DNA of 47,618 bases from Muribaculaceae bacterium (GTDB lineage Bacteria > Bacteroidota > Bacteroidia > Bacteroidales > Muribaculaceae), in the NCBI GenBank assembly GCA_022509065.1, contig JAFLTY010000017.1, positions 1 to 47,618 on the forward strand, read 5' to 3'. The notes below the pieces were generated by a model, which saw only the letters and a program-made list of their open reading frames with translations, ran no database searches and was not told the origin of the DNA. The position numbers were made by a program, and so were the translations under genes. How positions within the stretch are numbered: the first letter of the stretch is position 1; each line of letters starts with the position of its first letter. Below are positions 1 through 47,618 of this stretch, in pieces.

Positions 1-16
1 ATTGGTTAATTGGTTT

Positions 17-46
17 GAAGCGGCGCGATGGGAATCGTGCCGCTTC
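17..46 (+). terminator. 13-bp hairpin at the left edge
   Basis: Positions 17-29 pair with 34-46 (12 Watson-Crick pairs and one G-T) around a GGGA tetraloop. The G-T pair becomes an A-C mismatch on the other strand, so a plus-strand transcript entering from the left is the better reading. No U-tract follows, so it may be a transcript-end hairpin or part of a repeat rather than a classical terminator. Confidence 0.4.
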
Positions 47-75
47 GGCGTTGATTATGATACGTATCTCCGAGT

Positions 76-127
76 GCAAAGCTCCCTGCTTTGTCATAGC
101 GGTCGGCCGCTTGCGTCCGACACTGCC
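76..127 (+). repeat. 52-bp intergenic repeat, copy A
   Basis: This stretch matches 4770-4821 at 46 of 52 positions in the same orientation. It contains an imperfect palindrome centred on GTCGG-n-CGC-TT-GCG-n-CCGAC. The two copies lie outside the coding ends of the two-gene secreted-protein unit between them, so this may be a dispersed palindromic intergenic repeat family. Confidence 0.7.
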
Positions 128-138
128 AAACACGACAA

Positions 139-163
139 GAGGCGCGAAAACCATCCGCGCCTC
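139..163 (-). terminator. GC-rich hairpin after the 447-aa gene
   Basis: GAGGCGCG (139-146) pairs perfectly with CGCGCCTC (156-163), leaving a 9-nt loop. It lies 24 bp past the stop of the minus-strand gene ending at 187, and on that strand a T/G-rich run follows. It is the probable transcription terminator of the GDPD operon. Confidence 0.55.
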
Positions 164-186
164 CCTGTCATATAAGAGCTATCTTC

Positions 187-1530
187 TTACTTTACAACCA
201 TTTTGGTTACGGTGCTACCCTGACGGGCAATGACTACGCTACCGGCCGCGGGGCTGTCTACGCGTACGCCCTGCAGATTAAAGTATTCCGTTGCACCGGT
301 CGTCGTATCGGCCTCTATGCTTTCAACTCCCGACTCAAATCCGGGTTCTGCCAGCAGATAGGTGGCCAAGCCGCCGTTACACTTATACAGCGACAGATAG
401 CATGCCTGCTTGCCGTTGGCATCGGTAACAACATCGGGGCAAATACCCATCATGCGTGAACCTGTGTCGGTCAAGGTTCCCAGACCGCCTTTCGGAAGAT
501 CCCACGCCAGTTGCATGCCTTCGAAAGCCATATCGGGCCCCAGTTCGACAACGCGTACCTGTGTGCCTACGCCCTTGTCGTAATCGGTGTTGGTGTACAC
601 CATGAAGTTCTTGCCGGCGAACGAGAACTCATTTACGCCGTTCGAGTTGGTCTGCGGACGAAGCTCGCTGGGTACGTTCACGAACGAATCAAGCATACCG
701 CCTTCGATGTTATACAAGGTGGGATATGACACGAAAGCATCGATATAATACAATTCACCCGAGCTGTCCTCGTCTCGTACTATACGCACCATAGGAGCGC
801 CGTCCCATGATATCAGGTCGGCCGGATATGTCTCGCCCATCGTAGACCAGCAATAGCCTTCCATGTGGCCGCTCCAGTCTTCCGAGTTTTGATCACGTTC
901 AAAACCCACAACATAAGTGTTGTCACCCGAAGCAACAGGCGACATGATAACGGTGCCTGCCTGAGCGCCGGTGACATCGCCGACAACGTCGAAATAGTCA
1001 TGACGGCCAACAGCATCCATTTCATCTTCAGGCAGATAAAGTTCAGCCACAAGTTCGGTGTCACCGCTCACAACGTCTTTCACGTGATACAGGCGGAAAG
1101 GCGTAGTCTCGCTGTTGCCTATAAGGCCCATAATCCATATATTACCGTAGTCGTCAACACCTATTTGGTTGGCGCACAACAGGCCTTTAAGAGGTTCGCC
1201 GTTAACTGTCAGCTGGACGCGACCTTCCACCACGCCGGTATTGCGGTCTACTACTATAAGGTGACCAAAGTCATTGTTTTCGTCACCATCCGACATCGTG
1301 CGCGATTCGGCTATGTATAGCTTCCCGTCGCGAACAACCATCGAGCGTGTCTTATTGTTGAATTCGGCCATGGGAGTGGCTAAAAATTCATCCTGCGAAT
1401 ATGCGCGGCTGATATTGTAAAGATTGGTGCAGGTCAGTCCGTCATACGACCCGTAACTCACATTCTCGACCGCGGCGAACATCGGCAATGTCAACAACGC
1501 CATCCCGGTCATGATAATTTGTTTCTTCAT
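187..1530 (-). CDS. Secreted propeller-like protein with sorting tail
   Basis: The 447-aa protein starts with a signal peptide (MKKQIIMTGMALLTLPMFAA). The body has repeated segments of the type D-x-x-T-G-x-V followed by D-D-x-G-N-I-W, as in beta-propeller or NHL-like blades. The last 33 residues (YFNLQGVRV ... TKMVVK) look like a C-terminal T9SS-type sorting tail, so export to the cell surface is inferred. The body aligns by eye with the second half of the upstream GDPD protein (for example TTPFRLYHV against TGTFRLYKW, and the CNGGLATYLL end against SNGIAKYTL), so the two are probably paralogous. Its start is 26 bp after the GDPD stop, so the genes are almost certainly co-transcribed. No catalytic motif was recognised; a ligand-binding role is possible but unproven. 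Confidence 0.85.
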   Translation of the reverse strand: MKKQIIMTGMALLTLPMFAAVENVSYGSYDGLTCTNLYNISRAYSQDEFLATPMAEFNNKTRSMVVRDGKLYIAESRTMSDGDENNDFGHLIVVDRNTGVVEGRVQLTVNGEPLKGLLCANQIGVDDYGNIWIMGLIGNSETTPFRLYHVKDVVSGDTELVAELYLPEDEMDAVGRHDYFDVVGDVTGAQAGTVIMSPVASGDNTYVVGFERDQNSEDWSGHMEGYCWSTMGETYPADLISWDGAPMVRIVRDEDSSGELYYIDAFVSYPTLYNIEGGMLDSFVNVPSELRPQTNSNGVNEFSFAGKNFMVYTNTDYDKGVGTQVRVVELGPDMAFEGMQLAWDLPKGGLGTLTDTGSRMMGICPDVVTDANGKQACYLSLYKCNGGLATYLLAEPGFESGVESIEADTTTGATEYFNLQGVRVDSPAAGSVVIARQGSTVTKMVVK

Positions 1531-1556
1531 AAATGTTTGGTCTTTGATTCTGGTTA

Positions 1557-4500
1557 TTATTTCTTGACAAATTTCGCACTTGATGCATTGTTCACTGTCA
1601 CGATATATACACCGGGAGTCAACGCGCTGATATCGGCGCTGTCGCTGTCCGAAGTGGCTACAAGGACACCGGCCATGTTATACACGCGCAAGGTGTTGAC
1701 GTCAATGCCGCTGACACTGACGGTGTTGTGGTCGGCATACACATTGAACGCGGCCTCGCTGTCGGCTACTGTAATGTCGCGTACCTCGTTAAGACGGTCC
1801 TTAAGGGTGTACTTGGCGATACCGTTTGAAGGGCAGTACTGATACAGTGTATACTGTCCGTCGCTAACCTTCTCGGCGACGAGCCAGTTAAAGGTCGAGT
1901 AGTTACCGCCTGTCTCGTAACCAAGGGTGCCGATGGGCTGAACGTTGGCCACCACTTTGTTTTCGCTAAGATTACGCACGGTGAAACCTCCTTTGTAGTT
2001 CGCTCCAGAGTTGTGAACTAATATGGTGTTACCCATCATCTTGAAGTAAGCGCCGCCGCCTGTCGAGTTGCGAGCCGGCTGTTCGGTCGATGGGCGAGTG
2101 GTGCTAAGGTCGTTGTTGATGCCGCCGTTGTAGAAATACATTCCGACAGTACGCACCTGATATATCCAGTTTTCTGTGTCATCGTTGACGGGTATGACAT
2201 ATCCTGCTGTCGAACCTGCTATTGCCAGGTCTACATATCCTTTGCTGGCGGTGACAGCTCCGTTGGTGACGGTGATGATATTCACCGATGTCTGGCCGTT
2301 CGGGTACAGATAAATGTGACCCGTGCCGTTAAGAAGGTCGCCACCGGCGTTGATAAAGTTGGTCTGGCCGTCATAAACGACATCGGCATCAAAGGCAACT
2401 GCCTCCTGATAGTTGTCGGGAGTGGCGCCGGCTGCATACACCAGGAACGAGTGTGTGTTGCCGGTCTGTTTGTCGTTACGTATCACTATATTGCCGGCAT
2501 CGTCGCGCGCGCAACCCCAGCCTGCTCCGCCGGGTATCGAACCAAGGTAACCGCTCTCGTTGAAGATGTGCAGTTTCTTTTCGTCGCAGTTGTTGATATA
2601 GAAATAACCGTTCACCGCCGTTCCCTGCTGGGCGTTAGTGCCGTCTATATGGCCGGGATGGTTGTCGGTGGTGTTCGAGTATATCCAGTCGCGGGTCAGT
2701 TCAAGGTCCACTTCGCGCACTTCGTCGTTCTCGCCTGCAACAAAGAGGCGTACCGACGCCAGGCCGGCGTTCTGGGTAAACAGGTGCACGTACATGTTGC
2801 CGTCAGCACCGTCAGACATGGCTGTCGCGGTATAGCCGGGTGCTACTGACTGCGATCCGGGTTCTGCGCCACCTACTCCGGGATGTACCCAGTCGGTAAC
2901 CTCTGTCACTGTGCCGATGCCGTCTGTGGCATCATATACCTTTGCGGTATAACCTGTGCCGTCGCCTGCTGTGTCGGGTAACACGCTGTAAACTTTCGAT
3001 GCACGGCGATGAAACGAGATGCCTTCGGCGTCATCTTCTATGACCCCGGCCGGAAAACCGCCGTTCTCCTCCAGTGTGGCGCGGTCTCCCCATATAAAGG
3101 TATATTCTACGGGTGCCATGCTGGCGCTGTTCACTATGAAGCAGTCGCGCGAGGTCGGAGTTACCGTCATCGTGTAATCTGTTCCCCAGCTGCCCGACAG
3201 GTCATAACCTTTGCCGGTCAGTGTGCCTTTTTCGAAGTGGAAACCGGCCGGACGTGAGGTGTTGCCGGCGGTGCTCCATGTGCTGACATATACTTTCAGG
3301 TCATTGTAACGTCCCGAAACGGCTATGTGTTTGCCTGCTAACGAGTTGTTCCAGTTGCCAAGGTCGGCGGCTGTGTTCGTGCTGAAAAACTCTTCGGCAT
3401 TACTCCCGGCGTTATCCCATTTGTAAAGGCGAAAGGTGCCGGTCTCTACTGCTCCTTCAACACCCATATGAGTGACAGCGGTGCAGTTCGATGCTATAAG
3501 GACTCCGTCGGCGGTCATGGCGATGTCTCCAAGGTTCTCGACGCCGGCTGTGTTATAGCTGCCGGTAACTTTGCCGGTAAAAGGGTCGATACGGTCAATA
3601 GTGGGGTTGGCGCCGGCAGCGTCAAAACTGAGCACAACCCATTCGCCACCGTCAAATAGCACTTTCGTAACTGTGCGTCCCTCAAGGTTCGAGGGTGACG
3701 ATGCTTCGTTGACAACCTCTGTCTCGTAACGGCTGCTGACTGCTCCGTCACTGTTGGGATAGTCTACTGTGTTGGGGGGAAAGGTAGCACTCGGATCAAG
3801 TTCCGGAAGAGACTTCGGATCGAGGTAGTCGGTGGTGATGAAGTCACAACCCCAGTTGCCGTACTGCTTGTAGCCGTCGTTGGTGTTGGTCGTCCACATA
3901 TTGACTTTCAGTCCTTTGTCATGATACTTGGTAACTGTCGACTTGTCGAAATAACCGGCTTCGATGTCCGCGTCTATCTCCCAGTCTACACACCAGTCAA
4001 AATGGTTCGCCCAGTACTGGCCGGTAAGGAACTGAAGCTCGATGTCTGGATAGTTCGTACGTATGTACTCCAGACAAGGCTTCATCGAGGTCAGTATGAT
4101 ACATTTGTCACGGAAACCGTTGTCTTCGATAAACTTTATCAGCAAAGGTATGTTCGAACAGTCGTTACTGTTGATACCGGTCGCCCACTTGAGCTCTATC
4201 AGGGGGCGTACTCCGTATTCCTTGCACACGTCAAGATACTCCTGTCCCGAACACAGACGCCCTTCGTAGGTAACTCCGCTGCGGGTCTGTCGGAAAGGAT
4301 GCGATTGCAACTCTTCAAGGGTGCTGTTAGCTATCGATGCGCTCGATCCGTCTGAACTCAACCGGCTGATGTCATCGTCATGCGAACATACAAACTGTTT
4401 GTCCTTCGTAACCTTAAAATCGGTCTCAAGGTAATCATAACCCATCTTGGCACCGTTGGTGAACGACTCTACAGAGTTCTCTACCCCGTAAAGACTGCCG

Positions 4501-4583
4501 CGGTGTCCTACTAAGATTGGGCGATCCGCTAATGCAGCCAAACTCGTGGCTATGCACACTAACAAAGTAAAAGTTTTCTTCAT
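1557..4583 (-). CDS. Secreted glycerophosphodiester phosphodiesterase with propeller-like C-terminus
   Basis: This 1008-aa protein carries a GDPD domain, which hydrolyses glycerophosphodiesters to an alcohol and glycerol 3-phosphate. A signal peptide (about residues 1-20) is followed by HRGSLYGVENS (H27, E35), YLETDFKV (E53, D55) and CSHDD (H68), the metal and catalytic positions of the family; the domain runs to about residue 270. Roughly 650 residues of propeller-like sequence follow, related to the downstream 447-aa protein, and then a classic sorting tail (LRVYNMAGVLV ... GVYIVTVN ... KFVKK). The start at 4583 is chosen because the signal peptide begins there; an upstream in-frame ATG at 4664 lies only about 18 bp from the -7 element. 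The GDPD-plus-propeller architecture is far longer than a standard GDPD (about 250-350 aa). Its role in scavenging phospholipid or teichoic-acid head groups is inferred. Confidence 0.9.
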   Translation of the reverse strand: MKKTFTLLVCIATSLAALADRPILVGHRGSLYGVENSVESFTNGAKMGYDYLETDFKVTKDKQFVCSHDDDISRLSSDGSSASIANSTLEELQSHPFRQTRSGVTYEGRLCSGQEYLDVCKEYGVRPLIELKWATGINSNDCSNIPLLIKFIEDNGFRDKCIILTSMKPCLEYIRTNYPDIELQFLTGQYWANHFDWCVDWEIDADIEAGYFDKSTVTKYHDKGLKVNMWTTNTNDGYKQYGNWGCDFITTDYLDPKSLPELDPSATFPPNTVDYPNSDGAVSSRYETEVVNEASSPSNLEGRTVTKVLFDGGEWVVLSFDAAGANPTIDRIDPFTGKVTGSYNTAGVENLGDIAMTADGVLIASNCTAVTHMGVEGAVETGTFRLYKWDNAGSNAEEFFSTNTAADLGNWNNSLAGKHIAVSGRYNDLKVYVSTWSTAGNTSRPAGFHFEKGTLTGKGYDLSGSWGTDYTMTVTPTSRDCFIVNSASMAPVEYTFIWGDRATLEENGGFPAGVIEDDAEGISFHRRASKVYSVLPDTAGDGTGYTAKVYDATDGIGTVTEVTDWVHPGVGGAEPGSQSVAPGYTATAMSDGADGNMYVHLFTQNAGLASVRLFVAGENDEVREVDLELTRDWIYSNTTDNHPGHIDGTNAQQGTAVNGYFYINNCDEKKLHIFNESGYLGSIPGGAGWGCARDDAGNIVIRNDKQTGNTHSFLVYAAGATPDNYQEAVAFDADVVYDGQTNFINAGGDLLNGTGHIYLYPNGQTSVNIITVTNGAVTASKGYVDLAIAGSTAGYVIPVNDDTENWIYQVRTVGMYFYNGGINNDLSTTRPSTEQPARNSTGGGAYFKMMGNTILVHNSGANYKGGFTVRNLSENKVVANVQPIGTLGYETGGNYSTFNWLVAEKVSDGQYTLYQYCPSNGIAKYTLKDRLNEVRDITVADSEAAFNVYADHNTVSVSGIDVNTLRVYNMAGVLVATSDSDSADISALTPGVYIVTVNNASSAKFVKK

Positions 4584-4640
4584 AAGGTATAAATTTAGGT
4601 TGATTAAGGTATATCCTATATAAAACGGTTTCATGGTAAT

Positions 4641-4659
4641 GACGCACCGCTCGTGCGTC
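4641..4659 (-). other. 5'UTR hairpin of the GDPD operon
   Basis: GACGCAC (4641-4647) and GTGCGTC (4653-4659) form a perfect 7-bp stem with a 5-nt loop, between the predicted promoter and the GDPD start. It may affect mRNA stability or translation. Confidence 0.4.
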
Positions 4660-4681
4660 CGCACTAACCTTACTTACCACA

Positions 4682-4713
4682 CAAAGATAATAATATTTCT
4701 CCAAATCCCCAAA
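4682..4713 (-). promoter_or_regulatory. Bacteroidota sigma-70 promoter for the GDPD operon
   Basis: On the minus strand TTTG (4713-4710) is followed by a 20-bp spacer and TATCTTTG (4689-4682), an exact match to the TTTG / TAnnTTTG consensus. The inferred transcription start near 4675 gives a 5'UTR of about 90 nt to the ATG at 4583. Confidence 0.75.
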
Positions 4714-4720
4714 ATCAAAA

Positions 4721-4774
4721 CCAACGGCAGCAAACCAACGGCAGCAAAGCCCTATTCAAACCTACGGCAGCGAA
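4721..4774 (+). repeat. Short tandem repeat CCAACGGCAGCAAA
   Basis: Two perfect adjacent 14-bp copies lie at 4721-4734 and 4735-4748. A third, with two changes, lies at 4761-4774 and runs into the 52-bp repeat. They sit between two divergent promoters. Confidence 0.6.
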
Positions 4775-4821
4775 GCTGCCTGCTTTGTCTTAGCGGTCGG
4801 TCGCTTGCGGCCGACACTTCC
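4770..4821 (+). repeat. 52-bp intergenic repeat, copy B
   Basis: This is the second copy of the element at 76-127, with six substitutions. Here the central palindrome (GTCGGTCGC ... GCGGCCGAC) is better preserved because the variable pair is T-G rather than C-T. Confidence 0.7.
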
Positions 4822-4852
4822 TCCCTGTTTTTTTTATTTTTTTGCATTTTTA

Positions 4853-4884
4853 TTTGCGTATTTCAAATATTATTCTTAACTTTG
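4853..4884 (+). promoter_or_regulatory. Bacteroidota sigma-70 promoter for the terminase unit
   Basis: TTTG (4853-4856), a 20-bp spacer and TAACTTTG (4877-4884), followed by C, fit the consensus exactly. The start codon is 60 bp downstream. The phage-like pair therefore has a host-type constitutive promoter. Confidence 0.75.
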
Positions 4885-4944
4885 CAGCAATTTTAAAACC
4901 AATTAATTGTATTTATAACCTTTTTATCTTATATTTAATTATTT

Positions 4945-7395
4945 ATGAAAAAACCGGATCCCAAACTTCAAGCCGCCCTTGGCCACAACCTTTGTTATAA
5001 TGACAAGCTCGACGCCTTCTGCCCTATCGGTAGCGCTCATTATGTCGCTCCCGAAGTTCTCGCTCTTCTAAAGTCTCTCCCCGGCGACAAAATACTCGCC
5101 GACGACTCCGACGGCTTAGTAACCGTCGACATGAACACAGGCGAAAAAATCCGCATCGACTCGTCACACGCCTCTGCTGCCGTCGCTGTGTCCGACCGCA
5201 CAATCGTGGCTATGTCGCCGGACGGTCATATAACACTCGATTGCGACGATAACGGCGATGTCATTCCCGGCTCGGGCGGTCAGCCCGAATGGCCCGCCAT
5301 AAGCATGACGGCCGAACAAATGTCGCCTCTTTTTCTCACCATTCCTCAGTACGCTCTCAGCCGTAACTATAACAACGGCGAAACAGCATCCGACCGCGAC
5401 TGGGAAGGGCTTCTCTATCATGTCAACGACGCGTACAGCCGTTTGCAGGCCGATGCTGCCGAACAAGGCGTCTTCTTTCAGCCTCTGATGGCTCGCGCCG
5501 TCGTGACCGATACTGACGGCACACTGCTTTACCGCACTCCCGAAATACTCATCATGCCGCCGCAGGGATTGCCTCTTGATCGTAAAATTTCTCTCAGAAT
5601 GCAAGTGCGCAATTCCACCGAAGAAACCGTCTATGAGATACCTTCATTTCGTATAAGGCTCAAAATCGACCCCATGGCATCGGAGGTGTGGGTCAGGCGA
5701 GCCGCCCGGCTCTATGTCGAGGTATCACCTTGCTTCCACTCGTGGGTGACGGAAAGCGACGGGCTGATGGGTGTTGCCTCGGTAGCCACAACAAACCGAT
5801 ACGACATGGCAATGGTGGTGTCTCTTCCGGGCAACGCTTTCGCGTTGTCGCTCAAGAGCGAAGGCCACAACATATCTCTTATCAACAAAACACTTGCTTG
5901 TCTCGATAAACGCCCGATACGTATTGGCATGGTATCCAATCCCTTCGAACATGGTGTCTCGGTTCTCGTCGACTCATACGCCATGCCGTCGCTTCGCGTC
6001 CAGCACAACACGCTCGTTCAGGCTTTCGCCGGTACTCTCACCCCGGCGCCGGACAGTGAGGTAGTCCTCAACTCGCTCAACGCTCCACACACTTTCACCG
6101 CAAAGTCTGCCGCGGCTTCACCTTCAGCGGCGACTTTCGCAAACATAACGGCTCTGTTGTTCCCCGGCTATTCTCCGGCCGATTATATGGCGGAAGGCGA
6201 CGATGATGCACCGGGATGGTGTGCCGTCACAAGGGTGATGTTCTCCGATGGCTCGTCCAGTTGCCGCCTCACTAACGGCTCCGGACCTGTGCCGGTGAGC
6301 CTCAACGCTCTCATCGTCTATCCTCATCCCGACGCCACAAGCATCCAGCTCGACGTCTTTCCGGCGCGTGCCCCGGACTCAGCTAAGCACTGGACGGTAT
6401 GGCTGTCGCCCGACTCTTCCGGATTACGCGCCATTAGTTTGGCCGACGATCTCGCTCCCAGACCGCCGTCGTCCTCCGTGTCTTACGACCCGTCATCCCT
6501 CCTGCCTACAAGAGCCAGGGCGCGGCCGTTCTCGGGTATGGTGGCGGTAGCCGACGCAAAACACCCTTCGGTAATCACTACATGCACCAACCTGGGTGAC
6601 AAAATCACGGCCATCACGCCGGCGGGTGCAGCTTCGGCGGCGTGGGACTATGGCCGAACGCGTTTCTACGCCTTTACACGGAACGAGGCGCACCTGGTCA
6701 ACGTGGCCGCCGGTCTCGACAAGGTCACTTCGGGGCGTATGGCATCGGTCGGCGCCGTTGCTCGGTCAGCTATCGCCGTCACTCCGTCAGGACGCACTTG
6801 CTTCGCCGGCCAAAACGGCTTTATATATCGCATAGACGCGGCTAAGGTCGATGTCTTAACCAACCTGTCTGACGAGGTCGACACCCTGGCTTACGATGTC
6901 ACATCGCATTCGTTGATGGCAGCAAACTCCGACGGAAGCTGGCCTGTATATCATCTTGACCCGGCATCCGGCAACGTACTCTTCACCTCGTCGTCTTTCA
7001 CGCCATTCGACACCATCGTGGAGTCGGGCTCTCATCTGGCTGTCAACACGCAAGACGGCATCCTCGACATTGCCGTCGCTCACCGCCACATACCCCCGGA
7101 CGGCATTCCCGTAAGTATGTCATTCCGCTATGCCGACTCTTCGTCGACACGTCCTTTCCGGCTGGCTTCAGTGGGATGGAACATAAGCTCGTCGTCTTTC
7201 GACGGGTCGATGACTGTCAACCGCGCTTTCCTCGGCACAAGGATGGCTCCGATATCTTCTTATTCCGTCTGCGGTCGTATCGCCGCACCTATCGTCATGC
7301 CTATGGCGGCAAGACCGGCGTCTGCCGTCTCTCTCGAGATTGAAGCTAATGTGTCTCCTGACACTCTTATCGCCAAACCAACACTTAGCTCTTAA
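4945..7395 (+). CDS. Uncharacterised 816-aa protein, partner of terminase
   Basis: I do not recognise this protein. There is no signal peptide, transmembrane segment or sorting tail, so it is probably cytoplasmic or virion-like. The first 110 residues contain short D-D-x-D-G-L-V-T-V-D and S-P-D-G-H-I-T-L-D segments, and residues from about 545 to 710 contain repeated short beta-type units with D-x-A-S-G-N-V and T-x-D-G-I-L-D-I-A, suggesting a propeller or beta-rich fold. The middle is rich in Ser, Pro and Ala. It ends 12 bp before the terminase gene on the same strand, so co-transcription is near certain. Candidates are a domesticated phage structural or tail protein, or a cargo or anti-phage protein. 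Base composition resembles the surrounding core genes, which argues against very recent transfer. It is open throughout, so it is unlikely to be decaying. Confidence 0.85.
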   Translation: MKKPDPKLQAALGHNLCYNDKLDAFCPIGSAHYVAPEVLALLKSLPGDKILADDSDGLVTVDMNTGEKIRIDSSHASAAVAVSDRTIVAMSPDGHITLDCDDNGDVIPGSGGQPEWPAISMTAEQMSPLFLTIPQYALSRNYNNGETASDRDWEGLLYHVNDAYSRLQADAAEQGVFFQPLMARAVVTDTDGTLLYRTPEILIMPPQGLPLDRKISLRMQVRNSTEETVYEIPSFRIRLKIDPMASEVWVRRAARLYVEVSPCFHSWVTESDGLMGVASVATTNRYDMAMVVSLPGNAFALSLKSEGHNISLINKTLACLDKRPIRIGMVSNPFEHGVSVLVDSYAMPSLRVQHNTLVQAFAGTLTPAPDSEVVLNSLNAPHTFTAKSAAASPSAATFANITALLFPGYSPADYMAEGDDDAPGWCAVTRVMFSDGSSSCRLTNGSGPVPVSLNALIVYPHPDATSIQLDVFPARAPDSAKHWTVWLSPDSSGLRAISLADDLAPRPPSSSVSYDPSSLLPTRARARPFSGMVAVADAKHPSVITTCTNLGDKITAITPAGAASAAWDYGRTRFYAFTRNEAHLVNVAAGLDKVTSGRMASVGAVARSAIAVTPSGRTCFAGQNGFIYRIDAAKVDVLTNLSDEVDTLAYDVTSHSLMAANSDGSWPVYHLDPASGNVLFTSSSFTPFDTIVESGSHLAVNTQDGILDIAVAHRHIPPDGIPVSMSFRYADSSSTRPFRLASVGWNISSSSFDGSMTVNRAFLGTRMAPISSYSVCGRIAAPIVMPMAARPASAVSLEIEANVSPDTLIAKPTLSS

Positions 7396-7407
7396 ATATT
7401 TCCATCC

Positions 7408-9153
7408 ATGCTTATCCAACAGTCTGATATATCGGCCGTTATTGCCGAGAATAACCGCCGTAAGGAGCGTCTTGCACGACTGGCCGCTTACAACACCGAC
7501 ACTTCAGGACCAATTGATGTGGAACGCATCAAACACGACTTCGAATATTGGGCGGCACGCGCTGTCGTGATTCGTGACAAACGCTCGGGAAAGAACATTC
7601 CTTTCGTTCTCAACCGAGCCCAGAGGCACGTCCTCGAACAAATGGAGCAAATGCGTGTCAACGGCTTGCCCGTACGTATCATCATTCTGAAAGCGCGTCA
7701 GTGGGGTGCATCGACTCTCGTATTGGCCTACATGGCTTGGCTGCAGCTCGTCCTGTACGAGAACTGGCACTCTGTAATATGCGCCCACGTCAAGGACTCA
7801 GCCCGAAACATACGGGCGATGTACTCGACTTTGCTCGACAACTATCCCACGCAGCTTACCGAGGACGGCAAAAAAATGCAGTTCAAGCCTTTCGAAGGTG
7901 CCCAGAACGTCCGCTTCATCAAGGGGCCGGACTGCCGTGTGGCTATCACTTCGGCCGAGTGTCAGGATGCCATACGCGGAGCAGACATCGCTATGGCTCA
8001 TCTGTCGGAAGTTGCTTACTGGAAAGCATCGCAGTCTCACGACCCCGAGGATACATTACGGGCTATCGCGAGTTCGGTGTCGCTCGAACCGGGAACAGTG
8101 GTCGTCATCGAGTCGACGGCCAACGGTGTGGGTAATTTCTTCCACACCGAATGGCTGCGCGCCGAAAAGGGGCTCAGCGACAAAAAGGCGATTTTCATAC
8201 CGTGGTACATGAACGACCTTTACGCTCTCCCGGTTGTCAATGCCGAGGAATTCTGGAAGTCATTGTCATCCTACGAACTCGACCTATGGCACAGGGAGGG
8301 ATGCTCTCTCGAACAAATCAACTGGTACAGGCACAAGGCACAGGAGTATCCAAAGGCAGAACTCATGCATGCCGAGTTCCCCACTACACCGGCCGAGGCT
8401 TTCGTTTGCTCCGACTCCAACGTTTTCGCAAACGACCATATCGAAGAGTTGCGTGCACAATGTATGCTGTCCCGTAAGGGCGAACTGGCGGCCGACCGTT
8501 TCGTCGAGACTCCCAACGGATGTCTGTCTATGTGGCGCGAGCCCGCCCCGGGAAAACAATACGTGGCGGTGGTCGACGTGGGTGGAAGGAGCCGCAACGC
8601 CGATTGGTCGGTGATAGCTGTCATGAGTGCGGATACACGTCCCGAAGTTGTGGCGCAATGGAGAGGGCATATCGATCATGACCTACTGGCCGACAAGGCA
8701 ATAAAGATAGCAAGGCGTTATAACGACGCGTTACTCGTCATCGAAAGCAACAGTCTCGAGACTGCCGACGAGTCGTCGGTGTCGGCGTCGGTTCTCGAAT
8801 GGGTGTATAACACCTATCCTTACACCTATGTGCGTCCGCGCGACTTCAAAGGGGTCAGACCCTCGCCCGGTATAGGCTTCCATGCCAACCGGCACTCAAA
8901 AACCATAGCCCTCGACTTGCTAATAGCCGCAGTCCGCGACAACACCTATATCGAAAGGGACGCTATGGCATGCGACGAACTCGCAACATACTGCCGCCAG
9001 CCAAACGGCAGCTATGCCGCCAGACGCGGTTTCCATGACGACATCCTCATGACACGCGCTATCGCCCTATACGTCATGAACGACCTTTCTATAGGCCCAT
9101 ACGCGGCTCCGGAATCGAACGAGCCCTTCCCTCCCGTCCCACCAACCTGGTAA
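7408..9153 (+). CDS. Phage-type terminase large subunit
   Basis: In tailed phages this protein is the ATP-driven motor and nuclease that packages DNA into capsids. This 581-aa protein has the expected two-domain layout. The ATPase has a Walker A variant LKARQWGAST (residues 94-103), a Walker B-like IAMAHLSEVAY (194-204, with E201 as candidate catalytic glutamate) and a coupling motif ESTANG (235-240). The RNase H-like nuclease has D390 in YVAVVDVGG, E446 in LLVIES, and D544/D545 in GFHDDI. All key acidic positions appear present and the length is normal (450-600 aa), so it looks functional. Only the 816-aa gene accompanies it: no small terminase, portal, capsid, tail, integrase or lysis gene lies within the window. 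It may be a degraded prophage, a gene-transfer-agent component or a domesticated system. Confidence 0.88.
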   Translation: MLIQQSDISAVIAENNRRKERLARLAAYNTDTSGPIDVERIKHDFEYWAARAVVIRDKRSGKNIPFVLNRAQRHVLEQMEQMRVNGLPVRIIILKARQWGASTLVLAYMAWLQLVLYENWHSVICAHVKDSARNIRAMYSTLLDNYPTQLTEDGKKMQFKPFEGAQNVRFIKGPDCRVAITSAECQDAIRGADIAMAHLSEVAYWKASQSHDPEDTLRAIASSVSLEPGTVVVIESTANGVGNFFHTEWLRAEKGLSDKKAIFIPWYMNDLYALPVVNAEEFWKSLSSYELDLWHREGCSLEQINWYRHKAQEYPKAELMHAEFPTTPAEAFVCSDSNVFANDHIEELRAQCMLSRKGELAADRFVETPNGCLSMWREPAPGKQYVAVVDVGGRSRNADWSVIAVMSADTRPEVVAQWRGHIDHDLLADKAIKIARRYNDALLVIESNSLETADESSVSASVLEWVYNTYPYTYVRPRDFKGVRPSPGIGFHANRHSKTIALDLLIAAVRDNTYIERDAMACDELATYCRQPNGSYAARRGFHDDILMTRAIALYVMNDLSIGPYAAPESNEPFPPVPPTW

Positions 9154-9239
9154 CCCTAAGTTTTACCATAGCTGTCTCCTCCTTGCATTCCACATTCATG
9201 ACGGTGAGCACTCATCGGCGGCACGGCCGTATTCCTTTT

Positions 9240-9271
9240 TTTGTTGACTACGAAAATTTTTCATAACTTTG
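9240..9271 (+). promoter_or_regulatory. Bacteroidota sigma-70 promoter for the CotH gene
   Basis: TTTG (9240-9243), a 20-bp spacer and TAACTTTG (9264-9271) precede the CotH start by 34 bp. The 152-bp gap after the terminase gene holds nothing else recognisable. Confidence 0.75.
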
Positions 9272-9305
9272 TATATTAATTACTTTTAACGGCCAATCAA
9301 CCCAC

Positions 9306-10802
9306 ATGAAAAATCTCTTCACCCTCATAAAAGTTGCTTTAGCTTCAGCTCTCGTCTGCTGCTTCGCAACCGGTGCCAACGCCTCTGAGAAAGCCCTCCC
9401 TCAAATGAGGATAACATACACAGGCGCTCTCAACAATAGCGACTATATCCCCGGCACGCTTCTTCTCACAGCCGTCGATGGGACGGAGTGGAATATTCCC
9501 AACGCATTGTTCCGCACACGCGGTGCGACAGCTCTGAATTATTCGATGAAACCGTCGCTCAACATGAAGCTGCGTGACGAACTCGACGAAGAACTCGACA
9601 CCGAACTGCTCGGTCTTCGTAAAGCCTCCTCGTTCATTCTCGATGCCATGGCCATCGATCGCATCAACATGCGTAACCGCGTCGCTTTCGATATCTGGAA
9701 CTCGTTCTCACGTCTGCCTTACGAAACAGATTTCGGAAGTCGCAACGGTACAGTCGGTGCCTTTGTCGAAATGTACATCAACGGCGAGTATAAAGGCATA
9801 TACTGTCTAACAGACAAGATAAACCGCAAACTCCTCGACCTCAAGAAACCCGAAGTCGACGACAACGGCAACGTCACCATACGCGGAGCTCTCTACAAAC
9901 ATGGTACCAACGACGAGGGTTGTGACCAGAACACTCCGGGGTTCTATAACGACTATATCGACTACACCGCAAAATGGCACGATGCCTGGGAGCTTCACGA
10001 ACCCGAGGATTATGCCTCTCCCGAAGCATGGGCGCCCCTCACCGAGCTGTACGAAAACAGCAATTATAGTAACTACGAATATGTCAAGGAGCATTTCTGG
10101 CTCGAAAACCTCGCCGATTACACCATACATGTCATGGCTCTCGCCATCGTTGACAACTGGGGTAACAAGAACAAATACTTCTCGGTTCAGAACATGACCA
10201 AGAACGGTGACAAGCGCCGATTTGTCGTCACTCCGTGGGATCTCGACACTTCGCTGGGTGGCGAATATGACGGCAGTAAATATGACGGTAATTACACAAC
10301 CTGGGCAGTTAGCGACGTTGCCAAAAACGCGCCTCTGCCGTTCGGCGCTTGCTTGGCTCAACAGGAGTTCAAAAACCTGCTCCGCCAACGGTGGATTGAG
10401 GGGAGCCTCGGTGCTTTCGCTGTCGACTCTGTCAAGCAACGTCTCTTCGACAACTGCCGGCTCTTTATCGAGAGTGGCGCTTGGCAACGCACAATTGATT
10501 ATTGGAACACACAAAAATATTCCGAGAAGTATGTCGACGACCTCGAAAAAGAAGTCAGCCTCATAGCACAGTGGTACGAAAATCGATTCAAGAAGATGGA
10601 CGAGTATTTCGGCATCACTGACGAAGAGCGTGCCGGTTTTGCCGACGTCAATATCATCGTCACCGATAACGACATCACCCGACCTCGAGATATTTATAAC
10701 ATGCAAGGTGTCCTAATCCGTCGCAACGCTTCGGACGACACCATCGATAATCTGCCTCCTGGTCTCTACATCATCGCTGGCCAAAAGACTCTCATCAAAT
10801 AA
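9306..10802 (+). CDS. Secreted CotH-type protein kinase with sorting tail
   Basis: CotH family members are atypical protein kinases first known from Bacillus spore coats; in Bacteroidota they occur as secreted proteins of unknown target. The 498-aa protein has a signal peptide ending near AN-AS (about residue 27). Family hallmarks follow: FRTRGATAL, the MRNRVAFDIWN helix, GAFVEMYINGEYKGIYCLTDKI around residues 154-175, and the probable active-site motif VTPWDLDTSLGG near residue 310. The C-terminal 35 residues (IYNMQGVLI ... GLYIIAGQKTLIK) are a sorting-type tail. It has its own promoter, and its end faces the convergent 393-aa gene 14 bp away. Substrate is unknown; phosphorylation of exported or surface proteins is inferred. 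Confidence 0.88.
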   Translation: MKNLFTLIKVALASALVCCFATGANASEKALPQMRITYTGALNNSDYIPGTLLLTAVDGTEWNIPNALFRTRGATALNYSMKPSLNMKLRDELDEELDTELLGLRKASSFILDAMAIDRINMRNRVAFDIWNSFSRLPYETDFGSRNGTVGAFVEMYINGEYKGIYCLTDKINRKLLDLKKPEVDDNGNVTIRGALYKHGTNDEGCDQNTPGFYNDYIDYTAKWHDAWELHEPEDYASPEAWAPLTELYENSNYSNYEYVKEHFWLENLADYTIHVMALAIVDNWGNKNKYFSVQNMTKNGDKRRFVVTPWDLDTSLGGEYDGSKYDGNYTTWAVSDVAKNAPLPFGACLAQQEFKNLLRQRWIEGSLGAFAVDSVKQRLFDNCRLFIESGAWQRTIDYWNTQKYSEKYVDDLEKEVSLIAQWYENRFKKMDEYFGITDEERAGFADVNIIVTDNDITRPRDIYNMQGVLIRRNASDDTIDNLPPGLYIIAGQKTLIK

Positions 10803-10816
10803 CAGTTTAGCACCTT

Positions 10817-11998
10817 TCAAAAACGCACTTTCGTGGTGCGTCCTCCCTGAACCTTTATGAAGATTCCGTGCCCGGGATTTGTCACCTCAACACCCTGAAG
10901 GTTGAAATACCGCACGCTGTCATGTTGTGTGTCGGGTAAAACGACCTGAACGTCCGACGACACGAAACGGGGGTTTTGCCAACGCTTCAGCAAAACAATG
11001 TCGCGATATGTCTGCATGGCGGCTCCCGGAATATCGTCCTCTATGGTGAATCTCAAAAACAGCGACAGGGGGGACAACGTGAAGCTGCCGTCGGAGTTGC
11101 GCGTGACAGTAAAAGCCCTTTGTCCTTGATCCCATGTGTTGCCGGTACCTCCGAACAGTCGGGCGGTGTTTATGGTGCGCGTGTCCGTCGGTTTATCTAT
11201 TTCCCATAGTGTGCCGTTGGTGCTGTCCATGTCGATAATGAATGTGTCGCCCATAACATATCCTTTGTTACGCAATGTGTTTAGATACATGTCGTTCTGC
11301 GTATATCCGTCGAACGTCCATATCTGGTTATACCGGTTGATTGTGAACGTAAGGGTATAATCCTCCGTGACCGAGTCGTCTTCGCTAAAACCGTCAACGG
11401 GATAACATGTCTGCGTGACTTTGAAGGTATATGTCCCGGCAAACGAGTTATCGTCGGGAGCGTCGGCATCTTCAGTGACGGGAACCGCGGTCACATCACT
11501 GAACGAGGCAACGACGGTGGCAGGTTGGTTTGACGTCGGGTTATATGTCGAGTAGTCGACAACGGTGAAGTCTGGAATGGCTATTGTTCCGTCATCGTTG
11601 ACTGTCCATGAAGGGAACGTCGTATTGGCCACCCCCATACCCAACCACTGTCCTTGATTGGAGGCCAATCCCAGATAGGTATAGTCACCCACGCGACCGA
11701 AACGCAGCGTGTTGGCTTTGAGAGAAATACACCTTGTCGCGGGGTCGTATGACAGGCTTAAGGCCGAACTGTCGAAAAAACCGTTCAGGACGGGTTGCTC
11801 TTCGCTGCCCGTTATAGTGAAGATAAAGCTGGCCGGGAGCAACTCTTCATACATGTCATCCACCACGTTGCGCGAGGCCGTAAAAGAGTACGTCCCCATT
11901 ATGCCGGCATCGGAGCTGTCGGCCATAATAACAGGCGCCGACATCACGAACGCCAGCAACGGCAGCAAAGCGGATATTATATCTCGAAGTCGTTTCAT
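10817..11998 (-). CDS. Secreted two-repeat protein with sorting tail
   Basis: This 393-aa protein is of unknown function. An N-terminal signal peptide (about residues 1-27) is followed by two related domains beginning MGTYSFTAS (about residue 34) and AGTYTFKVT (about residue 188). Each contains an F-I-F-T-I or L-T-F-T-I strand and a G-F-F/G-Y turn typical of calycin-like or other small beta-barrels. It ends with the tail YFNLQGVEV ... GIFIKVQGGRTTKVRF. The intragenic repeat suggests domain duplication. It has its own promoter, so it is not tied to its neighbours. A surface or outer-membrane-vesicle ligand-binding role is possible. Confidence 0.8.
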   Translation of the reverse strand: MKRLRDIISALLPLLAFVMSAPVIMADSSDAGIMGTYSFTASRNVVDDMYEELLPASFIFTITGSEEQPVLNGFFDSSALSLSYDPATRCISLKANTLRFGRVGDYTYLGLASNQGQWLGMGVANTTFPSWTVNDDGTIAIPDFTVVDYSTYNPTSNQPATVVASFSDVTAVPVTEDADAPDDNSFAGTYTFKVTQTCYPVDGFSEDDSVTEDYTLTFTINRYNQIWTFDGYTQNDMYLNTLRNKGYVMGDTFIIDMDSTNGTLWEIDKPTDTRTINTARLFGGTGNTWDQGQRAFTVTRNSDGSFTLSPLSLFLRFTIEDDIPGAAMQTYRDIVLLKRWQNPRFVSSDVQVVLPDTQHDSVRYFNLQGVEVTNPGHGIFIKVQGGRTTKVRF

Positions 11999-12071
11999 AT
12001 CGCTATCGTCGAACGCTTTAGCTTTAAAGTTCCACCTGTCTAATGAAGCCTTTATCTTTCAAGCTGATATG

Positions 12072-12103
12072 CAAAAGTAATAAAATTAACGGACATCTAC
12101 AAA
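12072..12103 (-). promoter_or_regulatory. Bacteroidota sigma-70 promoter for the 393-aa gene
   Basis: On the minus strand TTTG (12103-12100), a 20-bp spacer and TACTTTTG (12079-12072) match the consensus. The start codon at 11998 lies about 65 nt beyond the predicted transcription start. Confidence 0.7.
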
Positions 12104-12179
12104 ATCACCCCGTGTAATGAAATGGTAATCTAAATTATTTAGTCTTAAAATTTTTTTATTAGTAATCAAAAAAGTTTTA

Positions 12180-12187
12180 TAACTTTG
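12180..12187 (+). promoter_or_regulatory. -7 element upstream of the GH76 gene
   Basis: TAACTTTG matches the -7 consensus, but the -33 position is poor. A second weaker candidate (ATACTTTG, 12287-12294) lies just before the ORF. The 308-bp intergenic region 11999-12306 otherwise contains only AT-rich sequence and the opposing promoter. Confidence 0.5.
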
Positions 12188-12306
12188 TAAATCATACTTA
12201 ATCACCCTAAAAAGTTTCAGTTTTAAACTGTCTGTCCTTAATTATCCCCTATGGGTAAATAAATAATATTAAGTCCACCCGGTTATAATACTTTGTTAAA
12301 AACAAT

Positions 12307-14517
12307 ATGTGCAAGATACTAAGAATGAATAGATTGTGTTTGGCTGCCATGGCGTTGGCGCCTTTGTTTGGTTTCGGTCAGCGTATCATGCTTGACAGCA
12401 ACCTGCTTGACAAAGCGGAGTTGCGTGTGAGCGACGGGGTTGTCAGCGACGCGGGTTTGTTGCGCGACTATGACTGCAACACAGTGACTCGTCTGTATAA
12501 AGGCGATAACGATCCGAGCGTCGAAGCCATTTTTAAGGATGCGGTGGCAATGAGGGGCATTAACTTGGTGGCCGGCGGCGACTTAGGGTTGGCTCCGTCA
12601 AAGCTCACTGTGTATGGTCGTAACACTGACGACGAGTCTTGGACGCAGATAGGAAGACAGTTGTCCGCATCGTTCCCGTATCCTTACACAAACACCCTTG
12701 TACGCACCGCTAACACAAAGAGTTACAGTCAGTACAAGGTGAGCTTCGCACTGTCCTCCGGAGCTCAGTGTGTCGAATTGAACGAGATACAGTTTCTTGG
12801 ACTGAGCTCTGAGCCTCAAAGACTTACAGTCGATGGCAACGGCCGTTTCCTCACCTCCGACGGTGATGTTCACTACGGCGGGTACGGCGACGCAGTGAGT
12901 GTCACCAAACAGCGCGTTGACAACGGCGTTATGGATGAGGAGGCGTGGCAGGCATGGATAGAGTACGACTTTGACGTACCGACGTCAGTGACCTCATACT
13001 CACTGGGCGGTGATGCTTTCGCATCTCGTAAGAACAGACCCGCAGTATGGGAGCTATTGGGCTCAGACGACGGCATTAACTGGGTGAGTCTCGACTTGCG
13101 CGTCAACGAGCCGCAGGTTGAATGCGAGGATTACGCAACTCAATACGTTCCCGGCGTGTCAGGAGTCTACATTGACTTTAACGCCGTAGCCAACGACATA
13201 TTATCAACGATAGACAAGAAGTTTTACCGTGATTATTATGACGGTAAGTATCTGATAGACACATGGAATAAGGATGAGACAAAGTGTAACACCGGTTATA
13301 ATTACTGGTGGATGGCACATGCCATCGACGCCTATGTCGACGCTTACCGACGCTCTAATCTTCGTCAGCACGAGTTGCATGCGCGCGCCATCCGCACCGG
13401 TATGTACACCGCTTACGACCCGGGCAGACACGACCTGTGGAATTCATACTACGATGACATGGAGTGGATGTGTCTGGCATGTCTGAGAGCGTCAGAAACG
13501 TTCTCGATGGGTGCCTCTACATGGCTTGACGAGGCTCGGCAGCTATTCGATTGGATATGGGCCGGTTGGGATGAGACAACCGGCGGCATTTTGTGGAACA
13601 GCGAAAGCCAGAGGGGTGTCATTGACAGCAAGAACTCGTGTTCGAACGGTCCGGCGATGATAGCGGCGGCTCTGCTTTACCAAAAGACCGGCGAAGAGCA
13701 CTACCTCGAAAAGGCAGTGAAGATTTTCGAGTTTATGAACGCGCACAATCTCTTCGATGACGGTTTTGTGAAGGACGGCCCGACGAACAACAACCGCGGG
13801 TGGACCTTTACCTACAATCAGGGGACATGGGTCGGCGGTTTGCTTGAGCTTTACCGCGTGACGGGCGACACGAAATATCGGGACATCGCCACAGAACTGA
13901 TAGACAAGAGTATAGACAGCCGTTGGTACTCGCCATACGGTGTTATGGGCGAGTCCGGAAAGGGCGATGGCGGCCTTTTCAAAGGCATCTATGTGCGTTA
14001 CATCACCGAATGGGTGTTGTCCGGACTGCTGGACGCCGACCGCCAGAGACGCTACGCCTCGTATCTTGTGGAGAACGCTCGGTCGCTCTGTCTGTCGGCA
14101 TTGGTGCGTCCTGATATGACGGTTTTGGCGAACTGGCGCGACAGGGCTGAGGCTTCGTCCGACGAGTATTGCGCATCGGTGTTGCTGAGCGGCCTTTTCC
14201 TCGTCGAGAGTGTCAACCGTATGCAGGCAGCTGGCATACTGACGAATCGCTACGCCGTGGTTAACCCCGAGGTGCAAAGACCTTTCAGCCGCTACCGCCT
14301 TGTCACCAACCAGAATTTCGGTGGCGGTAACGTCGATTTCTGCTCATTCGATCTTTTCGGCGAAGAGGAAACGGGAGTTGATGATATTACCGACGACCCA
14401 CGTCCCAGCCAATGCGACGATGCGTGGTACACGGTGACAGGAATGCGCGTGACAAAACCCTCCTCTCCCGGCTTTTACATCCACCAAGGACACAAAATAT
14501 TGATACCCAACCAATAA
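12307..14517 (+). CDS. Secreted GH76 alpha-1,6-mannanase-like glycosidase
   Basis: GH76 enzymes cut alpha-1,6-mannan backbones such as those of yeast cell wall. In this 736-aa protein a signal peptide (from M1, or more likely M7 at 12325) ends near GFGQ. Two discoidin-like beta-sandwich regions follow (about residues 20-300; KLTVYGRN and AVWELLGSDDGINW are typical turns). The catalytic alpha/alpha barrel begins near residue 300, with YNYWWMAHAIDAY, the signature SYYDDMEWMCLA near residue 380 (adjacent catalytic aspartates) and GWTFTYNQGTWVGGL near residue 500. It ends with a divergent sorting tail (WYTVTGMRV ... GFYIHQGHKILI). No SusC/SusD pair lies within the window, so it is not in a visible polysaccharide utilisation locus. 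Confidence 0.9.
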   Translation: MCKILRMNRLCLAAMALAPLFGFGQRIMLDSNLLDKAELRVSDGVVSDAGLLRDYDCNTVTRLYKGDNDPSVEAIFKDAVAMRGINLVAGGDLGLAPSKLTVYGRNTDDESWTQIGRQLSASFPYPYTNTLVRTANTKSYSQYKVSFALSSGAQCVELNEIQFLGLSSEPQRLTVDGNGRFLTSDGDVHYGGYGDAVSVTKQRVDNGVMDEEAWQAWIEYDFDVPTSVTSYSLGGDAFASRKNRPAVWELLGSDDGINWVSLDLRVNEPQVECEDYATQYVPGVSGVYIDFNAVANDILSTIDKKFYRDYYDGKYLIDTWNKDETKCNTGYNYWWMAHAIDAYVDAYRRSNLRQHELHARAIRTGMYTAYDPGRHDLWNSYYDDMEWMCLACLRASETFSMGASTWLDEARQLFDWIWAGWDETTGGILWNSESQRGVIDSKNSCSNGPAMIAAALLYQKTGEEHYLEKAVKIFEFMNAHNLFDDGFVKDGPTNNNRGWTFTYNQGTWVGGLLELYRVTGDTKYRDIATELIDKSIDSRWYSPYGVMGESGKGDGGLFKGIYVRYITEWVLSGLLDADRQRRYASYLVENARSLCLSALVRPDMTVLANWRDRAEASSDEYCASVLLSGLFLVESVNRMQAAGILTNRYAVVNPEVQRPFSRYRLVTNQNFGGGNVDFCSFDLFGEEETGVDDITDDPRPSQCDDAWYTVTGMRVTKPSSPGFYIHQGHKILIPNQ

Positions 14518-14613
14518 CACACAGTCAGCGGTTGGATATAGACTTTTCGGATTGGTGATAGACGTAAAAATGGGATGACTGTCTGCCGGTTAGCGGCTGT
14601 ACGTTCCTGGGGT

Positions 14614-17247
14614 TTATTTACCGGTGAGGATTGTTCGGATGTCGTGGAGCTTGTTAAGAGCCTCCATGGGGGTGAGGTTGTTGATGTCGAGGTCGAGAAT
14701 CTGGCGACGTATTTCGGCGATTACGGGGTCGTCGAGTTGGAAGAAACTGAGCTGTACGCCGGCGGGGTCGATAGGTGCCTGTTTTTGTGGGGATGTAACC
14801 GTCTGAGTGTCGGTGCCCCCGGACTCTTTTCGGCGAGTCGCCTCAAGTAGCTGCAGTATTTTGTCGGCTCGTTCGACAATAGAGCGCGGCATGCCGGCCA
14901 GGCGCGCCACATGTATACCGAAAGAGTGTTCGGAACCGCCTTTTTCGAGTCGGCGCAGAAACACCACTTTGCCATTAATCTCCCTGACCGAAACATGATA
15001 GTTTCGGACGCGCTTAAACTCTCCCTCCATCTCGTTCAGTTCGTGATAGTGAGTGGCAAAGAGTGTCTTGGGCTGTATGCCGGGGGTGTTGTGAATGTGT
15101 TCGACAATGGCACGGGCAATAGATATTCCGTCGTATGTCGAAGTGCCGCGTCCGAGTTCGTCGAAGAGTATGAGCGAGCGCTTGCTCATGTTGTTGACAA
15201 TGGCGGCAGCCTCGTTCATCTCTACCATGAATGTCGACTCGCCGGACGATATATTATCGCTGGCTCCGACTCGTGTGAATATCTTGTCGACGATGCCTAT
15301 ACGGGCACTTTCAGCAGCGACAAAGGAGCCCATTTGCGCCATGATGACGTTGAGGGCTGTCTGACGTAAAAGAGCTGACTTACCGGACATATTGGGGCCG
15401 GTAATCATGAGTATCTGGTTGTCGTTGTTGTCAAGGTGAAGTGAGTTTGCGATGTAAGGTTCTCCCGCAGGGAGCCGGCGTTCAATGACCGGATGTCGAG
15501 CCTCGACAAAATCGAGATTGAGACTGTCATCGACGACGGGTCGCACATATTTGTTATCCGCGGCTGCGCGAGTCAGTGAAATAAGGCAGTCCAGACGCGC
15601 TATCACCGTGGCATCGGTCTTTATCTTTGCGACATACCGCGACAGGTCGGCTAAGATGTCGTTAAAGAGCGATTCCTCAAGCGAGGCAATCCGAGCTTCG
15701 GCTCCAAGTATTTTTTCTTCGTATTCCTTTAGCTCGGGGGTTATGTAACGTTCGGCGTTGGTAAGAGTCTGCCGGCGTATCCATTCCTGCGGCACTTTGT
15801 CGCGGTGCGTGTTTGTCACCTCTATATAGTAGCCGAAGACATTGTTAAATCCGATTTTGAGCGACGATATACCTGTTCGGTCAATCTCCCGTTGCTTAAG
15901 GTTTTCGAGATATTGTTTACCGGAGCCGGCTATAGACCGCAGTTCGTCGAGTTCGGCGTTCACACCGGCAGCGATGACACCGCCCGTTCCCACTTTCAAC
16001 GGGGGCATGTCGACGATTTGGCGCGCTATGCGGTCGACAATCTCACGGCAGGGGTCAATATCGGCGGCTATAGCGGCGAGCACCTCGTTATCGGCGCCGA
16101 TGAGTTCGGCTTTTATCGGATCGATGGCCTGAAGGGCGAAACGAATCTGTACCACGTCGCGCGGTGTGGCACGCAGTGTAGACACTTTCCCGACGAGTCG
16201 TCCCAGGTCGCCCATGCGTTCCATCTTTTCGCGAATGTTATCGCGGGCTTCGGGATGGCGGAAAAAATATTCGACCACATCCAGTCGGTTGTTGATGGCG
16301 TCGACACTTTTGAGGGGCATTACTACCCATTGACGCAACATACGGCTACCCATGGGAGTGACCGTTTTGTCTATTACATCGAGGAGACTCATGCCCTCGT
16401 CACTGAGCGCGTCAAGCAGTTCGAGATTACGAACGGTGAACCGGTCAAGACGGACATATTTGTCACGGTCGATAGGCGACAAAGTGTCTATATGGCCAAT
16501 GTTGGTGTGATTGGTGATATCGAGATAATGCAGTATGGCACCCGAGGCTATGATTGCGTCGTTCATTCCCGCGAGGCCAAACCCCTTGAGGTTAGCGGTT
16601 CCGAAATGTCTCAACAGCCTTTCGCGTGCGCTGTCGGTGGTGAATACCCAGTCGTCGAGTTCGAAGGCAAGGTATTTAGCGGACAACATCTCTTCGAAAC
16701 GACGCTTGGCGCCACGCAACATAAGCACCTCTTTAGGCGCGAACGACACCAATAGTTTGTCAATGTAGTCAATGTCGCCTTCGGCTGTAAGGAACTCTCC
16801 CGTCGATATGTCAAGGAAGGCTATTCCGAAGCGACCGCCTGCTCCGATATGTACCGAAGCGAGAAAGTTGTTCTGTTTGTTGTCGAGGACATTGTCGTTA
16901 AGCGAAACACCGGGAGTAACCAACTCGGTAATACCTCTTTTGACAAGTTTCTTAGTGGCTTTGGGGTCTTCGAGTTGTTCGCATATAGCCACCCTAAAGC
17001 CTGCGCGCACAAGTTTGGGCAGATAGGTGTCGAGAGCATGGTGCGGGAAACCGGCCAGCTCGACAAAAGCCGCCGAGCCGTTTGCACGTCGTGTAAGGGT
17101 AATTCCCAACACCTCGCTGGCACGTATGGCATCCTCGCTGAAAGTCTCGTAGAAATCACCCACGCGAAAGAGCAGCACGGCATCGGGATGTTTTTTTTTC
17201 ATCTCCATGTACTGCTTCATCAAGGGTGTTTCGACTATCTTGGCCAT
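14614..17247 (-). CDS. mutS: DNA mismatch repair protein MutS
   Basis: MutS recognises mismatches and small loops and recruits MutL. The 877-aa length is normal. The N-terminal mismatch-binding domain carries VGDFYETF (the F-x-E wedge), then come connector, lever and clamp regions, and the ABC ATPase has Walker [15 protein letters not shown] near residue 620, Walker [17 protein letters not shown] and the helix-turn-helix dimerisation tail. It starts 31 bp after rsmH on the same strand, so they are probably co-transcribed. Its end is convergent with the GH76 gene across a 96-bp gap with no obvious terminator. Confidence 0.98.
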
Positions 17248-17278
17248 AGGGGGAAGGATGGTTCAGGGGTGTGGGTTA

Positions 17279-18202
17279 TTATTTTCGGACAGCTACCCGA
17301 AGTTTGGCTGAACGCGCTCGGGGATTGTTCTGCACTTCGTTATCGTCCGGTACAATCGGTTTGGAGGTAATGAGTTTAAAGGGAGAAGAAACATTGCCGA
17401 AAAAATCTTTTTCGACATCGCCTTCGAGGTTACCGGTACGGAAGAAGTTTTTCACCAGTCTGTCTTCAAGACTGTGATAAGTGATAACGGCAATACGCCC
17501 ACCGGGTTTTAGAACGCACGCAGCTGCGACGAGAAGTTTCTTTAGTGCGTCGAGTTCGTTATTTACAGCGATGCGTAAAGCCTGATAGACACAAGCAAGG
17601 TCTTTTTTTTCGCGAGCCGGGTTCAGTCTGTCGCCCACCACTTGCCGCAGTTGTGCCGCTGTCGTTATAGCCTGTCCCTTGTCACGCGCTTTGACGATAT
17701 CGACGGCTATTTGGCGACCGTTTTTCAGCTCGCCATAGTTACGGAAGATATCGGTGAGAGTATCCACATCGCTGTCAGCGATGAGCTGAGCGGCAGTCAC
17801 CTCCATAGAGGGGTTCATACGCATGTCCAATGGCGAGTCGTCCCATCTGAATGAGAAACCGCGTTCAGGCGTATCGAAATGGTGGAATGACACACCCAAG
17901 TCGGCCAATATGCCGTCTACTGCCTCGACATCGTAATAGGCCATGAAGTTGGTCAGATATTTGAAGTTGGCATGCACGATGGTGAATCGCGGGTCAGCAA
18001 AAGCATTAGCCACGGCTTCGGCGTCCTGGTCGAAGGAGTACAGGTGACCGGATGGAGAAAGACGTTCAAGGATGGCACGGCTATGACCTCCGCCACCGAA
18101 TGTGACATCGACATATATACCGTCGGGTTTTATGTCAAGTCCTTCGATAACCTGTGGCAAGAGAGCCGGTATGTGATAGGGCAACGGTGAGTTGTCGGTC
18201 AT
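17279..18202 (-). CDS. rsmH: 16S rRNA (cytosine-1402-N4) methyltransferase RsmH
   Basis: RsmH (MraW) uses S-adenosylmethionine to methylate N4 of C1402 in the ribosomal decoding centre. The 307-aa protein has the start HIPALLPQVIEGL, SAM motif I VDVTFGGGGHSRAIL, DLGVSFHHFDTPERGFSF and the C-terminal ITYHSLEDRLVKNFF, all diagnostic and complete. Start choice is supported by the 10-bp gap to the upstream phosphatase. In many bacteria this gene sits in the division and cell wall cluster next to ftsL; here it lies between a phosphatase and mutS. Confidence 0.96.
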   Translation of the reverse strand: MTDNSPLPYHIPALLPQVIEGLDIKPDGIYVDVTFGGGGHSRAILERLSPSGHLYSFDQDAEAVANAFADPRFTIVHANFKYLTNFMAYYDVEAVDGILADLGVSFHHFDTPERGFSFRWDDSPLDMRMNPSMEVTAAQLIADSDVDTLTDIFRNYGELKNGRQIAVDIVKARDKGQAITTAAQLRQVVGDRLNPAREKKDLACVYQALRIAVNNELDALKKLLVAAACVLKPGGRIAVITYHSLEDRLVKNFFRTGNLEGDVEKDFFGNVSSPFKLITSKPIVPDDNEVQNNPRARSAKLRVAVRK

Positions 18203-18212
18203 CGCGCTAAAA

Positions 18213-19616
18213 TCATTTTAACGTTTTCCCTGTAGCGAGTTTCAGTAGAACGCCGGGAATATCGACGTTGTTATTGAGTGAGCTGAAGTTTTCGGCGCCA
18301 TCGCCCACGGCAAATACCGGTACGGGATTTCCGGTATGGCTTGTTGTAGTGAAACCGTAACCGGCAGCGTCGTTAAACATCGAGAACACTGTGACGGCAA
18401 ACTGGTTGAAGCTGGCGTAAAGCGTTTTTTCGTCAGAGCCTATTTTGTTCACCATGTTGTCAAATTCGTCATGCAGCCGGGTAGTCTGACCGTCAGTAAG
18501 GGGCACAATGCGCCAGAAACCGAAGTTGTCGGAAAGATATTTTTCCATTTCGGGCCATGACGGAGCGGAGGTATTATCGTTAAGCAATGCTTTGCAATAA
18601 TCGCTGAACCGTTCCTTTGAAATTTTCTGATGGTCGATATAGTGTAAATTGGCGGCGTATTTCGTAGCGCCATTACCGACAGTGAGACCACCGGTATCAT
18701 GGTCGGCGGTTATCACGATAAGAGTTTCGTCGGGATGCTGAAGGTAGAAGTTATAAGCGACTGCAATAGCTTGGTCAAAGTTTAGGACTTCTTTGGTAGC
18801 TGCTCCGCCGTCATTGGCGTGTAGAGCATGGTCGATGTTACCGCCTTCGACCATCATGAAGAAACGGTCGGGACTTACACGCACAAGATGCTCGAGAGCG
18901 GCTTGTGTAAGGTCGGGAAGCGCAATAGCGCCCACGATAGAATCGATGGTGTACGACAGGTCGTTATTGTTGGCATTATACCGGGGGTCACCCAAAACGA
19001 CAACCTTGTCATAGCCGTTGATTGTCTTGAGACCATCGGTACCGTAAACCGTCTTATATCCGTTTGACTCGAACACTTCCATTACATCGGTAGGATTGCC
19101 TTGTTTGTCGGTAGTACCGCGCCATGCCGCTCCGGCGAGGAAATCGTAACCGCTATTGGCGGCCTGTATATCAATGTCATAAAACTGGCTACGCGCCGGG
19201 ACATGAGCGTAAAAAGCGCCGGGAGTAGCGTCGTCGGGAGCCACTGTTGTGAGAACACCGACACCCCACCCTTCGTCTTTAAGATAGCGGGCCACCGATG
19301 TCACCGATACAGTGTCGGCATCCATACCGAGCATGCCGTTTTTCGTCTTATGACCGGTTGACAAGGCCGTACCAGCGGCCGCCGAATCAGTGACGGGAGT
19401 CGATGCTGACCATGTCTGGCAGAAAGAAGCGACGGGAAACGAAGTCATCACCATGGGTTGTTGCTCGGGATGCACGAGGCGCTTGTAATTAAGAGCCGAC
19501 ATAACGGGACCCATACCCATGCCGTCACCAATGAAGTAGAATATATATTTTGGAGATGCAGCCGAGGCAGACAGCAAAGATATGGCGGCTAAGGCCGATA
19601 GAAAAAGACGTTTCAT
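18213..19616 (-). CDS. Secreted alkaline phosphatase
   Basis: This is a PhoA-superfamily enzyme that releases phosphate from monoesters outside the cytoplasm. The start at 19616 gives a clean signal peptide (MKRLFLSALAAISLLSASAA); an upstream in-frame ATG at 19658 overlaps the predicted promoter. The 467-aa mature-plus-leader form has the metal ligand D31 in FIGDGMGMG, the nucleophile S78 in PVTDSAAAGTA, and the zinc ligands in ITADHDTGGLTVG. It lacks the sorting tail seen in neighbouring exported proteins, so a periplasmic location is likely. It precedes rsmH by 10 bp, an unusual pairing that could link them in one transcript. Confidence 0.93.
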   Translation of the reverse strand: MKRLFLSALAAISLLSASAASPKYIFYFIGDGMGMGPVMSALNYKRLVHPEQQPMVMTSFPVASFCQTWSASTPVTDSAAAGTALSTGHKTKNGMLGMDADTVSVTSVARYLKDEGWGVGVLTTVAPDDATPGAFYAHVPARSQFYDIDIQAANSGYDFLAGAAWRGTTDKQGNPTDVMEVFESNGYKTVYGTDGLKTINGYDKVVVLGDPRYNANNNDLSYTIDSIVGAIALPDLTQAALEHLVRVSPDRFFMMVEGGNIDHALHANDGGAATKEVLNFDQAIAVAYNFYLQHPDETLIVITADHDTGGLTVGNGATKYAANLHYIDHQKISKERFSDYCKALLNDNTSAPSWPEMEKYLSDNFGFWRIVPLTDGQTTRLHDEFDNMVNKIGSDEKTLYASFNQFAVTVFSMFNDAAGYGFTTTSHTGNPVPVFAVGDGAENFSSLNNNVDIPGVLLKLATGKTLK

Positions 19617-19655
19617 AGTTTTTCGAAGGTTGTTGATAAAAAATATATTATGTGA

Positions 19656-19663
19656 CAAAGATA
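19656..19663 (-). promoter_or_regulatory. -7 element for the phosphatase
   Basis: On the minus strand TATCTTTG matches the -7 consensus, 40 bp upstream of the chosen start. No good -33 TTTG lies at the right distance, so it may be weak or activator-dependent. Confidence 0.45.
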
Positions 19664-19685
19664 CATAATTTTTCCGGTAATAAAA

Positions 19686-20744
19686 TCACACACGGTTGAG
19701 AGACGTAAAGAACGACCATACGGCGATAGCAGTAGAGACGGCCACGTTCAACGAGTGTTTGGTGCCGGCCTGGGGTATCTCGAGACAAATGTCCGCAGCG
19801 TCGACTACCCTCTGGTCGACCCCGTTGACCTCATTGCCCACGACAAGCGCGTAACGGGCACTCGCATCGGGATGGAAGTCATCGAGGCTTATCGAGTCGT
19901 GAACTTGTTCGAGACAGGTGATAATATATCCCCTTGCACGTAAATCGGCGATGGCCTCAAGGGTATTGTCATGGTGAGACCAATCAACGCTGTCTTCGGC
20001 GCCAAGCGCTGTTTTGTGGATTTCGGGAGCGGGAGGAGAGGCTGTAATGCCGCACAAGGCAATGTGTTCGACACAAAAAGCATCGGAGGTGCGGAATATT
20101 GAGCCGACGTTGTTAAGGGAGCGGATATTGTCGAGTATGACGGTGACGGGGAGTTTCTTTTTGGCTTTGAAAGAGTCCACCGTGTCGCGGTGCATGTCGA
20201 CAATAGACTTTTTTGGATGGGGACGCTCTGACACCATGCTGTCGGGGAACCACCCCGGAGCGAGGAAAGCCATTGGATGCATGACGAAATGTCTTGCAGC
20301 CGCCCGCGGATGTGGCAATGTCAGCGCTGACGTGTTCATTCGAACTCCATCAATAGCAATGATGTCGATATCGACGATGCGGTCGCAGTAAGTGCCATCG
20401 GGATTGCGGTGCGGGCTGTCAGGAGCGATATGCTTCTCTATATCCTGTGTGACGTTGAGGACGCGAAGTGCGAACTCCTCGTCCCACGCTTCTATCACAT
20501 TGTCGGAAGCAGTCTTCAGGTCTTTTTTCGCAGCGACGGGAATGACATCGAAGTCAATGGCCAAGCCGAGGTTGACAAACTCCGCGTCGGAGACATAGCC
20601 GACAGGCTGATTGTAGACCAAAGGAGCTCGCCTGATGAGTGTATCCGCAAACAAAGGGTGTTCGGCGAGCATACGGACGGCTTTTTCGATGTTGGCCGTC
20701 CTGTCGCCTTTGTTACTCCCTATGTTGAGATACACGCTCCTCAT
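19686..20744 (-). CDS. FolK-TrmH (SpoU) fusion protein
   Basis: Two enzymes lie in one reading frame of 352 aa. Residues 1-175 are a 6-hydroxymethyl-7,8-dihydropterin pyrophosphokinase (folate synthesis): SVYLNIGSNKGDR, YNQPVGY, the magnesium ligands D125 and D127 in RIVDIDII, and LPHPRAAARHFVMHP. Residues 200-352 are a SpoU/TrmH-type 2'-O-ribose RNA methyltransferase with its three knot motifs: NIRSLNNVGSIFRTSDAF, ALVVGNEVNGV and IPQAGTKHSLNVAVSTA. The two activities share no pathway. The start at 20744 fits the folK start; an in-frame ATG at 20768 is possible. It follows infB by 96 bp. It could be misread only if the sequence held a compensating error, since the frame is continuous. Confidence 0.93.
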   Translation of the reverse strand: MRSVYLNIGSNKGDRTANIEKAVRMLAEHPLFADTLIRRAPLVYNQPVGYVSDAEFVNLGLAIDFDVIPVAAKKDLKTASDNVIEAWDEEFALRVLNVTQDIEKHIAPDSPHRNPDGTYCDRIVDIDIIAIDGVRMNTSALTLPHPRAAARHFVMHPMAFLAPGWFPDSMVSERPHPKKSIVDMHRDTVDSFKAKKKLPVTVILDNIRSLNNVGSIFRTSDAFCVEHIALCGITASPPAPEIHKTALGAEDSVDWSHHDNTLEAIADLRARGYIITCLEQVHDSISLDDFHPDASARYALVVGNEVNGVDQRVVDAADICLEIPQAGTKHSLNVAVSTAIAVWSFFTSLNRV

Positions 20745-20840
20745 CAAGCAGCTTATGTCATACGACAAGTGTTGATATTCTATTCAACCGATACTCGAGT
20801 AGGGCAAAGTACGAGCCGTCGACCACAGTTGAATGTGATA

Positions 20841-23762
20841 TCAGAGAGTGCGTTCGACTTCCACTTCCTCGAAGCCTTCGATTATGTCGCCGACTTTGAG
20901 GTCGTTATAGTTCTGAATCGAAATACCGCAGTCGTAACCTGAAGTTACCTCCTTGACATCGTCCTTGAAGCGTTTCAGGCTGCCGAGTTCACCGGTGTAT
21001 CGTACGATACCGTCGCGGATTAGGCGCACTTTGCAGTTGCGTTTGATTTTGCCGTCACGCACCATACAGCCGGCGATTGTTCCGACTTTGGAAATATGGT
21101 ATGTTTCGAGCACTTCGGCCGTACCGATGATTTCCTCCTTGATTTCGGGAGCGAGCATACCTGCCATAGCGTCCTTGACCTCCTCGATAGCCTGATAGAT
21201 GACCGAGTAAAGGCGTATTTCGACACCTTCGCGTTCGGCCGCCTTGCGTGCAGCCAAACTTGGGCGTACCTGGAAGCCTATGATGACGGCATCGGAAGCA
21301 GCGGCAAGAGTGACGTCGCTTTCGCTGATTTCGCCGACTGCTTTATGGAGCACGTTGACCTGAATCTCCTCGGTGGACAGTTTGATGAGTGAGTCACTGA
21401 GAGCTTCGATTGAACCGTCCACGTCACCTTTAACGATGATGTTGAGTTCCTGGAAGTTGCCTATTGCTCGACGACGGGCGATATCGTCAAGGGTCAGAAT
21501 CTTGGTTGTTCGCAGGCCTTGTTCGCGTTGCAGCTGTTCGCGCTTGTTGGCAATTTCGCGCGCCTCCTGTTCAGTATCCATGACATTGAACGTGTCGCCG
21601 GCAGTGGGAGCGCCGTTAAGACCGAGTATAAGAGCGGGAGTGGCGGGACCGGCCTCTTTGATGCGCTGGTTACGCTCGTTGAACATGGCCTTGATTTTGC
21701 CGTAATGGTTACCGGCAAGTATTATATCGCCAACACGCAGCGTTCCGTTCTGGACGAGTACGGTAGCCACATATCCGCGGCCTTTGTCAAGTGACGATTC
21801 GATGATAGAACCGGTAGCGTTGCGGTTGGGGTTAGCTCGCAACTCGAGCATTTCTGCCTCGAGAAGGACTTTCTCCATGAGTTCTTCTACACCCATGCCT
21901 TTTTTTGCAGAGATATCCTGGCTTTGGAACTTACCGCCCCAGTCTTCGACGAGGTAGTTCATAGCGGCCAGTTCCTCCTTGATTTTTTCGGGATTGGCGT
22001 GGGGCTTGTCTATCTTATTGATTGCAAACACTATGGGTACACCGGCAGCAGCTGCGTGGTTTATCGCTTCAACAGTCTGCGGCATGACGCTGTCGTCGGC
22101 TGCAACAATGATGATACAGAGGTCGGTAACCTTGGCACCGCGGGCACGCATGGCAGTAAAGGCCTCGTGACCGGGGGTATCGAGGAAGGTTATGTGTCGG
22201 CCGTCGGGCATTTTCACGTTGTAGGCACCGATGTGCTGTGTAATACCGCCGGCCTCACCGGCTATAACGTTGGCATTGCGTATATAGTCGAGGAGCGAAG
22301 TCTTACCGTGGTCGACGTGACCCATCACAGTGACGATTGGCGGACGGCTGACCAAATCTTCCTCGCGGTCTTCCTCCTGCTGGATGGCTTCGGCCACTTC
22401 ACTGGACACGAACTGTGTCTTGTATCCGAATTCCTCGGCGACGATATTGATTGTTTCGGCATCGAGACGTTGGTTGATAGACACCATAACACCAATATTC
22501 ATACACGTTGCGATGACCTGAGTGATGGGTACATCCATCATCAAAGCCAGGTCGTTGGCGGTAACGAATTCGGTGAGCTTAAGAATCTTGCTTTCGGCGC
22601 GAGCCTCCATAGCGGCTTCGCGCGCCGCTTCGGCGTTAGCCTCGCGTTTTTCGCGACGCCATTTCGCACCTTTTTTGATGTTGCGATCCTTGGCAGTGAG
22701 ACGAGCCAAAGTCTCGCGCACCTGTTTCGAAACATCTTCGTCGCTGATTATCTGGACGGGAGTAGCCTCGTGTTTACCTCGTTTGTCGCCACGGCGTTTG
22801 TTTTCGTTGCGGCGCGAACCACCGGCGTCGGTCTGAGCCCCGGTTTTTTCGATATCAATTTTTTCCTTGCCACCGATGCGTTTGCGTTTTTTGCGGTCGC
22901 CGGCTGCGGGAGCGCCATCAGCGCCCTGACCACCACGTTCGCGGCGGCGTTCTTCCTTGGATTTCTTTTTGGGGCGCGTGGTCTGATTAATAGAGTTCAA
23001 ATCAATCTTACCCACGATGTTTAGTGTTGGACCCTGTGGTGTCTGTACGGCGATAAAATCCTCGTCCTCCTTGTCGTCGGCGACAACTTCGGATGGCTTG
23101 GGTTGCTCAGCGTGGACTTGGGGTTTTTCTTTCTTGTCGTCGGCGACAGGCTGTTTGGGTTCTTCGACTTTTGCGGGCTTCTCTTGCTGAGTTTTTTCCG
23201 CCTTAGGTTCTTCGACTTTAGGTTCTTTAGCCTTAGGCTCGGGTTGTGCCGGCTCGGCTTTCTCGACTTTTTTTACTTCTGTGGTTTTGTCCGCTTCTTT
23301 CTTCACGTCGAGAGAGGGCACGGGTTCGTCTTTTTTCTTTTCGGGAGCGGGACGATGTGCGGGAGCCTCGGCTTTTGGAGCCGCGGGCTTCGCCTCGGGT
23401 TGTGATTTGACGGGTATTCCGTTCTTGTCCAGCTCTACCTTTCCGACAATTTTAGGGGTAGGTCTCGGAGCCGCTGTCTCGACGGTTTCGACAGGCTGAG
23501 CGGTCGTGGGGGTAGTTTTCGTTTCGACGGGCTTTTCTTCAGCTTTGGAGGCTTCGCGCGCCTTGACGCGTTCGGCTTCCAACTTGCGGCGGAGACTGCC
23601 GTCTTTGTCAAACTCACCGTACACGATATCGACTATATCGTCTTCCACGCGGGTGTTCGGACTGGCTTCCACCGATATGTGCCTTTTGTCAAGGAATTCG
23701 ACCACTGTCGATACACTTATATTAAGGTCTTTGGCTAATTTGCTGATTTTGGTTTTTGCCAT
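20841..23762 (-). CDS. infB: Translation initiation factor IF-2
   Basis: IF-2 is the GTPase that brings initiator fMet-tRNA to the 30S subunit and promotes subunit joining. The 973-aa protein has the N-terminal IF2_N motif ([19 protein letters not shown]), a long low-complexity Lys/Glu/Pro/Ala region (about residues 60-340), and the G domain with [15 protein letters not shown] (near 480), [15 protein letters not shown] and NKIDK. Domains II to IV follow, ending with [11 protein letters not shown]. It is the third gene of rimP-nusA-infB. Confidence 0.98.
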
Positions 23763-23852
23763 GCTTTATTTCGTGCTATGATTTCGTTAGAATTAAAGGA
23801 GAAAGAGAAAAAGTAAGATGAAAGAGTATTAAATACCGTTGCGCGTTTATTC

Positions 23853-25115
23853 TCAGTCTTCAAATTCGGCGCGTAGTATTTCAAGCACGTTGTCGACAGT
23901 CTCTTCTTCGAGGTCGGCCTTTTCGATAAGCATTTCGCGGGGAGCGTTAAGAACGTTCTTAGCAGTCATCAGGCCGATATTTTTAAGCGACTCGATAATC
24001 CATTCTTCGATTTCGTCTTTGAATTCGTCCAGATAGATGTCTTCTTCAACGACATTGTCGTCTTCGGTGTCACGGTAAACATCAATAAGATAACCTGTGA
24101 GCAACGAGGCCAGTTTGATGTTTAGGCCGTTTTTACCTATGGCAAGAGACACTTCTTCGGGACGGAGGAACACCTCGGCCTTTTTCTCGTCTTCGTCCAG
24201 ACGAATGGAGGACACTTTGGCGGGGGAAAGAGCGCGTTGGATAAATAGCGAAGGATTGGTTGTGTAGTTAATGACGTCGATATTTTCGTTATGGAGTTCG
24301 CGAACGATGCCGCTTATACGGCTGCCACGTACGCCGACGCATGCCCCAACGGGGTCGATGCGTTCGTCATAGCTCTCGACGGCAATCTTAGCGCGTTCGC
24401 CGGGAATGCGGGCGACGGCGCGTATGCTTATCAGTCCATCCTGTATTTCGGGAACCTCGAGTTCGAAGAGACGGCGCAGGAAGTTGTCGCTGCGTCGCGA
24501 CACGGTGATTTTGGGGTTGTTGTTTTTGTTGTCGACAGTCTCGACAACGGCGCGCACTGTCTCGCCCTTGCGGAAAAAGTCACCGGGGATGGCTTCGGTC
24601 TTAGGCAGCAGCAACTCGTTTTTGTCATCGTCAAGAAGCAATGTCTCGCGTGTCCATGTCTGATAGACTTCGCCTGAGACAAGTTCTCCTTCGAGGTCTT
24701 TGAATTTGTTGTAGATGGCTTCTTTCTGAAGATCCAGAATTTTTGACTGGAGTGTCTGACGCAGGTTAAGGATGGCGCGTCGGCCAAATTTCTCGAAGAT
24801 GATTTCGCGAGTGTGATCCTCGCCAATCTCGGCCTCGGGGTCATTGTCAGCGCGAGCGTCGCTAAGCGAAATCTGCAGGTTTTCGTCTTCGACTTCACCG
24901 TCGGGAACTACCTCCAGGTTCTGGAATATCTGAACGTCGCCCTTGTCGGGGTTAAGGATGACGTCAATATTCTCGTCGGTTCCGAACATTTTTGCAAGCA
25001 CGTTGCGGAACGACTCTTCGATGACATTTATCATCGTTGTTTTATCGATGTTTTTCAGTTCTTTGAATTCGGCGAACTGCTCGACCATGTTGGGAGTTGC
25101 TTCTTTTTTTGCCAT
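23853..25115 (-). CDS. nusA: Transcription termination/antitermination factor NusA
   Basis: NusA binds RNA polymerase and modulates pausing, termination and antitermination. The 420-aa protein has the N-terminal RNAP-binding domain (MINVIEESFRNVLAKMFG), an S1 domain around 135-205, and two KH domains including DPVGACVGVRGSRISGI and VSLAIGKNGLNIKLA. It ends with an acidic stretch typical of Bacteroidota and lacks the C-terminal AR repeats of enterobacteria. It begins 23 bp after rimP. Confidence 0.97.
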   Translation of the reverse strand: MAKKEATPNMVEQFAEFKELKNIDKTTMINVIEESFRNVLAKMFGTDENIDVILNPDKGDVQIFQNLEVVPDGEVEDENLQISLSDARADNDPEAEIGEDHTREIIFEKFGRRAILNLRQTLQSKILDLQKEAIYNKFKDLEGELVSGEVYQTWTRETLLLDDDKNELLLPKTEAIPGDFFRKGETVRAVVETVDNKNNNPKITVSRRSDNFLRRLFELEVPEIQDGLISIRAVARIPGERAKIAVESYDERIDPVGACVGVRGSRISGIVRELHNENIDVINYTTNPSLFIQRALSPAKVSSIRLDEDEKKAEVFLRPEEVSLAIGKNGLNIKLASLLTGYLIDVYRDTEDDNVVEEDIYLDEFKDEIEEWIIESLKNIGLMTAKNVLNAPREMLIEKADLEEETVDNVLEILRAEFED

Positions 25116-25138
25116 GATGTATGATTTTTTTATATTTT

Positions 25139-25612
25139 TCAGAATTTAAGTTCGTATGCTATAGATTTGATATTGGCGATGGGGATAATCTCGGGGACAT
25201 CGACGTTTTTGGGTCGTTTCTGTCCTTCTTCTTTAATTTTCTTAGTGATTGACACCGTGCAATCGGAGAAGTCGTCGGCGACGGCAATAAGCGTGCCATG
25301 GAGTTTTTTTCCATCGCGGGTGACCACTTCAACAGGGTTGCCTATGTTTTTGTCATACTGAGCCTTAACCTTAAACGGCGCTGTGATGCCGGCAGATCCG
25401 ACTTCGAGTTCGTAATCCTCCACATCGCGGTCAAAGACTTCTTCGATGCGACGGGTAAGAGCCAGACAGCGGTCAATGTCCACTCCGGTACCTTTGGAGT
25501 CGACGGTGACGGTAATCTCGTTTGTGGGAGTAACTGTTATGTCGACCAAAAAAAGGTCGGTGCCTTTCAGCGCGTCAGTTACGGTGTCTGTAAGTAATTG
25601 CCTATCTATCAT
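25139..25612 (-). CDS. rimP: Ribosome maturation factor RimP
   Basis: RimP assists 30S subunit maturation. The 157-aa length is usual. Features are the N-terminal alpha/beta domain (LFLVDITVTPTNEITVTVDS), the VDIDRCLALTRRIEEVFDRDVEDYELEVGSAG core and the C-terminal SH3-like domain. It is the first gene of the rimP-nusA-infB operon, with a consensus promoter about 150 bp upstream. Confidence 0.95.
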   Translation of the reverse strand: MIDRQLLTDTVTDALKGTDLFLVDITVTPTNEITVTVDSKGTGVDIDRCLALTRRIEEVFDRDVEDYELEVGSAGITAPFKVKAQYDKNIGNPVEVVTRDGKKLHGTLIAVADDFSDCTVSITKKIKEEGQKRPKNVDVPEIIPIANIKSIAYELKF

Positions 25613-25718
25613 AGGATTGGTGTATGATTAGCGGTTGTACGTTGTTTGTTTCTCGGGCGGTGTAAAAAGGGAAAAGGTTAACATCGGTCTATACTCAATG
25701 AACCACCTTTATAAAACG

Positions 25719-25742
25719 GGAGGAAGCCGCTTGGCCTCCTCC
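25719..25742 (-). terminator. Hairpin terminator upstream of rimP
   Basis: Positions 25719-25728 pair with 25733-25742 around a 4-nt loop. The single imperfect pair is G-T on the minus strand and A-C on the plus strand, so the minus strand is functional. A CGTTTTAT run follows. It probably ended the transcript of the lost secreted gene whose tail lies at 25901; it also falls in the rimP leader, where it could attenuate. Confidence 0.55.
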
Positions 25743-25760
25743 GACGCTCGAAGTTCGTTG

Positions 25761-25791
25761 CAAAAATAATAATATTATCCTAACAAACAAA
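25761..25791 (-). promoter_or_regulatory. Promoter of the rimP-nusA-infB operon
   Basis: On the minus strand TTTG (25791-25788), a 19-bp spacer and TATTTTTG (25768-25761) fit the consensus. The inferred 5'UTR of about 140 nt contains the hairpin at 25719-25742, so read-through there would be needed for rimP expression. Confidence 0.6.
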
Positions 25792-25900
25792 AAGTTAAAG
25801 GGATAAATCGACAGGCCGTCCTGTTTTATAACATTTTTTCACATTTGACGCGACACAATAATTTTCCCTATGTGTCAGGAAGACATGTTTTCATTAGGGT

Positions 25901-26002
25901 TTATTTAACCACTTTCTTTATAAAATTGCCTTTGTGTTTAACGATAATAATATCACCGCTATTTGGATTCTTAACGGGTTGCCCTAAAAGATTATATATC
26001 GT
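25901..26002 (-). pseudogene. Orphan sorting-tail remnant of a lost secreted protein
   Basis: Reading the minus strand from about 26002 to the TAA at 25901-25903 gives IYNLLGQPVKNPNSGDIII followed by VKHKGNFIKKVVK. This is a complete C-terminal tail of the type carried by neighbouring secreted proteins, closest to the tail of the 447-aa protein at 187. It has no signal peptide, body or start of its own and overlaps the last codons of the DUF4143 ATPase in another frame. The rest of the gene was probably lost when the ATPase region was acquired or by a deletion. Confidence 0.75.
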
Positions 26003-27158
26003 TGTCTTTGCCGAAGACTTCCCATGGGACAACATTGCCGTTAGAAGTGGCATACCTGATTTTGCCGTTATAGACAACAGTGTTGTTCTCTATCGGATTA
26101 GCAGACAAAGCGTTCCATTTAACCAATCCCTTAAAGTAATCCTGCGAAAAGGTTTGCCCAGATTTAATCTCATAAGCTTTTCGTTGGCCGTCCTTATATT
26201 GAATCAAATCGACCTCATTGCCTGTCGAGTCTCTCCAAAACGTCAAGTCGGGTTGCCATGCTCTGTTATACGCTCTTTTTATCACCTCGTTTATTACAAG
26301 GTTCTCAAAAAGCCCCCCTTTGAGGAAATGTGACTCCAGTTGTTCGGCTGAGTGGATATTTAGGAGCGAGCAGGCCAAACCGGTGTCATAGAAATAGAGT
26401 TTCGGGGTTTTTACCAATCTTTTATTGAAATTATTATAATCGGGAGTCAACCGATAACAGATATAACTTGCCTCTAAAACAGACAACCACTCGGTTGCTG
26501 TAGAAACAGCTATCCCACATTCGTTGGCAAGCGAGGACAGATTGAGCAACTGGCCTATCCTGCCGGCACAAAGTTTGAGGAACTTAATAAAGTTGACCAG
26601 ACTGCCTATATTCTTTATCAATCGGACATCTCTTTCCAAATAAGTCTGAATATATGATTGATAATAGATTACTGGGTCAATATCTTTGTCATAGATTCTG
26701 GGATATCCACCGGTAAAAATCTCCTTTTCCACATCTTTCGGGAGGACATCGCCTTGAAACATTTCCTTATGCGAAAACGGCAGAAGCTTAAGTACCGCGG
26801 CTCTTCCGGCAAGAGACTGACTTACAGATTGCATTAACAAAAAATTATGCGACCCTGCCAGCATGTACATACCCTCTTTGTTTTGCGAGTCGACGTGCGT
26901 CTGAATATACGAAAAAAGTTCGGGGACTCTTTGCACTTCGTCTATAATGGTTCTATCAGGATATGTAGTCAGAAACCCCTTTGGGTCAGTCTGTGCGAAT
27001 AAACGCTCTTCGGGGTTTTCCAAAGATACATATTCGTAATCACGAAAAGTTTCTTTAAGCAACGTGGATTTCCCTGACTGCCTCGGGCCGGTGAGTGTTA
27101 TTACGGGAAATTTTGTCGCCAATTCGATTAACTTGGGTTGTAAATCTCTATGCAACAT
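25992..27158 (-). CDS. AAA ATPase with DUF4143 domain
   Basis: This 388-aa protein belongs to the common prokaryotic ATP-binding family with an AAA_14 domain and a C-terminal DUF4143 nuclease-like region. Walker A is LTGPRQSGKSTLL (residues 22-34), Walker B-like is RTIIDEVQRVP, and sensor I is MYMLAGSHNFLLM. The C-terminal half has LTFWRDSTGNEVDLI and KAYEIKSGQTF, resembling a PD-(D/E)xK nuclease core (D, E-x-K). Cellular function is not established; the family is spread by transfer and linked to defence or mobile elements. It is more AT-rich than the flanking core genes and stands alone. Its last residues (FGKDNDI) overlap the orphan tail at 25901, so its natural C-terminus may have been altered. 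Confidence 0.9.
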   Translation of the reverse strand: MLHRDLQPKLIELATKFPVITLTGPRQSGKSTLLKETFRDYEYVSLENPEERLFAQTDPKGFLTTYPDRTIIDEVQRVPELFSYIQTHVDSQNKEGMYMLAGSHNFLLMQSVSQSLAGRAAVLKLLPFSHKEMFQGDVLPKDVEKEIFTGGYPRIYDKDIDPVIYYQSYIQTYLERDVRLIKNIGSLVNFIKFLKLCAGRIGQLLNLSSLANECGIAVSTATEWLSVLEASYICYRLTPDYNNFNKRLVKTPKLYFYDTGLACSLLNIHSAEQLESHFLKGGLFENLVINEVIKRAYNRAWQPDLTFWRDSTGNEVDLIQYKDGQRKAYEIKSGQTFSQDYFKGLVKWNALSANPIENNTVVYNGKIRYATSNGNVVPWEVFGKDNDI

Positions 27159-27417
27159 ATTATGTGAAAATGGTTTTTAAGTAATAGTTTTGAAATTTGT
27201 CAATATCTATCAGCGCTTAAACAAAACACCTAATTTGCTTTTACACAGCGTTTTAGTAGGTCGGAGCTTCCATAAAGAGGGATGTTGCCGGGATTGTTTT
27301 TGCAAATTTACGATTAAAAAGTGAATTTGCAAAAACATAGAATAACCGGCTTTAAATTAGTATTTTGTGCTGTTGCACCAAGCGCTACCGACAAAGTAAT
27401 CGTACACTTTATTTGTT

Positions 27418-27449
27418 TTTGTATGGTTTTGAGAAATTTTGTAAATTTG
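27418..27449 (+). promoter_or_regulatory. Promoter of pheT-yebC
   Basis: TTTG (27418-27421), a 20-bp spacer and TAAATTTG (27442-27449), followed by C, match the consensus. The leader to the pheT start is about 110 nt. The 407-bp gap 27159-27565 otherwise holds only this promoter and two leader hairpins. Confidence 0.75.
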
Positions 27450-27473
27450 CGCATAATTATGACAAACGGTGTA

Positions 27474-27552
27474 GACATCTTTGAAGAAAGATGTCACATT
27501 GATTGTCTTGACGCATGATTATTAATAATATACAAAGGTTGCAATCTTTGTA
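27474..27552 (+). promoter_or_regulatory. pheT leader with two hairpins
   Basis: Hairpin 1 pairs GACATCTTT (27474-27482) perfectly with AAAGATGTC (27487-27495) around GAAG. Hairpin 2 pairs TACAAAG (27531-27537) with CTTTGTA (27546-27552), 13 nt before the ATG, with a self-complementary TTGCAA in its loop. Both lie within the predicted transcript. No T-box features were seen. Control of translation initiation or transcript stability is inferred. Confidence 0.5.
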
Positions 27553-27565
27553 AAACCATCTTAAA

Positions 27566-30037
27566 ATGAATATCCTATATACCTGGCTGAAAGACTATAT
27601 CGATTTTAATCTGACAGCCGATGAGCTCGGGGCAGCCCTTACGTCAATCGGACTTGAATGCGGAGGCATAGAACGTGTTGAATCGATACGCGGAGGACTA
27701 CGCGGCCTTGTTGTGGGCAAAGTGCTTACGTGCGTAGAGCATCCGGACAGCGACCACCTGCATATAACCACCGTAGACCTTGGCGACAGCGTCGAGCAGA
27801 TAGTTTGCGGCGCTCCCAACGTGGCAGCCGGCCAGACTGTCATAGTGGCTACCGTTGGCACCACGCTTTATGACGGCGACAACGAGTTCAAGATAAAGAA
27901 GTCGAAGATTCGCGGTGTCGAATCGATGGGGATGATATGCGCCGAGGACGAGATAGGCGTCGGCAAAAGCCACGACGGCATTATTGTAATCAACGAAGAG
28001 GTGAAACCGGGAACACCGGCGGCCGACTACTTCAAAATAAGCGATGATTATGTGCTTGAAGTCGACCTTACGCCCAACCGTATCGACGCTGCCAGCCATT
28101 ATGGCGTTGCCCGTGACTTGGGCGCATGGATGGCCGTTCACACCGAAAACCCCGCCAAGGCACACCGTCCGTCGACATCCGCCTTTAAAATAGACAGACC
28201 GTCGGACAAATACGTCAAAGTGAAAGTCGATGACACCGAGGGCTGTATTCGTTATTCAGGACTGACTATCAAGGGTGTTAAAGTGCAGGAAAGTCCCGAC
28301 TGGCTAAAGACACGCCTTACAGAGATAGGTTTGCGCCCCATAAACAACGTGGTGGACATCACAAACTACATACTGCACGGTTTGGGACAACCGTTACACT
28401 GTTTCGACTGCTCTAAAATCAAGGGCGACGAGGTTGTTGTGCGCACATGTCCCGCCGGCACAAAATTCGTGACCCTTGACGGCGTCGAGCGCAAGCTTGA
28501 CAGCACAGACCTTATGATATGCAACGCCGAAGAGCCCATGTGTATAGCCGGCGTGTTCGGCGGTCTGGACAGCGGTGTGACCGAAACCACTACCGACGTG
28601 TTTATCGAAAGCGCCTGCTTCCATCCCACGCGAGTGCGCCGCACCGCGCGTCGTCACGGTCTCAGCACCGACTCGTCGTTCAGGTTTGAACGCGGCGTTG
28701 ACCCCAACACGACTGTTGAAAACCTCAAACTGGCTGCTTTGATGATTAAAGAGATAGCAGGCGGCGAGATTGTGGGTGAAATCGTCGACATATATCCCGC
28801 CCCCGTAGAGCCCTTCGCCGTCGAACTGTCGACACATTACATGAACAACCTTATAGGGCAGGAGATTCCGACCCATACCGTCAACACCATACTCAAGGCG
28901 CTCGAAATTGAGACAGTAAGCCATCATGGTGACATTCGCGACCTTCGCGTGCCCACCTACCGTGTCGATGTACGGCGCCCCTGCGACGTTGTTGAAGACA
29001 TTCTGCGCATCTATGGCTATAACAAAATAGAGGTGCCCGATGCCGTTCACTCCTCGCTGTCCTATAAGACAACCACCGACGCTGCCGACGACTTGCGACG
29101 CAAGATAGCCGAACAACTGACAGCCGCCGGTTTCCATGAGATACTCAACAACTCGCTGACAGCTGAACGCTACTACGCCGAGTCGCAGACATATCCCGCG
29201 TCACGATGCGTCAAACTGCTCAATCCGCTCAGCCAGGATCTTAACGTCATGCGTCAGACTCTGCTGTTCGGCGGTCTGGAGTCATTGTCTCATAATATCA
29301 ACCGTCGCGCCGCTGACCTCTCCCTCTATGAATTCGGGAATGTCTATACCTTTAATGCCGAAGCCGGCGTCACCGACGAAAAACCCCTGGCAGCGTTTAC
29401 CGAACACGCCTCGCTGGCATTATGGATGACTGGTAACACTCGTTCGGCCAACTGGAGCAGAGGAGCCGAAGCGGCAACCTTCTACGACCTGAAAGCCGTG
29501 ACCCTCAACATACTTCACAGGCTGGGCATCAACGACAACATGGTTAGCTTCACGACCTCGGAAGATAACGATATGTTGAGTGCCGCTTTGACCGTAGCCA
29601 CACGCAACGGCAAATATCTTGGTGTGATAGGCGTTGTCTCGAACAAGACGCTGACTGCCTTCGACATAAAACAACAAGTGTATTATGCCGAGTTTGACTG
29701 GGACGCACTGTGCGCTACCGCCTTTAAGACCAAGGTAACATTTGCCGAGCTGCCCAAGACGCAAGCCGTCAAACGCGACCTGGCTCTGTTGATAGACAAA
29801 TCGGTGTCCTTCGCGCAAATCGAAGACATTGTGCGTCGGAGCGAACGTCGCATACTGCGCGACATAACATTGTTTGACGTTTACGAAGGTGACAAACTCC
29901 CCGATGGCAAGAAATCATACGCCGTCTCAATAACTTTGCAGGACTACGAAAAAACGCTTCAGGACAAATATATCGACCAGGTTATGAATAAAATCATCAC
30001 CAACCTGCAAAAAGAACTCGGCGCCGAACTTAGATAG
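27566..30037 (+). CDS. pheT: Phenylalanine-tRNA ligase beta subunit
   Basis: This is the beta chain of the (alpha-beta)2 enzyme that charges tRNA-Phe; it supplies tRNA binding and editing. The 823-aa protein has the N-terminal MNILYTWLKDYIDF, an EMAP-like tRNA-binding domain (about residues 40-155, GKVLTCVEHPDSDHLHI), the B3/B4 editing region (about 210-390), the B5 domain (RPCDVVEDILRIYGYNKI near 475) and the C-terminal anticodon-binding FDX-ACB domain (LRDITLFDVYEGDKLPDGKKS near 770). Its partner pheS is not within the window, so the two subunits are encoded apart here. It is followed 46 bp later by yebC. Confidence 0.97.
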   Translation: MNILYTWLKDYIDFNLTADELGAALTSIGLECGGIERVESIRGGLRGLVVGKVLTCVEHPDSDHLHITTVDLGDSVEQIVCGAPNVAAGQTVIVATVGTTLYDGDNEFKIKKSKIRGVESMGMICAEDEIGVGKSHDGIIVINEEVKPGTPAADYFKISDDYVLEVDLTPNRIDAASHYGVARDLGAWMAVHTENPAKAHRPSTSAFKIDRPSDKYVKVKVDDTEGCIRYSGLTIKGVKVQESPDWLKTRLTEIGLRPINNVVDITNYILHGLGQPLHCFDCSKIKGDEVVVRTCPAGTKFVTLDGVERKLDSTDLMICNAEEPMCIAGVFGGLDSGVTETTTDVFIESACFHPTRVRRTARRHGLSTDSSFRFERGVDPNTTVENLKLAALMIKEIAGGEIVGEIVDIYPAPVEPFAVELSTHYMNNLIGQEIPTHTVNTILKALEIETVSHHGDIRDLRVPTYRVDVRRPCDVVEDILRIYGYNKIEVPDAVHSSLSYKTTTDAADDLRRKIAEQLTAAGFHEILNNSLTAERYYAESQTYPASRCVKLLNPLSQDLNVMRQTLLFGGLESLSHNINRRAADLSLYEFGNVYTFNAEAGVTDEKPLAAFTEHASLALWMTGNTRSANWSRGAEAATFYDLKAVTLNILHRLGINDNMVSFTTSEDNDMLSAALTVATRNGKYLGVIGVVSNKTLTAFDIKQQVYYAEFDWDALCATAFKTKVTFAELPKTQAVKRDLALLIDKSVSFAQIEDIVRRSERRILRDITLFDVYEGDKLPDGKKSYAVSITLQDYEKTLQDKYIDQVMNKIITNLQKELGAELR

Positions 30038-30083
30038 GCCGCTATATCATTAACGAACTAAAAACCAAAAATAACAATACACA

Positions 30084-30815
30084 ATGGGAAGAGCATTTGA
30101 ATATCGCAAAGCGCGTAAATTGAAACGCTGGGGTAACATGTCGCGCACATTTACCCGCATAGGTAAAGAAATCACCATAGCTGCCAAAGCAGGCGGCCCC
30201 GACCCGTCAACCAATCCGCGTCTCCGCGCCCTGCTTCAGAACGCGAAAGCCGCCAACATGCCCAAGGACACAGTAGAGCGCGCCATCAAGAAAGCCACCG
30301 ACAAGGATGCCGGCGACTATAAGGAAATAACATACGAAGGATACGGGCCTCATGGCATAGCCATCTTTGTGGAAGCCGCTACCGACAACAACACCCGTAC
30401 CGTGGCCAATGTACGCTCTTATTTCACAAAACACGGCGGCAGCCTGGGTACACAAGGTTCGCTCACTTTCCTTTTCGACCATAAATGCGTGTTCAAAATC
30501 GCACCCAAAGACGGTGTGTCGCTCGAGGACCTCGAACTTGAACTCATAGACTACGGCGTGGACGAACTCGACAACGACGACGAAGGCCACATCGTGCTTT
30601 ACGGAGCGTTCGAAGAAAACAGCAACATTCAGAACTATCTTGAGGAAAATGGATTTGAAATCATCTCGTCCGAGTTCGAACGTATCCCCAACGACCTCAA
30701 GGATGTAACCCCCGAACAGCGCGAAAAAATAGAAAAACTTCTCGAAAAACTCGAAGAAGATGAAGACGTCCAGAACGTTTTCCACAACATGCGCGAAGAC
30801 GACACCGAAGAATAA
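30084..30815 (+). CDS. yebC: YebC/PmpR family regulator or translation factor
   Basis: This 243-aa member of the YebC family (related to mitochondrial TACO1) was annotated as a transcriptional regulator; family members have also been linked to translation of proline-rich stretches. It starts with the Bacteroidota-type MGRAFEYRKARKLKRWG instead of the proteobacterial form. The three-domain fold is complete, with NIPKD-like NMPKDTVERAIKKA, YEGYGPHGIAIFVEAATDN and GGSLGTQGSLTFLFDHK. A Glu/Asp-rich C-terminal extension follows. It is likely co-transcribed with pheT. Confidence 0.95.
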   Translation: MGRAFEYRKARKLKRWGNMSRTFTRIGKEITIAAKAGGPDPSTNPRLRALLQNAKAANMPKDTVERAIKKATDKDAGDYKEITYEGYGPHGIAIFVEAATDNNTRTVANVRSYFTKHGGSLGTQGSLTFLFDHKCVFKIAPKDGVSLEDLELELIDYGVDELDNDDEGHIVLYGAFEENSNIQNYLEENGFEIISSEFERIPNDLKDVTPEQREKIEKLLEKLEEDEDVQNVFHNMREDDTEE

Positions 30816-30841
30816 CCCCCACACAATAGACTACAATCTTA

Positions 30842-30877
30842 CAGGAAAGATGGCGTTCCCCGACACCATCTTTCCTG
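30842..30877 (+). terminator. Strong terminator after yebC
   Basis: CAGGAAAGATGG (30842-30853) pairs perfectly over 12 bp with CCATCTTTCCTG (30866-30877), with a 12-nt loop and a following CTTTTAT. It ends the pheT-yebC unit. From here to the next promoter (30998) only AT-rich sequence with no recognisable gene is present. Confidence 0.8.
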
Positions 30878-30997
30878 CTTTTATGCTTCACCCCTAAATG
30901 TCAAATGCATTATAGTCGGTAAACTGCATACGCATGATTTTGATGGGATCTTAGGCTGTTGAACTATAATTAAATGTTGGTCGTTCTTTTTCATTTT

Positions 30998-31028
30998 TTT
31001 GCTTATTTGAAATAATTACTTAATTTTG
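30998..31028 (+). promoter_or_regulatory. Promoter of the 311-aa secreted protein gene
   Basis: TTTG (30998-31001), a 19-bp spacer and TAATTTTG (31021-31028) lie 79 bp before the start codon. Confidence 0.65.
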
Positions 31029-31107
31029 ATGTGTCAAAAAGCTGATTATGCTTTTGTTTCGAAATTAATTATCTATAAAATAATGTTTAACAAAAATCTT
31101 TACGCTT

Positions 31108-32043
31108 ATGAAAAAATTTACAACTTTATCCGCGCTACTTTTGATGGGTTCAGCCTACGCTTTGGCACAAAATCCGGAAGTGTATCTTCTCGGCCCTTTC
31201 AACAACTATGGCGAAGCCGAAGATCTTTCCGAATGGAAGCTCACCTATGAAGCAACCGAAGACGGTGAAGATTTCACTGTTTCAGGAACATTCAACATCC
31301 CGGAAAACGAGTTCTCTGTTTATTTCAAATTTGGAGATGAATATCTTATTCCCAACAGAAGAAGCGGAAATGCAGATATGACATATTCCATCGAGGAAGA
31401 CGGTTACGGTTACGAAGGCTATAAAGTTATAGAAGAAATACCCGCTACAATGCAGTATTTTGTATGTGAAGACTGGGCAGGTGGCGAAATCGAAATCCTT
31501 ATTGAATCCGACTATAAAACTGTCACTTTCACCGATCCGAGTTTTGTTCCCGAAGAAAAACCTTCTTATGCTGTAGTAATTGGCATGTTCAATGACTATG
31601 ATGAAGAAAACGAAGATTATATTCTGGAAAACGAGGAAGATGGAATTTACTCAGGATGGATTGAAATCCCGGAAGGTGAATTCTCTTTCAACATTTATGT
31701 ACCCTCTGAAGAAACCCTGTATGCTCCCGAAGAAGGCGAATCTGTAGAAATCAGCTTTGATAATAACGCCTATACTGCCTATACTGACACTTGGGGCGTG
31801 GCCTACAAAGAGATATATTGGGAATATCCCGAATGGCAAGGCGGTGACGTGAAAATCACTTTGAACACAGAAGAAGGCGAGATTTCGATTGTTGTCGATG
31901 GAACGACTTATGTAGCTAAAATTGAAAAGGGCAACAATGAAGACAAGAATATTTATAATCTTCAAGGCATAAAAGAAAATCCCAACAATCTTAACTCAGG
32001 ACTCTATATCATCAACGGTCAAAAAGTTCTTATCCGCAAATAA
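31108..32043 (+). CDS. Secreted acidic two-domain protein with sorting tail
   Basis: This 311-aa protein has a signal peptide ending ALA-Q (about residue 20). Two similar beta-rich domains begin EVYLLGPFNNYGEAEDLSEW (residue 24) and YAVVIGMFNDYDEENEDY (about residue 153). The layout of an aromatic G-x-F-N-x-Y start and an E-F-S-x-Y-F/N-I-Y strand resembles SusE/SusF-type or CBM-like starch-binding modules, but the identification is tentative. The protein is very acidic and Tyr-rich. The C-terminus (IYNLQGIKENPNNLN-SGLYIINGQKVLIRK) is a sorting-type tail. The gene is clearly more AT-rich than the core genes to its left. Confidence 0.82.
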   Translation: MKKFTTLSALLLMGSAYALAQNPEVYLLGPFNNYGEAEDLSEWKLTYEATEDGEDFTVSGTFNIPENEFSVYFKFGDEYLIPNRRSGNADMTYSIEEDGYGYEGYKVIEEIPATMQYFVCEDWAGGEIEILIESDYKTVTFTDPSFVPEEKPSYAVVIGMFNDYDEENEDYILENEEDGIYSGWIEIPEGEFSFNIYVPSEETLYAPEEGESVEISFDNNAYTAYTDTWGVAYKEIYWEYPEWQGGDVKITLNTEEGEISIVVDGTTYVAKIEKGNNEDKNIYNLQGIKENPNNLNSGLYIINGQKVLIRK

Positions 32044-32070
32044 GTTCGTAAACCTTATGAAATTACATTA

Positions 32071-32100
32071 AAAAAGCACGGGCAATGTCCCGTGCTTTTT
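32071..32100. terminator. Bidirectional terminator between convergent genes
   Basis: GCACGGG (32076-32082) pairs with CCCGTGC (32089-32095). The stem is flanked by A5 on the left and T5 on the right, so it can act on both strands. It serves the 311-aa gene (+) and the 1146-aa gene (-) that end on either side. Confidence 0.85.
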
Positions 32101-32119
32101 TAGTTTAGTTGGGTTATCG

Positions 32120-35100
32120 CTATCTCACAATAACCTTACGAACATTATTCTTCACATTGACGATATAAACACCTGGGGCAATATCCAAAACCTCATGGTC
32201 GGATATCTTAAGAATGTTCTTCATTAATTTACCATCAATAGAGAAAACTTTGGCATTCAGACCGGCATATCCTTCTATTTCGATATAACCTTTACCGCCC
32301 TCAATTCTGCCATCCTCACCACTTATGCTTTCAACAGATGTAGTGGAAGTAATATCTATAGAACATACGATAAAAATCTTGTCTTTAGTTTTGAAAACAG
32401 GCTCTAAATATAGTTGAACCCAATATTGATTTAATAATTCTTGGGGTAACTCATATGTTAGAGTTGAAATTTTAGTATCGTCGGTTTGAGACTGTTCATA
32501 CGAAGCCACAGTTATTAACTGTGAGTTTCCATATATTTCTCCCAATATGTTAAAATCAGTAGCGGCAGGACCTTCTACAATTTGTAAATTAATCTGAGCA
32601 GTTCCACAATCACGAGTGCTGAACCTTGGCATTCCTATAAGACCTTTATCTCGATTGGCTTGAGGTAAACAATAAAGCACTGTTTGCTTGTCACCTGCAA
32701 AATATTCATCTACTTGGTCTAACATAAAGGTATACCACTGAGCATTATAACTTTGACCGTTAAAGTTTGGATATACAAACCATGGGGCAGTCTGGAAAGT
32801 ATATTCCTCATTTTCAAAATCCTCGGAATAAGGCAATGAATAGGGGGTACCCAGATAAGCCGAAACAGTTACCACCTCATCATTCGAACCGGCAGGGTTA
32901 TAAGAAGCTATTCCAAAGGTATATTCGTCCATAGGAGCTCCTTCTTGGAGACGTATTGTGCAATGAGTGTCGGTAATACCATCTGATATCAATTGCCAGT
33001 GATAAGAGACAATATTTTGCACCTGGACATATACGGCATATCGTACATCTTCCGGGTTGATATAATCTCCCCTTTTGTCCGGAGTAGTTACCGCATCCCA
33101 CGAAAGTTTAATCGACATCATATCTTCGGATTCCTCACTCTTTAAATTCTTAGGAGTCGCTGCAAGATTCTGACCGGTAAAGATGTTAGTTATTTCTGAA
33201 GGGCTATCAAGGCCGTCGGCTGTAACAGAGATACTTATTTCATTTCTTCCCTGAACCGTTTCTACAATAAAAGAGGACTCCTCTCCCGGTTTTCCGGATT
33301 GATCTATATAAACTTTTTCGCCGTTGACGAGAACATTTAATGTGAGTATCGTATTTTGATCTATTTGCAGTCCATTGAGTAACAATTCGGGATAAGCGAA
33401 CTTAACGGTGGCTTTCAACTCTCCATTGGATCCGGGTATTACATCCAAAATTTTTGGAGCGGCCGGTGAATCTTCATTTATCTCTGCTTCATTAAGTCTA
33501 AAGGCTTTTGCCAACAAGCCCAGTTGATCACCGGGAGAAGTAGCATGTATACCAATATAATATGTACCTGGTGTTGATACCTTAAGTAATCCTTCTTTAC
33601 GGGTCCACGGTGTTTCATATTGTGAGGCAGTGGGCGCAAATTCAGGAACGAGAACACCCATAATGGCCTCTGAACTGGGCGCGGACGCGTAAACTACTTC
33701 GAGATATTCGTCGGGATAGTTATTAGCCCTAATTGCTGCCTCAAGACTGAAGACATAGTATTTATCAGTATTACTTATCTCAATGGGAGGCAAGAAAATA
33801 TAGTCATCAAAATAATCCTCATAATTATAAGTGTATAATGTTCCCAAAGCATTATGGTCTTTCCAGTAACTCCAGGTAATACCATCCGAATTTTTATCTT
33901 CTATCACCATTAGTTCGAATTCCTCCAACGTTGGTTCGAAATAAACAGGAACTTGATACGGTTTTCCTGCGAGTATCGAATTGGATGATCCTCCTTTGCC
34001 TTTCTTTCCATCAAATACGGCATAAACCGTAGCGCTGTATTTGGCAAGAGTGGCATCTTCAGGCAAATTTATTTTTAAAGAGGTAGATGAGGTGGAACCC
34101 ATTAATTCATCGTTTACATACACTTCATAAATCACCTCATTAACATTCACATACCCTCCGTGGATTCCTTGATCGCCGACAGCTTTCCACGACACTTCGT
34201 TTTCAGTCATTTTTACGTCGGAAGGAACCAAAGGAGTATCATTGCCAAGCCACAATGTGCGATAACTTATACTACTGTTGTCTCCATTGTATGTTACAAA
34301 AATACCAAATTTGTGATATCCGGGAGTCGATAATGAAAATTCAATAGAAACATCGTTTCCTGAACGGCTTTCACCTGTGGTATAAATAACGTCGTCCAAC
34401 AAAATAGTATAAGACATGGGTGAATCCTGAGGAATCGGAGTACCATCACCCATTTGCGACGGTAAAGTAAACACTATATCGCCTTGCAAGGAACCACCCT
34501 TAAAATTAATTGTGTTAAAAGACGGTCTTGCCGGAATATCCGGAATTATAGGAGATTCTGTTGTAAACAGGTATGTAAATTCTGTTCCGTCTGCATAATA
34601 ATCCTCCAAAGCAAACTCGCCGTCAAGAGTGATTTTATACATTGCTGATGAATCGTCTGCATATTGTGCGTTCCAATAAAAAGCCTCTGACGACGGAACC
34701 CAAACCAGCCCTGCGAAATAAGTAGCGAAATTTTGCGCATCGGGCACATTGGTTATAACTGTCTGATTACCCTCCGTATCTATGGACACAAATTCCTGAT
34801 TGGTGTTGACTCCATAAAATTTCTGATTGGAGGAGTTATAACACAAACTGTAGCAATAAGTTGTTTTATCATTGAGAACTTTTGTGGTATGAAGGTCGTA
34901 AGGATTTGCCACAGCCCAACAAATCTTTCCGTCATTGTCAAAATCGTACGCGAAACCGTAGATATTGCCATCATCCGGATTAAATGTAGGATTGATAAAC
35001 ATAATAGGGATTTCCAGACCCAGGTCGTCCCAATAAAGGAGTTCGCCGGAATCAAAATCGATAGAGTAGCTTACATATCCTGTCACTACATTATCAGAGC

Positions 35101-35560
35101 GCATTATCGCCACACCATTTACCTTACCTTCCTCATACCATCCCTCCGAAGCCTCTACCATGACATCTGACTCAAAAAATGGATCATACCACAACAATTG
35201 GAAATCATCCCCTTCAACTTTATATAAAGCTTGCGTATCATATTCCATGCTATAATACACATATCCGTAGATAGGAGTTTTTGATGATATCCGGGCTCCA
35301 ACAGATTTTTTCCCTATCGCAAAGGTTTCCGGAGTTTTTCTGTCAAGTTTTGCAAGAGGAGTTGCAATACGATTTTTTGCTATTCTCAACTGTTTGTTTT
35401 CAGGCCTTTTTTTCACTGACACCGGATGTTTAATCAACAACGCTTTGCCTTCTTGTATCATTGCTCTCTCTTCATTGTGAGTGAGTTTCTGATTGGCATA
35501 ACCGCTGAAAGCGCATAATGTCAAATATCCACAAAGTAATAATTTAATAATTTTGCTCAT
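32120..35560 (-). CDS. Large secreted multidomain adhesin-like protein
   Basis: This 1146-aa protein has a signal peptide (about residues 1-22). The N-terminal third has repeated segments such as DDGNIYGFAYDFDNDGK and SNQKFYGVNTNQEFVSID, like a propeller. The middle and end contain fibronectin type III-like units (PSDVKMTENEVSWKAVG; PKNLKSEESEDMMSIKLSW) and a region near residue 940 of the choice-of-anchor/cleaved-adhesin type (SLPYSEDFENEEYTFQTAPW). It ends with a T9SS-type tail (AKVFSIDGKLM ... GVYIVNVKNNVRKVIVR). Such proteins are typically exported adhesins or proteases; no protease motif was found. It is AT-rich like the facing gene. No consensus promoter was seen in the 115-bp gap upstream. 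Confidence 0.87.
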   Translation of the reverse strand: MSKIIKLLLCGYLTLCAFSGYANQKLTHNEERAMIQEGKALLIKHPVSVKKRPENKQLRIAKNRIATPLAKLDRKTPETFAIGKKSVGARISSKTPIYGYVYYSMEYDTQALYKVEGDDFQLLWYDPFFESDVMVEASEGWYEEGKVNGVAIMRSDNVVTGYVSYSIDFDSGELLYWDDLGLEIPIMFINPTFNPDDGNIYGFAYDFDNDGKICWAVANPYDLHTTKVLNDKTTYCYSLCYNSSNQKFYGVNTNQEFVSIDTEGNQTVITNVPDAQNFATYFAGLVWVPSSEAFYWNAQYADDSSAMYKITLDGEFALEDYYADGTEFTYLFTTESPIIPDIPARPSFNTINFKGGSLQGDIVFTLPSQMGDGTPIPQDSPMSYTILLDDVIYTTGESRSGNDVSIEFSLSTPGYHKFGIFVTYNGDNSSISYRTLWLGNDTPLVPSDVKMTENEVSWKAVGDQGIHGGYVNVNEVIYEVYVNDELMGSTSSTSLKINLPEDATLAKYSATVYAVFDGKKGKGGSSNSILAGKPYQVPVYFEPTLEEFELMVIEDKNSDGITWSYWKDHNALGTLYTYNYEDYFDDYIFLPPIEISNTDKYYVFSLEAAIRANNYPDEYLEVVYASAPSSEAIMGVLVPEFAPTASQYETPWTRKEGLLKVSTPGTYYIGIHATSPGDQLGLLAKAFRLNEAEINEDSPAAPKILDVIPGSNGELKATVKFAYPELLLNGLQIDQNTILTLNVLVNGEKVYIDQSGKPGEESSFIVETVQGRNEISISVTADGLDSPSEITNIFTGQNLAATPKNLKSEESEDMMSIKLSWDAVTTPDKRGDYINPEDVRYAVYVQVQNIVSYHWQLISDGITDTHCTIRLQEGAPMDEYTFGIASYNPAGSNDEVVTVSAYLGTPYSLPYSEDFENEEYTFQTAPWFVYPNFNGQSYNAQWYTFMLDQVDEYFAGDKQTVLYCLPQANRDKGLIGMPRFSTRDCGTAQINLQIVEGPAATDFNILGEIYGNSQLITVASYEQSQTDDTKISTLTYELPQELLNQYWVQLYLEPVFKTKDKIFIVCSIDITSTTSVESISGEDGRIEGGKGYIEIEGYAGLNAKVFSIDGKLMKNILKISDHEVLDIAPGVYIVNVKNNVRKVIVR

Positions 35561-35675
35561 TTTATTGGATTTTTGTTCGGTTAATCTATATTCTCAACTA
35601 ATATCTATTCTTTGGTCTAATTAAAACGGTTACTATGATAGCGAATAACCAACTATCCGACCCCAATACCAAATA

Positions 35676-36596
35676 TTAATTGTCCGGGTTGAGGCAGAGG
35701 GAGAGGATGCGGTAGGCTGTTGAGGCGTTGTTCCGGATGGGTTGACCCGTCTGTATCGCATCAATAAAATATTGCATTTGCTCAGTGTAGGTTGTGTCAA
35801 CGTTATTCTTGCCACGGTAGATCTCGTTACCGGAGTCGTCAGTAATGACGTTTTTGCGTAAATCGGCTGTCCATACTTCATCGGCAAAAACGATCTCAAG
35901 GGTACGTTTGGGCGTCGGGCGATAGTAATTGAGGACGATATTGGCTGTGAAGCCGGGATATTCGAGTATATAGTTGGCATAGTCATAAGCGTCTATGCCA
36001 AGTGACGATACGTTGCGAAACACGTGTCGGCTATGTTGTGGCATACCGAAAATGTGACAGACATAATCGACATCGTGTATCATGTCGATATGGACTCCGC
36101 CACCTCGTTTCGGGTCTGCGTTATACAGCGAACGATATTTGTCCCCGCCCCATCGCGCCAGATTGGAACCGCAATAGACATTTACCTCGTTGACACGCCG
36201 CTGAGGATTATCCGCAATATACCGTTGCAAAAATCTTATTGAGTCCAAGAACCGCAGGTTGCACCCCACATAGGAGGGAATACACGCGTGTTCGAGTCGT
36301 TGTAATGTGTCGGCATGTTCGAGGGTGTCAAACAACGGCTTCTCGATAAACAACGGTATGTGATAGTCAAGCAGCAGTTCTATAGCGTCGGCATGCATGC
36401 CAGTAGGATTGGATATAATGGCAAAATCGAAATCACGAACCCGAGAATCCGGTTCATAGATATTGGTAATGCCGGGCCATATCGCAGAGGGATTATTGGA
36501 GCGCAGAGCAAAAATCTCCACCCCGGGGTCGATATTCCGGAGCGCCTCTATGTGTTTTTTTGCGATGGCTCCCAGTCCAACGATAAGAACTTTCAA
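35676..36596 (-). CDS. Gfo/Idh/MocA family oxidoreductase
   Basis: This is an NAD(P)-dependent dehydrogenase of sugar-like substrates; the substrate cannot be read from sequence. The 306-aa protein has an N-terminal Rossmann fold (MKVLIVGLGAIAKKHIEAL), the family motif FIEKPLF near residue 95 (catalytic Lys), and a C-terminal alpha/beta domain with GGGVHIDMIHDVDY (His/Asp active-site pair). It begins 33 bp after the flavin reductase gene on the same strand. Members of this family often modify surface sugars, but no sugar-biosynthesis genes are adjacent. Confidence 0.9.
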   Translation of the reverse strand: MKVLIVGLGAIAKKHIEALRNIDPGVEIFALRSNNPSAIWPGITNIYEPDSRVRDFDFAIISNPTGMHADAIELLLDYHIPLFIEKPLFDTLEHADTLQRLEHACIPSYVGCNLRFLDSIRFLQRYIADNPQRRVNEVNVYCGSNLARWGGDKYRSLYNADPKRGGGVHIDMIHDVDYVCHIFGMPQHSRHVFRNVSSLGIDAYDYANYILEYPGFTANIVLNYYRPTPKRTLEIVFADEVWTADLRKNVITDDSGNEIYRGKNNVDTTYTEQMQYFIDAIQTGQPIRNNASTAYRILSLCLNPDN

Positions 36597-36629
36597 GGTG
36601 TATTATTATTTCGTGCGCGTTGGGTTGGC

Positions 36630-37193
36630 TTATTTTAATTCTTTGCCGTCTGAGAAAGCGTTGCCGACACGTTCGCCGACTATATTGTATCCGTGACGCA
36701 AAGGGTCGTACACTATAAGTTTCATTTTGGCCATGTCCGGCTTGCCGTCCTCGGCAAGATATTTTTCGTGACAAACTATATTTACAATCTCGGCTATGAT
36801 GTAACAGCCCGTCTCGGATTCGTCTAATTTCTCAAGTATGCGACATTCCAGAGTCATAGGGAAATCAGTGAACACCGGCGCCTGTACGTTTTGAGCCTTT
36901 ACTACAGACCATCCGGTACGGGCTATCTTGTCAGGTGTTTTTTTCGCACTGACTATACCGACATAGTCGGCTGCCACCATGGTGTCACGCGTGGCGAAAG
37001 TGACAGTGAAATCGCCGCAACGCTTAAGGTTTTCGGTGGTGGCGTGCGCTCCCATCGATATCATTATTTTGTTCATGTCCCACTGGCCTGCCCAGGCGGC
37101 GTTCATGGCGTTAGGGGTTCCGTCGGCACTGTAGGTTCCGATAATAATGACGGGTTGTGGAAGCATCCACGCGTTTGGTTTGAAGTCTTTCAT
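36630..37193 (-). CDS. Flavin reductase-like FMN-binding protein
   Basis: This 187-aa split-barrel flavoprotein resembles flavoredoxin and HpaC/DIM6-type flavin reductases. The FMN-binding region shows VIIIGTYSADGTPNAMNAAW, TTENLKRCGDFTVTF and the G-Y-I/V-S-x-K-K region VGIVSAKKTPDK. The physiological electron partner is unknown. It starts 12 bp after upp and precedes the Gfo/Idh gene by 33 bp, suggesting a short operon. Confidence 0.9.
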   Translation of the reverse strand: MKDFKPNAWMLPQPVIIIGTYSADGTPNAMNAAWAGQWDMNKIMISMGAHATTENLKRCGDFTVTFATRDTMVAADYVGIVSAKKTPDKIARTGWSVVKAQNVQAPVFTDFPMTLECRILEKLDESETGCYIIAEIVNIVCHEKYLAEDGKPDMAKMKLIVYDPLRHGYNIVGERVGNAFSDGKELK

Positions 37194-37205
37194 CTCTTAT
37201 GCCTA

Positions 37206-37859
37206 TTAGTCTTTTGTTCCGTAAGCCAGGTCACCTGCATCTCCGAGCCCTGGCACTATGTATGAATGGGAGTTGATTTCGGGGTCAATGGCTCCTACCC
37301 ACAGGGTGGTCTTGTCGGTGGGGAATGTCTTTGCTATATAATCGACGGCCGCTTGGGAGGCTATGACACTGGCTACATGGATGTGAGCGGGATTTCCTTT
37401 GGTCAACAGCGCGCGGTAGCTCAGCTCCATCGAGGCGCCGGTAGCCAGCATTGGGTCTGCCAGAACAAGCACTTTGTCGTCAAGACGAGGCGAAGCCAGA
37501 TATTCGATGAGCACGTCGAAGTTTTCTTTCTCCTTATACTTCCTGTATGCAGATACGAAAGCGTTTTCAGCGTGGTCAAAAAAGTTAAGGAACCCTTGAT
37601 GGAAAGGCACCCCCGCGCGGAATATGGTGGCGAGAACCACTTTCTCGTCGATTACAGGGCATTTCATGTCGGCAAGCGGAGTGGTTACTTCCTTGTCCCG
37701 GTATTTAAGGGTCTTGGATATCTCATAGGCCATAATCTCGCCCATGCGTTCAAGATTACGACGAAACCTCAAAGGGTCGTGCTGTACGGTGACATCGCGC
37801 ATTTCGGAGAGATACTGCGAAACGAGCGAGTTCTGGTCGGCAAAGTTAATGATTTTCAT
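37206..37859 (-). CDS. upp: Uracil phosphoribosyltransferase
   Basis: This enzyme makes UMP from uracil and PRPP in pyrimidine salvage. The 217-aa protein has TIFRAGVPFHQGF, the PRPP-binding loop VLVLADPMLATGAS (near residue 130) and the uracil-binding C-terminus SYIVPGLGDAGDLAYGTKD. The length and motifs are standard. It lies 56 bp after the end of sufS. Confidence 0.96.
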   Translation of the reverse strand: MKIINFADQNSLVSQYLSEMRDVTVQHDPLRFRRNLERMGEIMAYEISKTLKYRDKEVTTPLADMKCPVIDEKVVLATIFRAGVPFHQGFLNFFDHAENAFVSAYRKYKEKENFDVLIEYLASPRLDDKVLVLADPMLATGASMELSYRALLTKGNPAHIHVASVIASQAAVDYIAKTFPTDKTTLWVGAIDPEINSHSYIVPGLGDAGDLAYGTKD

Positions 37860-37915
37860 ATCGTAAGTTTAATATGGTTAATCGTGCGGATTCGAGGAGA
37901 AATTGTTATCGTCGT

Positions 37916-39133
37916 TCAGATGAGCATGGGGGCGATGCGTTGAAGCGCCAATATAAAGCGATCCACCTCGTCCCGAGTGTTATATACGGCGAACGATGCC
38001 CTTACTGTACCTTCGATACCGAGCGCCTCCATGAGTGGTTGGGCGCAATGGTGTCCGGTGCGGACGGCTATGCCCAGTTTGTCCAGCAACAACCCGGTGT
38101 CGTAGGGGTGGGCATCGCCGATGAGGAAGGATATTACGGCCGACTTGTGTGCGGCTTCCCCAAAGATACGAACACCGGGAACAGTTTCCTTCATCTGAGC
38201 GGTGGCATAGTCCAGAAGGGATTGTTCGTGCGAGGCTATTTTTTCCATTCCCGTCTGTTCTATCCATGACAACGCCGTATCGAAAGCCGCTATGGCAGTA
38301 AAATCGGGTGTTCCGGCCTCAAACTTGAACGGAAGGTCGGCGTATGTAGTACCGGTAGGAAGGCTGACATGTCCTATCATCTCTCCTCCCCCTTGATAGG
38401 GAGGCATGTCGCTAAGAAGCTTTTCGCGACCGTATAACACCCCTACCCCGGTGGGCCCATACATCTTGTGTGACGAAAAGACATAAAAGTCGGCGTCCAG
38501 GTCGCGCACATCGACACGTAGGTGAGGCGTGGCCTGAGCTCCGTCGACAAGAACGACGGCACCGTGACGGTGCGCTTCGGCAATAATCTCTTTAGCGGAA
38601 TTGATAGTGCCCAACACATTCGATACGTGGGCGAAAGCCACTACACGAGTGCGATCGCTGAACAAACGCCCGTAGGCGTCCAAATCGAGGGTCGCCCCGT
38701 CAGCGTTGAGCGGCACCACTTTTATCACCAGGCCGTGACGTTGCGCGGCAAGTTGCCATGGGACGATGTTGGAATGGTGTTCCATGACGGTGATGATTAT
38801 CTCGTCGCCGGGCGAAAGCAACGAACAGTACGACGACGCCACAAGGTTTATCGCCTCGGTAGTACCTCGAGTAAACACTATCTCGGAAGTTGACGCCGCG
38901 TTTATATACCGCGCGACGTGACGGCGGCCATCCTCGACAGCCGCTGTGGCCTCGCCTGCCAAGCAGTGTACTCCGCGATGTACGTTGGCATGGTGATCGT
39001 AATAGGCATCGACAAGCCGTTCGACAACTGCGCGCGGTGTCTGCGATGTGGCTGTGTTGTCAAGATACACCAGGTCGTGGCCGTATATCTTGCGGCTTAG
39101 TGCCGGAAACTGATTTCTTATGTTGTCGTCCAT
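37916..39133 (-). CDS. sufS: Cysteine desulfurase SufS
   Basis: SufS is a PLP enzyme that removes sulfur from cysteine for Fe-S cluster assembly. The 405-aa protein has LDNTATSQTPRAV, HRGVHCLAGEAT, the PLP lysine in FSSHKMYGPTGVGVLYG, and the persulfide cysteine in RTGHHCAQPLM (the group II short loop). It is the last gene of sufBCDS and follows sufD by 20 bp. No SufE or SufU gene is within the window. Confidence 0.97.
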   Translation of the reverse strand: MDDNIRNQFPALSRKIYGHDLVYLDNTATSQTPRAVVERLVDAYYDHHANVHRGVHCLAGEATAAVEDGRRHVARYINAASTSEIVFTRGTTEAINLVASSYCSLLSPGDEIIITVMEHHSNIVPWQLAAQRHGLVIKVVPLNADGATLDLDAYGRLFSDRTRVVAFAHVSNVLGTINSAKEIIAEAHRHGAVVLVDGAQATPHLRVDVRDLDADFYVFSSHKMYGPTGVGVLYGREKLLSDMPPYQGGGEMIGHVSLPTGTTYADLPFKFEAGTPDFTAIAAFDTALSWIEQTGMEKIASHEQSLLDYATAQMKETVPGVRIFGEAAHKSAVISFLIGDAHPYDTGLLLDKLGIAVRTGHHCAQPLMEALGIEGTVRASFAVYNTRDEVDRFILALQRIAPMLI

Positions 39134-39153
39134 TGATTGTCTTCCTCTTTATG

Positions 39154-40572
39154 TTAACAACCGGTGCATGCGCCACATTGTTCGTCTGCGCCCGAAAGTC
39201 GTCGTTCAACAAGATGGCGGAGGCGGTCACGCAACTGTTCGGGATTCACCTTCTCCAAGACATCGGCCATAAAAGCGTTCATCAGCATTGAACGCGCCTC
39301 GGGCAGGTCAATGCCGCGCGACCTCATGTAGAAAAGCGCATTCTCGTCAAGTTGACCGGTGGCCGAACCATGACTGCACTTAACATCGTCGCAATATATC
39401 TCAAGTTGAGGCTGGCTGTGCATGACAGCATCAGCTCCCCCGATGATATTACGGTTGCTCTGATAGGCCGAGGTGCCTATCGCACCTTCAGCCACTCGTA
39501 TAAGGCCGTGGAAAGCGCCTTTGGCGGCATCGTTGACCAGATATTTGAACGCCTGGTCGCTATGGCAGTGTTCGCTGTTGTGAAGCACCGTCGTACAGTT
39601 GTCGGCTATACGGTTACCGTCAAGAATAGCCATGCCGTTTAGGTCGACGCTCGCACCGGGACGGTTCAGATTTACCGTAAAGTCATTGCGCGTGCGCGAT
39701 GGTTTCAACGAGCCGGCAAACACCGACAACCGGCTGTTGTCATTCTGCCGGGCAAATGTCATCACATGGCGCGACGTTCCGGCTGACGACTCCTCGAGTT
39801 CACACAGATTAAGACTGGAGTCGGTGTCAAGGTATATCTCGGTCACTCGCAACGATGCCGAGGGAGTGTCTTGTGACATATCATGGTCGCACACCATGAG
39901 GTCAAGATTAGCTCCGCGTTCAAGAACCACGAGGAGACGTCTGACTGCAAGCGCAGGCAACGCCGTTCCATCGGGTGCGGTCATATTGCGAAGTATATTT
40001 ATGAGCTGAATAGGTTTGTCTACCTTAACCCCTGCCGAGACATGGACAAGGACACCGTCCTGTGCCAAAGCTGTGTTAAGTGCAAGAGCGGCGTTGTCAT
40101 TTATATTGCCTGCCGCCTTGCCATAGTGACGGCGTATGACTTCTTCGTCCGCGGACGAGGCTTTAGAGAAAGCTGTCACTGTCACTCCCTCGGGCAACAA
40201 CCGCACCAAACGGTCGGTGGGATGAAAAGTGTCGTTGACCGTCACTCCTATGAGGGATGACAAAGCGGGGACACCGCACCGGAAAAGAGACTGAGCCTCG
40301 GTGGTTATCGGCAACCTGTTGATATTCACCCCTAAATCGGGAGCAAACATAACATTCAGGTCGGCGTAATGGTTCTCGGCCTTATCAGTGTCACAAAGAC
40401 TAAGGTTGCTGTTGGCCAGAAGTTCGGTGGCCGCTTCGTGCCGCACCCCCGCAATGGAGCGCGCCGTATGTTGAGCCACGACGGCACCATACTGGGCAAG
40501 CAAGACGCGGTATTGTGTTAACGCATCGGCACATCGCCCTTGAGCTGATTTTTTTGAAGCGTTAGTTTCCAT
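39154..40572 (-). CDS. sufD: Fe-S cluster assembly scaffold protein SufD
   Basis: SufD partners SufB and SufC in the scaffold complex that builds Fe-S clusters. The 472-aa protein has the beta-helix core with VHVSAGVKVDKPIQL and ends with the UPF0051 motif HSQPQLEIYCDDVKCSHGSATG and YMRSRGIDLPEARSML. The extreme C-terminus carries a Cys-x-x-Cys-x-x-Cys tail (C466, C469, C472), which could hold a metal or sulfur. It overlaps sufC by 11 bp, indicating translational coupling. Confidence 0.95.
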   Translation of the reverse strand: METNASKKSAQGRCADALTQYRVLLAQYGAVVAQHTARSIAGVRHEAATELLANSNLSLCDTDKAENHYADLNVMFAPDLGVNINRLPITTEAQSLFRCGVPALSSLIGVTVNDTFHPTDRLVRLLPEGVTVTAFSKASSADEEVIRRHYGKAAGNINDNAALALNTALAQDGVLVHVSAGVKVDKPIQLINILRNMTAPDGTALPALAVRRLLVVLERGANLDLMVCDHDMSQDTPSASLRVTEIYLDTDSSLNLCELEESSAGTSRHVMTFARQNDNSRLSVFAGSLKPSRTRNDFTVNLNRPGASVDLNGMAILDGNRIADNCTTVLHNSEHCHSDQAFKYLVNDAAKGAFHGLIRVAEGAIGTSAYQSNRNIIGGADAVMHSQPQLEIYCDDVKCSHGSATGQLDENALFYMRSRGIDLPEARSMLMNAFMADVLEKVNPEQLRDRLRHLVERRLSGADEQCGACTGC

Positions 40573-41335
40573 CGACCTGCTCTTTTATCCAGTCGTACCC
40601 TTTTTCTTCGAGCTCCAACGCCAGTTCCGGGCCACCGGTGTGGACTATGCGTCCTTTGTACAGGATATGCACCACATCGGGTTTTATATAGTCAAGCAAA
40701 CGTTGATAGTGGGTAATGACTATGGTAGCGTTTTTATCCGTTTTCAGTTTGTTGACGCCGCCGGCCACAATACGAAGCGCGTCGATATCAAGACCTGAGT
40801 CTGTCTCATCGAGGATGGCGAGACGTGGCTGAAGCACAGCCATCTGAAAAATCTCGTTGCGTTTTTTCTCGCCACCCGAGAATCCTTCGTTCACCGAACG
40901 CGAGGCAAGTTTGTTATCAAGTTCGACAAGAGCACGCTTCTGACGCATGAGCTTAAGGAAGTCGGAAGCGCTCATGGGTTCCTCGCCAAGATACTTACGT
41001 TTGGCATTGACTGCGGCGCGCATAAAATTGACCATGGACACCCCGGGAATCTCGACCGGATACTGGAAAGATAAAAAGAGCCCTTCGTGACTGCGGTCTT
41101 CAGGCGATAGCGACAGTAGTTCCTTGCCGTTGAACAAAGCCGAACCCCCGTTTACAGTAAACCGCGGGTCGCCGGCCAAAACTCCCGACAATGTACTTTT
41201 GCCCGAACCGTTGGGTCCCATGATGGCATGAACCTCGCCTTCGCGCACCGTTAGATTGATACCTTTCAATATCTCCTTGCCTTCTATGCCTGCGCGCAAG
41301 TCGTTTACTTGAAGCAATATATTGTTTTGTGACAT
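40562..41335 (-). CDS. sufC: Fe-S assembly ATPase SufC
   Basis: SufC is a soluble ABC-type ATPase that drives the SufBCD scaffold. The 257-aa protein has Walker A GPNGSGKST (40-48), the signature FSGGEKKRNE (152-161), Walker B LAILDETDS (172-180) and the switch histidine in IVITHYQRLLDYI. Length is normal. It lies between sufB (90-bp gap) and sufD (11-bp overlap). Confidence 0.97.
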   Translation of the reverse strand: MSQNNILLQVNDLRAGIEGKEILKGINLTVREGEVHAIMGPNGSGKSTLSGVLAGDPRFTVNGGSALFNGKELLSLSPEDRSHEGLFLSFQYPVEIPGVSMVNFMRAAVNAKRKYLGEEPMSASDFLKLMRQKRALVELDNKLASRSVNEGFSGGEKKRNEIFQMAVLQPRLAILDETDSGLDIDALRIVAGGVNKLKTDKNATIVITHYQRLLDYIKPDVVHILYKGRIVHTGGPELALELEEKGYDWIKEQVDGN

Positions 41336-41425
41336 TAAACTTTTAATTTTTTAGTTCTCAATTTTTCAGTTAACAAGGCGTTTATCGCACCATAGCAGTC
41401 ACCCATGTGTCTTGGCTGAGAGCTT

Positions 41426-42922
41426 TTAACCCACCGAGCCTTCAAGAGTGATAGACAAGAGTTTCTGCGCTTCGACAGCAAACTCCATGGGAAGTTTGTT
41501 CATGACCTCCTTGGCATATCCGTTCACTATCAGACCGACGGCCTCTTCGGTAGGTATACCGCGTTGATTGCAGTAAAAAAGTTGTTCTTCGCTGATTTTT
41601 GACGTGGTGGCTTCATGCTCGACTATGGCCGAGTCGTTGCGTACATCGATATACGGGAAAGTATGCGCTCCGCAGTGCGACCCCAGCAACAACGAGTCGC
41701 ATTGCGTATAGTTACGCACCCCGACAGCATTTCTGGCCACGCGTACCAGACCGCGGTATGCGTTTTGCGAATAACCGGCACTGATGCCTTTGGACACTAT
41801 GGTCGAACGCGAATTTTTTCCGATATGTATCATCTTTGTTCCGGTGTCAGCCTGCTGCCGGTTGTTGGTAACTGCCACTGAGTAGAATTCGCCTACCGAA
41901 CCTTCGCCTGACAGTATGCACGAAGGATATTTCCAGGTAATGGCCGAGCCGGTCTCCACCTGAGTCCACGAGAGTTTCGAATAATCTCCGCGGCACAGTC
42001 CGCGTTTGGTCACAAAGTTATATATGCCGCCGCGCCCTTCTTTATCGCCGGCATACCAGTTCTGCACGGTGGAGTATTTCACCTCGGCGTTGTCTTCCAC
42101 AATGATTTCGACGATGGCGGCGTGCAGTTGGTTTTCGTCGCGCATCGGAGCTGTGCATCCTTCCAGATAACTGACATAAGCCTCGCTGTCGGCCACAATA
42201 AGTGTTCGCTCAAATTGGCCTGTTCCGGCAGCGTTGATGCGAAAATATGTTGACAGTTCCATGGGACAACGTACACCCTTTGGGATGTAGACGAACGAGC
42301 CGTCGCTGAATACCGCAGAATTGAGAGCTGCGTAGAAATTATCGGTGTAGGGCACTACCTTGCCGAGGTATTTCCGTACAAGGTCGGGATAATCCTTAAC
42401 CGCCTCGGAAAACGAACAGAAAATGATACCCAACTCAGCCAGTTTTTCGCGATGGGTGGTTTTTACGGATACGGAATCCATTACGGCGTCGACCGCCATA
42501 CCGGCAAGGGCTTTCTGCTCGTGGAGAGGTATGCCAAGCCGATTGAATGTGTCAATCAATTGCGGGTCTACCTCATCAATATTCTTAGGGGAGGTCTTCG
42601 ATTTGGGAGCGGCGTAATAGCTTAGACTTTGAAAATCTATGTCGGGAATGTCGAGATGCGCCCACCGAGGCGGTGTCAGTGTCTGCCAGTAACGGAAGGC
42701 GTCAAGCCGGAAATTAAGCAGCCACTCGGGCTCGCCTTTTTTTGCCGATATAAGCCTTATGACATCCTCATTCAGGCCGATTGGAATGATTTCAGTGTCT
42801 ATATCGCTGACAAAACCATATTTATAGTCGCCCGAGACACTTTCGTCAATTATGTTCCTGGCTGTATTAGGCTCCGCAGCGGGACAACCCTGATTTGGTG
42901 CTATATCTTCGTTATGTTCCAT
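41426..42922 (-). CDS. sufB: Fe-S cluster assembly scaffold protein SufB
   Basis: SufB is the main scaffold subunit on which new Fe-S clusters form. The 498-aa protein has [40 protein letters not shown] (a conserved cysteine) and the C-terminal [22 protein letters not shown]. An N-terminal extension of about 30 residues ([15 protein letters not shown]) is not conserved. It is the first gene of sufBCDS and lies 62 bp after cvpA; no separate promoter is visible there. Confidence 0.97.
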
Positions 42923-42984
42923 CAGTAAACTGACTGTTGCTACTGTTGATTCGCTAAGTACTGATTATTTTTAAAGAAACGACT

Positions 42985-43605
42985 TCACCGGTCAAAGAGT
43001 TCGAACAACGAGTTTTTTTGAACAGATACAGTATCGCCCGGAATGCTGTCTGCCGGGATAAAATCTTCGGCTCTTACCTCGCTGTCTTCCGCGTCGTTGC
43101 TATGCATTATGCTGTTGACCGACGCGTATATCTCGGCGGCCGTCTCGCTCCCCAATACTGCCGGAGCGAAGTTCACCACCTTTTCTTTAACCTCCGTATG
43201 GTCGGTACGCAACTTGGTTTTCGGAAAGATGGCTATCCACACGTTTAACAAAAGACTAAACACAAGGAAATACTCACAAGCGCAGAAAAGACTACCGCCA
43301 AGCTTGTCAATAAAACCAAGTTTAAGAATTCGTAAACTTCGAGAAATCGTTTTTCCTAAAAAGCGTCCGATTATGTAACACACCGTAAACACAAGCACAT
43401 AAGCCATGGCGTTATCGAGCATCAGTGTGGTGGCACTCGCTTCGTCACCCGCAAAGTACCGGGCTAACTGACCGGCAAACAAATGACAGCAGATAATGCC
43501 CCCGATAACGCCGATAACCGACCCCAGCTGAGCCAGTACACCGCGGCGATACCCGTTGACAACGCCGGTAAGCGCAAGCACTATGCATACAATATCGAAC
43601 CACAT
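42985..43605 (-). CDS. cvpA: CvpA family membrane protein
   Basis: CvpA-type proteins are inner-membrane proteins named from colicin V production; their role is still unclear, though they affect envelope integrity. From the start at 43605 it is 206 aa with four predicted membrane helices (IVCIVLALTGVVNGYRRG; SVIGVIGGIICCHLFAG; AMAYVLVFTVCYIIGRFLG; FLVFSLLLNVWIAIFP), then a soluble acidic tail. An earlier in-frame ATG at 43650 lies upstream of the predicted -7 element, so it is unlikely to be the real start. It precedes sufB by 62 bp and is probably co-transcribed. Confidence 0.9.
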   Translation of the reverse strand: MWFDIVCIVLALTGVVNGYRRGVLAQLGSVIGVIGGIICCHLFAGQLARYFAGDEASATTLMLDNAMAYVLVFTVCYIIGRFLGKTISRSLRILKLGFIDKLGGSLFCACEYFLVFSLLLNVWIAIFPKTKLRTDHTEVKEKVVNFAPAVLGSETAAEIYASVNSIMHSNDAEDSEVRAEDFIPADSIPGDTVSVQKNSLFELFDR

Positions 43606-43639
43606 AATAACATTGTGAGACTGGTTGTTTCCAGCCCCA

Positions 43640-43672
43640 CAAATGTACAAAAATTAATCCACACTTCACAAT
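43640..43672 (-). promoter_or_regulatory. Promoter of cvpA-sufBCDS
   Basis: On the minus strand TACATTTG (43647-43640) matches the -7 consensus; ATTG (43672-43669) stands at the -33 position with a 21-bp spacer. Transcription would start near 43633, just upstream of the start at 43605. Confidence 0.5.
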
Positions 43673-43734
43673 CCCCTTTTTCGAAAAAAACATTTCAACG
43701 TAGCGTCACCGGGTATGTCGGGGATTATAAGCTC

Positions 43735-43770
43735 GTATGTATGTATCCTGAAAAAAGGATGCATACATAC
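43735..43770 (-). terminator. 15-bp hairpin after the LRR gene
   Basis: Positions 43735-43749 pair with 43756-43770, with one T-G on the plus strand (C-A on the minus) and a 6-nt A-rich loop. It starts 17 bp past the stop of the minus-strand LRR gene and lacks a clear U-tract. It may stop read-through into cvpA. Confidence 0.45.
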
Positions 43771-43786
43771 AAACCAACTGTTTTTG

Positions 43787-46429
43787 TTAGTCCAGTGTGC
43801 GCGATACGGAGTTTTTCGTCACTTTGATTTTGAAGCCTTTGTAGTCGGGAGAAACCCTGCGTCCATTAATGTCATAAACCACAGCGTCCGCATCGTCGTC
43901 ATCTTTAAGAATATCTCCCACGCCGTCTTCCGAGAAGAACTCACACCATTGAGGTGCCTCAGCATAAAGTCTGATGCTTTCCTGTGGGACGGTGAGTCGG
44001 CAGTTGGTTTTGTCAAAGTCGGCGAATGTCGTTTCGTCGGCAGTCGGAGGAACGGTTTGTGTCAGCTCTATCTCCTCGACACAATTCAACTGTGCCAACA
44101 TGTAATTACCCACCGAATCAAGACCGCCGGTGAACGTTATTTTCTTCAAATCTTTCGCTCCTGTAAAGGGCGAGTAATAGTTTTTCGACACACCCATATT
44201 GGCATACGAGCCACTTCTATACGATATGTTGCGACCTACTGTGATGGATGTCAGGGGCATGCGAGAGAACATGCCGTCGTGTAAAGACACCCCACTCATC
44301 ACATCGGAGTGAGTGTCTATATCGTTCGACATCGAATGGATCACCCACGAACCGTTGGGGTCGAAGTTATCGCCAAATTTCAACTCGTTATCTGAGTCGG
44401 CTATCGTAAGCGATGTTATGGCGGTATTGGCAAAGGCATCCCACCCTATTTTCTCGACAGCCGAACCTATGTACAATTCGCCGGTGATGTTCGCACAATC
44501 CTTGAATGCCTCGTCACCTATCTCCGTAAGAGATTCAGGCAGAATGAGCTCGTCGGTGAAATCACAACCTTTGAACGCTTTTTCCCCGATGGTCTGAAGG
44601 CTTGCGGGCAATTCGAGTTTGCCGGTCAGTTTTGAGCATGCCGCAAAGGCGTTCTTGCCTATCGTCAGCAAATGTTCGGGGAAAATAACATATTCCAAAT
44701 CCAGCCCGTTAAACGCTTCATCGGCTATGGTTTCAATCTTGTTTCCTTCCTCAAACTCCAATCCGGTGACTGACCCGTCAGTGCTACTGAAAAGGGCGCG
44801 GTCTATCATCGAAACATTTTTGGCAAAGACCACCGGTCCGGCCATGGTAAAATCGAATCTGTTAAAATCGTTGGTCGAAATGTCTTTTGCGATGACCAGA
44901 CGGGTCACAGTGACATCGCCAAGACAGGCGCTTTCTATTTTAGTCAGCGATTCTGGTATCGTCACCTCGGCCACTATTGAGGCATTGCCTCCGTAAATAG
45001 CCTGGCGCTCTAACGTTGTCAACGACGGTGGGAAGTTGAGCGACTCGAATGTGATGTTTCCACCCACAAAAGCTTTTTCTTTGATGATTTGCAGCGATGT
45101 CGCTCCGTCTATATTGAAGTGATAGGGAACCATGCCGTAAATAAAATGGCTGGGAATGGTTTTCACGGAGGGTCCGATTATTACCTCGGTTTGCGTATAT
45201 GCGCTGCCGTCCGAACTATAATCATCAAATAAGGGGTTCGCCGGTTCGGGAACATCAAGGTATATCGATTTCAGGTTGTAACATCCGTGAAATACGTTAG
45301 TTCCCATTGTCTCCACATTGTTGCCCACGTAAGCCGATGTCAGACCGGTGCAATTGGCAAACGCTTCACCTCCAAGGATTTTTACAGATTCGGGAATGAG
45401 TACATCGCCGTTAATACCCGGGTTGTTTGCGAACACCCCGTGCTGGATGGTATGCAACGAACAGTCTTCGCTGAATGTCAACGATTTCAGCTGACAACTG
45501 TTGAAAAGTTGACTCGTAATAATTTCTGCATCCTTCCCGATTACAAGGTCAAAACCCGGTGCGGTAGTCGTTTCTCTTTCACTATTATATGAATAGTCGA
45601 AAATGGGCGAATGATAACTGGAGGTTGTTTTAATCTCCGGGGTTCGTGCATTCCAAACAACCTTCTCTAACGCCGAAGCCTTACAAAAAGCCTCATAGCC
45701 TACCCAAAGAACCGACGACGGCACGTATATTTCGGTAAAAGCGTTTCCGTAGAACGCATATCGTCCAATATAAGATACTGTTTCGGGTAAGTCCAGCACA
45801 CCGGCTATAGCGTTGTTATTAAAGCAATTGTCACCGATATACTCGCATTTGCTGTCATCATCGAAATGAAGGTTCGTGATACCGATGCTTTCAAAAAGTC
45901 CGTCGCCTATACGGGTCAGGTTCGGGCCTATGAAGATATCGGTAGACTCGGCTTCCGACCCGCACTCATAAAACGGGTATTGGTTTTTGCCACGGCGTGT
46001 CGAATTTGTCTTCGCGAAAGCAAAATCGGAATTCAGAGTAAGACTCTCCACTCTCTTACAGTTAAGAAAAGCGTCAGGGCCTATGGAATCGAGCGTCGCC
46101 GGCAACACAACGCCGCTAAGTTTGTCGCACGCCGAAAAAGCTTTTTCACCAATCACCCTTACATTTTCGGGAACGGTAAGAACACCCGTTATTTTGGCTG
46201 AGGCAAAAGCGTTGGCGTCGATTTCCACCACCTTATAAGTCTGGTTGTTATGACTGACTGTGGAAGGAAGCGAGACTTCGGTATCCGCTTCAAGGGAATG
46301 TCCCGATATGGCCACGGTACCCTCGGTAGAACTGATTATTCGGTATGTTATGCCGTTTGTTTCAAATGTCGATTGAGCGCTTAGACACAACGGAAACAGC
46401 GAGAAGATGAGTAGAGATAGTTTTTTCAT
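43787..46429 (-). CDS. BspA-type leucine-rich-repeat surface protein
   Basis: This 880-aa secreted protein has a signal peptide (MKKLSLLIFSLFPLCLSAQS). More than 20 LRR_5 (BspA/TpLRR) units of the type L-x-x-I-G-x-x-A-F-x-x-C-x-x-L run from about residue 75 to 800 (for example VRVIGEKAFSACDKLSGVVL and LQTIGEKAFKGCDFTDELIL). A C-terminal tail (VVYDINGRRVSPDYKGFKIKV) follows. BspA proteins of oral and gut Bacteroidales mediate binding to host matrix or other bacteria; the ligand here is unknown. The gene has its own promoter. Confidence 0.92.
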   Translation of the reverse strand: MKKLSLLIFSLFPLCLSAQSTFETNGITYRIISSTEGTVAISGHSLEADTEVSLPSTVSHNNQTYKVVEIDANAFASAKITGVLTVPENVRVIGEKAFSACDKLSGVVLPATLDSIGPDAFLNCKRVESLTLNSDFAFAKTNSTRRGKNQYPFYECGSEAESTDIFIGPNLTRIGDGLFESIGITNLHFDDDSKCEYIGDNCFNNNAIAGVLDLPETVSYIGRYAFYGNAFTEIYVPSSVLWVGYEAFCKASALEKVVWNARTPEIKTTSSYHSPIFDYSYNSERETTTAPGFDLVIGKDAEIITSQLFNSCQLKSLTFSEDCSLHTIQHGVFANNPGINGDVLIPESVKILGGEAFANCTGLTSAYVGNNVETMGTNVFHGCYNLKSIYLDVPEPANPLFDDYSSDGSAYTQTEVIIGPSVKTIPSHFIYGMVPYHFNIDGATSLQIIKEKAFVGGNITFESLNFPPSLTTLERQAIYGGNASIVAEVTIPESLTKIESACLGDVTVTRLVIAKDISTNDFNRFDFTMAGPVVFAKNVSMIDRALFSSTDGSVTGLEFEEGNKIETIADEAFNGLDLEYVIFPEHLLTIGKNAFAACSKLTGKLELPASLQTIGEKAFKGCDFTDELILPESLTEIGDEAFKDCANITGELYIGSAVEKIGWDAFANTAITSLTIADSDNELKFGDNFDPNGSWVIHSMSNDIDTHSDVMSGVSLHDGMFSRMPLTSITVGRNISYRSGSYANMGVSKNYYSPFTGAKDLKKITFTGGLDSVGNYMLAQLNCVEEIELTQTVPPTADETTFADFDKTNCRLTVPQESIRLYAEAPQWCEFFSEDGVGDILKDDDDADAVVYDINGRRVSPDYKGFKIKVTKNSVSRTLD

Positions 46430-46478
46430 TTCCGGTTAAAATTGTTTAATAAGTAACTTCTGTACATAGTTTAGATTG

Positions 46479-46510
46479 CAAAGTTACAGAAAAAAAACAA
46501 GTTAGACAAT
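46479..46510 (-). promoter_or_regulatory. Promoter of the LRR gene
   Basis: On the minus strand TAACTTTG (46486-46479), followed by C, matches the -7 consensus; ATTG (46510-46507) lies at the -33 position with a 20-bp spacer. The start at 46429 is 50 bp downstream. Confidence 0.65.
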
Positions 46511-46558
46511 ATGTGATGAATAGACGGCACATTTCAAATCAAGGCTCCATCAGCACCA

Positions 46559-46699
46559 TCAATAAATAGTTGTAACAGTGGGGTATGGTCTAATAGCTGC
46601 CTGAGCCTCGAAGCCCGGAACGTTCTCAACGGAGTTGTAGTTTAGGTTGTCAAAAGTTATCGCTTTAGCGCTTTCGACGGATTTGAAAGAAATGTCCAT
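46559..46699 (-). CDS. Candidate 46-aa small protein or remnant
   Basis: The minus strand from ATG at 46699 to TGA at 46559 is open for 46 codons (MDISFKSVESAKAITF ... TVTTIY). Third-codon bases favour C and T much as in the genes around it, so it looks coding rather than random. It lies 62 bp downstream of the abi gene on the same strand. Its start codon is inside the right arm of the 46693-46732 hairpin, so translation could be occluded. No family was recognised; it may be a small partner protein or the C-terminal remnant of a lost gene. Confidence 0.45.
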   Translation of the reverse strand: MDISFKSVESAKAITFDNLNYNSVENVPGFEAQAAIRPYPTVTTIY

Positions 46700-46732
46700 A
46701 ATCTTGTGGGTTTTGCCACAAAATTATGGACA
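46693..46732 (-). terminator. 17-bp hairpin after the abi gene
   Basis: TGTCCATAATCTTGTGG (46693-46709) pairs with 46716-46732 at 16 of 17 positions; the odd pair is T-G on the minus strand and C-A on the plus strand, pointing to a minus-strand transcript. TTTCTTTC follows. It lies 29 bp past the abi stop and is a likely terminator. It also spans the start of the 46-codon ORF, and long perfect arms like these can also be a miniature inverted-repeat element. Confidence 0.6.
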
Positions 46733-46761
46733 GAAATAAGTTTATGAAAAGACGTGAAATT

Positions 46762-47457
46762 CTATATATTCAAGTTGTTGATTTTATTGCAAATTTGAGT
46801 TACATGATTAAGTCCATAAAGATATTTATATGCGTCAACTCCGAGCCAAGAGAACAAGGTAAATATTTTGTTATAGATGAACTGGATGTATGTCGTGGAT
46901 ATAGTAGCAAAACCGGTAGGAAAGCAAATCGGCTCATGATGCGCTATTCTGTTCCGTAATGAATTTACATGATCTAACTCATTAAATATATATGTGTTAT
47001 TATATTGTATTTGACGAGTAGAAGTAGGCTTATCGGGAAATACACTTAACAGGATTCTATTAGTCGCTCTAAACTGAGGACTTGAAAACATATATTTCCA
47101 AATGCCGAACTCCATTTTAGAAAGCAAATGAGTATGGGTATAGTTGTTTTGTCTAACTAATTTATCATAGGCAGACCTTATTATTCTTGCATGATCACGG
47201 CATTGAGAAATATCAAATATACCTCCAGGAAGAATTGCATCACGAAGCCAATCATTACCAAAATGTGATGTCATTACTTTGTCAATGGAATTGCGTAACG
47301 CAACTTCAAAAGCACCGACAACAGCAAACATTTCAAGAGATGCAGCAATATTATAACGGTATAAAAGAGTTGATTTAGCCTTATCGAGGTTACAAGCTAT
47401 TAAATACCTATGCATTCTGTCAGGAGAAACTATGTTTTCTAAGTCGTTGAATTTCAT
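46762..47457 (-). CDS. Abi-family HEPN protein (AbiF/AbiD-like)
   Basis: This 231-aa protein resembles the Abi_2 family of abortive-infection proteins, predicted RNases of the HEPN superfamily that can stop growth upon phage infection. The HEPN signature is an Rx4H motif in SLRNRIAHHEP (R168, H173). The helical pattern LEMFAVVGAFEVALRNSIDK and the segment LLSKMEFGIWKYMFSS are typical of the family. It is shorter than classical AbiD/AbiF (about 300-350 aa). The gene is strongly AT-rich, suggesting recent acquisition. Upstream, on the opposite strand, lies a structured small RNA (47541-47590) that may be its antitoxin. The assignment rests on motifs; the toxin activity is inferred. Confidence 0.8.
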   Translation of the reverse strand: MKFNDLENIVSPDRMHRYLIACNLDKAKSTLLYRYNIAASLEMFAVVGAFEVALRNSIDKVMTSHFGNDWLRDAILPGGIFDISQCRDHARIIRSAYDKLVRQNNYTHTHLLSKMEFGIWKYMFSSPQFRATNRILLSVFPDKPTSTRQIQYNNTYIFNELDHVNSLRNRIAHHEPICFPTGFATISTTYIQFIYNKIFTLFSWLGVDAYKYLYGLNHVTQICNKINNLNI

Positions 47458-47503
47458 TCACGAAATAAATTTTCCAAATTTTTGCAATAAAATTATTAAG
47501 AAA

Positions 47504-47535
47504 TTTGTTTTAATAAAAGAAAAGCACTAATTTTG
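47504..47535 (+). promoter_or_regulatory. Promoter of the small RNA by abi
   Basis: TTTG (47504-47507), an exact 20-bp spacer and TAATTTTG (47528-47535) match the Bacteroidota consensus fully. It points right, away from abi, and the first transcribed base should be near 47540, right at the start of the structured element. Confidence 0.75.
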
Positions 47536-47540
47536 TGGTG

Positions 47541-47590
47541 TTGATCCCCGGTAGCCCCTGTATATCAAGCTATCGGGTTTTGTTTTGTAT
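47541..47590 (+). ncRNA. Pseudoknot-like small RNA, candidate antitoxin of abi
   Basis: In the predicted transcript two helices interleave: TTGAT (47541-47545) with ATCAA (47564-47568), and CCCGGTAGC (47547-47555) with GCTATCGGG (47569-47577). The second helix has one G-T pair, which would be an A-C mismatch if the minus strand were transcribed, so the plus strand is favoured. TTTTGTTTTGT follows, giving a terminator-like end. No ORF fits in it. Interleaved stems are typical of RNA antitoxins, and conserved RNAs are known near abiF genes; whether this one is homologous cannot be judged here. Because the loops between helices are 1, 8 and 0 nt, both full helices may not coexist, so it could instead switch between them. 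Confidence 0.6.
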
Positions 47591-47591
47591 T

Positions 47592-47611
47592 GCAAAATTA
47601 AGAAATTTTGC
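47592..47611. repeat. 8-bp inverted repeat beyond the small RNA
   Basis: GCAAAATT (47592-47599) is matched by AATTTTGC (47604-47611). On the minus strand TAATTTTG (47600-47593) is also a -7 consensus pointing toward abi, so this may be an operator over an abi promoter; its -33 would lie outside the window. Confidence 0.4.
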
Positions 47612-47618
47612 TGAGAAA

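Follow-up and report, generated by a model that had tools for sequence, protein, structure and literature searches.

Type III toxin-antitoxin systems, ToxIN and its relatives, feature a small RNA antitoxin, an RNase toxin of the ToxN fold and a repeat array. A second group of RNA-coupled ribonucleases is formed by the AbiF proteins, which are about 300 aa long, combine an Abi_2/HEPN fold with an RNxxxH motif and are encoded next to a short structured RNA, the abiF RNA (Rfam RF03085). According to the accessible text of the respective papers, the Clostridioides difficile protein AbiFCd is toxic, needs R202 and H207, and is bound and neutralized in trans by the RNA RCd22 (PMC12373285), while PbAbiF of the PbAbiF-AbiFr pair (PDB 8VZ6) binds one ncRNA per monomer and AbiF is proposed as the ancestor of Cas13 (PMC12737573). 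A distant relative of AbiF/D is the plasmid-borne Escherichia coli protein PD-T4-5, which acts in abortive-infection defense and for which the accessible part of the paper mentions no RNA partner (PMC9519451).

Here we describe a locus in the last 860 bases of a 47,618-nt stretch of Muribaculaceae DNA (hereafter the window), comprising an abi gene and a divergently oriented small RNA gene. It has in common with the AbiF systems the Abi_2/HEPN fold, the RNxxxH motif and the adjoining short structured RNA, and differs from them in its smaller protein (about 230 aa), in the layout of the two genes and in the architecture of the RNA stem. Like the type III systems it couples a predicted small RNA antitoxin to an RNase toxin; unlike ToxIN, the toxin is of the HEPN/Abi_2 and not the ToxN fold, and there is usually one hairpin per locus. 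With CRISPR-Cas13 it shares a HEPN RNase and a short hairpin RNA, a common origin via AbiF having been proposed in the accessible text of PMC12737573, but in the window's family of systems neither a spacer array nor variable sequence of guide length was seen. The system is a widespread variant of the AbiF/abiF-RNA toxin-antitoxin type, undescribed as far as we searched. The RNA may already be listed in the AbiF-Cas13 paper of Zilberzwige-Tal et al. (Cell, 2025). In the accessible portions of PMC12373285, PMC12737573 and PMC9519451 the RNA is not mentioned.

The abi gene and its divergent RNA gene

The abi gene lies at 46762-47457 on the reverse strand and codes for a 231-aa protein, a predicted RNase toxin, identified from the ORF list, Pfam and PADLOC. 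Pfam Abi_2 matches it at 26.6 bits (gathering cutoff 25.6), as it does 55 of 59 aligned sequences at E 0.01. The HEPN motif R168-N-R-I-A-H173 is encoded at 46939-46956 of the same strand; R168, N169 and H173 are invariant across the 59 sequences, and R[NHD]xxxH is present in 83 of 84 unique group A proteins. The protein also has the AbiF fold, and its best PADLOC match is PD-T4-5 (E 6.2e-13), whose profile, 309 positions long, matches all 59 aligned sequences. Judged by these sequence matches the window protein is an AbiF-type HEPN protein, as the original prediction had read it from the motif. It is adjoined by an 880-aa repeated-motif protein (43787-46429, reverse strand), which we take to resemble a leucine-rich surface protein; ORFs within 39154-42922 presumably resemble Suf iron-sulfur assembly proteins.

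Head-to-head with the abi gene, about 85 nt from its start codon, is the predicted start of the small RNA on the forward strand. Its promoter consists of a -33-type box TTTG (47504-47507) and, after a spacing of 20 nt, a -7-type box TAATTTTG (47528-47535) of the form TAnnTTTG, which we take to be the Bacteroidota promoter type; the original prediction had located and read both boxes correctly. The RNA is predicted to span 47541-47589 (about 45-50 nt), its start near 47541 following from the promoter position and its end from the U-rich tail, and our covariance model R1 matches 47533-47589. An outer stem is formed by a 5' arm CCCGGTAGC (47547-47555) and a 3' arm GCTATCGGG (47569-47577), both supported by covariation. 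Between them lie the 3-nt side of an asymmetric internal loop (47556-47558), which reads CCC in the window and CUC or CCC in most relatives, and an apical hairpin UG-UAUAU-CA (47559-47567), which has only 2 bp in the window's clade and 3-4 covarying base pairs elsewhere. A U-rich tail follows (47578-47587) and together with the stem is likely to be an intrinsic terminator. Among 2000 dinucleotide shuffles of this RNA, 9 fold equally well or better (z -3.4), and 1763 of 19028 50-mers in the window are at least as stable as the RNA hairpin: such hairpins being common here, stability by itself is unconvincing and conservation is the real evidence.

No Rfam family matches the window RNA at gathering score, and membership in RF03085 was rejected as its covariance model gives no match at E up to 10. 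By eye, a GC-CUC-U core comes after the outer stem in both the RF03085 consensus and the window RNA; the latter, however, has a continuous 9-bp stem and an apical hairpin where abiF RNA has a 3' bulge and an 11-nt loop. The layouts differ too. RF03085 is followed by an AbiF-like gene in line just downstream at 5 of 8 loci by tblastn (of the others, one has only an AbiF-like fragment and two have no tblastn match), whereas the window RNA is divergent and not in line upstream as RCd22 is with abiFCd. The RNA thus differs from RF03085 in stem architecture and layout; with its short protein, divergent layout and RNA outside RF03085, the system bears out the distinct subtype that had been proposed.

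Conservation of the RNA and its association with the abi gene

Extraction by pattern yielded 68 distinct RNA elements, one contig-edge element having been dropped. The TAnnTTTG box is in place in 64 of these, as against about 2% of mononucleotide shuffles, and 62 combine it with a TTG at about the -33 spacing. When the 68 sequences are laid on a nested structure, 99.6% of cells pair and double-sided changes occur at 6 of 13 pairs, values that none of 500 shuffles reached on any measure. Both the outer stem and the apical helix covary, the latter through the co-changes TGAC/GTCA, TGAG/CTCA, TGAA/TTCA, TGGA/TCCA and TGTC/GACA; in several elements the apical stem closes, by eye, a GNRA-like or UUCG loop. 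In 28 more diverse elements, 7 of 12 pairs show double changes, although this alignment was fitted to the model and is biased towards it. Compensatory base changes, which the original prediction named as a check, are thus found in the stems, and the G.U pair it had taken as a pointer to the plus strand is kept in 65 of 68 rows.

From these comparisons what is conserved in the RNA is a nested hairpin, in which a 3x1 internal loop separates the outer stem from an apical stem that covaries, in place of the pseudoknot with unusual helix connections first envisaged. Of the two interleaved helices and U-rich end then described, the outer stem and the tail stand, and the interleaved TTGA/TCAA pairing was rejected as a conserved feature: it shows no double change, and its G-C pair is broken in 18 of 68 elements. 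This pairing could form in 47 of the 53 elements whose apical stem is 2-3 bp long versus 3 of the 14 with 4 bp (a misaligned element, L109, set aside), a difference confounded by ancestry; it is possible in the window's own clade, with its 2-bp apical stem.

A protein search at E 0.001, counting fragments and distant matches, gave hits in 87 of the 397 genomes sampled from the window's family, and R1 found 148 RNA places in 113 of the same genomes, nearly all with 1-2 copies and none with more than 4. The RNA lies within 2 kb of 53 of 55 full-length proteins at least 45% identical to the window protein; the two exceptions, apparently loci L070 and L089, start 6 and 8 nt from the contig start. 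At 33-36% identity the RNA accompanies 10 of 13 proteins, and the misses are L202, whose element scores 35.4 bits on direct search, L201, whose contig extends only about 108 nt upstream, and G136:C35. Next to full-length proteins below 33% identity R1 finds the RNA at none of 9. A set of named loci, the best 80 of 88 in a contig search and overlapping the 397-genome set, comes in many cases from Muribaculaceae or other Bacteroidales. The element is present in 76 of the 80; three of those without it (L070, L078, L089) have the upstream region cut off, and one, L106, is a true miss, with an intact homologue and no RNA within its flanks of about 3 kb. Homologues lacking the element, which would have told against the original prediction, are accordingly rare.

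The position of the RNA varies. Among the 80 named loci, 63 have the divergent upstream layout, two of them (L069, L090) with a second copy downstream. Elsewhere it is downstream on the same strand (six loci: L081, L096, L099, L104, L107, L110), downstream and convergent (six: L076, L085, L086, L091, L094, L097) or, only in L092, in line upstream on the same strand. The L092 and L202 elements, too, are unmatched by RF03085 at E up to 10. As the element keeps its sequence and fold while switching place and strand, the best interpretation is that it encodes a trans-acting RNA. Viral contigs yielded no relative and a phage collection only 4 weak ones; hence nothing in those collections suggests that phages carry the close family.

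Solitary RNAs, KilA-N neighbors and distant Abi_2 hairpins

About half of the RNAs (73 of 148) have no protein match nearby, a number that draft assemblies could inflate. We collected 58 orphan loci holding 59 of these RNAs: a profile search recognizes a toxin remnant only in L196 (36 aa) and L159 (20 aa). Flanks of 760 nt or more on each side are available at 46 of the loci; 8 of these are near a KilA-N gene or fragment and 38 have neither. The -7 box is found in 39 of 55 scored orphan RNAs (the toxin-linked L202 RNA being included in this set), more rarely than in the 68-element set, which indicates that some orphans are decaying. That an intact toxin is almost never without the RNA, while the RNA is often without the toxin, is the pattern predicted for a toxin-antitoxin pair and suggests that the RNA is the antitoxin.

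R1 finds a single element in the window's genome, and no repeat-spacer array was found there; tandem copies in relatives (L026, L029, L107, L177) likewise have no spacers. The L107 copies are only 7 nt apart by model coordinates, no spacer separates the L026 copies, the second L029 copy is degenerate, and L177 joins two RNA classes back to back, group B-like and then group A. In L173 and L182 a gene of 91 aa is found at a distance of 9-11 nt from the orphan RNA; that of L173 (1717-1989) is a YafQ-type toxin by Pfam, and that of L182 is 74% identical to it.

RNAs adjoin KilA-N genes or fragments at ten loci (L148, L149, L151, L158, L176, L181, L186, L187, L190, L191), in three of which (L187, L190, L191) the RNA is degraded; in L186 three KilA-N copies, one broken, alternate with two RNAs. 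With all 148 RNAs used, only 12 of the 150 KilA-N places listed have an RNA within 1 kb, and KilA-N was therefore rejected as a regular partner; at 14 KilA-N loci without a nearby RNA no other upstream hairpin was seen by eye. Taken together, the toxin-less half and the copies beside KilA-N mean that the RNA may have other partners.

More distant Abi_2 proteins (20-30% identity) are accompanied by different hairpins, divergent in most cases. A second hairpin family, with the core TTCCTCTCC and usually divergent, the start codon being near the RNA promoter, lies beside distant Abi_2 genes in L120-L131, L133 and L217-L222; those of its loci that were tested gave no abiF match in Rfam. The group C hairpin, CCCGG-TAATTCCTCTCC-CCWG...CWGG-TGATGAAT-CCGGG, is represented by 16 distinct sequences and also occurs, by eye, in L217-L222, all six group C loci fetched from the window's family; at most group C loci the start codon is near the RNA's own promoter, and in L124 and L126 the hairpin is in line with the gene. 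Other distant hairpins (L117, L227, L248) resemble CTTGGTAAAGCCTCT...AACCAAG. Outside Bacteroidota a scan found hairpins in Neisseria (L240), Sphingobium (L244) and Rhodococcus (L247), and inspection by eye one in Enterobacter (L241), which like that of L242 the scan had missed. A CCUCU or CCCUG core is shared by these distant hairpins and likewise by the RF03085 consensus (AGCCUCU). The abiF RNA RF03085 itself was found in none of 18 distant Abi_2 loci by Rfam at E up to 0.5. In a post hoc test, the motif having been chosen after viewing these same 39 loci, the core occurs on the divergent strand in 27, whereas the same strand and the gene body give 3 each and shuffles 3.4; a stricter stem, equally post hoc, gives 18 as against 1, 1 and 2.3 in the same order. 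Two of the three same-strand matches are the real in-line group C hairpins of L124 and L126, the divergent match at L250 looks like chance, and no clear hairpin was found at L118, L245, L246, L249 and L251. A Chryseobacterium plasmid (L236) carries two adjoining Abi genes, at 158-1063 and 1501-2181: the longer (about 300 aa) has an in-line hairpin by eye, the short one the divergent RNA. Near two other Abi_2 genes we noted a fluoride riboswitch (L119:1046-1115) and a group II intron end (L131:1248-1323).

A likely RNA antitoxin and the competing explanations

We consider it likely that the locus is a two-part toxin-antitoxin system, in which an AbiF-type HEPN ribonuclease is the toxin and the small hairpin RNA neutralizes it, probably keeping it switched off. 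The support comprises the fold and motif of the protein, the promoter of the RNA, covariation, a near-obligate pairing in several layouts and the toxin-less RNAs; L106 without an RNA, the toxin-less state of about half of the RNAs, the RNAs beside KilA-N and the lack of a match to RF03085 count against it. The toxin would be a dimer with R168 and H173 at a shared active site, and the RNA, whose own promoter directs its transcription on the other strand, would bind the dimer and render it inactive; were RNA production to fall, through phage takeover or loss of the locus, free toxin would cleave cellular RNA and growth would stop. Neutralization by the RNA is suggested by the comparative evidence, and toxicity, RNA binding, neutralization, the trigger and a role in defense are proposed by analogy with AbiF-RCd22 and PbAbiF-AbiFr. 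The observation behind the original prediction is confirmed and its interpretation partly supported.

The frequency of toxin-less RNAs also fits a general host sRNA, or one whose main partner is another protein such as KilA-N, with the place beside abi being secondary, and the copies near KilA-N, including the alternating array of L186, point the same way. We regard this as improbable: abi is almost never without the RNA, whereas 138 of the 150 KilA-N places listed are, some RNAs beside KilA-N are degraded, and similar hairpins occur at many distant Abi_2 genes. The usual head-to-head layout with its short distance, and the start codons of most group C genes near the RNA's own promoter, would suit a purely cis-acting device, in which divergent transcription of the RNA disturbs the abi promoter without any binding of the RNA to the protein; yet interference requires no conserved hairpin core, and sequence and fold are kept downstream in both orientations, upstream on the same strand, and alone, which makes this quite improbable.

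A guide function, by which the HEPN protein would find target transcripts via the RNA, recalls the proposed descent of Cas13 from AbiF (PMC12737573, accessible text). Short conserved stretches, a leader before the stem and a U-rich tail after it, leave no variable guide stretch, and the tandem copies of L026 and L107 stand without spacers or only 7 nt apart, so that we hold this to be very improbable. Hardly credible is a hairpin acting at the DNA level, as terminator or recombination site with no RNA function: the stem and T-run are terminator-like and orphan copies exist, but the promoter is in place in nearly all elements, the G.U pair and compensatory changes point to RNA, several loops are GNRA- or UUCG-like by eye, and copy numbers stay at 1-2 in nearly all genomes.

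Beyond the preferred toxin-antitoxin reading of this locus, a wider scheme can be put forward tentatively, though it is rather unlikely in full. Each branch of short Abi_2 HEPN toxins would have its own divergent antitoxin RNA, all of them following a single plan of outer stem, GC-CYC-U and apical hairpin; solitary and tandem copies, including the two-class tandem of L177, would be retained as antidotes to toxins arriving from outside, forming an anti-addiction memory made of RNA that grows by tandem addition; and some RNAs would have been recruited by KilA-N as an unrelated second partner.

An AbiF-type HEPN protein with an RNA antitoxin is, in the accessible text of PMC12737573, the proposed starting point of Cas13, and the family described here is a minimal version of it, with about 230 aa and about 50 nt. 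Many gut bacteria carry relatives of the pair; the RNA, by the searches made, is absent from Rfam. With its movable RNA gene and numerous solitary copies, the family would allow direct tests of how a toxin and its RNA remain matched, and of whether a solitary RNA antitoxin shields its cell when a toxin arrives.
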